From the NCBI GenBank assembly GCA_018713285.1, contig DVFK01000065.1:1-44642 (forward strand): a stretch of DNA of 44,642 nt, written 5' to 3'. The notes below the pieces were generated by a model. The model had not been told where the DNA came from. It made no database searches and was given only the letters and a program-made list of their open reading frames with translations. Positions 1-44,642 of the stretch are shown here, piece by piece. Position 1 is the first letter of the stretch; each line of letters starts with the position of its first letter. The stretch is from Candidatus Faecousia excrementigallinarum (GTDB lineage Bacteria > Bacillota > Clostridia > Oscillospirales > Oscillospiraceae). The position numbers and the translations under genes are program-made.

Positions 1-343
1 AAGGGGAGTGTGGATTGAAATACCAAAATGCGCAATGTTGCCGGCCTCTCCACCAGGTCACTCCCCGCAAGGGGAGTGTGAATTGAAATATCATGTCCCA
101 CAAGGTCAAGTACGGCACCGGCAAGTCACTCCCCGCAAGGGGAGTGTGGATTGAAATCCGGCTGGGATGAGAAATCAGCCAGCCGAAAGATGTCACTCCC
201 CGCAAGGGGAGTGTGGATTGAAATAGCAGAGGCTTTGGGGCCAGCCCCTCCAGAGAGAGGTCACTCCCCGCAAGGGGAGTGTGGATTGAAATTCCGCCAG
301 CCAGTCCGCGCGATTTTTACAGGTGGTCACTCCCCGCAAGGGG
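1..343 (+). CRISPR. Distal end of a type I-C-like CRISPR array
   Basis: The window opens inside a repeat. A partial repeat (1-21) is followed by full 33-nt repeats at 57-89, 125-157, 192-224 and 260-292 and a decayed last copy at 326-343 that loses identity after its first 18 nt. The repeat starts GTCACTCCCC, has a short GC palindrome and ends in ATTGAAAT, as type I-C repeats do. The five spacers are 33-35 nt long. The repeat at 57-89 has one G-to-A change at position 81. The decayed copy on the right and the ATTGAAAT tag on the right of each repeat put the leader, and probably the cas genes, off the left edge. Spacer 2 (90-124) contains an open frame that begins ATG TCC CAC AAG, so its target may be a coding sequence. 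Small ORFs across this array are not genes. Confidence 0.95.
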
Positions 344-397
344 GTGCAGGTAATGGCGTTTTGGCGTGGCTTTTGTTGCCTGGACATTACTTGTGGG

Positions 398-414
398 ATA
401 TGCCATGGGCATAT
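398..414. promoter_or_regulatory. Inverted repeat upstream of the MFS gene
   Basis: Two perfect 7-bp arms, ATATGCC and GGCATAT, flank a 3-bp centre. The dyad ends 15 bp before a candidate -35 box, so it could be an operator for the MFS gene. No regulator is recognised nearby. Confidence 0.35.
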
Positions 415-429
415 TTCGGAAAACAACGG

Positions 430-458
430 TTGAAAAACGCCGGTATCTGTGATATGGT
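430..458 (+). promoter_or_regulatory. Promoter of the MFS transporter
   Basis: TTGAAA (430-435) and TATGGT (453-458) are 17 bp apart. Transcription would start near 465, downstream of the ATG at 459 but upstream of the ATG at 492, which supports the shorter protein. Confidence 0.5.
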
Positions 459-491
459 GTGGCTGATTATATGCCGGACAGGAAGATGCTT

Positions 492-1688
492 ATGAAAAAC
501 GCTTACAACAAAACCATTACCGCCTGTTTTCTTGCCTATATTGTGCAGGCGATTATCAACAACTTTGTGCCCCTGTTGTTTTTGACTTTCCAGTCTGATT
601 ATGGGATTCCCTTGTCCCAGATTACCTTGCTGGTGACCTTCAATTTTGGAATCCAGCTGGCGGTGGATTTGCTTTCTGTGGGATTTGTGGACCGGATTGG
701 ATACCGGGCTTCCATGGTGCTGGCCCACATTCTCTCGGGTGTGGGACTGCTGCTTCTGACAGTGCTGCCGGAGCTTCTCGGGTTCGGCGGCATCCTGTTC
801 TCCGTGATGGTGTATGCCATCGGCGGGGGACTGCTGGAAGTCCTGGTCAGTCCGGTGGTGGAGGCCTGTCCCTCCGACCACAAGGAAAAGGCCATGAGTA
901 TGCTCCACTCCTTTTATTGTTGGGGTCATGTGGGGGTGGTGCTGCTGTCCACGGTGTTTTTCCGTATCTGGGGCGTGGAGAACTGGAAAATGCTTGCCCT
1001 GGTATGGGCTGCCATTCCCCTTCTGAATGCGGTGGCCTTTACCCGGGTTCCCATGGCATCCCTTATTAAGGATGGGGAACAGGGCTTAAAAATCCGCCAG
1101 TTGTTTTCTATGAAGACTTTTTGGATTCTCCTTCTGATGATGCTCTGTGCCGGAGCCAGTGAGCAGGCGGTCAGCCAGTGGGCTTCTGCCTTTGCGGAAA
1201 ACGGACTGGGAATTTCCAAAACCGCCGGGGACCTGGCAGGTCCCATGGCCTTTGCGGTGCTGATGGGCTTGTCCCGGCTCTTTTACGGAAAATACGGAGA
1301 CCGCATTCCTTTGGAACGGTTCATGGCGGCAAGCTGCACTTTGTGCATCCTCACATATCTGGGCATCTCTTTGTTTCCGTCCCCCCAGCTCAGCCTGGTG
1401 GCCTGTGCTGTGTGCGGCTTGTCTGTGGGTATCATGTGGCCGGGCACCTTCAGTAAGGCCTCTGCCATGCTGCCCACCGGCGGAACAGCCATGTTTGCCC
1501 TGCTGGCTCTGGGCGGGGATGCAGGCTGCACCTTAGGTCCCACCCTGGTGGGCATGGTGTCCGGAATATTCGGGGATAACCTGAAGCTGGGAATCCTGGC
1601 AGCTGTGGCATTTTCTCTGGTTCTGTTTGCTTGTCTGGCGATTTTCAGGAAACAGAGCTGCAAAAATGGAATGAATGTTCATATTTAA
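492..1688 (+). CDS. MFS transporter, substrate unknown
   Basis: This is a major facilitator superfamily permease of 398 residues in the cytoplasmic membrane, with about twelve hydrophobic segments. The cytoplasmic loop between helices 2 and 3 carries the family motif (VDRIGYR), and a related YGKYGDR motif sits in the loop between helices 8 and 9 of the second half. The overall look resembles the sugar-type MFS proteins of Firmicutes, but no substrate residue can be read. The ATG at 492 is chosen because GGAAG precedes it by 6 nt and a promoter at 430-458 excludes the in-frame ATG at 459. The gene stands alone between the CRISPR array and an unrelated membrane protein, so context gives no substrate. 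Confidence 0.85.
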   Translation: MKNAYNKTITACFLAYIVQAIINNFVPLLFLTFQSDYGIPLSQITLLVTFNFGIQLAVDLLSVGFVDRIGYRASMVLAHILSGVGLLLLTVLPELLGFGGILFSVMVYAIGGGLLEVLVSPVVEACPSDHKEKAMSMLHSFYCWGHVGVVLLSTVFFRIWGVENWKMLALVWAAIPLLNAVAFTRVPMASLIKDGEQGLKIRQLFSMKTFWILLLMMLCAGASEQAVSQWASAFAENGLGISKTAGDLAGPMAFAVLMGLSRLFYGKYGDRIPLERFMAASCTLCILTYLGISLFPSPQLSLVACAVCGLSVGIMWPGTFSKASAMLPTGGTAMFALLALGGDAGCTLGPTLVGMVSGIFGDNLKLGILAAVAFSLVLFACLAIFRKQSCKNGMNVHI

Positions 1689-1755
1689 GCCAAAAACAGT
1701 ACAACTTGCATAAAATTACGGAGCCGGAAATGGTATTATTCGACCATTGTTGCCA

Positions 1756-1785
1756 TTGCCTTTTTCATGGGAAATGGATTATAAT
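1756..1785 (+). promoter_or_regulatory. Promoter of the O-antigen-ligase-like gene
   Basis: TTGCCT (1756-1761) and a perfect TATAAT (1780-1785) are separated by 18 bp. The leader to the start codon is about 75 nt. Confidence 0.6.
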
Positions 1786-1865
1786 ATCGTAACCCATGAA
1801 AAGGTTTTTCTGCCGATTGGGATTGGCAGAAGGGCCTTTGCAAAACTTTTGGAAAGGAAATGGAA

Positions 1866-3062
1866 ATGATGAAAACAGCAAAAGCATCTTTTATGCCTGC
1901 GTGGTCTTTTCTGGTATCTGCCATTCCCATCGTGCTGACGGTTTCCATTTTTTTACCCTATTATGTGACGGAAACGGTGGTTTACCTGATTGCAGGTTTG
2001 GTGGTGTGCAGCCGGGAACTGCGGGAGCGGGTGTTTGACAACCCCTGGGCCAGCTGGCTGGTACTGCCCATGCTGATTCCCTTCTATGTTGCAGCCTTTT
2101 ACCACAATTATAACGGCATTCGGGAAATGGCTTTGCTGCTGGCGGCTGTGATTTGCGCTATGTACTTAAGAAGCATTATGACCCGGGAGCTGTTCGGCCG
2201 GCTTTTGCATATTGCCTGCCTGTGCAGCATCGCCTGCGCCGGTGTGGCGGTGGGGCAGAAGGTTCTGATGTGGTCTGACAATCCCTTTTTCCGCCCGGAG
2301 TCCATGTTCTTCAATGCCAATTACTACGGCACCATGGCGGTCTTTATGGTTCTGGTTGGCACTTACCAGATTCTGAACCATGCCCGCTTCCGCTGGGTGT
2401 ATCTGGTGACAGTGTTTGCCAACCTGCTGGGGCTGTATCTGTGCGGGAGTATGTCATCTCTTGCCACCATGATTATCTCCGTGATGGCAATGCTTTTGAT
2501 GTTCCGGCGGAAGAAACTGGTGATTATCGGCGCTTTCCTGGTACTGGCTGGAGGAATTCTTGTGATGCTGGTGCCGGAGCTGTACCCCCGGCTGGGGGAT
2601 GTGGAGGATACCTTTGGAAGCCGTGTGACCATTTGGAGCACTGCGCTCAAGGGAATTATGGAAACCCCTCTGTTTGGCCGGGGCCCGAAAGCCTATCCGC
2701 TGGCCTATGCCCAGTTTGGCGGCTATGATACATATCACTGCCACAATCTGCTGCTGGACACACTGCTGAACTTCGGAATTGTAGGTACCGGTTTGCTGAG
2801 TGGATTCGTGATTTGCCAGGCTCGGCAGCTGTACCTGCGGTACAAGAATTACATCTGCCGGGAACAGTGCATTTTGATTGCTGCGGTTTCCCTGGCTGTG
2901 CTGGTTCACGGGATTACGGATGTGACCGTGTTCTGGATTCAGACAGGAATGTTCTTCCTGCTCCTGTTTTCCGCTTCCGGAATCCAGCCTGCATGGCGGA
3001 CAATCCCCAGACGGCTGACGGTGCCCAGGGTGCTGTCTATGCCTGCACCGTTTTTGCGGTAA
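1866..3062 (+). CDS. O-antigen ligase/polymerase family membrane protein
   Basis: This 398-residue, strongly hydrophobic protein has about eleven membrane segments and resembles the O-antigen ligase (Wzy_C/WaaL) family, which transfers or polymerises lipid-linked glycans on the outer face of the membrane. The diagnostic part is the long loop near residues 235-300, with SRVTIWSTAL followed by PLFGRGP and HNLLLDTLLNFGI, the arginine and histidine regions typical of these enzymes. The start at 1866 has AAGGA 7 nt upstream. The ATG at 1860 is too close to that site. No glycosyltransferases adjoin it, so it is an isolated member and its glycan is unknown. In a Gram-positive anaerobe it probably serves a capsule or wall glycan. 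Confidence 0.75.
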   Translation: MMKTAKASFMPAWSFLVSAIPIVLTVSIFLPYYVTETVVYLIAGLVVCSRELRERVFDNPWASWLVLPMLIPFYVAAFYHNYNGIREMALLLAAVICAMYLRSIMTRELFGRLLHIACLCSIACAGVAVGQKVLMWSDNPFFRPESMFFNANYYGTMAVFMVLVGTYQILNHARFRWVYLVTVFANLLGLYLCGSMSSLATMIISVMAMLLMFRRKKLVIIGAFLVLAGGILVMLVPELYPRLGDVEDTFGSRVTIWSTALKGIMETPLFGRGPKAYPLAYAQFGGYDTYHCHNLLLDTLLNFGIVGTGLLSGFVICQARQLYLRYKNYICREQCILIAAVSLAVLVHGITDVTVFWIQTGMFFLLLFSASGIQPAWRTIPRRLTVPRVLSMPAPFLR

Positions 3063-3069
3063 ATCATAT

Positions 3070-3111
3070 GCTCCCCATGGCGTGGGTAAGTCCCATGCCA
3101 TGGGGAGCTTT
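3070..3111. terminator. Bidirectional terminator between convergent genes
   Basis: A 17-bp stem (3070-3086 with 3092-3108, one G-T pair) and a 5-nt loop lie between the ends of the O-antigen-ligase-like gene and deoD. Only a short T run follows, so termination may be partial. Confidence 0.7.
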
Positions 3112-3119
3112 GCTATACA

Positions 3120-3845
3120 TCAAAAAGCCACGTCCAGAATGGCGGTATCCAATGCGCTTTGGATGGCGGCGTCATAGGTGGATTGGAGGGTGTAGTCATC
3201 CGTCTCTTTTCCGCCGTCATAGAGTTCAGCGGTGATGGTAAGGATGGATACAGCCTGCTTGTTTTCCATAGCTGCCAGCAGATAAAGCCCGGCAGTCTCC
3301 ATCTCCACAGCCAGAACACCGGCACGATTCCAGATGGCAGGCAGATTATCCTGCCGGTAGAAAATGTCGTCGGATAAAACCATACCTACTTTCAGGGGCA
3401 AATCCCTGTCTTTTATGGCGAATACGGCCTGGGCAAGAAGGGAATAGGAGGCAGTGGGGGCGTAGGTTCCGGGAATGCCGTAAATTTCCCCAAGGGGTGC
3501 GGAGGCACAGGCGCTGATGGCAACCAGTACATCCCCGTTGTGCAGGGAGGGGTCGATGGCACCGGCGGAGCCGACCCGGATGATGCGTTTCACACCATAA
3601 AACCGGAATAGCTCGGTGATATAGATAGCCAGGGAGGGAATGCCCATGCCGTGGGCCTGAACGGATACGGGCTTCCCCTGATAGTAGCCGGTATAGCCCG
3701 GAATCCACCGGACCTGGGTATAGCAGACGGCGTCTGTCAGATAGTTTTCGGCGATGTAGCGTGCCCGACAGGGATCGCCGCACAGGATGACCGTTTCCGC
3801 AATTTCTCCGGCAGCGGCGTGATTGTGGGGGGTGGGAGGATACAT
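3120..3845 (-). CDS. deoD: Purine-nucleoside phosphorylase, DeoD type
   Basis: The enzyme splits purine (deoxy)nucleosides with phosphate into free base and (deoxy)ribose-1-phosphate in the cytoplasm. The 241-residue product matches the hexameric DeoD family in length and order: TPHNHA near the N-terminus, the phosphate-binding CGDPCRARYIAE segment, RVGSAGA in the middle and the substrate-binding VEMETAGLY near residue 180. The ATG at 3845 has GAGAGG 9 nt upstream; a TTG six bases earlier is too close to that site. It lies 30 bp downstream of the UroD-family gene and probably shares its mRNA. The facing nucleoside importer would supply its substrate. Confidence 0.93.
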   Translation of the reverse strand: MYPPTPHNHAAAGEIAETVILCGDPCRARYIAENYLTDAVCYTQVRWIPGYTGYYQGKPVSVQAHGMGIPSLAIYITELFRFYGVKRIIRVGSAGAIDPSLHNGDVLVAISACASAPLGEIYGIPGTYAPTASYSLLAQAVFAIKDRDLPLKVGMVLSDDIFYRQDNLPAIWNRAGVLAVEMETAGLYLLAAMENKQAVSILTITAELYDGGKETDDYTLQSTYDAAIQSALDTAILDVAF

Positions 3846-3875
3846 TTGCAACAGCCTCTCTTTCTGTAAGCATAT

Positions 3876-4946
3876 TTACGGCCGGGCCGGATGGTAGTTC
3901 CGGGCCTCGTCGTACATGGCTAAAATATTGTCTACGGGGGTATCGGCCTGAATGTAATGGGCACTGCTGAGAATGTAGCCCCCTCCCGGCCCCAGAGTGT
4001 CAATGGCATGGCGAACGGCCTGACGAACCTGCTCCTGGGTGCCCCGGGGCAGAAGCTCCTGAATGTCGATTCCCCCGTGGAAGCTCAGCTCCTTGCCAAA
4101 GCAGGCTTTGATTTTCTCAAAATCCATCCCGTCGGCTTTGGGCTGGAGAGGATTGAGCACATCAATGGGCAGCTCTGCCAGCGCCGGAATCATGTCAAAA
4201 ATGGCGCCGCAGGAGTGGTACATAATGGTTTTTCCATGCCTTTTGATGGCGGCGTTCAGCTGCTGGTGGAAGGGTTTGATTATCTCCTCCCAGGTGCTGC
4301 GGGAGAGGAGAAGTCCGTGCTGACCGGCAATATCGTCGTAGGTATACACCATGTCGTAGTATTCCCCTGCGGCCTGCATCACATTGTCCACATAGGCAAT
4401 GTAAAAATCCGTAAGCTTTTGCATGATGTAGCTGGGGATTTCCGGCTGCAAAATCATATCCATCATGAAGTTTTCCATGCCCCGCAGAGCCCAGGCAAAC
4501 TCAAAGATTCCGCCGGTTTCCAGTTTGATGTAGTGGGTGTCTTTCAGCTTGCCGATTCTTTGGGGAAGGCTGGCGTAATCATAATCCTGGGGATTGGGCC
4601 AGTAGGGGTAGTTTTCCAGATCCTCGATAGTTTCTGCCTCCGCCAGGGGATAGGAGGCATACTCGTCGTAGGTGCACAGGTCGTTCTTAACCAGACGGCG
4701 GTGGCAGCCCATGGGATCGTAGAAGGTGCCGTTGGGGAGGGTGCGAAGGGGTGGCCCTATATACTCCGGCTGCACCTGCCGGATGTCCACCCCCAGCTGG
4801 CTGAGCACCGTTTCCTCGTCCCGGGTGGAAAAATGGGCGAAGAGCTTTTCCCACACCTCAGGGACGGCCCAAAAATCCAGGGGGACCCGATCCGGCTGCC
4901 GGTGGGCTAGAGCGGTGCTTACACGGTCGCGGGACAAAATTGACAT
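3876..4946 (-). CDS. Uroporphyrinogen decarboxylase (URO-D) family protein, zinc-motif type
   Basis: This 356-residue protein belongs to the URO-D superfamily, which includes haem-pathway decarboxylases and the MtaA/CmuA corrinoid methyltransferases. It opens with the usual RVSTALAHRQPDRVP segment. Near residue 245 it has HSCG, where MtaA-type enzymes bind zinc through His and Cys. The third ligand region reads SSAH rather than carrying an obvious Cys. It is not in a haem operon: it precedes deoD and faces a nucleoside importer, so true uroporphyrinogen decarboxylase activity is unlikely. The substrate is unknown; a methyl transfer on a nucleoside-related compound is only a guess. A strong AGGAGG site lies 7 nt before the ATG. 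Confidence 0.8.
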   Translation of the reverse strand: MSILSRDRVSTALAHRQPDRVPLDFWAVPEVWEKLFAHFSTRDEETVLSQLGVDIRQVQPEYIGPPLRTLPNGTFYDPMGCHRRLVKNDLCTYDEYASYPLAEAETIEDLENYPYWPNPQDYDYASLPQRIGKLKDTHYIKLETGGIFEFAWALRGMENFMMDMILQPEIPSYIMQKLTDFYIAYVDNVMQAAGEYYDMVYTYDDIAGQHGLLLSRSTWEEIIKPFHQQLNAAIKRHGKTIMYHSCGAIFDMIPALAELPIDVLNPLQPKADGMDFEKIKACFGKELSFHGGIDIQELLPRGTQEQVRQAVRHAIDTLGPGGGYILSSAHYIQADTPVDNILAMYDEARNYHPARP

Positions 4947-4981
4947 AATAAAACCTCCTGAAAAATTTTTTTAGGTTATTA

Positions 4982-5010
4982 TTGACAAAAGAAATTCGGC
5001 GATTTATAAT
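4982..5010 (+). promoter_or_regulatory. Consensus promoter of the nucleoside-uptake operon
   Basis: A perfect TTGACA (4982-4987) and perfect TATAAT (5005-5010) are 17 bp apart. Transcription should start near 5017, giving a leader of about 150 nt. No purine riboswitch core was seen in the leader; it holds only a small CAGAG/CTCTG hairpin (5123-5139). Confidence 0.85.
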
Positions 5011-5037
5011 GCTTACAGAGGTTATATTTTTTTACTA

Positions 5038-5066
5038 ATTATAGTACAATCATCTAACTAATGCAA
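5038..5066 (-). promoter_or_regulatory. Promoter of the UroD-like/deoD operon
   Basis: On the minus strand TTGCAT (5066-5061) and TATAAT (5043-5038) are 17 bp apart. Transcription should start near 5031 and run left through the opposing promoter at 4982-5010. The two promoters therefore face each other. Confidence 0.75.
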
Positions 5067-5169
5067 GACGATTTTCAGGAAAATTTTTCTTCCCCGCAAA
5101 AACACCCGAAAAGAACATACTTCAGAGGCAAAAACTCTGGTATGAAATAAAAATAAGGAGATGGAAGTT

Positions 5170-5196
5170 ATGAAGAAGAACAGGTTTTCCCGTTGA
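5170..5196 (+). other. Nine-codon leader frame or frameshifted start of the lipoprotein
   Basis: The only strong ribosome site here (AAGGAG, 5155-5160) leads to the ATG at 5170, which encodes MKKNRFSR and then stops at TGA (5194-5196). The sequence looks like the charged n-region of a lipoprotein signal peptide whose hydrophobic part continues in another frame from 5193. The TGA shares its A with the ATG at 5196, so terminating ribosomes could restart. A one-base change in the TTTTCCC run (5185-5191) would join both parts. Confidence 0.6.
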
Positions 5197-6182
5197 TGTT
5201 GGTGGCTGTGATGATTGTAGGCATGATACTCACAGGCTGCAAACCCAAATCCGAAGAGGGAAGCACCCAGGGCGGAAGTCAGCTGAAGGTAGGTCTGATT
5301 ACCGGTCTGACAGGTCTGGGAGACAAGTCCATGAACGACCAGGCCCTGCTGGGCTGCCAGAACGCCGCTGCAGACTTTGGCATCGAGTACAAGGTGCTGG
5401 AGCCCAAGGACACCACCCAGGTGATGGATTACATGCAGAACCTCATTGACCAGAAGTATGACATGATCGTCGCCGCTGTTCCGGATTATGACACCATTAT
5501 TGAGGAACTGGCGCCTTCTGCACCGGAGGTATCCTTTGTAACCATCGACTCCTTCCTGCAAGGGGAGAACATCATGTGCGTGGAGTACCTGACCCACCTG
5601 GGTTCCTACCTGGCAGGTGCTGCGGCGGCTATGAAGAGCGAAACGGGCATTCTGGGCTGTGTGGGCGGACAGGACCTTCCCACCATCAGCAGATTTATTG
5701 TAGGTTTTGAGGAAGGTGCCAAGTCCATTAACCCCGACATTCAGGTGATCACCAAGTATATCGGCACCACTTGGGAGGCCTGGTCCGATACCACCACCGC
5801 CAAGTCCATTACCCTGGATATGGTGAACAATGGTGCGGATGTGGTTTACCAGATTGCCGGCGGCGCAGGTCTGGGCGTGATTGACGGCTGTAAGGAAGCC
5901 GGTGTCTGGGCCATTGGCGTGAATGTGGACCAGGAAGAGGTGGCTCCGGATACGGTGCTGACCAGTATGCTGACCCGGGGTGAGGTGGCCGTATACGAAG
6001 CCATCCAGAAGGCCGTCAAGGGCGAGGACGTGTCCGGTCACTTCGTAGCTGACCTGTCCAACGAAGGTGTGGGCATTGTCTACAGCCGGCACTTTACGGA
6101 AGAGGAAATTACCCAGCTGAAGGAAATCCGGGAGAAGATCATCAGCGGTGAGATTACGGTAACGGATGTGCTGGAAAGCTAA
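5196..6182 (+). CDS. BMP-family nucleoside-binding lipoprotein
   Basis: This is the extracellular substrate-binding lipoprotein of a nucleoside ABC importer (BMP/PnrA family, periplasmic-binding fold). After a hydrophobic stretch it has the lipobox LTGC, with the Cys as lipid anchor, and then KVGLITGLTGLGDKSMN, the family's typical first strand and purine-binding loop. It ends near 328 residues, normal for mature BMP proteins. The start is odd: the frame opening at 5193/5196 lacks the positive n-region and has no good ribosome site, whereas a strong site drives an eight-residue frame that ends at 5196. A frameshift or start-stop coupling must be involved. It is the first gene of an operon with an ATPase and two permeases. 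Confidence 0.88.
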   Translation: MLVAVMIVGMILTGCKPKSEEGSTQGGSQLKVGLITGLTGLGDKSMNDQALLGCQNAAADFGIEYKVLEPKDTTQVMDYMQNLIDQKYDMIVAAVPDYDTIIEELAPSAPEVSFVTIDSFLQGENIMCVEYLTHLGSYLAGAAAAMKSETGILGCVGGQDLPTISRFIVGFEEGAKSINPDIQVITKYIGTTWEAWSDTTTAKSITLDMVNNGADVVYQIAGGAGLGVIDGCKEAGVWAIGVNVDQEEVAPDTVLTSMLTRGEVAVYEAIQKAVKGEDVSGHFVADLSNEGVGIVYSRHFTEEEITQLKEIREKIISGEITVTDVLES

Positions 6183-6208
6183 TGTGAGCAATACTTGGAG
6201 GTGAAAAA

Positions 6209-7750
6209 ATGGGCGTCAGAACCGATGGCATCCGGATGAATGGCATCACCAAGGACTTTTCCGGGAAGCTGGCTCTGGAGGATGTGAGCATTCACATTCA
6301 GGAGGGGACGATTCATGCAATCGTCGGGGAAAACGGCGCAGGAAAGTCCACGTTGATGAGTATTTTAAGCGGTGTACTCCAGCCCACCAAGGGAACCATT
6401 TCCATTGACGGCCAGGAGGTCAGATTCCGGGGAACACGGGAAGCTACCCGCCTGGGAATCGGTATGGTATACCAGCATTTCATGCTGATTCCCATTTTGA
6501 AGGTATGGCAAAATATTATATTGGGGGTAGAGCCCCGGAAAAAATCCGGGACCATCCATCAGGCACAGGCAATCCGGGAAATCCAGGCGGCCTGTGAGGC
6601 CTACGGCACCACCTTGAATATGGAGGAACTGGTAGGCAATCTGACCGTTGGGGAGCAGCAGCGGGTGGAAATTCTCAAGGTGCTTTACCGCAAAGCCAAG
6701 TACATAATTCTGGACGAGCCCACGGCGGTTTTGACGCCCGGGGAGATTCAGCAGCTGTTGGACAGTATGCGGGCATTGAAAAAAGCGGGAAAGACCATCC
6801 TCTTCATCAGTCACAAGCTGGATGAGGTGCTGGATGTGTCCGATGAAATTTCTGTGCTGCGGCAGGGCCGGTATATGGGCACCGTTACCCGACAGGAGGC
6901 AACGAAGGAGCGCCTGGTGGAGATGATGGTGGGCCGGGAGATTAACATTGATGGAAAACCCCTTCCGGTGGAACGGGGGAACCCGGCAATCCGGCTTCAG
7001 AATCTCACCACCGGAAAAACGGAATTTGGCTGCGCCCTCCAGGGAATCTCTGTGGAGGCTTATGAGGGCGAAGTTCTGGGCTTTGCCGGTGTGGACGGCA
7101 ACGGCCAGCAGGAGCTGGTGGAGAGTATTCTGGGTCTGCAAAAGGTGGAAGCAGGAAGCATCATGGTGCTGGGGCGGGATACCACCCACCTGACTACGGA
7201 CAAAATCCGAAAAATGGGGGTTGCCTGTATTCCGCCGGACCGGCAGCATGAGGGCCTGGTGATGGACAGCTCCATCACCCACAATGCGGTGCTGGGCAAT
7301 GAAAACCTGCCCCAGTTCCGCTGGTTGGGACCTTTGTTCTCTGTGGAGAAAATACGCACCCGGGTTGCCCAGCTTTTGCGGGATTTTGATGTGCGCTATG
7401 GAAGCACAGAGGAGCCCGTAAGGGATTTGTCCGGCGGCAATCAGCAGAAGGTGATTATCGCCCGGGAGTGCGCCCTGACGGACCCCCAGGTGATTCTGGC
7501 GGTGAATCCCACCCGTGGACTGGATATTGGAGCGATCCGCTTTGTCTATGAAAAGCTGGAGGAGTACAAGGCAGCGGGGAAGTGCATCATCCTCATTTCC
7601 ACGGAGCTGTCGGAGATTGTCCGGCTGTCAGACCGTATCGGCCTTTTGTATCAGGGACTGCTGATGGACGTTTTGGAAAACCGGGATATTGACCTGCAGG
7701 AAATCGGAGCCCTGATGTTGGGCGGCGTGAAGAAAGAGGTGGGCCCATGA
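6209..7750 (+). CDS. Nucleoside ABC importer, double ATPase subunit
   Basis: This 513-residue protein carries two ABC ATPase domains in tandem, as in sugar and nucleoside importers of the YufO/RbsA type. The first domain (about 5-240) has Walker A GENGAGKST at 40-48, a signature reading TVGEQQR and Walker B YIILDEPT. The second (about 255-500) has a degenerate Walker A (VDGNGQQE), a good signature LSGGNQQK and Asn in place of the Walker B acidic pair (LAVNPTRG), so it probably hydrolyses ATP poorly, as is usual in this family. A GGAGGTG site precedes the ATG. The stop overlaps the next start in ATGA. Confidence 0.93.
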   Translation: MGVRTDGIRMNGITKDFSGKLALEDVSIHIQEGTIHAIVGENGAGKSTLMSILSGVLQPTKGTISIDGQEVRFRGTREATRLGIGMVYQHFMLIPILKVWQNIILGVEPRKKSGTIHQAQAIREIQAACEAYGTTLNMEELVGNLTVGEQQRVEILKVLYRKAKYIILDEPTAVLTPGEIQQLLDSMRALKKAGKTILFISHKLDEVLDVSDEISVLRQGRYMGTVTRQEATKERLVEMMVGREINIDGKPLPVERGNPAIRLQNLTTGKTEFGCALQGISVEAYEGEVLGFAGVDGNGQQELVESILGLQKVEAGSIMVLGRDTTHLTTDKIRKMGVACIPPDRQHEGLVMDSSITHNAVLGNENLPQFRWLGPLFSVEKIRTRVAQLLRDFDVRYGSTEEPVRDLSGGNQQKVIIARECALTDPQVILAVNPTRGLDIGAIRFVYEKLEEYKAAGKCIILISTELSEIVRLSDRIGLLYQGLLMDVLENRDIDLQEIGALMLGGVKKEVGP

Positions 7751-8850
7751 AAGACAAAAAACTTGTCCCCACGCTGGCAGACAAGGGCAGTTCCTTTGCC
7801 AGAGAAATCGGCATGATTGTTGTAAACATCTTCATTTCCATGGTGCTGGGAAGCATTCTGATTCTGGCACAGGGGGAAAACCCTCTGGAGGTTTACTACT
7901 ATCTGCTGATTGACCCCCTGACCAGTATGTCCGGCATTCTCAAGGTACTGGGAAAAACCACGCCCCTGATTTTCTGCGGCCTGGCAGCCACGGTGGCCTT
8001 CCGGTGCAGCCTGTTCAATGTGGGTATTGAAGGGCAGATTTATCTGGGCGGACTGGCAGCGGCGGCGGTGGCGCTGTATGTGCCTATCTCCACGCCGGTT
8101 TTGAAAGTGCTTTGCTGTCTGGCGGCAGCCATGGCAGTGGCAGGAGCCTGGGCGGCTCTGGCAGGCTGGCTGAAAATCCGCTTCCATGTTCATGAGGTGC
8201 TGTCCACCATTATGCTCAACTATGTGGCCTCGGCCATGGTGTCCTTCCTTCTGCTGAATTTCATGAAGGAGGACGGAATCAATCCCCGCACCAACCCCTT
8301 CCCGGAAAATGCCCTGCTGCCCCAGCTCGCACCGCCGGATCAGGTGAATGTGGGACTGTTCCTCAGCCTGCTGGCAGCGGTGGTGCTGATATTCCTGATT
8401 TACCGCACCAGCCTGGGCTGGCGTATCGATGCGGTGGGCAAGAATATGACCGCTGCACGGTTTGCCGGAATCTCCGCCAAGAAGGTGCTGATGGCGGCCA
8501 TCTGCATCTCCGGTATGCTGGGCGGCCTGGCAGGAGCGGAGCGTGTCATGGGCGCTTACGGCTATATGGAGCTGAATTTCTCCCCAGGCTATGGCTACGA
8601 CGGCATGATTGTGGCGGTCATCGCCCGGAACAATCCTGTGGGAGCGGTGATTGTGGGTCTGTTTATGGGACTTCTCCACTACGGCGGCGTGAATATCAAT
8701 ATGTATACCGACATTTCCATTGAGTGGGTGTATGTGCTGATTGCGGTGATGTTTATTCTGGTGGTGGCGGATTCCCGGATTATCAACATCGTCCGCCGTG
8801 GCTTTGGCCGCCTGTTTCGGATTGGAAAAAGAGGGGAGGGCGTAAAATGA
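7747..8850 (+). CDS. Nucleoside ABC importer permease 1
   Basis: This is an integral membrane permease of 367 residues with about ten hydrophobic segments, of the BPD_transp_2 fold shared by ribose and nucleoside importers (YufP type). The central GIEGQIYLGG segment and the later VGKNMTAARFAGI segment are typical of these permeases. It starts in a 4-nt overlap with the ATPase gene and ends in a 4-nt overlap with the second permease, so the three are translationally coupled. It is the larger of the two permeases, as usual in the family. Confidence 0.92.
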   Translation: MKDKKLVPTLADKGSSFAREIGMIVVNIFISMVLGSILILAQGENPLEVYYYLLIDPLTSMSGILKVLGKTTPLIFCGLAATVAFRCSLFNVGIEGQIYLGGLAAAAVALYVPISTPVLKVLCCLAAAMAVAGAWAALAGWLKIRFHVHEVLSTIMLNYVASAMVSFLLLNFMKEDGINPRTNPFPENALLPQLAPPDQVNVGLFLSLLAAVVLIFLIYRTSLGWRIDAVGKNMTAARFAGISAKKVLMAAICISGMLGGLAGAERVMGAYGYMELNFSPGYGYDGMIVAVIARNNPVGAVIVGLFMGLLHYGGVNINMYTDISIEWVYVLIAVMFILVVADSRIINIVRRGFGRLFRIGKRGEGVK

Positions 8851-9761
8851 GCGGTATTATCGTTTCCATCCTCAGCCGTATGCTGGTGGGTGCCACGCCC
8901 CTGGCCCTGGCAGGTGTGGGCGGCATTTTCGGAGAGCGGTCCGGCGTTACCAACATCGGTTTGGAAGGCTCCATGCTTCTGGGCGCCTTCGGTGCAGCCA
9001 TGGGAAGCTACTATTTTGGAAACGCCTGGATGGGCCTCATTTGCGGCGTCCTGATTGGCTTGCTTTCGGCGCTGATTCATGCCTATCTGTGCGTGACCGT
9101 AAAGATTGACCATGTGGTCAGCGGTTTGGCTATCAATATTTTCGCCACCAACCTGACGGTTTATGTCCTGGGCGCCGTATTCGGCAACAAGGGAAACTCC
9201 CCGGCAGTAGCCACATTGCCTAAGGTGGATATCCCCCTTTTGTGTCAGATTCCTGTGGTGGGGCAGATTTTCACCAATCTGTCAGTCATTACCCTGATGG
9301 TGCCGGTGGTGGTGATTGCCGCCTATTGGCTGCTTTACAAATTCCCCTTTGGCATCCGGGTGCTGGCAGCCGGTCAGAATGACCAGGCGGCTGAGACCCT
9401 GGGTATCGATGTAGGCCGGGTCCGGTATGCCAGCATTCTCATTGGCGGCTTTTGCTGCGGCCTGGCGGGGGCGTTTTTGTCCATCGGCAACATGAATATG
9501 TTTGTGCGGGGCATGGTATCCGGCAGAGGCTACATTGCCATTGCCACCATCCTCTTCGGCAGATATAACCCCATCGGGGTCACCCTGGCGGCGGTTTTCT
9601 TCGGACTGGTGGATGCGCTGCAAATCACCCTTCAGGGCAATGTGGCGATTCCGGCGGAGTTTATCCAGTGCCTGCCTTATGTGCTGACCATCCTGGCGGC
9701 GGTGCTTGCGGAGATGAAAACCCGGCGGGGAAGAAAAGCATTGTCTGCTTACAGCTTGTAA
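8847..9761 (+). CDS. Nucleoside ABC importer permease 2
   Basis: This second permease has 304 residues and resembles YufQ-type nucleoside permeases. It contains GVGGIFGERSGVTNIGLEG near the N-terminus, the classic signature of the shorter partner, and AAGQNDQAAETLGID in the cytoplasmic loop. About eight to nine membrane helices are evident. The ATG at 8847 overlaps the stop of permease 1 and has GAGGGGAGGG a few bases upstream; a longer in-frame extension to 8724 runs inside permease 1 and is rejected. The two permeases should form the channel served by the double ATPase. Confidence 0.92.
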   Translation: MSGIIVSILSRMLVGATPLALAGVGGIFGERSGVTNIGLEGSMLLGAFGAAMGSYYFGNAWMGLICGVLIGLLSALIHAYLCVTVKIDHVVSGLAINIFATNLTVYVLGAVFGNKGNSPAVATLPKVDIPLLCQIPVVGQIFTNLSVITLMVPVVVIAAYWLLYKFPFGIRVLAAGQNDQAAETLGIDVGRVRYASILIGGFCCGLAGAFLSIGNMNMFVRGMVSGRGYIAIATILFGRYNPIGVTLAAVFFGLVDALQITLQGNVAIPAEFIQCLPYVLTILAAVLAEMKTRRGRKALSAYSL

Positions 9762-9783
9762 ATTAGAAAGTGAGGTTTTTTTC

Positions 9784-10905
9784 ATGACCCCAGCAGAGAG
9801 ATTTTTGAAGGTGCTGTCTTTTGAACAGCCGGACAGGATTCCTGTGTTCGATTTCGGCTACTGGCCGGAGACCATTACCCGGTGGTATCAGGAGGGGCTG
9901 CCCACACATTTGAAGACCTATGAGGAAATTGAGAGCTTCTTCAAGGGCGACCGGGGCTTTGAGCTGAACATGGTGAACCATTGGGGCCCGGCTGAGATGG
10001 AGGGCATCGAATGGGGCCCCTATCCTCCTCTGGAAAAGGTAGTCCTGGAGGAGGACGAGGAGACCATCCTCTACGGCGGCGAAATCGGCCTCATCCGGGA
10101 GCATAAGAAAACCGGCTCCATCTCCCAGACCCTCAAATACCCTATCGAAACTCTGGAGGACTTTGAAAAGAAGATCGTCCCCCGGATGAACGGAAGCGAC
10201 CAGGGCCGGGTGCCTGCGGGCTTTGATGAGAAAATCAAGCTGCTCCGCAGCCAGGGAGAGCCGGCGGGCGTCTGGCTGGACGGCTTTTTGGAGTATCCCC
10301 GGGAGCTGATTGGCATTGAGAACCTTTGCTATGCCTACTATGACGAACCGGAGCTGGTTCAGGGAATCAACGCCCAGCACCTGGAATTTATCAAGCAGTA
10401 TGTGGACATGGTGCTGACCCACACGCCTTTGGAATATGCCTGCATTGTGGAGGACATGGCGTATAAAAACGGCTCCATGATTTCCAAGGAGATTTTCGAC
10501 AGATTCATGCGGCCCTATTATGTGGAGCTGGTGTCCTTCCTCCGCAGCCGGAATATCCAGAAGATTCTGCTGGATTCCGACGGCTGCACCGTGGATATTA
10601 TTCCCTGGATGATTGATTTGGGCATCGACGGCCATTACCCCCTGGAGGTCATTGCCGGCTCCACCCCCCAGCTGCTCCGGGAGAAATTCCCCAAGTTTGC
10701 CCTCATTGGCGGTGTCAATAAATTTGCCCTGGAGAAAGGACCCAAAGCCATTGATGCGGAGTTGGAAGCCCTGTGCCCGGTGATCGAGAAGGGGGGCTAC
10801 ATCCCCAGCGTGGATCATAAGGTGCCGCCTACGGTGTCTTTGTATAATTACCAGTATTACATTGAAAAGAAAATGAGAATCCTGGAAAAATTCGCAGCAA
10901 AATAA
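9784..10905 (+). CDS. URO-D family protein, zinc-lacking type
   Basis: This 373-residue protein is a second URO-D superfamily member, placed last in the nucleoside-uptake operon 22 bp after a permease. It has the family start (RFLKVLSFEQPDRIP) and the C-terminal IPSVDHKVPPTVSLYN segment. Where its neighbour at 3876-4946 has HSCG, this one reads LDSDGCT, so the His-x-Cys metal pair is absent and the mechanism probably differs. Two divergent paralogs flanking a nucleoside importer suggest a shared but unknown reaction. Haem synthesis is unlikely given the context. GTGAGG serves as ribosome site. Confidence 0.8.
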   Translation: MTPAERFLKVLSFEQPDRIPVFDFGYWPETITRWYQEGLPTHLKTYEEIESFFKGDRGFELNMVNHWGPAEMEGIEWGPYPPLEKVVLEEDEETILYGGEIGLIREHKKTGSISQTLKYPIETLEDFEKKIVPRMNGSDQGRVPAGFDEKIKLLRSQGEPAGVWLDGFLEYPRELIGIENLCYAYYDEPELVQGINAQHLEFIKQYVDMVLTHTPLEYACIVEDMAYKNGSMISKEIFDRFMRPYYVELVSFLRSRNIQKILLDSDGCTVDIIPWMIDLGIDGHYPLEVIAGSTPQLLREKFPKFALIGGVNKFALEKGPKAIDAELEALCPVIEKGGYIPSVDHKVPPTVSLYNYQYYIEKKMRILEKFAAK

Positions 10906-10909
10906 AAAG

Positions 10910-10947
10910 CACGGTGAAGGTCCCTTGGGACTTTCACCGTGTTTTTG
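10910..10947. terminator. Terminator between the nucleoside operon and the ROK gene
   Basis: A 15-bp inverted repeat (10910-10924 with 10927-10941, one wobble) with CACGGTGAA arms is followed by five T residues. It lies between convergent genes and can serve both. Confidence 0.9.
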
Positions 10948-10957
10948 TGGATGCAGG

Positions 10958-12247
10958 TCAGTCGTTTTCCTCCGGAAGCTGACTGACGGCCTGATAGAAA
11001 AATTTACGGCCGGCGATGGCACAGCCTCCCAGGAAGGATTGCTGCTGACCGTATCCGCTGAGTTTGAAAACGGTGCAGCTTTGTTTTCCCAGAAGCTTTG
11101 CCAGCTTGTGGTTATACTCGTCGATGGACTCCTGGGCAAAGATACTCAGACCGTGAATATAGCATACATCCGGATCAAAGATGTAAATGAGATTCACACA
11201 GCAGTCAAAGAAAAGATTGTCCGCTTTGGTAAAGATTTCTGTGGCACCGGGATCTCCCAGATGGGCAGCCAGTACCAACGCATCGTAGTTGAGCTGTTTC
11301 GGGTCTCCGTTGACCAGGTCGTAGAGCACCGGGAACTTTTCCCGGCTGAGAATGGTGCGGATATTGTTCAGCACATAGCGGACGGAAACCAGGGCATTGG
11401 CACAGCCTCTGCGTCCGCAGGAGCATAGGGGACCAGCCGGGTCCACCACGCAGTGTTTCAGGTCGCCGGCCCGGCTGTGAGAGCCCAGGTAGGGTTCCCC
11501 ATCCATAAGGAAGGCCATGTTCAGGGCATCGGAGACCTCCACAAACAAAAGATTTTCCCAGTAGGAATCTTTCTTGTAGTCAAATTGGGCCATGGCCAGG
11601 GCCCGGGTGCTGCTTTCGATAATCACGGGATAGGGACAATGCTGGGCAAGAAAGTTTTCCAGTTCCCATTTCCAGCTGCGGTTTTTCCCCAGAATTACGG
11701 AGAGGTCATCATTGACGCCGATACCCACGCCCAGAATATGCTTTTGGGGAAGGGCCTCTGCGGTTTCCAGAATGGCCTCCAGCAGCTCGGAGAAAATCTC
11801 CTTTTTGGTGGTGCAGCGCATGGGCATGGAGGGCTGCTGATACACCACATCGCCTTTGATGTTGGCAGCACCGGCATGAATATAGGCCATGTCAATGACA
11901 CAGCCGATGGTGCAGCCGTAATCGGCGTTAATATCCAGGGCGATTTTCCGCTTTCCGGGCTTTACCTCTTCTTCAATGCACTGCCCCAGCTCCGTCAGGT
12001 AGCCCCGTTCCAGCAAATCCCCCACCAAAAGGGAGATGGCCGCTTTTGTCAGATTCAGCCGTCTGGCCAGATCCACCCGGGACATGGGTCCATTGTCCCG
12101 GAGCTGTAAGAGAATTTGCAGCTGATTGTTTCTTTTTACATGGGATTTTCCAAGGCCTGTCCGAACGATAGGCTCATCCCCTTTCCGGTTGTGAAGGTTG
12201 TGCAATAAAATCCTGGGATTTTGTTGCACAATTCCAAGTATTTCCAT
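10958..12247 (-). CDS. ROK-family transcriptional regulator
   Basis: The protein combines an N-terminal winged helix (MSRVDLARRLNLTKAAISLL, roughly residues 55-75) with a C-terminal ROK sugar-kinase-like domain, the layout of NagC/XylR repressors. The ROK zinc motif CSCGRRGC is present. It likely senses a sugar or sugar phosphate and represses local promoters. The start is uncertain: the promoter (12252-12280) begins transcription at about 12245, so translation either starts leaderless at the ATG at 12247 (429 residues) or at the TTG at 12205 (AGGA 8 nt upstream). The 34-bp dyad at 12198-12231 covers that second start. It converges on the nucleoside operon and may control it, itself, or both. 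Confidence 0.88.
   Translation of the reverse strand: MEILGIVQQNPRILLHNLHNRKGDEPIVRTGLGKSHVKRNNQLQILLQLRDNGPMSRVDLARRLNLTKAAISLLVGDLLERGYLTELGQCIEEEVKPGKRKIALDINADYGCTIGCVIDMAYIHAGAANIKGDVVYQQPSMPMRCTTKKEIFSELLEAILETAEALPQKHILGVGIGVNDDLSVILGKNRSWKWELENFLAQHCPYPVIIESSTRALAMAQFDYKKDSYWENLLFVEVSDALNMAFLMDGEPYLGSHSRAGDLKHCVVDPAGPLCSCGRRGCANALVSVRYVLNNIRTILSREKFPVLYDLVNGDPKQLNYDALVLAAHLGDPGATEIFTKADNLFFDCCVNLIYIFDPDVCYIHGLSIFAQESIDEYNHKLAKLLGKQSCTVFKLSGYGQQQSFLGGCAIAGRKFFYQAVSQLPEEND
12198..12231. promoter_or_regulatory. 34-bp interrupted palindrome at the start of the ROK gene
   Basis: The outer arms TTGTGCAA and TTGCACAA and the inner arms AAAATCC and GGATTTT are perfectly complementary, with single mismatched bases between them and a 2-bp centre. 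It begins about 15 bp after the predicted transcription start. It could be an autoregulatory operator or an mRNA hairpin that hides the TTG start. Confidence 0.75.
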
Positions 12248-12251
12248 GAAA

Positions 12252-12280
12252 ATTATACCCGATAACCGGAAATGCGTCAA
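12252..12280 (-). promoter_or_regulatory. Promoter of the ROK gene
   Basis: On the minus strand TTGACG (12280-12275) and TATAAT (12257-12252) are 17 bp apart. The predicted start of transcription coincides with the ATG at 12247-12245. Confidence 0.8.
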
Positions 12281-12290
12281 GCATTTCCGG
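12266..12290. promoter_or_regulatory. Second dyad over the -35 box of the ROK promoter
   Basis: Perfect 10-bp arms CCGGAAATGC and GCATTTCCGG flank a 5-bp centre that contains most of the -35 hexamer. Protein binding here would block the promoter. Confidence 0.6.
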
Positions 12291-12399
12291 GAGAAAGAGA
12301 AAGGAATATACCAGAAAAAAGTGCCGAAATTTTATGAATTTTCCCGGGGGGAGACTGCCCCGAGGGATGGGGCGTCCAAAAGAAATCCGGAGTTTCCTA

Positions 12400-12427
12400 T
12401 TGACAAATGGTTTTTTTCTGAAATAAT
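12400..12427 (+). promoter_or_regulatory. Promoter of the patatin-tag operon
   Basis: A perfect TTGACA (12400-12405) and AATAAT (12422-12427) are 16 bp apart. A short TGCCCT/AGGGCA hairpin (12442-12460) follows in the leader. Confidence 0.7.
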
Positions 12428-12479
12428 AGAGGGATAAGCGCTGCCCTTTGTCACAGGGCAGGCAGAAAGCAGGATGACT

Positions 12480-13394
12480 ATGACAGTATTTTCAGAAGTG
12501 GAAAAAATCCCCAGAAAGCAGGCTCCCGATACTATGATTTCCGGCTGTATCGTGCTGGAGGGCGGCGGCTTTCGGGGAATGTATACCTCCGGGGTGCTGG
12601 ATTGCCTGATGGAGGCGGGTATCAACTTTTCCTGTACCATTGGCGTATCTGCCGGGGCGCTGAACGGCCTGAACTATGCAGCAGGCCAAATCGGCCGTTC
12701 CGCCCGGTTCAACTTGCAGTACCGGTGGGACTCCCGGTATGTGGGGGTGCAGGCCTACCGTGCCAACCACGGCATCATCGGGTTTGACTTTGTGCTGGAC
12801 GAATACAATCGGTTTGACCCTTTGAATGCCCAGGTGTTTTACCGGGAGGACCGGCGTTTTGTGGCGGTAGCCACCAGCTGCCTTACAGGAAAGGCGGAGT
12901 ACTTTGAGAAGGGGAAATGCCGGGAGTTGATGAAGGCGGTGCAGGCCTCAGCCTCCATTCCCTATGTGTCCCGCCCGGTGGAGGTGGAGGGGGTACCTTG
13001 TCTGGACGGAGGCTGTGCCGACCGGGTGCCCTTCCAGTGGGCGCTGGATGAGGGCTATGAAAAAATCCTGGTGGTGCGTACCAGAACCAGGGAATACCGG
13101 GATAAACCCAACCCCAAGACCGCCCATGTGGCCAAACGGTTTTACTGGAACTATCCGGAATTTGCCCAGGTGCTGGCAGAAACAGACGAATCCTACAACC
13201 GCCAGTGTGATACCATGGACAGCCTCCAATCCCAGGGGCGGATTTTCGTCATCCACCCCTCCCAGACCCCCACGGTGAAAATGCTGGAAAAGGATTTGGG
13301 GAAGCTTCTGAGCCTGTACCAGCTGGGATACCGGGATGCCCAGGCTCAGCTGCCTGCCCTGCGGACCTATCTGGGCATGGGGGAGAACGGATGA
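12480..13394 (+). CDS. Patatin-like phospholipase
   Basis: This 304-residue protein is a patatin-family Ser-Asp lipid acyl hydrolase, probably cytoplasmic since no signal peptide is seen. The oxyanion-hole loop GGGFRG is at 28-33, the nucleophile elbow GVSAG at 55-59 (Ser57), and the catalytic Asp in DGG near 176. The family also includes RssA/YjjU-type proteins of unknown substrate. The ATG at 12480 is preferred because AGGA lies 5 nt upstream; an in-frame ATG six bases earlier is part of that site. It overlaps tag by 4 nt, so the two are co-transcribed, without an obvious functional link. Confidence 0.88.
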   Translation: MTVFSEVEKIPRKQAPDTMISGCIVLEGGGFRGMYTSGVLDCLMEAGINFSCTIGVSAGALNGLNYAAGQIGRSARFNLQYRWDSRYVGVQAYRANHGIIGFDFVLDEYNRFDPLNAQVFYREDRRFVAVATSCLTGKAEYFEKGKCRELMKAVQASASIPYVSRPVEVEGVPCLDGGCADRVPFQWALDEGYEKILVVRTRTREYRDKPNPKTAHVAKRFYWNYPEFAQVLAETDESYNRQCDTMDSLQSQGRIFVIHPSQTPTVKMLEKDLGKLLSLYQLGYRDAQAQLPALRTYLGMGENG

Positions 13395-13933
13395 AGCGAT
13401 GCAGTTGGGTGGACCTGCGCTCAGAGCGGTACATCGCCTACCACGACCACCGGTGGGGAAAGCCGGAGCACGACGACCGGCAGCTTTTTGAAATGCTGAT
13501 TCTGGAGAGTTTCCAGGCGGGACTTTCCTGGCTGACCATTCTCAACAAACAGGAGGCCTTTGAAGCGGCCTTTGATGGCTTTGACCCGGCGGTGGTGGCG
13601 GCCTATTCTGCGGAAAAGGTGGAATCCCTCATGGCAAATCCCGGGATTGTCCGCAACCGTAGAAAAATTCTGGCAGCCATCCAGAATGCCCGGGTGTTTC
13701 TGGACATACAAAAAGAATTCGGCAGCTTTGACCGGTATCTGTGGGGCTTTACCCAGGGGAAAACCCTGGTGAATACCACCGGGGTGGTGCCCACCCATTC
13801 GGAGCTGTCCGACCGGATTTCCCGGGATTTGAAAGCCCGGGGCATGACCTTCGTAGGCACGACCATTGTCTACTCCTACTTGCAGGCGGTGGGTGTGGTG
13901 AATGACCACGACTCAGACTGCGATTTTCGTTAA
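13391..13933 (+). CDS. tag: DNA-3-methyladenine glycosylase I
   Basis: Tag removes 3-methyladenine from alkylated DNA as the first step of base excision repair. The 180-residue product has normal length, starts with KRCSWVDL and keeps the zinc-snap ligands of the family: Cys4, His18, His173 and Cys177. The substrate-pocket region (ESFQAGLSW) and the NPGIVRNRRKI helix are clear. It begins in an ATGA overlap with the patatin gene and ends at a strong terminator. Confidence 0.95.
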   Translation: MKRCSWVDLRSERYIAYHDHRWGKPEHDDRQLFEMLILESFQAGLSWLTILNKQEAFEAAFDGFDPAVVAAYSAEKVESLMANPGIVRNRRKILAAIQNARVFLDIQKEFGSFDRYLWGFTQGKTLVNTTGVVPTHSELSDRISRDLKARGMTFVGTTIVYSYLQAVGVVNDHDSDCDFR

Positions 13934-13939
13934 ATTTTG

Positions 13940-13969
13940 CCCTCCGGAAAACTCCGGAGGGTGTTTTTT
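13940..13969. terminator. Bidirectional terminator between tag and murR
   Basis: CCCTCCGGA and TCCGGAGGG form a perfect 9-bp stem with an AAAC loop, followed by six T residues on the plus strand. It abuts the murR stop codon. Confidence 0.9.
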
Positions 13970-14816
13970 ATTGTTCGTCGGGCTTGGGGATGTAGGTACG
14001 GGACATCTGATTCAGGGCGTGCTCGTATTCCTGGTTGGCAAGACAGGTGTAGAGAATATCCACCATGTTCAGCTGGGAAATCCGGGAAGCCATGGCACCG
14101 GTGCGGAAGAGCGCTTCGTTGGCGGCAATGTAGAGCTTGTGGTCTGCCAGGGTGGAGATGGGGGACTTGACGAACCGGGTCATGGCAATGGTGGGGACGC
14201 CGTTTTCCTTCATGGCCTTGAGGCACTCAATCATCTCCACGGTAGCGCCGGAATAGGAAAAGACGATTCCCACGTCCTGGGGTGTAGCGTTCCGGGCCTG
14301 AATCAGCTGGGAATGCCAGTCTTCGTTGAGGATGGTGATTTTGTCAATCCGCAGCAGTTTCAGATACAGGTCCTTGGCGGCGCAGAAAGAGGCACCGATG
14401 CCGAACAGATAGATGACCCGGGCGTTCTGAATCAGTTCCACACATTTCTGGAGAATTTCCGGGTCCAGCAGCGCCCGGGTCTGTTCCAGGGACAGAATGT
14501 TCCGGTAGGTAATCTTCTCCATAATCTGCTCTACGGTGTCCATGGGCTCAATTTGCTTCTCCTGGGACTTGTGGAGCTGGGAGCGGACAGCCAGCTCCTG
14601 GGAAACAGCCTGACGGAAGGCACGGTAGCCGGAATAGCCGATGTGGCTGCACAGCCGGACGATGGTGGCGGAGGAGGAAAAGGTCCTCTTTGCCAATTCG
14701 TGAATACTTAGCTGGGTTACCAGCTCGGGAGAGCGGAGTATCTGCTCCGCAACAGCCCGTTCCGTGGGGCTGAGGTTGTCGGATGCTTCCCGGAGTTTCA
14801 GAAGCGCACTGGTCAT
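13968..14816 (-). CDS. MurR/RpiR-family transcriptional regulator
   Basis: The 282-residue protein has an N-terminal RpiR helix-turn-helix (about 1-77; SIHELAKRTFSSSATIVRLC) and a C-terminal SIS sugar-phosphate-binding domain (about 120-260; VIYLFGIGASFCAAKDL). The family senses phosphosugars; in E. coli, MurR responds to MurNAc-6-phosphate and controls murQP. Divergence from murQ makes the same role likely here. The ATG has GGAGG 7 nt upstream. A dyad inside the murQ promoter (14989-15001) is the best candidate for its operator. Confidence 0.9.
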   Translation of the reverse strand: MTSALLKLREASDNLSPTERAVAEQILRSPELVTQLSIHELAKRTFSSSATIVRLCSHIGYSGYRAFRQAVSQELAVRSQLHKSQEKQIEPMDTVEQIMEKITYRNILSLEQTRALLDPEILQKCVELIQNARVIYLFGIGASFCAAKDLYLKLLRIDKITILNEDWHSQLIQARNATPQDVGIVFSYSGATVEMIECLKAMKENGVPTIAMTRFVKSPISTLADHKLYIAANEALFRTGAMASRISQLNMVDILYTCLANQEYEHALNQMSRTYIPKPDEQ

Positions 14817-14986
14817 GGTGGTTGCCTCCTTTCAAAGTGTGCACAGAATGAACAAAAAGCAGAGAATGGCGTTGTATAAAAACACCATATTCTTTTTGGA
14901 ATTTTCCGGATGGTTTCAACAAAACGGCCAAAAGGTATGAAGGAAATCCAGGTTGTGAAATAAAGTTACATGAAAGCGCTATTTTA

Positions 14987-15015
14987 TTGACACATTGTGT
15001 CTACTTGATTATAAT
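14987..15015 (+). promoter_or_regulatory. murQ operon promoter with embedded operator
   Basis: A perfect TTGACA (14987-14992) and TATAAT (15010-15015) are 17 bp apart. The dyad GACACA-T-TGTGTC (14989-15001) starts inside the -35 box and fills half of the spacer, so a bound repressor would exclude polymerase. The MurR/RpiR protein encoded divergently is the obvious candidate. Confidence 0.8.
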
Positions 15016-15103
15016 AGGCTCATCAGAAGAAATCAAGTACAAATGTACCTCCCGGGGGTACAAGAAAAAACAAAAGAATAGCGTGTTGCAGAGGAGCAAG
15101 ATT

Positions 15104-16003
15104 ATGAGTTTGAATCTGGCGAATATGTCCACGGAGACTCGGAATCCCAACACCATGCTGCTGGATACCATGACTCCGCTGGAGATTGTGACTGCGATGA
15201 ATCAGGAGGATGCCCGGATAGCCCAGGTCATTCAGCCTGAGTTACCCCATGTCGCCCAATGTGTCGCCTGGGGGATTGCCTCCATACAATCCGGGGGACG
15301 AATCATCTATATGGGGGCCGGAACCAGCGGCCGTCTGGGGGTGCTGGATGCGGTGGAATGTCCCCCAACCTTCGGGGTAGACCCCTCCTTGGTGGTGGGT
15401 CTGATTGCCGGGGGTGAGAAGGCCTTTGTCAGGGCGGTGGAAGGCGCAGAGGACGATCCGAACCTGGGCCGTCTGGATTTGCAGAAAATCCATCTGGCCA
15501 AGGAGGATCTGGTGATTGGCATTGCCGCCTCCGGCCGTACCCCTTATGTTCTGGGGGGCCTGGAATATGCCACGGAGGTGGGGTGCCATACGGTAGCCAT
15601 CTCCTGTAACCCCGGGTCGGTCATCGGGAAATATGCCCAGCTGGCCATTGAGGTGGTGCCGGGGCCGGAGGTGCTCACCGGTTCCACCCGGCTGAAAGCC
15701 GGCACCTGTCAGAAGCTGATTCTCAACATGATTTCCACCGCCACCATGGTAGGCTGCGGAAAGGCCTACCAGAACCTGATGGTGGATGTGGTGCAGACCA
15801 ATGAGAAGCTGGTGACAAGAGCCCAGAACATTGTAATGGAAGCCACCGGGGTCAACCGGGAGACTGCCAAGAAGATGATACAGGAGGCGGGAGGTTCCTG
15901 CAAGAAGGCCATCGTGATGATTTTGGCTAACTGTGATGCAGAAGCCGCCCGGAAACGCCTGGACCAGGCGAAAGGCCATGTCCGGGAGGCAATTCGGGAA
16001 TAA
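15104..16003 (+). CDS. murQ: N-acetylmuramic acid 6-phosphate etherase
   Basis: MurQ cleaves the D-lactyl ether of MurNAc-6-phosphate to give GlcNAc-6-phosphate and D-lactate, the key step of cell-wall sugar salvage. The 299-residue product is full length, with the SIS-fold segment IYMGAGTSGRLGVLDAVEC and the GAEDD segment around the active site, and the C-terminal helical part ending REAIRE. The ATG at 15104 has GAGGAG 8 nt upstream; an upstream open extension to 14987 overlaps the promoter and is excluded. It leads an operon with a GNAT protein, a PIG-L-like protein and a complete PTS. Confidence 0.95.
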   Translation: MSLNLANMSTETRNPNTMLLDTMTPLEIVTAMNQEDARIAQVIQPELPHVAQCVAWGIASIQSGGRIIYMGAGTSGRLGVLDAVECPPTFGVDPSLVVGLIAGGEKAFVRAVEGAEDDPNLGRLDLQKIHLAKEDLVIGIAASGRTPYVLGGLEYATEVGCHTVAISCNPGSVIGKYAQLAIEVVPGPEVLTGSTRLKAGTCQKLILNMISTATMVGCGKAYQNLMVDVVQTNEKLVTRAQNIVMEATGVNRETAKKMIQEAGGSCKKAIVMILANCDAEAARKRLDQAKGHVREAIRE

Positions 16004-16016
16004 GGAGTGGATAACC

Positions 16017-16961
16017 ATGGAAATTGTAAACTACAGCCAGGCCTATGAAGCCCAGGTGGTGGCGCTTTGGAATCAGTGCCTGACCTATGACACCATCACC
16101 GTGGGAAAATTCCGTCGGCAGGCCCTGTTTGACGAGAACTTTGACCCGGCATTGTGCTATGTGGCGCTGGAGGGGGAACAGGTGGTAGGCTTCTGCATGG
16201 GTATGCGCCGGAAGTTCCCCTACCTGGAGCGGGGTGTGGAGCCGGACAGAGGCTGGATCGTGGCAATCTTTGTGGCGGAGGCTTACCGCCGTCAGGGAAT
16301 CGGAACCAAGCTGGTGCAGCGCAGCGAGGCGGATATGCGTGCCCGGGGTGCGAAGAACATCACCCTCTTTGCCTACAGCCCCGGATATTTCTTCCCGGGA
16401 ATTGACAAGGAAAATTACCCGGCAGCAGCGCCTTTCTTTGAGAAGCTGGGCTATGAGGCCGGCAGCACCGACTATTCCATGTGCAAGGACCTTCACGGCT
16501 TCCAGATCAGTCCGGAAGGGTTGGCCAAAAAGGCTGCGGCGGAGGCCAAGGGCTACCGGTTTGTGAACTTCACCTACGACTATGCCCTGGAGCTGCTGGA
16601 ATTCAACCGGGACAATTTCGGCGGCGGTTGGAAGCGCAACGCCCTGATTGCCATGCAGAACGGCACCGCAGAGGACTTGATTCTGCTGGTGCTCAGCCCG
16701 GAAGGAAAAATTTGCGGCTTCAGTATGCGGATGATTGACGGCAACCCCTCCCGGTTCGGCCCCATCGGCATCGATAAGAATATGCGAAACGAGGGCCTGG
16801 GGAGTATCCTGCTGGACTTTGCCCAGCAGGAGATGGCAAGACGGGGCATCTACCATATGTTCTTCGTCACCACCGACGACCCGGGACGGCGCTACTACGA
16901 GCGGAAGGGGCTGCACGTGTTCCGCAGCTTTACCTCCTATAAAAAATTCTTTGCAGATTGA
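16017..16961 (+). CDS. Tandem GNAT-domain acetyltransferase
   Basis: The 314-residue protein holds two GNAT domains in a row. The first (about 1-160) has the acetyl-CoA loop RRQGIGT after the IFVAEAY strand; the second (about 190-310) has RNEGLGS after PIGIDKNM. Tandem GNATs often have one catalytic and one degenerate half. The acceptor is unknown. Its place between murQ and a PIG-L-like gene suggests an amino-sugar or a cell-wall peptide, but that is inferred only from position. AAGGAG lies 9 nt before the ATG. An in-frame extension into murQ (to 15933) is rejected. Confidence 0.82.
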   Translation: MEIVNYSQAYEAQVVALWNQCLTYDTITVGKFRRQALFDENFDPALCYVALEGEQVVGFCMGMRRKFPYLERGVEPDRGWIVAIFVAEAYRRQGIGTKLVQRSEADMRARGAKNITLFAYSPGYFFPGIDKENYPAAAPFFEKLGYEAGSTDYSMCKDLHGFQISPEGLAKKAAAEAKGYRFVNFTYDYALELLEFNRDNFGGGWKRNALIAMQNGTAEDLILLVLSPEGKICGFSMRMIDGNPSRFGPIGIDKNMRNEGLGSILLDFAQQEMARRGIYHMFFVTTDDPGRRYYERKGLHVFRSFTSYKKFFAD

Positions 16962-16973
16962 GAGGAAAGACCT

Positions 16974-17654
16974 ATGGGAACTTTGAAACGAATTGTAAGC
17001 ATCGGTGCCCATTCCCTGGATGCAGAGCTGATGGGCGGTCCTCTGATGCTGAAATATGCCAAGGAGGGTGCCCACTGCACCTACATCCATGTGACCCAGG
17101 GTCGTCTGGAAGACCCCAACGCCACGGAGGAAGCCAAGGCGGCCTACCTCAAGTCCCTGCTGGAGCAGAACAAAAAGGCGGCTCAGGAGCTGGGGGGCGA
17201 CACCATCTGGCTGGGCTATGTATCCAGCAATATGCCTTCCACCCAGGCGTTTGCCGCCCGGCTGGAGGACTACTTTGAAAAGGAAAAGGTGGAGCTGGTC
17301 ATCACCCATTGGCGGGGATCCATGCACCCCCGGCACATCAACACCCACGATGCGGTGACCACGGCGGTGAAGAATCTCCGTCGGAAGGGCAATCCCATCC
17401 GCCTGCTTTACGGCGAGACCTTCGAGGATCTGGTGGGCTTCATTCCCCAGGCCTACTTCGTCCTCACCCCGGAGGAACAGGAGCAGTGGTTCCGGGGTCT
17501 GAAAGTCTATCAGGTATTCAACGGCGAAATCAACGATTTCCCCTATATTCCTTACTACACCACCAACGGCAAGGTTCGCAGCATTGAGTGCGGCAGCAAT
17601 GGGTTCACCGTGAACTATATGTACGCCAGCCTCATCGAGCCTTCCCTGTGGTAA
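16974..17654 (+). CDS. PIG-L/LmbE-like protein with altered active site
   Basis: This 226-residue protein has the fold signature of PIG-L deacetylases, zinc enzymes that remove N-acetyl groups from GlcNAc derivatives. The first motif, normally AHPDDE, reads AHSLDAE at 12-18: the zinc ligands His13 and Asp16 are present, but the usual general base (Asp at position 15) is Leu. The second motif reads MHPRHINTH, with the expected histidines. It may be a deacetylase with an unusual base, another hydrolase, or a sugar-binding relative. It sits in the murQ-PTS operon, so a MurNAc- or GlcNAc-type substrate is plausible. A long PTS intergenic gap of 38 bp follows. Confidence 0.72.
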   Translation: MGTLKRIVSIGAHSLDAELMGGPLMLKYAKEGAHCTYIHVTQGRLEDPNATEEAKAAYLKSLLEQNKKAAQELGGDTIWLGYVSSNMPSTQAFAARLEDYFEKEKVELVITHWRGSMHPRHINTHDAVTTAVKNLRRKGNPIRLLYGETFEDLVGFIPQAYFVLTPEEQEQWFRGLKVYQVFNGEINDFPYIPYYTTNGKVRSIECGSNGFTVNYMYASLIEPSLW

Positions 17655-17692
17655 GCCGAGCTTTCCCATCATGAAAGAAAGGAGGAAAACAC

Positions 17693-18181
17693 ATGGGTAA
17701 TGTATATGTACGGGTGGATGACCGCCTGATTCACGGACAGACCATTGTGGCCTGGTGCCCCACTCTTGGCATCCAGGAGATTATCGCCATCGACGATGCC
17801 AGCGCCAGCAACCCGATGTTAAAGTCCATTATGACCATGGGCGTCCCCAAAAACTATAAGACCAGTATCGTGACGGCTGACGAGGCCAACGCCCTCTTAA
17901 AAGCCGGCAGCGACAGCAACCGTCTGGTGATTGTGAAGCTGCCCCAGGTTCTGGAGCGAATCCGGGAGCACATTCCGGGCTGCCGCCAGCTGATTCTGGG
18001 CAATATGGCAAAGCGGAGCGACACGGTACACAAGGTCAGCGGCGCCACCGGCATCTTCTATCTCAGTGACCAGGATGTGGCATTGCTGGATTCTCTGGCA
18101 GCAGAGGGCGTGGACATTGTGTTCCACCAGCTGCCCAATGGCACCAAGCTCACCTGGTCGGCCTTCAAGGAAACTCTGTAA
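17693..18181 (+). CDS. PTS mannose-family IIB component
   Basis: IIB accepts the phosphoryl group from IIA and passes it to the sugar during uptake. The 162-residue product begins VYVRVDDRLIHGQ, the hallmark of mannose/fructose/sorbose-family IIB, with His14 as the phosphorylation site. Length is typical for a stand-alone IIB domain. AGGAGG precedes the ATG. It starts a IIB-IIC-IID-IIA series; the substrate cannot be read, but linkage to murQ points to an amino sugar such as MurNAc or a muropeptide sugar. Confidence 0.93.
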   Translation: MGNVYVRVDDRLIHGQTIVAWCPTLGIQEIIAIDDASASNPMLKSIMTMGVPKNYKTSIVTADEANALLKAGSDSNRLVIVKLPQVLERIREHIPGCRQLILGNMAKRSDTVHKVSGATGIFYLSDQDVALLDSLAAEGVDIVFHQLPNGTKLTWSAFKETL

Positions 18182-18206
18182 CATCAAAGAACAGGAGAGA
18201 GAAATC

Positions 18207-18989
18207 ATGAATGTGCTGCAAATTATCTTAATCGCATTGTTTATTTATCTGGGCTCCATCGGTTCCATTGTGGGCAACACCATCGGCTGGTACGGCCTGG
18301 GCCGTCCTCTGGTTGCAGCCTTTATCGTGGGCCTTATCATGGGAGACGTGGGTACCGCCATGGTGGTGGGTATCCCTCTGCAAATCATGTACATGGGCAA
18401 TGTGACCCCCGGCGGCGCTGTTGCCTGGGATCTTAGCTACGCCACCTACATCGGCACCGCCGGCGCTCTGGCCTTCGGACAGGGCATGGGCACCACGGAG
18501 CTCATTGGTCTTGCGGTGGTATTTGCCGGTATCGGCGGCCTGGTGGGTCAGCTGATGTGGAATGTGTCCTACGCCCTGAACCTGCCTCTGAACCGTCTTG
18601 CCAACAAGTACGCCGAGGCCGGTGAGACCAAGAAAATGTATATCCCCAACGTGATTGGCGGTCAGGCCATCGGCTTTGCCTGCCGGTTCATCCCCGCCGT
18701 CATCATCCTCACCTCCATGACCGTAGCTTCCGGTCAGGCAGACTTTGCCACCTTGATTCCCGGCTGGATTACCACCCTCCTGAGCGTTTTCGGCGGCATG
18801 ATGGCTTCCTTGGGAATGGGCATTATCCTTTCCTTCCTGCTGAAGAAGAAGTACCACATTGTCATCTTCCTGGCAGGCTTCATCCTGGTGACCTACTTCG
18901 GCCTGAGCACCATGGCTGTGGCTGTGGTGGCTGTGATTACTGCCGTGCTGTACTTCGTTGCCTATGACAGAGTGAAAGTGGAGGCATAA
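18207..18989 (+). CDS. PTS mannose-family IIC component
   Basis: This is one of the two membrane subunits forming the sugar channel in mannose-type PTS. The 260-residue protein has about seven hydrophobic segments and the conserved PLQIMYMGNVTPGGAV region near residues 58-73. The ATG at 18207 has AGGAGA about 9 nt upstream; a longer open frame reaching 18066 lies inside the IIB gene and is rejected. Confidence 0.93.
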   Translation: MNVLQIILIALFIYLGSIGSIVGNTIGWYGLGRPLVAAFIVGLIMGDVGTAMVVGIPLQIMYMGNVTPGGAVAWDLSYATYIGTAGALAFGQGMGTTELIGLAVVFAGIGGLVGQLMWNVSYALNLPLNRLANKYAEAGETKKMYIPNVIGGQAIGFACRFIPAVIILTSMTVASGQADFATLIPGWITTLLSVFGGMMASLGMGIILSFLLKKKYHIVIFLAGFILVTYFGLSTMAVAVVAVITAVLYFVAYDRVKVEA

Positions 18990-18991
18990 AC

Positions 18992-19858
18992 ATGGAAAAG
19001 AAAATTAGTGAAAAGACATTAAAGAAATCCTTCTGGAACTGGTTCTTCTTTAACGGCTGCTCCCAGCAGGCAGAGAGTATGCTGGGTATGGCCTTCGGTC
19101 AGTCCATGGCTCCGGTGATTGAGGAGCTGTACGACACCAAGGAGGAGAAGGCGGAGGCTTTGAAGCGCCACACCACCTTGTTCAATACCGAATCCCAGGT
19201 AGGCTCCATTGTCAACGGTATCGTCTGCGGCATGGAGGAAGCCAACGCCAACGGCAAGTGCAGCCCGGAGATTATCAGCTCCGTCAAGACTGCCCTCATT
19301 GGACCCACCTCCGCCATCGGTGACTCTTTGTGGGTTGCCACCATCATCCCCATTCTTCTGACCATCTGCCTGTCCATCTCTCAGGCCAGCACCGCCACCT
19401 CCTGGCTGGGCGCTGCTTTGTACCTGGTTGCTTACCCCATCCTCACCTGCTGCCTGAGCTACTTCCTGTTCAAGTTCGGCTACCGTTCCGGTCTGGAAGG
19501 AATGCAGAACATCATGGCCACCGGTCAGCTGGATAAGCTCACCAACACCATGACGGTCATGGGCCTGATTGTGGTGGGTGCCCTCACCGCTTCCTTCGTG
19601 TCCGTGTCCCTGCCCATCCAGATTACCAAGGACGTGTACGATGCCACCACCGGCACGGTGCTGGAAAACCAGGTGCTGTTCAATGCGGACAATATGCTCA
19701 ACAGCATTTTCCCCAAGATTCTGCCTTTGGGCCTGACTTTGGGCGTGTATCATCTGTACGCCAAGAAGCGCTGGTCCCCCATGAAGCTCATGGGTCTGAT
19801 TCTGGTGATGGCCGGCGTCCTCACCGGTATCGGCTACCTGTGCGGCGTGTATGTGTGA
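18992..19858 (+). CDS. PTS mannose-family IID component
   Basis: IID is the second membrane subunit of mannose-type PTS. The 288-residue protein has the usual soluble N-terminal half (KSFWNWFFFNGCSQQAE, then GPTSAIGDSLWVA) and a hydrophobic C-terminal half ending VYV. It starts two bases after the IIC stop, with GGAGG 8 nt upstream. Confidence 0.94.
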   Translation: MEKKISEKTLKKSFWNWFFFNGCSQQAESMLGMAFGQSMAPVIEELYDTKEEKAEALKRHTTLFNTESQVGSIVNGIVCGMEEANANGKCSPEIISSVKTALIGPTSAIGDSLWVATIIPILLTICLSISQASTATSWLGAALYLVAYPILTCCLSYFLFKFGYRSGLEGMQNIMATGQLDKLTNTMTVMGLIVVGALTASFVSVSLPIQITKDVYDATTGTVLENQVLFNADNMLNSIFPKILPLGLTLGVYHLYAKKRWSPMKLMGLILVMAGVLTGIGYLCGVYV

Positions 19859-19864
19859 TTGCCT

Positions 19865-20251
19865 ATGGTTGAGATTGTAGTTGTTGGCCACGGCACTTAC
19901 CCCCAGGGCATCCGCACCAACCTGGAAATGGTGGTGGGTGTCCCGGAGAATATGCACTTCGTGGATTTTACCCCGGATATGTCCCGGGAGGACCTGGAGG
20001 CAAAGCTGGATGCCCTGCTGGAAACCCTGGCAGGAAAGCAGATTCTCTTCTGCGTGGATTTGCCCGGCGCAACCCCCTTCCAGGTCTGTGCCCTCCGGAC
20101 TGCGGCGGAACCGGAGAGCCGTCGGACGGTGGTGGGCGTCAATAACATGGCCTACATGGAGATGGCCATGGATGCTCTGGAGGATGTGGACCAGCTGGCA
20201 AAGCGCAGCCTGGACACCACCCGGGAATCCTTGGTATTGTTTCCTGCGTAA
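19865..20251 (+). CDS. PTS mannose-family IIA component
   Basis: IIA takes the phosphoryl group from HPr and hands it to IIB. The 128-residue product has the family's N-terminal VVVGHGTYPQG, with His9 as the phosphorylated residue. A TTG six bases upstream could also be used. No clear ribosome site precedes either start, so translation may depend on ribosomes finishing IID seven bases earlier. Placing IIA last, as a separate gene, is uncommon but known in Clostridia. Confidence 0.9.
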   Translation: MVEIVVVGHGTYPQGIRTNLEMVVGVPENMHFVDFTPDMSREDLEAKLDALLETLAGKQILFCVDLPGATPFQVCALRTAAEPESRRTVVGVNNMAYMEMAMDALEDVDQLAKRSLDTTRESLVLFPA

Positions 20252-20270
20252 ATTCTTTTACCTCCTACCC

Positions 20271-20306
20271 AAAGAAAGGCGCCGGCAAAAGTCGGTGCCT
20301 TTCTTC
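20271..20306 (+). terminator. Terminator of the murQ-PTS operon
   Basis: AAGAAAGGCGCCGGC (20272-20286) pairs with 20291-20305 through 13 Watson-Crick and 2 G-T pairs, with an AAAA loop. The 3' arm ends in TTTCTT. Confidence 0.8.
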
Positions 20307-20365
20307 ATGGAAAGTTCATAAATTCGTGCTATATTCTTCCCGAGAATAAGGCAAGGAGCATGGTT

Positions 20366-21055
20366 ATGAAGAAACCGGAAGTCAACTACCTGGAATTTCG
20401 CCCTAGTAAGCTCAATACCCCCCAGTTTTCCCATCTGAAGCTGCTGCTGGCCTGGTTTGCCTGCCTGGGGCTGTTTTTCCTATCGGAGCTGCTGGTGCCG
20501 CCGGAGCGGTGTACCCCTATGCATATGTTCCTGGATGATTGGATTCCCTTTCAGGAGATTTTTGTCCTTGCCTATGTGGGGTGGTTTTTGCTCATTGCCG
20601 GCTCTTTGGGGTACTTTCTTTTGTACCGGGTAGAGAGCTTCCGGCGGCTGCAAATCTTTTTCATCGTCTGCCAGCTGGTGGCGGTGGTTGTCTATGTGGC
20701 CTTTCCCTCCTGCCAGGAGCTGCGGCCGGAGACCTTCCCCCGGGATAATGTGCTCACCCGGCTGGTGGGACTTCTGTACAGCGCGGACACCAATACCGGC
20801 GTCTGTCCCTCCCTTCATGTGGCCTTTTCCTTCGGAATCGCCTCCGCCTGGCTGAAGGAGAAAGGGGTGCCTGGATGGGGGAAGGGGCTTGTGGTGATTG
20901 CCTGTGTCCTGGCAGCTCTTTCCACCATGTTCATCAAGCAGCACTCGGCGGTGGACTTCTTCGCTGCCATCCCCCTGAGCCTGCTGGCGGAGGGGATTGC
21001 CTACGGCAAGGGCTACTGGCTCCCCAAAATCAAAAATGCGGCTCTCCGAAAATAA
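20366..21055 (+). CDS. PAP2-superfamily membrane phosphatase/transferase
   Basis: The 229-residue protein has about five to six membrane helices and the later two PAP2 motifs: CPSLHVAFS, where PSGH is usual, and KQHSAVDF, with the catalytic His and Asp. The first lysine/arginine motif is not obvious, as in the PAP2_3/inositolphosphorylceramide-synthase-like branch. Likely substrates are lipid phosphates or polar headgroups at the membrane. The ATG at 20366 has AAGGAG 7 nt upstream; the ATG at 20360 is too close. A weak TATATT (20330-20335) may be its -10 box. Confidence 0.8.
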   Translation: MKKPEVNYLEFRPSKLNTPQFSHLKLLLAWFACLGLFFLSELLVPPERCTPMHMFLDDWIPFQEIFVLAYVGWFLLIAGSLGYFLLYRVESFRRLQIFFIVCQLVAVVVYVAFPSCQELRPETFPRDNVLTRLVGLLYSADTNTGVCPSLHVAFSFGIASAWLKEKGVPGWGKGLVVIACVLAALSTMFIKQHSAVDFFAAIPLSLLAEGIAYGKGYWLPKIKNAALRK

Positions 21056-21073
21056 TCGGAGAGCCGATATTTT
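21040..21073. terminator. Bidirectional terminator between PAP2 and M28 genes
   Basis: GGCTCTCCGA and TCGGAGAGCC form a perfect 10-bp stem around AAATAA; the PAP2 stop codon is in the loop. GATATTTT follows on the plus strand. Confidence 0.85.
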
Positions 21074-22298
21074 ATGCCTGGGGACGCTTCCGGGTGAGGT
21101 ACTCGTCCAGCTTGGTTTTCATGTTTTCCGGCATTTCCCGGGCCACCGGGCAGGTGTGGGCGCCTGCCATCCGCTCCAGGAAAGCGCAGATAAAGGCGAT
21201 GTCCTCCTCCATCTGCTCGGCGTCCATCACCGCCATGGTGTCATAGCTGTTGTGGATGGTGGCGGTGTTCTGGGGGGCAATCCGGGCAAAGGACACAGCC
21301 GGGATGCCCTTGTCTGCAAAGGGGGTGGAGTCGCTGGAGTATACATCCTGCCGTGCCTTGCAGCCAAAGCCCTGCTCGGCGGCAAAGTAGGAGATGTAGT
21401 GCACCAGCTTTTCCTCACTGGTGCAGCAGGCGATGAACCGACCCATAATACAGCCAATCATGTCCAGATTCACATTCAGCACAATCTTGTCAAGTTCTTC
21501 CTCATGGCTCTGGCAGTAGGCTTTGGAGCCAAGCAATCCCCGCTCCTCGCTGCCACAGAAGACGAACCGCAGGCCGTACCGGTGAGGCTTTTTGGAGAAA
21601 GTCTCCGCCATGGAAAGCAGCCCGATGGAACCGGACATATTGTCATAAGCACCTTGAGAAAGGGAAGTGGAGTCATAGTGAGCGGTCAGGACGATATACT
21701 CCGGTATCTCGCCCGGCAAATCCAGAATCACATTGTGGGAATCCTCCTGGGTCTGGGTCTGCTTCAACTGGATTTTTCCCATTTTCGCCCGGTTCTTTAC
21801 CAGCAAAATGGCATCCTTGGCGTTGATGTTCACACCGGGAAGGAGATTTCCCTTGGATACATAGCTGCGCAGTTCCCGCTGGTCAATATCACGATCTTCA
21901 TAGTTGGCGTTGCCGTCATAGGTCACAAAGCCCACAGCCCCGTTTTCCAGAATGTCCTGATAAATCCAGTACCCCAGGTAGCCGTCCACCAGCACAATCT
22001 TTCCCCGGCAACCGGAAAGACTCTGGGGCGTGGTGTCCCGGAGGTAATAGAGCGGTGCTTCCACCTGGGAAGAGCCGGCGCACAGATACCCCTTGCAGGG
22101 AATCTCCTGCCCATCTGCCAGGAACACCGATTCTTCTATCGTAGCCATGTCCACAGGGAAAGGCTCAATCACCGCCTCGCCCCCAAACCGCTTGCACTCC
22201 CGGGCGATATACTCCGCCGCCCGCAGTTCTTCCGGGCTTCCTCCGGTGCGCACATAAGCGGTTTCCTCAAAAATCCGCAAGATATCCTTTCTGTCCAT
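21072..22298 (-). CDS. M28-family zinc aminopeptidase
   Basis: The 408-residue protein is an M28 metallopeptidase with a PA-like insert (about 60-190) between its N-terminus and the catalytic domain. The zinc ligands are in order: His in TAHYDS, Asp in GAYDNMSG, Glu pair in GSEERGLLGS, Asp in VNLDMIG and His in ATIHNSYDT. It probably removes N-terminal amino acids from peptides. No signal peptide is visible, so it is probably cytoplasmic. GGAGGAG precedes the ATG. Confidence 0.9.
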   Translation of the reverse strand: MDRKDILRIFEETAYVRTGGSPEELRAAEYIARECKRFGGEAVIEPFPVDMATIEESVFLADGQEIPCKGYLCAGSSQVEAPLYYLRDTTPQSLSGCRGKIVLVDGYLGYWIYQDILENGAVGFVTYDGNANYEDRDIDQRELRSYVSKGNLLPGVNINAKDAILLVKNRAKMGKIQLKQTQTQEDSHNVILDLPGEIPEYIVLTAHYDSTSLSQGAYDNMSGSIGLLSMAETFSKKPHRYGLRFVFCGSEERGLLGSKAYCQSHEEELDKIVLNVNLDMIGCIMGRFIACCTSEEKLVHYISYFAAEQGFGCKARQDVYSSDSTPFADKGIPAVSFARIAPQNTATIHNSYDTMAVMDAEQMEEDIAFICAFLERMAGAHTCPVAREMPENMKTKLDEYLTRKRPQA

Positions 22299-22328
22299 GG
22301 AAATCTCCTCCTTTTTTGTTTAACTGGC

Positions 22329-22337
22329 ATTATACCA
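22329..22337 (-). promoter_or_regulatory. Extended -10 promoter of the M28 peptidase gene
   Basis: On the minus strand TGGTATAAT is a perfect extended -10 element. The -35 region overlaps the tail of the yebC terminator and is poor. Confidence 0.5.
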
Positions 22338-22349
22338 CAAAATGCCCCC

Positions 22350-22382
22350 AAAGAAAAGGCTCCGAAGCCGAAGCTTCGGAGC
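22350..22382 (-). terminator. yebC terminator
   Basis: GCTCCGAAGC (22359-22368) and GCTTCGGAGC (22373-22382) form a perfect 10-bp stem with a CGAA loop. On the minus strand CTTTTCTTT follows. Confidence 0.85.
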
Positions 22383-22393
22383 TTTTGTGGTTT

Positions 22394-23128
22394 TTAGTTA
22401 TCCCAGTTGTGCCAGACGTTCTGCACATCGTCATCGTCTTCCATGATGTCGATGAGCTTTTCCATGTTCTTGATCTGCTCCTCGTCGGTGAGGGTCTGAT
22501 AGTTCTGGGGAACCATCTCAATCTGGGCGGAGGCGAAGGTGTACTTCTTGGCAGCCATGGCATCGGCTACGGCGTTGAAGTCGTCGGGGGTGGTGTAGAT
22601 GGTGAACACATCCTCCTCGGCCTCAAAGTCGTCCGCGCCGCAGTCCATGGCGTCCATCATCACGGCGTCCTCCTCGTAGTCACCCTCGGAGTTGTCGATG
22701 ACCAGCACGCCCTTCTTGTCAAAGCTCCAGGACACGCAGCCGGTGGCGCCCAGGTTGCCGCCGAACTTGTCAAAGTGGTGGCGCATGCTGCCGGCGGTAC
22801 GGTTCCGGTTGTCGGTCATGGTCTCCACAATCACAGCCACACCGCCGGGGCCGTAGCCTTCGTAGGTGATGGATTCGTAGTTTTCGCCGCTGCCTGCGCC
22901 GGCATCCCGCTCCAGTACCCGCTTGATGTTGTCGTTGGGCATATTGGCGGCCTTGGCCTTGGTGATGATGGTGGCAAGACGGGAGTTGTTGGCGGGATCA
23001 ATGGAGCCGCCGCCCTCTTTAACGGCCACAATCATTTCCTTTGCAATCTTGGTGAAGGTGGCAGCACGCTTGGCGTCCTGTGCACCCTTGGTCTTTTGGA
23101 TGTTATGCCATTTGGAATGTCCGGACAT
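22394..23128 (-). CDS. yebC: YebC/PmpR family protein
   Basis: The 244-residue product is a full-length YebC/TACO1-family protein. It begins GHSKWHNIQKTKGAQDAKR, with the typical GPGGVAVIVE and acidic ADDFEAEEDVFTIYT segments further on. Members have been described as DNA-binding regulators and, more recently, as helpers of translation through difficult sequences. It lies 86 bp downstream of the Nif3-like gene and has its own promoter (23182-23210), so it can be expressed separately. Confidence 0.95.
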   Translation of the reverse strand: MSGHSKWHNIQKTKGAQDAKRAATFTKIAKEMIVAVKEGGGSIDPANNSRLATIITKAKAANMPNDNIKRVLERDAGAGSGENYESITYEGYGPGGVAVIVETMTDNRNRTAGSMRHHFDKFGGNLGATGCVSWSFDKKGVLVIDNSEGDYEEDAVMMDAMDCGADDFEAEEDVFTIYTTPDDFNAVADAMAAKKYTFASAQIEMVPQNYQTLTDEEQIKNMEKLIDIMEDDDDVQNVWHNWDN

Positions 23129-23181
23129 GAAAAATTACTTCCCTTCTATATAACGGCGGTAAGCCTAAAATTTGCCCAACT

Positions 23182-23210
23182 ATTCTAACACAAAACTTTC
23201 AGAAAATCAA
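23182..23210 (-). promoter_or_regulatory. yebC promoter
   Basis: On the minus strand TTGATT (23210-23205) and TAGAAT (23187-23182) are 17 bp apart, just after the stop of the Nif3-like gene. Confidence 0.6.
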
Positions 23211-23214
23211 CCAA

Positions 23215-24009
23215 TTACAGGAAGAAATTGGTGCAATCCCTGTGAGATTGGGAAAGAACCACGGAAAGCTCCGGGAATTTCTCCTGCAGGGCCCGTTGCA
23301 AAACAGTACATACCGGGTTTTCCGTGTAGAAATGCCCGGCGTCAATCAGGTGGATGCCCTGCTCCTGAGCCAGCCAGAAATCGTTGTATTTGACGTCGGC
23401 GGTGACGAAGGTGTCACATCCGGCAGCCGTCACCAGGGGCAGCTCACTTCCGCAGCTGCCGCCGCCTACCGCTACCCGGTGAACAGTTCCTTCCCCCTGG
23501 GTGTACCGAAGACCCGGGCAGCCAAGACGTTCCTTGACCAGTCGGAGAAAATCCTCCAGAGGCTGCTTCTCCACAGCGCCTACCCGTAAAAGGCCCCAGG
23601 GACAGCCCGTTTCATCTGATCCCGCCGGATTCAGCACCTGCACATCCTGAAGCCCCAGGGCAGCAGCCAGGGCATCGTTTACCCCGCTGGGAGCCTGATC
23701 CAGATTGGTGTGGGCGTTGATGGCGCTGATGCCCTTGGAGCAAAGGAGCATAATCCCCCGGCTGGTGGCGTCCTCCGCCGTCAGGTGGGTAAGAGGGCGG
23801 AAGATGATGGGATGGTGGGTCACAATCAGCTGAGCGCCGATTTCCTCCGCCTCCCGGCAAACATGGTAAAAAGGATCCAGCGCCACTAAGATTTTGGTGA
23901 CCGGGGTATTTTTGTCCCCGCACAAAAGCCCCACATTGTCCCAGTCCATTTTCATGGAAGGGGGAGCCAGGGTGTTGAGAAATGTCAGAATCTGTCCCAC
24001 GGTAATCAT
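23215..24009 (-). CDS. Nif3-like dinuclear metal centre protein
   Basis: The 264-residue protein is a short-form Nif3/YbgI family member with a dinuclear metal site. The metal-binding signatures are THHPIIF near residue 65, AHTNLDQAPSGVND near 100 and GHFYTENP near 228. The family has been linked to GTP cyclohydrolase-type hydrolysis, but its true role is unsettled. Its ATG overlaps the trmK stop in ATGA, an arrangement conserved in many Firmicutes. An open extension upstream of 24009 runs inside trmK and is rejected. Confidence 0.93.
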   Translation of the reverse strand: MITVGQILTFLNTLAPPSMKMDWDNVGLLCGDKNTPVTKILVALDPFYHVCREAEEIGAQLIVTHHPIIFRPLTHLTAEDATSRGIMLLCSKGISAINAHTNLDQAPSGVNDALAAALGLQDVQVLNPAGSDETGCPWGLLRVGAVEKQPLEDFLRLVKERLGCPGLRYTQGEGTVHRVAVGGGSCGSELPLVTAAGCDTFVTADVKYNDFWLAQEQGIHLIDAGHFYTENPVCTVLQRALQEKFPELSVVLSQSHRDCTNFFL

Positions 24010-24686
24010 AAGGTTTTTTCCTCCAATTCCTGTTTTAATTTCCGGAAGCGCTCCAGCCGCTGAGGCTCCTGACCGCTTTCCTCCAGCCCGGCGATGGTCT
24101 GGGAAATGCCGCCGATGACCCGCCTCCGGAATTCCGGCAGCAGAGGGCTGCCGCATTCCAACAGGGCAGGGGAGAGGTAGCAGGCCCAAAGAGGCTGAGG
24201 GGGACAGGGGGCGTAAGTCACCTCCATAATGGGATAGATGAACTTCCCGTCCTGAGCCAGAGTCTCCCGGAGAATGGAAAAGCCGTTTTTCCACAGCCAT
24301 TGCCGCAGCTGGGGTCGCTTGGACTGGCATTGAAGAATCAGACGGTACCGGGAGTCCCGGAGCCAGGGGGCGGCGGAGAGAATGGCAATCATGGTGTCCG
24401 CTCCCATGCCTGCACACACCAGGGTATCAAAGTCCCGGGGAATCCCGGAGACACCGCTGCAAAGGTGGAAGGAGATTTTCTTTTCCACGCCGTACTTCCG
24501 GGCGTTTTCCCGGGCGGAGGCCAGGGGCTGGAGCGCCACATCCGAGGCAATGACGGAGGCGGCAATATTCTTTTGCAGCAGATAAATGCCAAGATACCCG
24601 TGGTCGCAGCCCACATCCGCCACCCGATCCCCGGGGCGGACGAACTGGCAGCAGGCGGCAAGGCGGTGGGAAAGGGGCGGCAGCAT
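24006..24686 (-). CDS. trmK: tRNA (adenine(22)-N1)-methyltransferase
   Basis: TrmK methylates N1 of A22 in bacterial tRNAs using S-adenosylmethionine. The 226-residue protein starts with SHRLAACCQFV and has the SAM-binding VADVGCDHGYLGIYLL at 23-38, followed by IASDV and VCAGMGADTM. The C-terminal helical part (residues 160-226) is a coiled-coil-like segment typical of TrmK. GGAGG precedes the ATG. It pairs with the Nif3-like gene as a two-gene operon. Confidence 0.93.
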   Translation of the reverse strand: MLPPLSHRLAACCQFVRPGDRVADVGCDHGYLGIYLLQKNIAASVIASDVALQPLASARENARKYGVEKKISFHLCSGVSGIPRDFDTLVCAGMGADTMIAILSAAPWLRDSRYRLILQCQSKRPQLRQWLWKNGFSILRETLAQDGKFIYPIMEVTYAPCPPQPLWACYLSPALLECGSPLLPEFRRRVIGGISQTIAGLEESGQEPQRLERFRKLKQELEEKTL

Positions 24687-24704
24687 ACAGTTCCTCCAAT
24701 TCTT

Positions 24705-24738
24705 AGAAAAAATGCCATCCCGGAAAGGGGGATGGCAT
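24705..24738 (-). terminator. Terminator of the DUF1858 gene
   Basis: ATGCCATCCC (24712-24721) and GGGATGGCAT (24729-24738) form a 10-bp stem; on the minus strand a T run follows. It separates the DUF1858 gene from trmK. Confidence 0.85.
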
Positions 24739-24744
24739 AGCGGG

Positions 24745-24981
24745 TTACTTATCGGACTTTTCCTTCTGGTCGGCCTCGTAGGCTTCCAGGAAGTGGTTCA
24801 GCTGAGCCAGGAAGGGTTCGCAGTCGATGCCATGCACCATGCAGGCCTCCTCAACGGTCTCTCCCCGGGAAGAAGGGCAGCCCAGGCAGTGCATGCCAAT
24901 GGCAAAAAACAGAGGAGCGCTGTGGGGAGCAATGTCCAGCACATCTCCGATAATGGTATTCTTTTCAATCTTGACAGCCAT
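24745..24981 (-). CDS. DUF1858-domain small redox protein
   Basis: This 78-residue protein matches the DUF1858 domain, often called the hybrid-cluster-protein-associated redox disulfide domain. The signature is GMHCLGCPSSRGETVEEAC, with a CxxC pair and a third Cys. The domain is common in strict anaerobes; its partner is unknown. The ATG at 24981 has GGAGG immediately upstream, so the longer frame to 25011 is rejected. It forms a single-gene unit with its own promoter and terminator. Confidence 0.88.
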   Translation of the reverse strand: MAVKIEKNTIIGDVLDIAPHSAPLFFAIGMHCLGCPSSRGETVEEACMVHGIDCEPFLAQLNHFLEAYEADQKEKSDK

Positions 24982-25011
24982 AATATGACCTCCTTTTTGG
25001 TATCTTGCCAT

Positions 25012-25040
25012 ATTATAACCGTATCCCGGACAAAAAACAA
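25012..25040 (-). promoter_or_regulatory. Promoter of the DUF1858 gene
   Basis: On the minus strand TTGTTT (25040-25035) and TATAAT (25017-25012) are 17 bp apart. Confidence 0.6.
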
Positions 25041-25100
25041 GTGCAAATCCGCAAAAGTGGGGGTTTGTAAAAAATAATTTTCAATTTATCAAAAAAACCC

Positions 25101-25129
25101 TTGCATTTTTCCCGGGAGTGTGCTAATAT
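25101..25129 (+). promoter_or_regulatory. tRNA-Arg promoter
   Basis: TTGCAT (25101-25106) and TAATAT (25124-25129) are 17 bp apart, about 27 bp before the tRNA. Confidence 0.65.
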
Positions 25130-25155
25130 ATTCGAGCGCTAAGTAAGAGCGCCAT

Positions 25156-25232
25156 GCGCCGGTAGCTCAGTTGGATAGAGTGACTGACTACGAATCAGTA
25201 GGTCGGGGGTTCGAGTCCCTTCCGGCGTACCA
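25156..25232 (+). tRNA. tRNA-Arg (anticodon ACG)
   Basis: The 77-nt sequence folds as a cloverleaf. Acceptor arm GCGCCGG pairs with CCGGCGT, the discriminator is A, and CCA is encoded. The anticodon loop CTACGAA gives ACG, which is normally deaminated to ICG to read CGU, CGC and CGA. The T loop is TTCGAGT. It has its own promoter and terminator and is followed by an unusual structured repeat that copies its 3' tail. Confidence 0.96.
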
Positions 25233-25267
25233 AAAGAGCGGATACCCAAAGGGTATCCGCTCTTTTG
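25231..25267 (+). terminator. tRNA-Arg terminator
   Basis: CAAAAGAGCGGATACCC pairs perfectly with 25251-25267 around an AAA loop. The T run comes from the 3' arm. Confidence 0.88.
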
Positions 25268-25280
25268 GTTTATGTGCCGC

Positions 25281-25391
25281 AAGGGACTCGAACAATCAAA
25301 TCCCACAGTCCACTGGACTGTGGGCGGCGCCGGTTAGACGGCGCCGAACCTCACAATTTGCCAAAGGCGAATTGCCCCGAGTCCCTTCCGG
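25281..25391 (+). repeat. tRNA-tail hairpin element A
   Basis: This non-coding element has five ordered parts. First, AAGGGACTCGAAC (25281-25293) is an inverted copy of tRNA-Arg 25209-25221. Second, after a spacer ending AAATCC, comes a 23-nt palindrome (25302-25324) with arms CCCACAGTCCA and TGGACTGTGGG. Third is hairpin CGGCGCC/GGCGCCG (25325-25346). Fourth, after AACCT, is hairpin CAATTTGCC/GGCGAATTG (25354-25374, one wobble). Last is CGAGTCCCTTCCGG (25378-25391), a direct copy of tRNA 25212-25225. The first and last parts pair with each other over 10 bp and would close a four-way junction. Element B at 30583-30708 has the same plan with its own tRNA's tail. ORFs across this region are spurious. 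Confidence 0.85.
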
Positions 25392-25526
25392 GCGGGCAGT
25401 GCCCGCAGCCAATTTCGCACGATATTTTTTTCAAATCGTTACTGTCCCTCCAAAGCCCGGTATCGTTACTTTGCGGAAATCGAATTGCCGCACCCAAACC
25501 GGGGGGATTCCGTTTTCCTACTGGTG
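25392..25526. other. Non-coding tail after element A
   Basis: No gene is seen. The stretch begins with hairpin GCGGGC/GCCCGC (25392-25406). Beyond it are a long T run, two CGTTACT copies and a loose inverted repeat using CGATA/TATCG and CAATT/AATTG. It may be remains of a larger element. Confidence 0.5.
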
Positions 25527-26573
25527 TTACAACCCTTCATGGCTATGATTATGTTCCCCCAGCTGAGCTTCCTCATGGCTGTGACCATGGACAGACTCGT
25601 CCTCCCCGTGGATATGGGTGTGGGAGTGGACATGGGTGTGGGGGTGGGTGTGGACCAAATCCCCGTGAGTATGAAGATGGGTATGGGTGTGGGTATGATC
25701 GTGGGTGTGCTGCAGGGAGATGGTGTCCTTCACCATCAGCACCGTGGCGCAGAGCATGATTCCAAGACCAATATAGAAAGGAAGATTGGGTTCCTCCCGG
25801 AGCAGTACCATGCTGAACAGCACCCCAAGGAAGGGGGCGAAGGCATAGTAGGCGCTGGTTTTGGCAGCCCCCAGCTCCTTCTGGGCTTGGATGTAAAAAT
25901 GGATACTAAGCCCATAGGCAACAAACCCCAGAGCCATGGCACTAAGAATCCACCGGACTTCCGGAAATTCCTCCTGTAAAAGGAGCGCCACCAAAAGACT
26001 CCCCAGCCCGGAGAAAATCCCCTTGATGGTGGTAATCTCCACGGAGGACTTGTGGCTCAGCATCCGGGTGCAGTTGTTTTCCAGACCCCAGCAGCAGGCA
26101 GCTGCCAGAACCAGCAACGAGCCGGAGCCAAACCGCAGGCTGTCGGCCCCTTCGAAGCTCAGAATGAGGCTTGCCCCGCACACCAGGCCGATGGCGGCTA
26201 CCAATCGCCGGGAAAGAGCCTCCCGGAAGAACAAAAAAGCGATGAGAGAGGTCGCCACAATTTCAAAATTCCCCAAAAGAGAAGCATTGGCAGAATGGGT
26301 GGTTTTCAGACCCAGCATAAGAAGAATGGGGGCTGCAATGTCCAGCACCACCATCCCAATGGTGTAGGGCAGCTCTTTCCGGGTCAGGTGGGGAGCCTTT
26401 TCCCGGGTTATGCGCCCATAGAGAAACAGCCCAACCCCAGCCCCCAGATACAAAAAGGCCGCCAGCATGGTAGGGCCTACCCGGGAAAGGAGCAGCTTGC
26501 TCAAAGGGATATTCAGCCCATATAAAAGCGCCGCCAGCAGGGCGAAAACAGCAGCGGTATTCTTGGTTTTCAT
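25527..26573 (-). CDS. EamA/DMT transporter with His-rich tail
   Basis: This 348-residue protein has ten membrane helices in two EamA repeats (about 1-145 and 150-285), the drug/metabolite transporter fold. Unlike ordinary members it ends in a cytoplasmic-length tail of about 60 residues that contains 22 histidines, mostly as HTH and HSH steps. Such tails bind Zn, Ni, Co or Cu in metal transporters. The start at 26573 has GGGAGG 6 nt upstream; the longer frame to 26657 crosses the promoter and a 37-bp dyad. The C/G-rich centre of that dyad resembles CsoR/RcnR-type metal-regulator sites, so metal-linked export is a reasonable inference. The tail is encoded by a GT-rich low-complexity tract. 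Confidence 0.85.
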   Translation of the reverse strand: MKTKNTAAVFALLAALLYGLNIPLSKLLLSRVGPTMLAAFLYLGAGVGLFLYGRITREKAPHLTRKELPYTIGMVVLDIAAPILLMLGLKTTHSANASLLGNFEIVATSLIAFLFFREALSRRLVAAIGLVCGASLILSFEGADSLRFGSGSLLVLAAACCWGLENNCTRMLSHKSSVEITTIKGIFSGLGSLLVALLLQEEFPEVRWILSAMALGFVAYGLSIHFYIQAQKELGAAKTSAYYAFAPFLGVLFSMVLLREEPNLPFYIGLGIMLCATVLMVKDTISLQHTHDHTHTHTHLHTHGDLVHTHPHTHVHSHTHIHGEDESVHGHSHEEAQLGEHNHSHEGL

Positions 26574-26593
26574 ATTCTGCCTCCCAAAGAATA

Positions 26594-26630
26594 ATTCCCA
26601 TATATCCCCCTGGGGGGGATATATGGGAAT
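26594..26630. promoter_or_regulatory. 37-bp palindrome upstream of the His-tailed transporter
   Basis: Two perfect 17-bp arms, ATTCCCATATATCCCCC and its complement, surround a TGG centre. The dyad starts at the -10 box and covers the transcription start. A C5/G5 core between A/T flanks is the style of CsoR-family operators; no such regulator is in the window. Confidence 0.8.
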
Positions 26631-26657
26631 CATAACATAAAAACGCCACAATGTCAT
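26629..26657 (-). promoter_or_regulatory. Promoter of the His-tailed transporter
   Basis: On the minus strand ATGACA (26657-26652) and TATGAT (26634-26629) are 17 bp apart. The -10 box touches the 37-bp palindrome. Confidence 0.6.
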
Positions 26658-26660
26658 GTG

Positions 26661-27302
26661 TTATTTTTCCAGCAGTTCCAGAAGTTCCTGGGGGGTGTTA
26701 GCGATAGAAACGGCACCGGCTTTCTGCATTTCTGCCACATCTCCGTAGCCCCAGGCCACGCCGATGGTGGGAATCCCATGCTCCGCTGCTCCCAGCACAT
26801 CAAAGGCGGTGTCCCCGACCATCACTGCCTGAGAGATACCGGCGCAGGTGTTTAAGAGATAAGCAATGACGGAGGACTTGGAATCCCGGCTTTTGTCCAG
26901 GGTAGCGCCGCATATTTTCTCAAAATAGGGGGAAAGCTGGAACTTTTCCATGATTTCCAGGGCGGTGACCTCCGGCTTGGAGGTGGCCACAAACAGCCGG
27001 TGGCCGTGGTCTTTCAGGGTTTGCAGCAGCTCCGGTATCCCCGGGTAGGGGATATTCTCAAATTTTCCCACAGTGGTGTACCGTCCCCGGAAGACCCGGA
27101 CGGCTTCTTCAATCTGTTCCGGCTTGACGCCGAATTTCAGGAAGGTTTCCCGCAGGGGAGGCCCTACAAATACCCCCAGGGCCTTTTTGTCCGGCACCGG
27201 CAGTCCAAAATGCTTAAGAGCCAGGGCAGCACAGTTGGTAATGCCCTCTCCCGAGTCGGTGAGGGTTCCGTCCAAATCAAAAAAGATGGCTTTTCGCTCC
27301 AT
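26661..27302 (-). CDS. HAD-family phosphatase, phosphoglycolate phosphatase-like
   Basis: The 213-residue protein is a HAD hydrolase with nucleophile Asp9 and acid/base Asp11 in FFDLDGTLTDS. A helical cap follows (about 17-85), then motif II in VATSKP, a Lys region and motif IV MVGDTAFDV. This matches the Gph/PgpB-like group that hydrolyses 2-phosphoglycolate, pyrophosphate or nucleotides; the substrate cannot be told from sequence. It has its own promoter at 27335-27362. Confidence 0.88.
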   Translation of the reverse strand: MERKAIFFDLDGTLTDSGEGITNCAALALKHFGLPVPDKKALGVFVGPPLRETFLKFGVKPEQIEEAVRVFRGRYTTVGKFENIPYPGIPELLQTLKDHGHRLFVATSKPEVTALEIMEKFQLSPYFEKICGATLDKSRDSKSSVIAYLLNTCAGISQAVMVGDTAFDVLGAAEHGIPTIGVAWGYGDVAEMQKAGAVSIANTPQELLELLEK

Positions 27303-27334
27303 GAAGACAGCTCCTTGACAATAGTTTCCCCCAT

Positions 27335-27362
27335 ATTATAGCAAATTTTTCAGGAAAAGCAA
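27335..27362 (-). promoter_or_regulatory. Promoter of the HAD phosphatase gene
   Basis: On the minus strand TTGCTT (27362-27357) and TATAAT (27340-27335) are 16 bp apart. Confidence 0.6.
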
Positions 27363-27380
27363 TTCGTTTTCCCTTCCGTC

Positions 27381-27409
27381 TTGACTTTGGCGGGATTTCG
27401 TGGTATCCT
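27381..27409 (+). promoter_or_regulatory. Promoter of the SCIFF operon
   Basis: TTGACT (27381-27386) and TATCCT (27404-27409) are 17 bp apart, giving a leader of about 30 nt. Confidence 0.6.
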
Positions 27410-27445
27410 AAACCCAAATATTAAAAGTAAATGGAGGAAAAAACC

Positions 27446-27598
27446 ATGACTCATATCAAGACCCTGGAGACCCGGAATCTGTGCCAGAGCGCCAAGAACG
27501 GCGGCTGCGGCGAGTGCCAGACCTCTTGCCAGTCTGCTTGCAAGACCAGCTGCGGCATTGCCAACCAGCAGTGCGAGAACAAGGGCGAGAACAAGTAA
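27446..27598 (+). CDS. scfA: SCIFF ranthipeptide precursor
   Basis: This 50-residue peptide is a SCIFF (six cysteines in forty-five residues) precursor, the substrate of a radical SAM enzyme that forms thioether crosslinks. It begins MTHIKTLETRNL and has the core GGCGECQTSCQSACKTSC, then a last Cys. The six family cysteines are at 21, 24, 28, 32, 36 and 43. An additional Cys at 13, in the leader, is unusual. GGAGGA precedes the ATG. The maturase follows 94 bp later. The frame is too short for many gene finders and is overlapped by a spurious opposite-strand frame (27350-27637). Confidence 0.95.
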   Translation: MTHIKTLETRNLCQSAKNGGCGECQTSCQSACKTSCGIANQQCENKGENK

Positions 27599-27619
27599 TT
27601 TTTCATAAGCAGTCAGGTC

Positions 27620-27652
27620 ACGGGGAGGAAGCAGCACATGGTTCCTCCCCGT
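27620..27652 (+). terminator. Hairpin between SCIFF precursor and maturase
   Basis: ACGGGGAGGAA and TTCCTCCCCGT form a perfect 11-bp stem with an 11-nt loop. Only a short T run (ATTTTG) follows. It probably acts as a partial terminator or RNA stabiliser, giving more precursor than maturase mRNA. Confidence 0.6.
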
Positions 27653-27692
27653 AGATTTTGCGTAAATTTCGATGTTAGGATAGGAAAAACAT

Positions 27693-29066
27693 ATGATACA
27701 TCAATATAAACTGGGGGGCATGAATATCGTCCTGGACGTCTGCTCCGGCGCTGTCCATGTGGTGGACGAGGTGGCTTACGATGTAATTGCCCTGTACGAA
27801 AGCACCGGCCGGGAGGAAATTGTTGCGCAGCTTCGGGACAAGTACCCCCAGATTCCTGTGGAGGAGATCGGGGAGTGCTACGACCAGGTAACTGCCCTGA
27901 AAGAGGCGGGACAGCTGTTCACCCCGGATACCTTCCGCCCCATGGCAGGAAAGCTGAAGGAAAAGACCGGCGGCGTTGTAAAGGCCCTGTGCCTCCATGT
28001 GGCCCATACCTGTAACCTGAACTGCTCCTACTGCTTCGCCAGCCAGGGCAAATACCACGGGGACCGGGCAATCATGAGCTTTGAAACCGGCAAGCGGGCG
28101 CTGGATTTCCTGATGGAGCATTCCGGCAGCCGCCACAACCTGGAGGTGGACTTCTTTGGCGGGGAGCCCCTTATGAATTTCCAGGTGGTGAAGGATCTGG
28201 TGGCCTATGCCCGTTCCGTGGAAAAGGAGCGGGGTAAGAATTTCCGTTTCACCCTCACCACCAACGGCATGCTCATTGACGACGATGTGATTGATTTCTG
28301 CAACCGGGAGATGAGCAATGTGGTGCTGAGCCTGGACGGCCGGAAGGAAGTCCATGACCGGTACCGGGTGGACTACGCCGGCCACGGCAGCTGGGAGAAA
28401 ATCGTCCCCAAATTCCAGAAGCTGGTAGCCAGCCGTCCCAAGGACAAGACCTACTATATGCGGGGCACCTTCACCCATGCCAACCCGGACTTTTTGAAGG
28501 ATATTCAGGTAATGCTGGATCTGGGCTTTACGGAGCTGAGCATGGAGCCGGTGGTGTGCGCCCCCGGCGACCCGGCGGAGCTGACGCCCCAGGATCTGGA
28601 GATTGTAAAGGAGCAGTATGAAAAGCTGGCAGAGCTGATGATTGCCCGTCGGAAGGCCGGTAAGCCCTTTACCTTCTACCATTACATGATTGACCTCACC
28701 GGCGGCCCCTGCATTTACAAGCGGATTTCCGGCTGCGGCTCGGGAACGGAGTATATGGCTGTGACCCCCTGGGGCGACCTGTACCCCTGCCACCAGTTTG
28801 TAGGAGAAGATGATTACTGCCTGGGCAATATCTGGGACGGTGTCACCAACCTGGAGAAGCAGCAGGAGTTTGCCCAGTGCAATGTGTACGCCCGGCCTGA
28901 CTGCCAGGACTGCTGGGCAAAACTCTACTGCTCCGGCGGCTGCGCCGCCAACGCTTTCCACGCCACCGGCTCCGTCCGGGGTGTGTATAAGCCCGGCTGT
29001 GAGCTGTTCAAGAAGCGGATGGAGTGCGCCATTATGGTGGAAGCCTCCCGGCTGACGGAGGAATAA
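27693..29066 (+). CDS. scfB: SCIFF radical SAM maturase
   Basis: The 457-residue enzyme installs thioether bonds from Cys residues of the SCIFF peptide. An N-terminal part (about 1-95) resembles the peptide-recognition region of RiPP maturases. The radical SAM cluster motif is C107-x3-C111-x2-C114 (HTCNLNCSYCF), and the FFGGEPL motif follows. A SPASM domain from about 345 carries many cysteines (CGSG, YPCHQF, DCQDCW, YCSGGC, KPGCE), which bind two extra [4Fe-4S] clusters. AGGA lies 8 nt before the ATG. The PLP decarboxylase gene begins 3 bp after its stop. Confidence 0.96.
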   Translation: MIHQYKLGGMNIVLDVCSGAVHVVDEVAYDVIALYESTGREEIVAQLRDKYPQIPVEEIGECYDQVTALKEAGQLFTPDTFRPMAGKLKEKTGGVVKALCLHVAHTCNLNCSYCFASQGKYHGDRAIMSFETGKRALDFLMEHSGSRHNLEVDFFGGEPLMNFQVVKDLVAYARSVEKERGKNFRFTLTTNGMLIDDDVIDFCNREMSNVVLSLDGRKEVHDRYRVDYAGHGSWEKIVPKFQKLVASRPKDKTYYMRGTFTHANPDFLKDIQVMLDLGFTELSMEPVVCAPGDPAELTPQDLEIVKEQYEKLAELMIARRKAGKPFTFYHYMIDLTGGPCIYKRISGCGSGTEYMAVTPWGDLYPCHQFVGEDDYCLGNIWDGVTNLEKQQEFAQCNVYARPDCQDCWAKLYCSGGCAANAFHATGSVRGVYKPGCELFKKRMECAIMVEASRLTEE

Positions 29067-29069
29067 GGG

Positions 29070-30395
29070 GTGGATACCCCCATTTGCGATTTCGTCCGGG
29101 CATACCGGGAGAGAAATCCCCTGCGGCTCCATATGCCGGGGCATAAGGGGATTCCTTTCCTGGGACCGGAGCCTCTGGACCTGACGGAGATGACCGGGGC
29201 GGATGATTTGTACCACCCGGAGGGCATTATCGCCCAAAGCGAGGAAAACGCCGCTGCTCTGTTTGGGTCGGGGATGACCTGTTACTCCACGGAAGGGGCG
29301 TCTCAGTGCATCCGGGCCATGCTGTATCTGGCGTTGCAATACGCCCGCCGGGAGGGTAAGAATCCCCGGATTCTTGCCGGGCGGAATGTCCACAAAACCT
29401 TTGTGACGGCGGCGGGGCTGCTGGATTTCCAGGTGGATTGGCTTCCGGCGGCGGACAGCTACCTTTCCTGCGGTGTGGGGGATTGGGAGGCTCTGGAGCT
29501 GCAGCTTCGGACCCTTCTTCCTGCGGCGGTGTATGTCACCAGCCCCGACTATCTGGGAAATGAGATGGATGTGGGACAGTTGTCCCGGCTTTGCCATAAG
29601 TATGGCACTTTGCTGTTGGTGGACAACGCCCACGGCGCCTATCTCCATTTTCTCCCCCAGCCCCGGCATCCCCTGGACCTGGGAGCGGATTTGTGCTGCG
29701 ACTCTGCCCACAAGACCCTGCCGGCCCTCACTGGGGCCGCGTACCTCCACCTGGCAAAAGCAGTTCCTGATTACCTGAAGGAGCTGAGCAAAGAAGCCAT
29801 GGCCCTGTTCGGATCCACCAGTCCTTCTTACCTTATTTTGCAGTCTCTGGATTTGATGAATCCCTGGCTGGAAGCATTGCCGGGAAGGCTCCAAGCCTTT
29901 CTTCCCCAGGTGGAAGCGGCAAAGAAGAAAATTGCCAAAATGGGCTGGACCTTTGCCGGGAGCGAACCTCTGAAATGGACCCTTTGCCCCAAATCCATGG
30001 GCTATACCGGAGAGGCACTGGGAGCACTTTTAGAAGAGCAGGGGATTTACTATGAATTTGCCGACCCGGACTACATGGTGCTGATGCTGTCTCCGGAACA
30101 GCCGGAGAGCCTTGCCGCCATAGAGGCGGCTCTGGCAACCCTTTCGGCAAGACCTGCCATAGTCCAGACACCGCCCCGGCCCCATATCCCCCAGAGGGCT
30201 ATGTCAATCCGTGAGGCAATGCTTGCACCCCACCGGGAAATCCCCGTGGCGGAGGCCATGGGAGAGATTCTGGGAGCACTCCAGGTGTCCTGCCCCCCGG
30301 CGGTGCCTATTGCGGTGTGCGGCGAGGTCATCGACGGGCAAGTGGCAGAGCAGTTTCAATACTACGGCGTGGAAACCTGCCGTGTAGTAAAATAG
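29070..30395 (+). CDS. Orn/Lys/Arg decarboxylase-like PLP enzyme
   Basis: The 441-residue protein belongs to the fold-type I Orn/Lys/Arg decarboxylase family (SpeA/YaaO type in Firmicutes). It opens with LHMPGHKG, the family start, has DNAHGAYLHF before the cofactor site and DSAHKTLPALTG, in which Lys215 should bind pyridoxal phosphate. It is shorter than biodegradative decarboxylases, like the compact YaaO group; the amino acid used is not certain. It starts with GTG three bases after scfB, with GGAGGA upstream, so it belongs to the SCIFF operon. This link is common in Clostridia. Confidence 0.88.
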   Translation: MDTPICDFVRAYRERNPLRLHMPGHKGIPFLGPEPLDLTEMTGADDLYHPEGIIAQSEENAAALFGSGMTCYSTEGASQCIRAMLYLALQYARREGKNPRILAGRNVHKTFVTAAGLLDFQVDWLPAADSYLSCGVGDWEALELQLRTLLPAAVYVTSPDYLGNEMDVGQLSRLCHKYGTLLLVDNAHGAYLHFLPQPRHPLDLGADLCCDSAHKTLPALTGAAYLHLAKAVPDYLKELSKEAMALFGSTSPSYLILQSLDLMNPWLEALPGRLQAFLPQVEAAKKKIAKMGWTFAGSEPLKWTLCPKSMGYTGEALGALLEEQGIYYEFADPDYMVLMLSPEQPESLAAIEAALATLSARPAIVQTPPRPHIPQRAMSIREAMLAPHREIPVAEAMGEILGALQVSCPPAVPIAVCGEVIDGQVAEQFQYYGVETCRVVK

Positions 30396-30405
30396 GGAAG
30401 TGTGT

Positions 30406-30442
30406 CACCCGGCTTGACATTTGTCAGGCCGGGTGGTATGAT
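30406..30442 (+). promoter_or_regulatory. tRNA-Ser promoter merged with a 30-bp dyad
   Basis: TTGACA (30414-30419) and TATGAT (30437-30442) are 17 bp apart. The -35 box lies inside a dyad: CACCCGGC (30406-30413) pairs with GCCGGGTG (30428-30435) and TGACA with TGTCA around a TT centre. The dyad may also terminate the upstream decarboxylase mRNA, though no T run follows. Confidence 0.7.
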
Positions 30443-30455
30443 TGGGCTACCATAT

Positions 30456-30544
30456 GGAGAGTTGTCCGAGTGGTTTAAGGAGCCGGTCTTGAAAACCGGT
30501 GATGCGGCAACGCACCGTGAGTTCGAATCTCACACTCTCCGCCA
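30456..30544 (+). tRNA. tRNA-Ser (anticodon UGA)
   Basis: The 89-nt class II tRNA has acceptor stem GGAGAGT/ACTCTCC, a long variable arm and encoded GCCA. The anticodon loop CTTGAAA gives UGA. A terminator and structured repeat B follow directly. Confidence 0.96.
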
Positions 30545-30581
30545 AAAATTGCCGACCCCCACAAGGGGGTCGGCAATTTTT
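30545..30581 (+). terminator. tRNA-Ser terminator
   Basis: AAAATTGCCGACCCCC pairs perfectly with 30565-30580 around ACAA, ending in five T residues. Confidence 0.92.
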
Positions 30582-30582
30582 A

Positions 30583-30708
30583 TCGGAGAGGAGATTCGAA
30601 AAGTTAAATCCGACAGTCCGGTGGACTGTCGGCGGGAGGCTCCTGCCTCCCGAACCTTTATTTTTGCAGCGAGCGCTGCAAAAATGCAATCGAATCTCCA
30701 CTCTCCGC
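30583..30708 (+). repeat. tRNA-tail hairpin element B
   Basis: The plan is that of element A (25281-25391). An inverted copy of the tRNA-Ser tail (CGGAGAGGAGATTCGAA, 30584-30600) is followed by a 5-nt spacer and AAATCC. Next are the palindrome CCGACAGTCC/GGACTGTCGG (30610-30632), hairpin CGGGAGGC/GCCTCCCG (30633-30652), AACCT, hairpin TTTTTGCAGC/GCTGCAAAAA (30661-30684), and a direct copy of the tRNA tail (TCGAATCTC, CA, CTCTCCGCC). The palindrome keeps ACAGTCC/GGACTGT while its flanking pair changes from C-G to G-C relative to element A, which is a compensatory change. The other two hairpins keep pairing with unrelated sequence. Confidence 0.85.
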
Positions 30709-30810
30709 CCGCCCCCAATCAAGCAGAATCTCTCATCCAACACTGCCTCCCTACACTCTCCAGCTCTCATTTTTCTGTAGTACATTTTCTGCATCCACTC
30801 TGACCAACTC

Positions 30811-30839
30811 TTGTACAAAAACCCACATTGTGCTATAAT
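30811..30839 (+). promoter_or_regulatory. Promoter of small gene 30864-31088
   Basis: TTGTAC (30811-30816) and TATAAT (30834-30839) are 17 bp apart. The stretch 30709-30810 before it holds nothing I recognise. Confidence 0.75.
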
Positions 30840-30863
30840 AAAAGAAAAAACGGAGGGATACCC

Positions 30864-31088
30864 ATGAAAACCTATGAACTGATTATCGAACAGCGCCAGC
30901 CCACCTGCGGCGGAAAGTCTCCTGTGGATGTGAAGGTCTGCACCGTCACCACCGACGACCCTCTGGCCTATGTGAAAAACATTGAGAAGGACGGAGAGCT
31001 CCAGATGGAGACCACCGACCAGGGAGAAATCATCATCCGCCTGGACCATGACGCCAAGTCCATCAAGTACACCTTTACAGAGGAATAA
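30864..31088 (+). CDS. Small conserved-looking protein, paralog of 31435-31662
   Basis: I do not recognise the family. The 74-residue protein has no membrane segment or signal peptide and looks like a compact alpha/beta domain: MKTYELIIEQ, then a DDPLAYVKNI helix and a final strand IKYTFTEE. It aligns end to end with the 75-residue protein at 31435-31662 (YEL/FEL, DDPLAYV/EDPAEYV, YTFTE/FVFTP). CGGAGGGA precedes the ATG at 30864, and a good promoter at 30811-30839 excludes the earlier in-frame ATG at 30828. Confidence 0.75.
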   Translation: MKTYELIIEQRQPTCGGKSPVDVKVCTVTTDDPLAYVKNIEKDGELQMETTDQGEIIIRLDHDAKSIKYTFTEE

Positions 31089-31096
31089 AAGGAAAA

Positions 31097-31118
31097 GGGG
31101 CGGCAGTCCTGCCGCCCC
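31097..31118. terminator. GC-rich hairpin after small gene
   Basis: GGGGCGGCAG and CTGCCGCCCC form a perfect 10-bp stem. T-rich sequence follows only on the minus strand. A second short hairpin GTGCCCC/GGGGCAC follows near 31133-31148. Confidence 0.65.
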
Positions 31119-31159
31119 GTATAATCCAAATCCGTGCCCCTTGGGGCACACCTTACTTC

Positions 31160-31246
31160 TTCACTATTCACTTTTACTTATTCCTTTCCAAAAATCGACC
31201 CCTCGATTTTAGTGAAGAGTGAATAGAGAATAGGGAATAAGTAAAA
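31160..31246. repeat. AT-rich nested inverted repeat downstream of tRNA-Gly
   Basis: TTTTACTTATTCC (31172-31184) is perfectly inverted at 31234-31246. Inside lies hairpin AAAATCGA/TCGATTTT (31191-31210), and TTCACTATTCAC (31160-31171) is loosely inverted near 31212-31226. The segment TCCAAAAATCGAC (31187-31199) repeats, in inverted orientation, the junction of the tRNA-Gly 3' end and its terminator. It is non-coding. Confidence 0.65.
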
Positions 31247-31280
31247 ATCGACAAGCCCCCAAAGGTGCTTGTCGATTTTT
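31243..31280 (-). terminator. tRNA-Gly terminator
   Basis: On the minus strand AAAAATCGACAAGC and GCTTGTCGATTTTT form a 14-bp stem directly after the CCA end. Confidence 0.88.
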
Positions 31281-31354
31281 GGAGCAGGGTACGGGAATCG
31301 AACCCGCCTCCGAGGCTTGGGAAGCCCCTATAATAGCCGATATACTAACCCTGC
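31280..31354 (-). tRNA. tRNA-Gly (anticodon CCC)
   Basis: The 75-nt cloverleaf has acceptor stem GCAGGGT/ACCCTGC, discriminator T and encoded CCA. The anticodon loop TTCCCAA gives CCC, which reads GGG. Confidence 0.95.
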
Positions 31355-31365
31355 ATGTGAAATGT

Positions 31366-31394
31366 ATTATAACAGAACCCCATTGAAAATGCAA
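31366..31394 (-). promoter_or_regulatory. tRNA-Gly promoter
   Basis: On the minus strand TTGCAT (31394-31389) and TATAAT (31371-31366) are 17 bp apart, about 12 bp before the tRNA. Confidence 0.8.
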
Positions 31395-31416
31395 GCCCCT
31401 TTTTTGGGGGCTTTTT
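31393..31416 (+). terminator. Hairpin with T run in front of small gene
   Basis: AAGCCCC and GGGGCTT flank a T-rich loop and a T run follows, 19 bp before the ATG at 31435. On the plus strand this is terminator-like in the leader of the next gene. Confidence 0.5.
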
Positions 31417-31434
31417 GGGAGAAAGGAGAAAACC

Positions 31435-31662
31435 ATGGCGGAATTCGAGCTGGTGCGGGAGATCAAAAACCTGTGCCCCAATAACCAGATGCGGGATGTG
31501 TTCTTCCAGGAAGTGGAGACGGAGGACCCGGCAGAATATGTCCGGCAGCTGCTCAAAGGCAAAGAAGTGGAGCTCTCCACGGAAGCAGGCGCAGAGGGCG
31601 CTGTAACCGTCCACGCCGTCTGTGACGGACTGATTCAGAAGTTCGTTTTCACCCCCATTTGA
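31435..31662 (+). CDS. Small conserved-looking protein, paralog of 30864-31088
   Basis: This 75-residue protein (MAEFELVREIKNLCP at the start, DPAEYVRQLL in the middle, QKFVFTPI at the end) is not a family I recognise. It aligns along its length with the 74-residue protein on the other side of tRNA-Gly and is probably a tandem duplicate. It has two cysteines (near 14 and 63) and no membrane segment. AAAGGAG precedes the ATG. No clear promoter of its own was found; a terminator-like hairpin is in its leader. Confidence 0.72.
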   Translation: MAEFELVREIKNLCPNNQMRDVFFQEVETEDPAEYVRQLLKGKEVELSTEAGAEGAVTVHAVCDGLIQKFVFTPI

Positions 31663-31701
31663 GGGGCCGGGAAAAAATGATGAATTTTCCGGAAATTATG
31701 G

Positions 31702-31730
31702 TTGAATTTGCGGGGAGTTTGTGATACGAT
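31702..31730 (+). promoter_or_regulatory. Promoter of the metF-acs operon
   Basis: TTGAAT (31702-31707) and TACGAT (31725-31730) are 17 bp apart. ACGATATCGT, a perfect 10-bp palindrome, overlaps the -10 box (31726-31735), and a GGGCG/CGCCC hairpin (31747-31761) follows in the leader. Both are possible control sites. Confidence 0.6.
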
Positions 31731-31804
31731 ATCGTTGTATCGATATGGGCGGCTTGCGCCCAAATAAGGATAGATATACACACAAATTTTGGAGGTAAAA
31801 TCAC

Positions 31805-32734
31805 ATGAATGTAGCTGAAATCATGGAAAATCGCAGCGCCTTCTCTTTTGAGGTGTTCCCCCCCAAGACCGACGTGGGCATGGAAAAGCTCTGCGGTGAG
31901 GGCGGCGTCCTGGACAAGCTGTATACGCTGAACCCGGACTACATCTCCTGCACCTACGGCGCAGGCGGCACCAACGTGGGCAAGAACCTGGAAGTGCTGG
32001 ACAAGATTGTTAAGGACGGCAAGTGCGTTGGCGTGACCCACTTCACCTGCATCGGCAATACCAAGGAAGGCATCAAGGAGCAGCTGCAGACCTACCTGGA
32101 TCACGGCATCAACCATATGCTGGCTCTCCGTGGCGACCTGCCTTTCGGCTGGACCGGCACCGGCGGAGACTTGCACTACGCTACTGAGCTGGTGAAGTTC
32201 GTCCGTCAGGAGTTCGGCGACAAGTTCACCATCGCTGTGGCTGGCTCTCCCGAGGGACATATTGCCTGCCGTTCTCTGGAAGCTGACATCGCTTTCCTGA
32301 AGCAGAAGCAGGACAACGGTGCCGACTACATCATGACCCAGCTGTGCTGGGATATGGACCAGTTCCGTTACTGGCTGGATGCTATCCGTGCCGCCGGAAT
32401 CTGGATGCCTGTGGATGTGGGTATCATGCCCATCCTGGACCAGGCTGCCACCATCAACATGGCTCTGTCCCGTAACGGCTGCGTAATGCCCCGTGAGCTG
32501 TGCGAGATTATCTCCAAGAACTGGATCTTCCCCAACCCCTTCGACAAGGAGCCCTTCGATGCCAACGTAGAGGGCAAGAAGGCCAGCTTCAAGGAGGCCG
32601 GCATCGAGTACACCATCCGTCAGATCGACGAGTATCGTGCTTGCGGCATTAACGGTATCCACCTGTATGCCCTGAACAAGTACGACGATGTGGCTCGGAT
32701 CGCCAAGGAAGCAGGCCTGCTGGACCTGATTTGA
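31805..32734 (+). CDS. metF: Methylenetetrahydrofolate reductase
   Basis: MetF reduces 5,10-methylene-THF to 5-methyl-THF, the methyl donor for both methionine synthesis and the Wood-Ljungdahl methyl branch. The 309-residue protein has the usual FAD-binding TIM-barrel marks: FSFEVFPPKTD at 14-24, YISCTYGAGG near 40-50, HFTCIGNT near 79, and LALRGD. GGAGG precedes the ATG. It leads the acs genes, so its main role is probably in the acetyl-CoA pathway. Codon choice is strongly biased (many CGT and GCT), which suggests high expression. Confidence 0.94.
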   Translation: MNVAEIMENRSAFSFEVFPPKTDVGMEKLCGEGGVLDKLYTLNPDYISCTYGAGGTNVGKNLEVLDKIVKDGKCVGVTHFTCIGNTKEGIKEQLQTYLDHGINHMLALRGDLPFGWTGTGGDLHYATELVKFVRQEFGDKFTIAVAGSPEGHIACRSLEADIAFLKQKQDNGADYIMTQLCWDMDQFRYWLDAIRAAGIWMPVDVGIMPILDQAATINMALSRNGCVMPRELCEIISKNWIFPNPFDKEPFDANVEGKKASFKEAGIEYTIRQIDEYRACGINGIHLYALNKYDDVARIAKEAGLLDLI

Positions 32735-32741
32735 TTATTAC

Positions 32742-32772
32742 GGTGCCGTCTGCCCGCCGGGCTTTCGGCACC
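32742..32772 (+). terminator. Hairpin between metF and cooC
   Basis: GGTGCCG (32742-32748) pairs with CGGCACC (32766-32772), with an inner GCCC/GGGC stem. There is no T run, so it is more likely an attenuator or RNA-processing hairpin within the operon. Confidence 0.4.
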
Positions 32773-32794
32773 TTCTATAAGGAGCGCAACACTT

Positions 32795-33565
32795 ATGGCA
32801 ACACCGCATACCATCGCAGTCGCCGGTAAGGGTGGGGTAGGCAAGACCACCACCTGCGGCATGATTATTGACTACCTCTGCAAGAAGCAGGACGGCCCCA
32901 TCCTGGTGGTGGACGCCGACGCCAATTCCAACCTGAATGAGGTCCTGGGTGTGGAGGTAGAAACCACCCTGGGTTCCATCCGGGAGGAAATGGCCCAGGC
33001 GGAGCTGAAAGGCACCATCCCCTCCGGTATGACCAAGGCCGAATACGCAGAGTTCAAGTTCAATTCCGCTCTCATTGAAGAGGACGATTACGATATGCTG
33101 GTCATGGGCAGAACCCAGGGCAAGGGCTGCTATTGCTACGTCAATGGCGTGCTGAAAACCCAGGTGGACAAGTATGCCAAGAATTACCGGTATCTGGTCA
33201 TGGACAATGAGGCAGGACTGGAGCATGTGGCCCGGGGAACCCTTCCCCATGTGGACACCATGCTGCTGATTTCCGACTGCTCCCGCCGGGGCATCCAGGC
33301 GGTGGCCCGGGTGGCAGAGATGATCGGGGAGATGGAGCTTAATCCCGGCCAGATGGGCCTGATTGTGAACCGGGCTCCGGGCGGAGAGCTGGATGAGGGC
33401 GTCAAAGCCGAGATTGAAAAGCACGGCTTGAAGCTGCTGGGGGTGCTTCCCCAGGACGAGGGCGTCTATCGCTGCGACTGCCAGGGTGAGCCCTCCGCCA
33501 AGCTGCCGAAGGACAATCCTGTGAAGGTGGCTCTGGCCAAAATCATGCAGTCTTTGGGACTGTAA
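32795..33565 (+). CDS. cooC: CooC/AcsF-type nickel-insertion ATPase
   Basis: The 256-residue P-loop ATPase belongs to the MinD/CooC family that helps insert nickel into CODH or acetyl-CoA synthase. The deviant Walker A GKGGVGKTT is at 11-19, and the Cys-x-Cys motif that binds metal at the dimer interface is C112-Y-C114 (GKGCYCYVNG). The switch region (VVDADANSNLNE) is clear. Since the window has acsB but no acsA, its client here is probably the A-cluster of AcsB. Confidence 0.92.
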   Translation: MATPHTIAVAGKGGVGKTTTCGMIIDYLCKKQDGPILVVDADANSNLNEVLGVEVETTLGSIREEMAQAELKGTIPSGMTKAEYAEFKFNSALIEEDDYDMLVMGRTQGKGCYCYVNGVLKTQVDKYAKNYRYLVMDNEAGLEHVARGTLPHVDTMLLISDCSRRGIQAVARVAEMIGEMELNPGQMGLIVNRAPGGELDEGVKAEIEKHGLKLLGVLPQDEGVYRCDCQGEPSAKLPKDNPVKVALAKIMQSLGL

Positions 33566-33645
33566 ATGCCGTTTTCCGGCAAAAAGTGTAAATTTTGCGC
33601 TTTGCTTTGCAATGTGCATGAAAATTTTTAAGGGGGATAACAACT

Positions 33646-34587
33646 ATGTCTTTTGTACCCAAGACGCAGCCCTTCAGCGGCAAAATCAACGCCGTGACTC
33701 TGGGCACCGGTGACAAGGCAATCGTCATCGGCGGTCAGAATGTGCTGCCGTTTTACACCTTCGATGCACCCATCGAGAACGCACCCAAGATTGGCGTGGA
33801 GATTACCGACACCGCCAACGAATGGACCGCTCCCGGTCTGAGAGAGTTCTATGCCGGCTGCACCACCATGGTTGACTATGCCAAGAAGGCTGAGACCATG
33901 GAAGGCGCCGACTTCCTGTGTCTGCACTTTGAGTCTGCCGACCCCAACGGTGCCAACCGCCCTGTTGAGGAGTGCGTGGCCGATGCCAAGGCTGTTGCCG
34001 AGGCTGTGAGCATGCCCATCGTTATCATGGGCTGCAAGAACCTGGAGAAGGACGGCGAGCTGTTCTCCAAGATTTCTGAGGCTCTGCAGGGCAAGAACAT
34101 TCTGGTGATGTCCGCCCGGGCTGAGGACTACAAGACCGTTGGTGCATCCGTTGTTCTGGCTTACGGCCAGAAGGTAGGCGCCGAGACCGCCGACGACATC
34201 AACCTGGCCAAGCAGCTGAACATCATGCTGAAGGGCCTGAACATTCCTGCCGAATCCGTTGTGATGAACGTGGGTACCGCTGCTGTGGGCTACGGCTATG
34301 AGTATGTGGCTTCCACCCTGGACCGTATCCGGGATGCCGCTCTGAAGCAGGCCGATGCCGATCTGCAGATGCCCATCGTGGCACCTGTGTCCGCCGACAC
34401 CTGGGGCGTGAAGGAATCCACCGCTTCCGAAGAGGACGAGCCCGCCTGGGGCTGCGCTGAGGAGCGTGCCATCCACATGGAGGTTTCCACCGCTGCTGCC
34501 AACCTGACCGGCGGCGCCGACGCTGTGATTATGCGTCACCCCGCTGCTGTCGCCACCATCAAGAAGTTCATCAACGAGCTTGTGTAA
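33646..34587 (+). CDS. acsD: Corrinoid iron-sulfur protein small subunit (CODH/ACS delta)
   Basis: AcsD is the TIM-barrel small subunit of the corrinoid iron-sulfur protein, which carries the methyl group to acetyl-CoA synthase. The 313-residue product starts FVPKTQPFSGKINAV and contains VIGGQNVLPFYTFD, the standard opening of the family, and ends in a conserved ADAVIMRHPAAV segment. AAGGGGG precedes the ATG and the gene lies 21 bp before the acsC-acsE fusion. Codon bias again points to high expression. Confidence 0.95.
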   Translation: MSFVPKTQPFSGKINAVTLGTGDKAIVIGGQNVLPFYTFDAPIENAPKIGVEITDTANEWTAPGLREFYAGCTTMVDYAKKAETMEGADFLCLHFESADPNGANRPVEECVADAKAVAEAVSMPIVIMGCKNLEKDGELFSKISEALQGKNILVMSARAEDYKTVGASVVLAYGQKVGAETADDINLAKQLNIMLKGLNIPAESVVMNVGTAAVGYGYEYVASTLDRIRDAALKQADADLQMPIVAPVSADTWGVKESTASEEDEPAWGCAEERAIHMEVSTAAANLTGGADAVIMRHPAAVATIKKFINELV

Positions 34588-34608
34588 TTCGGAAGGAGGA
34601 TACATACC

Positions 34609-36891
34609 ATGGCTTTGAAAGGTCTTGACATCTTCAAGATGTCTCCTAAGAAGAACTGTAAGGAATGCGGCAGCCCCACCTGTATGGCCTTCTGTATGAA
34701 GGTTGCCCAGGGTGCCGTTTCCATCGATAAGTGCCCCTACTTCTCTGAGGAAGCAAAGGCCAGCCTGAACGAGGCTACCGCTCCCGCCATGAAGACCATT
34801 ACCTTCGGTAATGACCTGAAGCTGGGCGGCGAGACCGTGCTGTTCCGTCACGAGAAGACCCTCGTCAACAAGAACCTGTTTGCCGTTGCCATCAGCACCG
34901 CTATGTCCGCTGAGGAAGTGGATGCCAAGCTGGCTGACATGCAGAAGGTAGACTACGAGCGTATCAGCGAGCGGATGTACGTGGAGACCGTGTTTGTTTC
35001 CAACACCCAGTCTGACCCCGCTGTGTATGCCGCTCTGGTGGAGAAGGCTGCCGCTACCGGCCGTGCTCTGGTCCTGGAGTGCTGGGACGTGGAGTGTGCC
35101 AAGGCTGCCCTGGCTGTGTGCAAGGATAATAAGCCCATCCTGGATGGCGCTACCCCTGCCAATTACGAGGCTATGAACGCGGTTGCTCAGGAAGCCGGCG
35201 TGGTGCTGGGCGTTTACGCTGAGAACCTGTCCGACCTGTACGACACCGTGAAGAAGCTGGAAGCTGCCGGCAACAAGAACCTGGTGCTGGATGTGACCGG
35301 CAAGAACGGCAAGGAGACCCTGGCCAATGCAGTTCTGGTGCGCCGCACCGCCATCAAGGACGGCGACCGTTCCTTCGGTTATCCCTCCATCGTGAACCTG
35401 GCCCGGATTGCCCAGGGCGATGCCCGGCTCCAGACCGCTTACGCTTCCATGTTCGTGGAGAAGTACGGCTCCATCATCGTGATGGAGAGCATGACCTACG
35501 CTCAGGCTCTGCCTCTGTACGGTCTGCGTCAGAACATCTTCACCGATCCTCAGAAGCCCATGAAGGTGGAGTCCAAGATCTACCCCCTGAACGGTGCCGA
35601 CGAGAATGCTCCCTGCTGCCTGACCGTGGACTTCGCTCTGACCTACTTCCTGGTTTCCGGCGAACTGGAGCGCTCCAACCAGCCTGTTAACCTGCTGATC
35701 ACCGACGCTTCCGGTATGTCCGTTCTGACTGCCTGGGCTGCCGGTAAGTTCTCCTCCTCCTCCATCAAGAAGTTCTTTGATGAGAACGACATTGAGAACA
35801 AGATTAAGTCCCGTACCCTGATCATCCCCGGCAAGGTTGCCGTCATGAAGGGCGAAATCCAGGAGAAGCTGCCCGGCTGGAATGTGGTCGTAGGCCCCCT
35901 GGAGGCTGTTCAGCTGCCCAAGTACATGAAGGACAAGGAGTACGAGGCTGCCGCCAAGGCCGCTGCCGCTGAGAATGCTGCCAAGGCTGCCACCGCCGCT
36001 GCCACCGAGGTGAAGGAGCTGTCCTTCGAGGAGCTGCTGGAGACCAAGGTGCCCAAGATTGAAGTGGTGGACATGGGCGTCAAGTACAAGGGCCACAACC
36101 CCGAGTCCCAGACCTTCGTCACCATCGGCGAACGTATCCACTGCATCGCTCCTGTCATCCGTAAGGCTATGGACGAGCGGGATCCCGAGCCCATCCTGAA
36201 GCGTGCTGCCGAGCAGATTGCTGCCGGTGCCACCTACCTGGATGTGAACATCGGACCTGCCGAGAAGGACGGTCCCGAGCGCATGATGTGGGCTGTCAAG
36301 CTGCTGCAGGAGAACTTCAACAATGTGCCTCTGGCTCTGGATACCGCTAACAAGCGGGCTATCGAGGCCGGTATCAAGGTCTACAACCGTACCAACGGTA
36401 AGCCCATCGTGAACTCCGCCGATGCTGGCTCCCGTATCTCCTACATCGACCTGGCTGCTGCCAACGACGCTATCTGTATTGCCCTGTGCTCTGCCGACGG
36501 CATTGCCAAGGACAACGAGGAGCGTATGAAGCACTGCCACAACATGCTGGAGCGTGGTATGTCTCTGGGCATGGATGCCACCGACCTGTGGTTTGACCCC
36601 CTGTTCCTGGTGGTCAAGGGTATGCAGGATAAGCAGATGGAAGTCCTGCAGGCCATCAAGATGTTCGCCGACGAGGGCCTGAAGTCCACCGGCGGTCTGT
36701 CCAACAACTCCAACGGCGCTCCCAAGAACGTGCGTCCCATCATGGACTCCGCTCTGGTAGCTATGGCAATGATGCAGGGTCTGACCTCCGCCATTGTCAA
36801 CCCCAACGACCTGCGGCTCATGGAGACCATCAAGTCCTGCGACATCTTCAAGAACCATGTGCTGTACTCCGACTCCTACCTGGAGATCTGA
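34609..36891 (+). CDS. acsC-acsE: Fusion of corrinoid protein large subunit and methyl-THF methyltransferase (AcsC-AcsE)
   Basis: This 760-residue protein joins two enzymes that are normally separate. Residues 1 to about 440 are a complete CFeSP large subunit: the [4Fe-4S] motif C17-x2-C20-x4-C25-x16-C42, a TIM barrel, and the cobamide-binding C-terminal part (LLITDASGMSVLTAWAAGKF, then VVVGPLEAVQLPK). An Ala- and Lys-rich linker follows (about 442-500). Residues 503-760 are a complete methyltransferase like AcsE, opening FVTIGERI, with LDVNIGPAEKDG, the pterin-site segment, GLSNNS and a C-terminal YSDSYLEI. AcsE moves the methyl from methyl-THF to Co(I) of AcsC, so the fusion joins donor enzyme and acceptor. 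The frame is open throughout and uses the same biased codons in both halves, so it is not an assembly join. GGAGG precedes the ATG. Confidence 0.93.
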   Translation: MALKGLDIFKMSPKKNCKECGSPTCMAFCMKVAQGAVSIDKCPYFSEEAKASLNEATAPAMKTITFGNDLKLGGETVLFRHEKTLVNKNLFAVAISTAMSAEEVDAKLADMQKVDYERISERMYVETVFVSNTQSDPAVYAALVEKAAATGRALVLECWDVECAKAALAVCKDNKPILDGATPANYEAMNAVAQEAGVVLGVYAENLSDLYDTVKKLEAAGNKNLVLDVTGKNGKETLANAVLVRRTAIKDGDRSFGYPSIVNLARIAQGDARLQTAYASMFVEKYGSIIVMESMTYAQALPLYGLRQNIFTDPQKPMKVESKIYPLNGADENAPCCLTVDFALTYFLVSGELERSNQPVNLLITDASGMSVLTAWAAGKFSSSSIKKFFDENDIENKIKSRTLIIPGKVAVMKGEIQEKLPGWNVVVGPLEAVQLPKYMKDKEYEAAAKAAAAENAAKAATAAATEVKELSFEELLETKVPKIEVVDMGVKYKGHNPESQTFVTIGERIHCIAPVIRKAMDERDPEPILKRAAEQIAAGATYLDVNIGPAEKDGPERMMWAVKLLQENFNNVPLALDTANKRAIEAGIKVYNRTNGKPIVNSADAGSRISYIDLAAANDAICIALCSADGIAKDNEERMKHCHNMLERGMSLGMDATDLWFDPLFLVVKGMQDKQMEVLQAIKMFADEGLKSTGGLSNNSNGAPKNVRPIMDSALVAMAMMQGLTSAIVNPNDLRLMETIKSCDIFKNHVLYSDSYLEI

Positions 36892-36922
36892 GCATAAGCC
36901 ATCAAAATATCCCTGCGTAAAA

Positions 36923-36954
36923 GGCCGGGAGGGTAGCTCCCTCCCGGCCATTTT
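36923..36954 (+). terminator. Terminator or attenuator between acsC-acsE and acsB
   Basis: GGCCGGGAGGG and CCCTCCCGGCC form a perfect 11-bp stem followed by ATTTTGC. It divides the cluster and may lower acsB transcription; no strong promoter was seen before acsB. Confidence 0.75.
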
Positions 36955-37027
36955 GCTTATCCATTCTCCTTGCTAAATTGGCATAAGGACTTTGGGAACA
37001 AGAAGTTCACCTAAGGAGGAATTTATC

Positions 37028-39154
37028 ATGAGTGTATTAACGGATCTGATTTATGGCGGCTCCAATGCGGTGGCTGGCTTGACGGAAAACGCCGTCAATG
37101 AAGCCATTGCCAAGTATGGCGCCGACAAGGCCATTGCCTTCCCGGATACCGCCTACTATTTCCCCACCATTTACGCCGCTACCGGTGTAAAGGTCAAGAC
37201 CCTGGGAGACCTGCCTGCCTGTGTGGGTGTGCTCAAGAGCCTGATTACCAACCAGGAGGACCTGGGTCAGGCTCTGAACGCCGGCCTTGCTACCGCCGTG
37301 GGTGCGGAAATCCTGGAAGGCCTGAAATATGTGGAGGGCGGCAACCCCTATGAAAACGAATCCGGCATCGGCTTCGTGCCCGACCCCATCATCCGTTCTT
37401 TGGGCGTGCCCCTGGTTACCGGCGACATCCCTGGTGTTGCAGTGGTGCTGGGCAAGGCTGAGGAGCCGGAGCAGGTGGTGAAGGTGGTCAAGGACTACCA
37501 GAGCAAGGGCATTATGACCTTCCTGGTGGGCGACGTGATTGAGCAGTGCGCCCAGGGCGGCGTGAAGATGGGCCTGGAGCTCCGGGTCATTCCTCTGGGC
37601 CATGATGTGACCTCCGTCATCCACGTGGTGACCGTTGCCATCCGTGCCGCTCTGATTTTCGGCAATGTCCAGCCCGGCGACCTGGCTGGCCTCCTCAAGT
37701 ACACCAAGGAGCGTGTGCCTGCCTTCGTCAACACCTTCGGCGCCATTGACAATGTGGTGGTTTCCGCCGGTGCCGGCGCCATCGCACTGGGCTTCCCTGT
37801 GGTGGTGGGCATCGACCTGGGTGAGAACCAGGTGCCCGGCGCTCTGGAATCCGTGTGCGACCACAATGAGACCGTGAAGAAGTCTCTGGAGCTGCGGGAA
37901 ATCAAGATTAAAGTGACGGAGCTGCCCATCCCTGTGGCCTTTGCCGCCGCCTTCGAGGGCGAAATCATCCGGAAGGCCGATATGCACAACGAGTGCTGGT
38001 CCAACAAGAACCCCACCGCCGAGCTGGTGGTCATGCGGGAGATGGATGAGATTGAGGACCACAAGATTACCATCATCGGACCGGACCTGGACGAGGCCAA
38101 GGAGCTGGCTCTGGTGACTTATGTAGAGGTTGCCGGCAAGAAGATGCAGGTGGACTTCGAGTCCGTCATCGAGCGGAAGTTCCACGCCTGGTTCAACTAC
38201 ATGGAGGGCATTATGCACACCGGTCAGCGGAACCAGGTTCGTGTCCGGGTGTCCAACGCCGCCTTCGAGGCCGGTGTCCGGATGAAGGACTTTGCCGAGG
38301 TCCTGTACGTGATGATTATGAACGAGTTTGACGCCGTGGTGGATAAGTGCCAGGTGACCCTGATTACCGATGCTACCGAGGCTCAGAAGTTCCGGGACGA
38401 GGTGGCTATGCCCCGGTACAATCAGAGAGATGACCGTCTGGCTTCCATGACCGACGAGTCCGTGGACCGTTACTACACCTGCATCCTGTGCCAGAGCTTC
38501 GCCCCGGCCCACTGCTGCGTGGTAACCCCGGAGCGTCTGGGCCTGTGCGGTGCCGTGTCCTGGCTGGATGCCAAGGCCACCAATGAGCTGGACCCCAATG
38601 GCCCCTGTCAGCCCATCTTCAAGGAGGGCCTGATTGACGAGCGTACCGGCCGGTACGAGTCTGTCAACAAGATGGTAGCTTCCGCTACCCACGGCGCCGT
38701 GGAGAGCGTAACCCTGTACTCCATCCTGGAGGACCCCATGACCTCCTGCGGCTGCTTCGAGTGTATCTGCGGCATTGAGCCCATGTCCAACGGCGTGATT
38801 ATCGCCAACCGGGAGTATGCCGGCATGACCCCCGCCGGTATGACCTTCGGCGAGCTGGCCTCCTGCACCGGCGGCGGTGTCCAGACCCCCGGCTACATGG
38901 GTCATGGCCGTCACTTCATCTCCTCCAAGAAGTTCTGCTCCGCCGAAGGCGGCATCGCCCGGATTGTGTGGATGCCCAAGGAGCTGAAGGACGATGTGGG
39001 CGAGCGTCTGAACAAGACCGCCAAGGAGCTCTACGGCATCGACAACTTCACCGACATGATTGCCGATGAGACCGTTACCACCGACTGTGAGGAATTGCTC
39101 AACTGGCTGACGGAAAAGGGTCACCCAGTTCTGGGCATGGAGCCCCTGATGTAA
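37028..39154 (+). CDS. acsB: Acetyl-CoA synthase (CODH/ACS beta subunit)
   Basis: AcsB makes acetyl-CoA from a methyl group, CO and CoA at its nickel-containing A-cluster. The 708-residue protein is nearly the full length of the Moorella enzyme (about 729), including the N-terminal domain that contacts CODH. The cluster ligands C485, C488, C497 and C507 have the spacing of Moorella C506, C509, C518 and C528, and the Cys-Gly-Cys that binds the distal nickel is C574-G-C576. All A-cluster residues are thus present. AAGGAGG lies before the ATG at 37028; the frame extension to 36992 includes that site and is rejected. Confidence 0.97.
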   Translation: MSVLTDLIYGGSNAVAGLTENAVNEAIAKYGADKAIAFPDTAYYFPTIYAATGVKVKTLGDLPACVGVLKSLITNQEDLGQALNAGLATAVGAEILEGLKYVEGGNPYENESGIGFVPDPIIRSLGVPLVTGDIPGVAVVLGKAEEPEQVVKVVKDYQSKGIMTFLVGDVIEQCAQGGVKMGLELRVIPLGHDVTSVIHVVTVAIRAALIFGNVQPGDLAGLLKYTKERVPAFVNTFGAIDNVVVSAGAGAIALGFPVVVGIDLGENQVPGALESVCDHNETVKKSLELREIKIKVTELPIPVAFAAAFEGEIIRKADMHNECWSNKNPTAELVVMREMDEIEDHKITIIGPDLDEAKELALVTYVEVAGKKMQVDFESVIERKFHAWFNYMEGIMHTGQRNQVRVRVSNAAFEAGVRMKDFAEVLYVMIMNEFDAVVDKCQVTLITDATEAQKFRDEVAMPRYNQRDDRLASMTDESVDRYYTCILCQSFAPAHCCVVTPERLGLCGAVSWLDAKATNELDPNGPCQPIFKEGLIDERTGRYESVNKMVASATHGAVESVTLYSILEDPMTSCGCFECICGIEPMSNGVIIANREYAGMTPAGMTFGELASCTGGGVQTPGYMGHGRHFISSKKFCSAEGGIARIVWMPKELKDDVGERLNKTAKELYGIDNFTDMIADETVTTDCEELLNWLTEKGHPVLGMEPLM

Positions 39155-39213
39155 TGCAAAGGGGGGACAGGGCAAAACCTGCCCCCAATTACCCGAAAAG
39201 GATAATTGACTGT

Positions 39214-41139
39214 ATGAAAGTAACCTTCCAAATCCAGGGGGGCACCCCTGTGGAAATCGAATGCAACGCAGGAGATAACCTGCTGGAGCTGGCCCGCCGG
39301 GCCAATGTGGCCATTGACGCCCCCTGCTCCGGCAACGGCTCCTGCGGCAAATGCCGGGTGCAGCTGCTGTCCGGCGAGCTGGAGAGCATCCCCTCCCGGC
39401 ATATCACCCCGGAGGAATACGAAGCCGGCTGGCGCTTAAGCTGCAGCTGCAAGGTGGTAGGGGACTGCACCGTGCTGGTGCCGGATATCGCCTCTGCCTA
39501 CCAGTCCCGGATGAAAACCGCCGACCTCAGCTCCCCGGAGGAAGTGGCAATCTTCCAGGAAACCCAGGAGCAGCTGAAGGAAAGCGGTATTGTCTTTGAA
39601 AATCCCTTCCTGAGCCTGGAGCTGACCATGGAGGAGCCCACCCTGGAGGACACCATGCCGGACAACGAGCGTCTGACCCGGGCCATCCAGGAGCAGCTGG
39701 AAGTGGAAACCGTGGAGATTCCCTTCTGTGTCATGGAAAAGCTTGCCTCCACCCTTCGCCGGGAGCAGTTCCATGTGCGGGTCAAGGGCGAGAAGCAGGG
39801 CAATACCTTCCGGTGTATGGAGATTACCGGACCCCAGGACTCTGTGATTGCCGGCTGCGCCATTGACATCGGCACCACCACCGTCACCATGGTGCTGGTG
39901 GACCTGGAAAGCGGAAAAATCCTGGCCAAAGGCTCCTCCGGCAACGGACAGATTCGCTATGGCGCCGATGTGATTAACCGGATTATCCAGCAGGCCAAGC
40001 CCGGCGGACGAAAGAGCCTCCAGGATGCCATCATCAAGGAGACCCTTACCCCCATCATTGCCAACCTTTGCCGCTCTGCCGGAATCTCTGCCCGGAGCAT
40101 TCTCCGGCTCTCGGTGGGCGCAAACACCACCATGAACCACCTGTTTATAGGGGTGGATGCAGAGCCGGTGCGGATGGAGCCTTACATCCCCAGCTTCTTC
40201 TCCTGGGAGGGACTGAAAGCTGGAGATCTGAAACTCCCTGCCAACCCCCTGGCTCCTGTGATCATCGCCCCCAATATCGGCTCCTATGTAGGCGGCGACA
40301 TCACCGCCGGTACCCTGGCCACCGGATTGTGGGACTCGGACGAGATGAGCCTGTTCATCGACCTGGGCACCAACGGTGAGATTGTCTTTGGCAACCGGGA
40401 CTTTATGATGAGCTGCGCCTGTTCTGCCGGCCCTGCCTTTGAGGGCGGCGACATCTCCTGCGGTATGCGTGCCACCGACGGTGCCATTGAAGCCTGCGTC
40501 CTGGACAAGGACACCATGGAGCCCACCCTCACCGTTGTGGGAGATGCAGAGCAGAAGCCGGTGGGTATCTGCGGCTCCGGTATCATCGATATTATCTCCG
40601 AGCTGTTCCGCTGTGGCATTATCAACGCCAAGGGCCTGTTTGTCCGGGAGGGCAGCCGGGTGCAACGGGACGAGCACGGTATGGGCCGGTTTGTGCTGGC
40701 CACTTCTGAGGAATCGGAAACCGGACGGGAAATCTCCATCAACGAGGTGGATATTGACAACTTCATCCGGGCTAAGGGAGCCATCTTCTCCGCCATCCAC
40801 ACCCTGTTGGAGGCGGTGGACATGGACAGCTCCATGATTGACCGGGTGTATGTGGCCGGCGGCATCGGCTCCGGCATCAATATGAAAAACTCCGTGAACA
40901 TCGGAATGCTGCCGGATGTGGAGCTGGAGAAGTTCCGCTATATCGGCAATTCCTCCCTCAGCGGCGCTTACGCCATGGTGATGAGCGATGCAGCGGTGGA
41001 AAAATGCACCCAGCTGGCTACCAACATGACCTACCTGGAGCTGAGCACCCACCCCGGCTATATGGATAATTTTGTGGCAGCCTGCTTCCTGCCTCATACG
41101 GACGCACGGATGTTCCCCAACAGCCGGCAGGAGGTGTGA
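39214..41139 (+). CDS. acsV: Corrinoid protein reductive activator (RACo/AcsV type)
   Basis: RACo proteins use ATP to return inactive Co(II) of the corrinoid protein to Co(I). The 641-residue product has an N-terminal plant-type [2Fe-2S] domain with ligands C38, C44, C47 and C77 (CSGNGSCGKC), a linker domain (about 100-215), and a C-terminal ASKHA-type ATPase (AIDIGTTTVTMVLVDLESG near 226, LFIDLGTNGE near 390). It follows acsB by 59 bp. The ATG has AAAGGA about 11 nt upstream. The target would be the AcsD/AcsC-E complex of this operon. Confidence 0.94.
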   Translation: MKVTFQIQGGTPVEIECNAGDNLLELARRANVAIDAPCSGNGSCGKCRVQLLSGELESIPSRHITPEEYEAGWRLSCSCKVVGDCTVLVPDIASAYQSRMKTADLSSPEEVAIFQETQEQLKESGIVFENPFLSLELTMEEPTLEDTMPDNERLTRAIQEQLEVETVEIPFCVMEKLASTLRREQFHVRVKGEKQGNTFRCMEITGPQDSVIAGCAIDIGTTTVTMVLVDLESGKILAKGSSGNGQIRYGADVINRIIQQAKPGGRKSLQDAIIKETLTPIIANLCRSAGISARSILRLSVGANTTMNHLFIGVDAEPVRMEPYIPSFFSWEGLKAGDLKLPANPLAPVIIAPNIGSYVGGDITAGTLATGLWDSDEMSLFIDLGTNGEIVFGNRDFMMSCACSAGPAFEGGDISCGMRATDGAIEACVLDKDTMEPTLTVVGDAEQKPVGICGSGIIDIISELFRCGIINAKGLFVREGSRVQRDEHGMGRFVLATSEESETGREISINEVDIDNFIRAKGAIFSAIHTLLEAVDMDSSMIDRVYVAGGIGSGINMKNSVNIGMLPDVELEKFRYIGNSSLSGAYAMVMSDAAVEKCTQLATNMTYLELSTHPGYMDNFVAACFLPHTDARMFPNSRQEV

Positions 41140-41140
41140 T

Positions 41141-41752
41141 ATGCAGGTAGAAAACCACAAGGAAGAAGTACCCTTTTCCTTTTACGAGGAGAAATTCCGG
41201 CAGCTTCAGCCGGAGAATGTGCTGAATCGGCTGTCCGGGGTAGCGTGGGACGGGAAGGAATTTACCCTGACGCTGCTGGGCAGGAATTTTGCCATTGCCC
41301 ATCCGGACTACGCCATCCGAGCTTTGGACGGCGGGGCGCTGCCCCCTCTGCCTACCCAGACCTTTCTGCTGCGGTACCTGCTTGAAAGCCGGGATGTGGC
41401 ATGGAAAGGGGAGTGGAAGACCTTCCGGGAAATGCCCTGGGGTGAGATGTACATCACCCCCTATACCGGCCGGGTGCTGACCCGGGCGGCCTTCACCCTG
41501 GGAACCCGGATTGGAAAATTCCGGGCAGCTGCAGAAAAAATGGGAGCCGAACCGGTACCCCACGGCGATGCGGGCTTCCGCTTCACTCTGGTAGGCGGCT
41601 ACCAGATGCAGATTCTTGTATGGGAAGGGGACGAGGAGTTCCCCCCCAGCGCCCAGGTGCTCTACTCCGACAACTTTGCCGAAGGCTTTGCAGCAGAGGA
41701 CCGGGTGGTAGCGGGCGATATTCTCATCTCCACCCTGAAAGCCAATCTATAA
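41141..41752 (+). CDS. DUF3786 protein of the acs cluster
   Basis: The 203-residue protein matches the DUF3786 type often found next to acs genes: short N-terminal helix, VAWDGKEFTLTLLG, LPTQTFLLRYLL, a GEMYITPYTGRVL segment and a C-terminal VLYSDNFAEGFAAEDRVVAGDI. It has no cysteine-rich cluster motif and no membrane segment. Function is unknown; gene linkage suggests a role in maturation or activity of the corrinoid or A-cluster proteins. It starts right after the acsV stop with AGGAGGTG upstream, so translation may be coupled. Confidence 0.85.
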   Translation: MQVENHKEEVPFSFYEEKFRQLQPENVLNRLSGVAWDGKEFTLTLLGRNFAIAHPDYAIRALDGGALPPLPTQTFLLRYLLESRDVAWKGEWKTFREMPWGEMYITPYTGRVLTRAAFTLGTRIGKFRAAAEKMGAEPVPHGDAGFRFTLVGGYQMQILVWEGDEEFPPSAQVLYSDNFAEGFAAEDRVVAGDILISTLKANL

Positions 41753-41755
41753 AAG

Positions 41756-41789
41756 AAGAGCCTTGACCCTTTGGGTCAAGGCTCTTTTG
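41756..41789. terminator. Terminator of the acs operon
   Basis: AAGAGCCTTGACCC pairs perfectly with 41773-41786 around TTT and a T run is part of the 3' arm. The immA stop lies within it, so it serves both strands. Confidence 0.92.
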
Positions 41790-42216
41790 CAGGAAAATCC
41801 ATGCCCCGGGCTTCTTTCCAGTAGGTAAGGGCCCGGCATACATCCGCCTCCGGCAGCTCGAAAAAATCCGACAGCTGCCAGGGCTCGGTGTAGCCCTGGG
41901 AGAAGGCCTGGGCAAAATCCGCAGGGGTGAGGAAGTGCTCTGCTACATACCGGTTTGCCCGGTATTCGCTCCGCTCCACCAGCTCAAAGGGACTGTCTAC
42001 CTTGTGGAGCGCCCCGGTGGCAACATGACCCAGCTCGTGGCAGCATACCCCCCGCAGCAGCTTCAAAGAGGGCAGTTTTCCCAGATTCAGAAAGACCGCA
42101 TAAAAGCCATGGTCCCGGATGGTGGCGGCTTCCTGAGGACAGCGGTCAAAGGGGATCACATCCACCTGATTTTCCCGGCAGTATTCATAAAAATCCGACA
42201 GCTCAAACAATGGCAT
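41776..42216 (-). CDS. ImmA/IrrE-family metallopeptidase
   Basis: The 146-residue protein has the zinc-protease motif HELGH at 60-64 and the later glutamate region (RSEYRANRYVAEHFL) of the ImmA/IrrE family. In mobile elements such proteins cleave the partner repressor to lift repression. It overlaps the upstream XRE gene by one base (TGATG), so the pair is coupled. No integrase, phage or conjugation genes are nearby, so this is an orphan pair or a domesticated stress switch. Confidence 0.9.
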   Translation of the reverse strand: MPLFELSDFYEYCRENQVDVIPFDRCPQEAATIRDHGFYAVFLNLGKLPSLKLLRGVCCHELGHVATGALHKVDSPFELVERSEYRANRYVAEHFLTPADFAQAFSQGYTEPWQLSDFFELPEADVCRALTYWKEARGMDFPAKEP

Positions 42217-42548
42217 CAGTCCTTTTTCTCCCGGCGGCTGCGCATCAGGCGCACCATCTCCCGGACGGTTTCCTTGTCCTCCTGGCTCAGCTCCCGGAAG
42301 TCCCCATAGAAGGCAATGTCCACCTCCTCCAGCACGTCCCGGCTTTCCTCCTCCCCCAGCAGATACCCCACGGAAACGCCGAAGTAGGCGGCAATCTTCT
42401 GGGCGGTCTGGGCGTTGACGGTTTTCTTCCGCTCCATTTTGAGATCCGTCATCAACCCCCGGCTTAGCCCCAGCTCGTCGCAGAGCCGCCCGGGGCGAAT
42501 GCCCTTGTCATTGCACAAAGAGAGAATGGTGTCATACAGGTTGCCCAT
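42216..42548 (-). CDS. XRE-family repressor
   Basis: The 110-residue protein has an N-terminal helix-turn-helix (about 5-62; RPGRLCDELGLSRGLMTDLK and TAQKIAAYFGVSVGYLLG) and a short charged C-terminal tail that is probably the site of oligomerisation or of cleavage by the ImmA partner. GGAGG precedes the ATG at 42548; the extension to 42605 is rejected. Its own promoter is covered by GTAC-containing repeats, which suggests autoregulation. Confidence 0.9.
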   Translation of the reverse strand: MGNLYDTILSLCNDKGIRPGRLCDELGLSRGLMTDLKMERKKTVNAQTAQKIAAYFGVSVGYLLGEEESRDVLEEVDIAFYGDFRELSQEDKETVREMVRLMRSRREKKD

Positions 42549-42610
42549 GGTTTCTACCTCCAGCCAAAAGGCCACGGGCTGAGGGATTCTCGCCCGTTGC
42601 ATCAAATATT

Positions 42611-42675
42611 GTACCCTTCCGGGTACGATACGGAATTTTCAAGTATATTTTAGTACTTGATAGGGTACTTGTCAA
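42611..42675 (-). promoter_or_regulatory. XRE-immA promoter with GTAC-type operator sites
   Basis: On the minus strand TTGACA (42675-42670) and TAAAAT (42652-42647) are 17 bp apart. AAGTAC occurs twice in the spacer, an AAGTA/TACTT dyad (42641-42658) covers the -10 box, and GTACCC/GGGTAC (42611-42626) lies downstream. These are probable binding sites of the XRE repressor. Confidence 0.72.
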
Positions 42676-42732
42676 GGGCCATTTTTGGGAGCTGTCCATA
42701 CTGTATCAGAAAAACAGTACAATAAACTGGAC

Positions 42733-42765
42733 AAAAAGAGGCTGCTTCCGGAAGAAGCAGCCTCT
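42733..42765 (-). terminator. brnQ terminator
   Basis: AGAGGCTGCTTC and GAAGCAGCCTCT form a perfect 12-bp stem. On the minus strand TTTTTG follows. Confidence 0.92.
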
Positions 42766-42769
42766 AAAA

Positions 42770-44080
42770 TTATGCCTTTTTCCTGGTCAGGGCCATAAGC
42801 AGTAAGCTTAAAAGCACCATCACCAACCCAACGCTGACCCAGCCGAAGCTGAGGGCGTAGAAGGGAAGATAAGAAAGCAGGGTGCTCACAAACCCCAGGG
42901 GAACCTTACAGGTTTCCAGAGCGTACAGGATGCTCACAAGCCCCACACCCCCAATGACACAGGGATAGATGTAAGGATTCCTGGAGATCCACCGATGGCA
43001 AAGCCCCAGAAGAATCAGAGCAATGCACATGGGATAGATGGCCTCCAGTACCGGCACGGAAATGCTGAGAATGGTGTTCAGCCCCTGGTTGCAGATGAGG
43101 AAGGAGAAGATAGTGGTGACAATGACCAGCGCTTTGTAAGACAGCTTGGGATACATTTCTGAAAAATACTCAGACAGGGAGGTAATCAACCCCACACAGG
43201 TGGTGAGGCAGGCCAGGGTGAAGATGGAGGCCAGGAGAATGGCACCGGGCTCCCCAAAGAGCTGTGCCACAATGCACCGGAGGGTCCAGGCACCGTTATC
43301 CTGCAAAGGATAAACCCCGGAGCTGCTGCACCCCATATAGGCCAGCATAATGTAAACCACCGCCAGAAGCCCTCCGGCCAGAGCACCGGTTTTCAGGGTA
43401 TAGGAGATAATGGAGCGGTTGTTGGAAATGCCATAGCTGCGCAGGGTAGCGGCAATCACCACGCCGAAGTTCAGGGCGGCGATGGTATCCATGGTGAGAT
43501 ACCCCTCCCGGAATCCGGTGAGGAAGGGGGAATCTGCGTAAGCGCCCTGGGCAGGTGCCACCTGATTTTTGCCTCCAATCAGAAAGGCAGCAAAGAGAAC
43601 CACCATCAAAAGGAGAAGAATCGGGGTGAGAATGCTCCCCATCCGCTCCACCAGCTTGTTGGGATTCAGAGACAGCCATGCTGCCAACAGGAAGAAAATC
43701 AAAGAATACCCCAGCATAAACAGCTTCAAATTGCTGCCCTCCGGCAAATAGGGAGCAACTGCCATCTCAAACGGCACAGAGGCGGCTCTGGGAATGGCCA
43801 GCCCGGGGCCGATGGATAGAAAAATCAGCAGGGTAAAGATTTTGGTAAAGGTCGTACCTACCCAATCTGTGAGCCTGTTCAGCCCATCCGCCTGGGAGAT
43901 AACCAACACTCCCAGTACCGGAAGCACCACACCGGTGGCAAGAAAGCCCAGCAGGGCAGGGAGGGTCTGGGTGCCGGCATTCTGCCCCAAAAAGGGAGGG
44001 AAAATCAGGTTTCCGGCACCAAAGAACATGGAAAACAGCATAAAGCTGATAAAAAGCACATTTCTCTTATTCAGTTTCAT
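42770..44080 (-). CDS. brnQ: Branched-chain amino acid transporter BrnQ
   Basis: The 436-residue membrane protein belongs to the BrnQ/LIVCS family, which imports Leu, Ile and Val with Na+ or H+. The N-terminal SFMLFSMFFGAGNLIFPPFLG is the family signature, and about twelve membrane helices follow, with CLTTCVGLITSLSEYF in the second half. AAGGAG precedes the ATG. It lies 17 bp downstream of the Nudix gene and likely shares its promoter. Confidence 0.95.
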   Translation of the reverse strand: MKLNKRNVLFISFMLFSMFFGAGNLIFPPFLGQNAGTQTLPALLGFLATGVVLPVLGVLVISQADGLNRLTDWVGTTFTKIFTLLIFLSIGPGLAIPRAASVPFEMAVAPYLPEGSNLKLFMLGYSLIFFLLAAWLSLNPNKLVERMGSILTPILLLLMVVLFAAFLIGGKNQVAPAQGAYADSPFLTGFREGYLTMDTIAALNFGVVIAATLRSYGISNNRSIISYTLKTGALAGGLLAVVYIMLAYMGCSSSGVYPLQDNGAWTLRCIVAQLFGEPGAILLASIFTLACLTTCVGLITSLSEYFSEMYPKLSYKALVIVTTIFSFLICNQGLNTILSISVPVLEAIYPMCIALILLGLCHRWISRNPYIYPCVIGGVGLVSILYALETCKVPLGFVSTLLSYLPFYALSFGWVSVGLVMVLLSLLLMALTRKKA

Positions 44081-44097
44081 AGGGAACGCTCCTTCTC

Positions 44098-44547
44098 TTA
44101 TCTGATTTGGACGTCCCAGGCACCATGGTGGGGAATGTATTGAAATTCCGTCAAATCATCCCGGTCAAAAACAGAGAGCAGCTCCTGAAAATCCGCCACG
44201 GTTGGAAGCTCAGGAATTTGAGCGCGCTCCACCCAAACCATCTGCCCCTCGGCAGAGGAACGGAGCTGACCCTCAAAATCCTGGGTTTTGAACAGAAATA
44301 CCAGATAGCGGCCCCGGTCAATGGGAAACTGCTTCAGGCCACAGAGCCTGGGGTGAAAAATCCTCAACCCGGTTTCTTCCTGCATTTCTCGAATGACCGC
44401 ATCCACAATGGACTCTCCTGCTTCCACATGCCCGCCGGGAAGGGCGTACCCCTGCCAATCAGGCTTCACACGCTTTTGAAGAAGAACCTGGCTGCCCCTG
44501 TAAACCAGACACAGAACGGTCAATTCGACAGATTCCCTACGCTCCAC
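44098..44547 (-). CDS. Nudix hydrolase
   Basis: The protein is a MutT/YjhB-like Nudix hydrolase that cleaves nucleoside diphosphates linked to another group. The Nudix box is complete: GGHVEAGES, then REMQEETGL, starting near residue 39 of the proposed product. The start is uncertain. The open frame reaches 44640, but a promoter (44585-44613) would begin transcription near 44578, so the ATGs at 44640 and 44598 are excluded. GTG at 44547 gives 149 residues, the normal size for the family. Substrate is not predictable. Transcribed with brnQ. Confidence 0.88.
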   Translation of the reverse strand: MERRESVELTVLCLVYRGSQVLLQKRVKPDWQGYALPGGHVEAGESIVDAVIREMQEETGLRIFHPRLCGLKQFPIDRGRYLVFLFKTQDFEGQLRSSAEGQMVWVERAQIPELPTVADFQELLSVFDRDDLTEFQYIPHHGAWDVQIR

Positions 44548-44584
44548 ACGAAACACCACCACCTGAACAAGTGTAATTGCTGGG

Positions 44585-44613
44585 ATTGTAACATACATTA
44601 AAGCATTTGACAA
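44585..44613 (-). promoter_or_regulatory. Promoter of the Nudix-brnQ operon
   Basis: On the minus strand TTGTCA (44613-44608) and TACAAT (44590-44585) are 17 bp apart. Confidence 0.65.
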
Positions 44614-44642
44614 TACAAAAAAGAAAAAATGTTTTTCCATAG

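Follow-up and report, generated by a model that had tools for sequence, protein, structure and literature searches.

Two elements behind tRNA genes of Candidatus Faecousia excrementigallinarum raise the question of what kind of genetic object keeps its fold while its sequence changes. Both lie in the window, by which we mean the whole stretch of 44,642 nt analyzed here (GCA_018713285.1, contig DVFK01000065.1). An earlier note on this DNA had taken kept pairing as the mark of selection on RNA or on cruciform DNA structure. The explanation that we favor, and to which we give about an even chance, is that the elements (A and B) are small non-autonomous mobile DNA units, 'tRNA-tail cassettes', anchored on tRNA 3' ends. 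If right, they would form a new class of mobile DNA whose ends come from the RNA gene behind which it landed.

Anatomy and folding of elements A and B

Element B (30584-30707, + strand, as are all features given in this section) is located 3' of tRNA-Ser(tga) (30456-30544; called by ARAGORN and by the Rfam tRNA model) and of a terminator-like hairpin, T1 (30545-30581). Its predicted fold consists of a closing stem and three hairpins with an energy of -74.2 kcal/mol, against a mean of -35.4 for shuffled sequences (z -10.8). The closing stem is made from the tail of tRNA-Ser: the left arm (30584-30599) is the tail inverted and the right arm (30690-30709) is the tail in direct orientation, from T-loop to acceptor strand, an assignment based on the sequence and on own-tRNA tests of other copies. 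The stem has 10 pairs, a 2-nt bulge and then 6 pairs, and both arms carry short deletions relative to the real tRNA tail. Following the left arm are an unpaired junction AAAGTTAAAT (30600-30609), the AAAT part of which is kept across copies, hairpin 1 (CCGACAGTCC-GGT-GGACTGTCGG, 30610-30632, seen in the fold and the pair counts), hairpin 2 (CGGGAGGC-TCCT-GCCTCCCG, 30633-30652), an unpaired linker AACCTT (30653-30658) and hairpin 3 with 12 pairs (30659-30686).

Element A (25277-25391; recognized by sequence, covariance model and fold) has the same layout 3' of tRNA-Arg(acg) (25156-25232, ARAGORN) and a T1 hairpin (25233-25267). Its hairpins 1, 2 and 3 span 25302-25324, 25325-25346 and 25354-25374, and its right arm starts at 25378. 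The element folds at -69.9 kcal/mol (z -9.4), and for neither A nor B did any of 200 shuffles fold as well. Most of what had been noted about this pair is present in the sequence: the common order, the TCGAA-5 nt-AAATCC spacing and the AACCT linker, the switch from C-G in A to G-C in B beside ACAGTCC/GGACTGT, and the origin of B's closing stem in tRNA-Ser, with both arms slightly diverged. Hairpins 2 and 3 indeed differ in sequence and still pair; 'fully paired' has to be read as including one T-G wobble in hairpin 3 of A.

A covariance model built from 14 of the 18 distinct copies described below (A included, B excluded) has just two full-length matches in the window, one to A at 25283-25385 (99.8 bits) and one to B at 30591-30698 (88.8 bits). 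The same genome holds a third copy behind its Arg(ccg) tRNA gene. Two other repeats were seen nearby. A separate repeat (GGGCGGGCAGTGCCCGC ... CCCGGTATCGTTAC) at 25388-25480, after element A, is also inserted within the counterpart of element B in genome G135 (L190). A different inverted repeat of TTCACT/TATTCC-like strings is found at 31135-31275, behind tRNA-Gly(ccc); such strings also occur after other tRNAs of genomes G000 and G135. In locus L584 an inverted repeat of similar kind stands ahead of the PF05635 gene.

Arms follow the neighboring tRNA

The match between arms and local tRNA extends well beyond A and B. In tRNA neighborhoods taken from five genomes of the genus, at least 14 of the 33 listed tRNA genes of G279 and at least 6 of 25 in G000 carry a unit, as read by eye from printed sequences. 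Among the listed genes of G195 (30) and G241 (25) no inverted tail match longer than 10 nt was found; Gln(ctg) of G195 shows a 10-nt inverted stretch without a core. A first test was applied to 13 G279 units chosen by reading, leaving out the Met unit and excluding the T-loop. Summed scores of arms against their own tRNA were 93.5 (left) and 162 (right), whereas the maxima of 20,000 permutations were 87 and 128; the own tRNA was best or tied best for 8/13 left and 12/13 right arms.

A second, independent set consisted of 40 stretches around covariance-model matches, hand-picked from at least 102 so as not to overlap with the loci used before. Their sources are four additional genera of the family and, within the genus, new places in its three carriers. 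These stretches contain 51 matches, 38 of which have a tRNA upstream within 700 nt (30 within 80 nt), with shared orientation in 36 of the 38. The second test used 29 of the 30 first units (a reversed one was left out), all beginning 45-55 nt past the tRNA. Own-arm sums reached 238 for left and 369 for right arms, against permutation maxima of 181.5 and 232.5, so that none of 20,000 permutations attained the own-tRNA sum for either arm. The own tRNA was best or tied for 18/29 left and 27/29 right arms, and many right arms end in CCA. The 13 matches without a called tRNA comprise three at contig edges (L549, L574), two in gene-bearing arrays whose tRNA lies at a greater distance upstream (L545, L564), four preceded by a tRNA tail but no complete tRNA (L554, L578), one close to a contig end and preceded by another unit's tail (L552) and three apparent solo copies (L542, L553, L571).

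That the two strands of the closing stem change together follows from their being copies of the neighboring tRNA, which the earlier note had half seen. The match of the arms with their own tRNA, over 18 anticodon types in the second set alone, is a stronger fact than the pairing.

Some related structures deviate from this plan. At tRNA-Thr(ggt) of G000 (L234) a third architecture is present, in which the right arm copies the whole T arm and the left arm is an inverted copy of the region upstream of the T-loop. Behind two 5S rRNA genes, one in L193 (1-330) and one on the reverse strand of L130 (the latter gene recognized by eye), there is an ACAGTCC hairpin together with a copy of the 5S 3' tail; the tail copies have the same internal change in both places and are in tandem in L130. 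These 5S-linked versions lack an inverted arm, and a single genome among 295 of the order shows their junction pattern.

Distribution

Carriers recognized by the covariance model, with up to 13 candidates scored per genome, amount to at least 22 of 300 genomes of the taxonomic family, at least 13 of 106 genera and, within the genus, at least 3 of 6 genomes. Tandem units are common, and several arrays end in a shortened unit: by eye, the second unit ends early at a hairpin or arm in L374, L376, L377 and L387, and in several arrays the terminator hairpins T1 and T2 are identical or nearly so. Most units sit behind a terminator; the Arg(tct) unit lies within a tRNA operon with no terminator before it, as judged by eye.

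In the family around genome G300 the ACAGTCC core recurs in a second architecture whose hairpins are arranged differently; sequence similarity (E 1e-6) detects it there in 19 of 250 genomes. In windows around its matches, which are a biased sample, 20 of 37 tRNA genes were flagged (21 in the raw count, which includes the first Arg(cct) of L380, flagged merely through the second tRNA gene that follows it). Among the matches listed in a scan of genome contigs, 17 of 87 cores with a 3-nt loop follow a tRNA end within 250 nt and none precedes a tRNA in this way, compared to 1.3% for random positions, and cores with other loops are near a tRNA in 0 of 40 cases. Records of the tRNA-near cores include Bacillota, Planctomycetota, Actinomycetota and Pseudomonadota; in a Burkholderiales record (L079) no tail copy was seen by eye. 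Viral contigs hold 84 loop-3 cores in 80 listed loci, and only that of L481 is near a tRNA.

Rfam 15 returned only tRNA and one 5S rRNA at gathering score; at a relaxed threshold weak sub-gathering matches appeared, none of which was taken as real. No paper describing such elements was found in the open-access literature searched. Within that literature and Rfam 15 the units are undescribed.

Signs of movement

Related cores recur at many tRNA species of one genome. By eye, the cores of G279 are near-identical at many different tRNAs while the arms differ, and cores differ between genomes. Near-identical copies are also present where no tRNA was found. L582 (G000) and L546 (G135) share a unit with 7 differences in 179 columns; the match runs from the CCA before the terminator to the CCA of the tail copy, and the alignment shows that the T1-type terminator hairpin is part of the shared unit. 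L546 adjoins tRNA-Leu(caa). In L582 the unit stands between a KilA-N gene and a PF05635 gene with no tRNA called within 5.8 kb upstream, and the tRNA may have been lost from that place. Similarly, 108 bases of L184, from left arm to right arm, are identical to the element that follows Arg(acg) in G279. The contig extends for 1.1 kb upstream of this copy and shows no tRNA there; the tRNA may lie beyond the contig end. Empty and occupied sites can be compared as well: G279 has a unit at Arg(acg) and none at Arg(ccg), with the same hairpin following both, and the Arg(tct)-His spacer is short and empty in G195 while it holds a unit in G000, G135 and G279. All these presumed events are read from one genome per species, mostly draft assemblies.

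A unit comprises a terminator hairpin, the inverted tail of the preceding tRNA, a core of three hairpins with almost perfect pairing and the tail in direct orientation, in many cases with CCA at its end. Its place is immediately behind the CCA of a tRNA gene, which stays intact; units may be in tandem, and occasionally one or two genes are present upstream of the structured end. In the mobile-DNA explanation an enzyme supplied in trans would move the unit. This enzyme might act on a folded single strand, the closing stem of which would imitate the double-stranded end of a tRNA gene, though we consider this step doubtful. Through copying or template switching, the target would provide new sequence for the arms, either at insertion or later.

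Pointing to mobility are the arms matched to the local tRNA, the genome-wise cores, the copies without tRNA, the tandem and gene-bearing arrays, the empty and occupied tRNA sites, the patchy distribution and the low number of G-T pairs reported below. Against it stand the shared orientation with the tRNA, as would be seen for a functional RNA, an excess of G-T over A-C pairs in one of our alignments, the absence of an inverted arm in the 5S-linked versions, the small number of gene-bearing arrays and a candidate mover that is limited to one hint, a weak recombinase-like fragment. We initially held this explanation for slightly more probable than an even chance; the estimate was lowered because the strand counts are mixed and a reversed array became doubtful. 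The latter, in L572, has two reversed copies at the end of a contig; the final 207 bases there match, in reverse complement, the beginning of a different contig. Given this ambiguous end and a possible assembly error, the reverse orientation was set aside as evidence for DNA.

Gene-bearing arrays

Most units carry no gene, and only four gene-bearing arrays were found: L110 (the same place as L372), which was among the matches listed in a scan, and L583, L584 and L600, which come from 20 wider windows. In all of them the genes run in the direction of the tRNA and lie upstream of a unit. Behind tRNA-Ser in L110, two units enclose an ORF of 306 aa that belongs to no Pfam family and matches the phage-defence candidate PDC-S02 of PADLOC (E 1.8e-30). 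L584 shows, behind tRNA-Lys, a PF05635 protein and an ORF of 174 aa without family, followed by a unit with the Lys tail. In L583 two gene-less units follow tRNA-Met, and after these comes a PF04072 methyltransferase-like ORF. In L600 an HTH ORF is placed between the 3' part of tRNA-Tyr and a unit with the Tyr tail; this tRNA-Tyr part is a reading by eye, as ARAGORN calls only tRNA-Thr there. The two tRNAs (9990-10145) are apparently fused by deletion or misassembled. For the genes of L583, L584 and L600, PADLOC gave only generic HTH matches, for L600.

These arrays invite comparison with integrons. In a stronger version of the mobile-DNA explanation, which we regard as somewhat unlikely, tRNA genes of Clostridia would serve as anchors behind whose CCA a recombinase acting in trans captures folded single-stranded units and single genes, with the arms rewritten for each tRNA. 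The system would then be a gene-capturing array with tRNA genes as its platform, in which one cassette family has many landing sites and the captured genes include a phage-defence candidate. The likeness lies in a gene followed by a structured palindromic site, in arrays of one direction and in structure that is kept while sequence varies (for attC structure, PMC3053210). The units may work like attC sites. In contrast to integron cassettes, the units anchor on a tRNA gene, copy the local tRNA tail into their arms, have three hairpins and are mostly gene-less, and no integron integrase was seen in the ORF-listed stretches, apart from the weak fragment in L585 described below.

The attC sites of integrons have end motifs, RYYYAAC near one end and GTTRRRY near the other. 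Among 50 distinct units none has these motifs within 25 nt of the ends and one has both anywhere in order, so as attC sites proper the units fail this test.

Core variation and the nature of the pairing

Pair changes were counted in type I copies. Of 27, 7 were left out, and the remaining 20 include 18 distinct ones. Over the arms and hairpin 1 of these 18 copies, 8 of 18 pairs show double changes; 97.5% of the cells are paired, with 29 double-change cells against 2 one-sided ones, which bears out the claim that pairing is kept while sequence changes. Shuffles yield 8.1 double-change cells on average and slid partners at most 4. On four of five measures 0 of 500 shuffles were as high (203 of 500 for the number of pair types), although the 8-nt right arm and hairpin 1 were placed by best complementarity, which leans towards pairing. 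In 50 distinct further copies, aligned by fitting to the model, 391 of 400 closing-stem cells and 486 of 500 hairpin-1 cells are Watson-Crick. Since most hairpin-1 pairs vary among these copies and nevertheless stay Watson-Crick, ACAGTCC is merely the commonest version of the core. The covariation is therefore strong, as the earlier note expected. Selection on RNA is not proved by it, because copying at the DNA level can produce it too: according to PMC8794818, DNA template switching can yield double changes, and such events are reported there in RNA genes.

Perfect hairpins and matching arms could have arisen through template switching alone, and it might be argued that no dedicated mobile element is involved. 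Terminator hairpins after tRNA genes would be fragile; replication slippage would duplicate tail and terminator, and template switching, including quasipalindrome correction, would make the hairpins perfect and copy the selectively fixed tRNA tail into both arms. The large surplus of double-change over one-sided cells agrees with this, as do the shortened second units, the near-identity of T1 and T2 and the fact that tail, T1 and inverted tail form one long fold-back. We consider this explanation unlikely, since related cores are found at many tRNAs and at places without tRNA, the boundary falls at the CCA, and gene-bearing arrays exist. Two further features stand against a purely copying origin. 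Unpaired junctions are conserved across copies, and a tandem G-A mismatch in hairpin 2, which correction would remove, is retained: a strict pattern finds it in 4 of 50 copies (two of them neighbors in one array), and by eye several G279 copies keep it between different flanking pairs.

Another possibility, which we rate as quite improbable, is a structured RNA made with or behind the tRNA, with its pairing selected at the RNA level. It could be a small RNA that resembles a tRNA and ends in CCA, or one that regulates how tRNA 3' ends are processed. The strong folding, the covariation, the CCA-ended right arms, the fixed spacing and the orientation shared with the tRNA would all agree with such an RNA, and so would the Arg(tct) unit inside a tRNA operon. 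Its weak point is the scarcity of G-T pairs, which make up 17 of 827 pairs in the units (helices of 4 of the 27 type I copies, with hairpin 3 lost or different, were left out). In 95 tRNAs of the genus, by comparison, 104 of the 1140 pairs in acceptor and T stems are G-T (Fisher P 1.4e-11). This roughly fourfold difference fits pairing or copying at the DNA level better than selection on RNA. The evidence from strand counts is mixed. In the hand-framed set G-T and A-C pairs number 2 and 4 out of 360, whereas the fitted alignment of 50 copies has 12 G-T against 3 A-C; G-T pairs account for 51 of 1189 pairs when the folded strand is taken and 77 of 1215 for its complement, which gives clear support neither way. 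The patchy distribution, the copies without tRNA, the location of most units behind a terminator and the lack of an Rfam match also speak against an RNA. The units also provide a natural setting in which selection on structure can be separated from DNA-level copying as the cause of covariation, a matter of consequence wherever a new RNA is claimed on the strength of covariation.

Candidate enzymes and comparison with known systems

The units are too small to encode a tyrosine integrase. Transposases of the RAYT type and reverse transcriptases were considered as movers and rejected, being absent from several unit-rich carriers. PF01797 was present in 12 of 33 genomes searched, with two genes in G000, and was not found in G279, G135, G104, G197 and G137, all of which are rich in copies. 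PF00078 was present in 2 of 15 genomes searched, the non-carrier G241 and the carrier G164, and was not found in G000, G279 and G135. Neither family seems needed, as both are missing from unit-rich genomes. It is very improbable that the units are ordinary REPs or REPINs spread by a REP-associated tyrosine (Y1/HUH) transposase. In favor, they are palindromic, multicopy and in part dispersed, ACAGTCC palindromes are found at a distance from tRNAs as well, and G000 has its two PF01797 genes. Against this, PF01797 was not found in the five copy-rich genomes named above, the units have the wrong size for a REP, as well as three hairpins, terminators and arms that match a tRNA, and the core palindrome itself differs among copies, which contradicts the ordinary REP that the earlier note had allowed for.

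PF05635 genes are more frequent in carriers (11 of 14) than in family members without a model match (4 of 15; P 0.009, four genomes of another family not counted), and they lie in or beside two units (L584, L582). As a partner of the units the family is associated yet not required: it was not found in the carriers G197, G137 and G140, two of which are estimated to be 100% complete and hold at least 9 and at least 12 units. Proteins of this family are linked to the intervening sequences of 23S rRNA, which are inserted in structured RNA genes and have pairing ends. The units resemble these in their pairing ends at a structured RNA gene, in the PF05635 genes in or beside two units and in the enrichment in carriers, and differ in that no PF05635 gene was found in unit-rich G197 and G137.

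A tyrosine-recombinase-like fragment was observed in L585 (3655-4140, - strand), 170 nt past a solo unit with a tRNA-Lys-like tail; it scores 26.7 bits with PF00589, below the cut-off of 27.1.

Elements that integrate into tRNA genes (ICEs, prophages, satellites) likewise insert at the tRNA 3' end, leave a direct tail copy at the far end and keep the tRNA whole. The units differ from them by a length of about 150-180 bp without an integrase, by the extra inverted tail and by related cores at many tRNA species. REP/REPIN sequences, Rickettsia palindromic elements (for both, PMC3733652) and MITEs are, like the units, short palindromic non-coding repeats; the units are set apart by a preferred site at tRNA 3' ends, arms that match the target, terminators, arrays with genes and carriers in which PF01797 was not found. 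A palindrome of another subtype comes closer to the Rickettsia elements: viral contig L461 has four such ACAGTCC palindromes (3051, 3933, 5104 and 6894), two of which are located in frame within long predicted ORFs.
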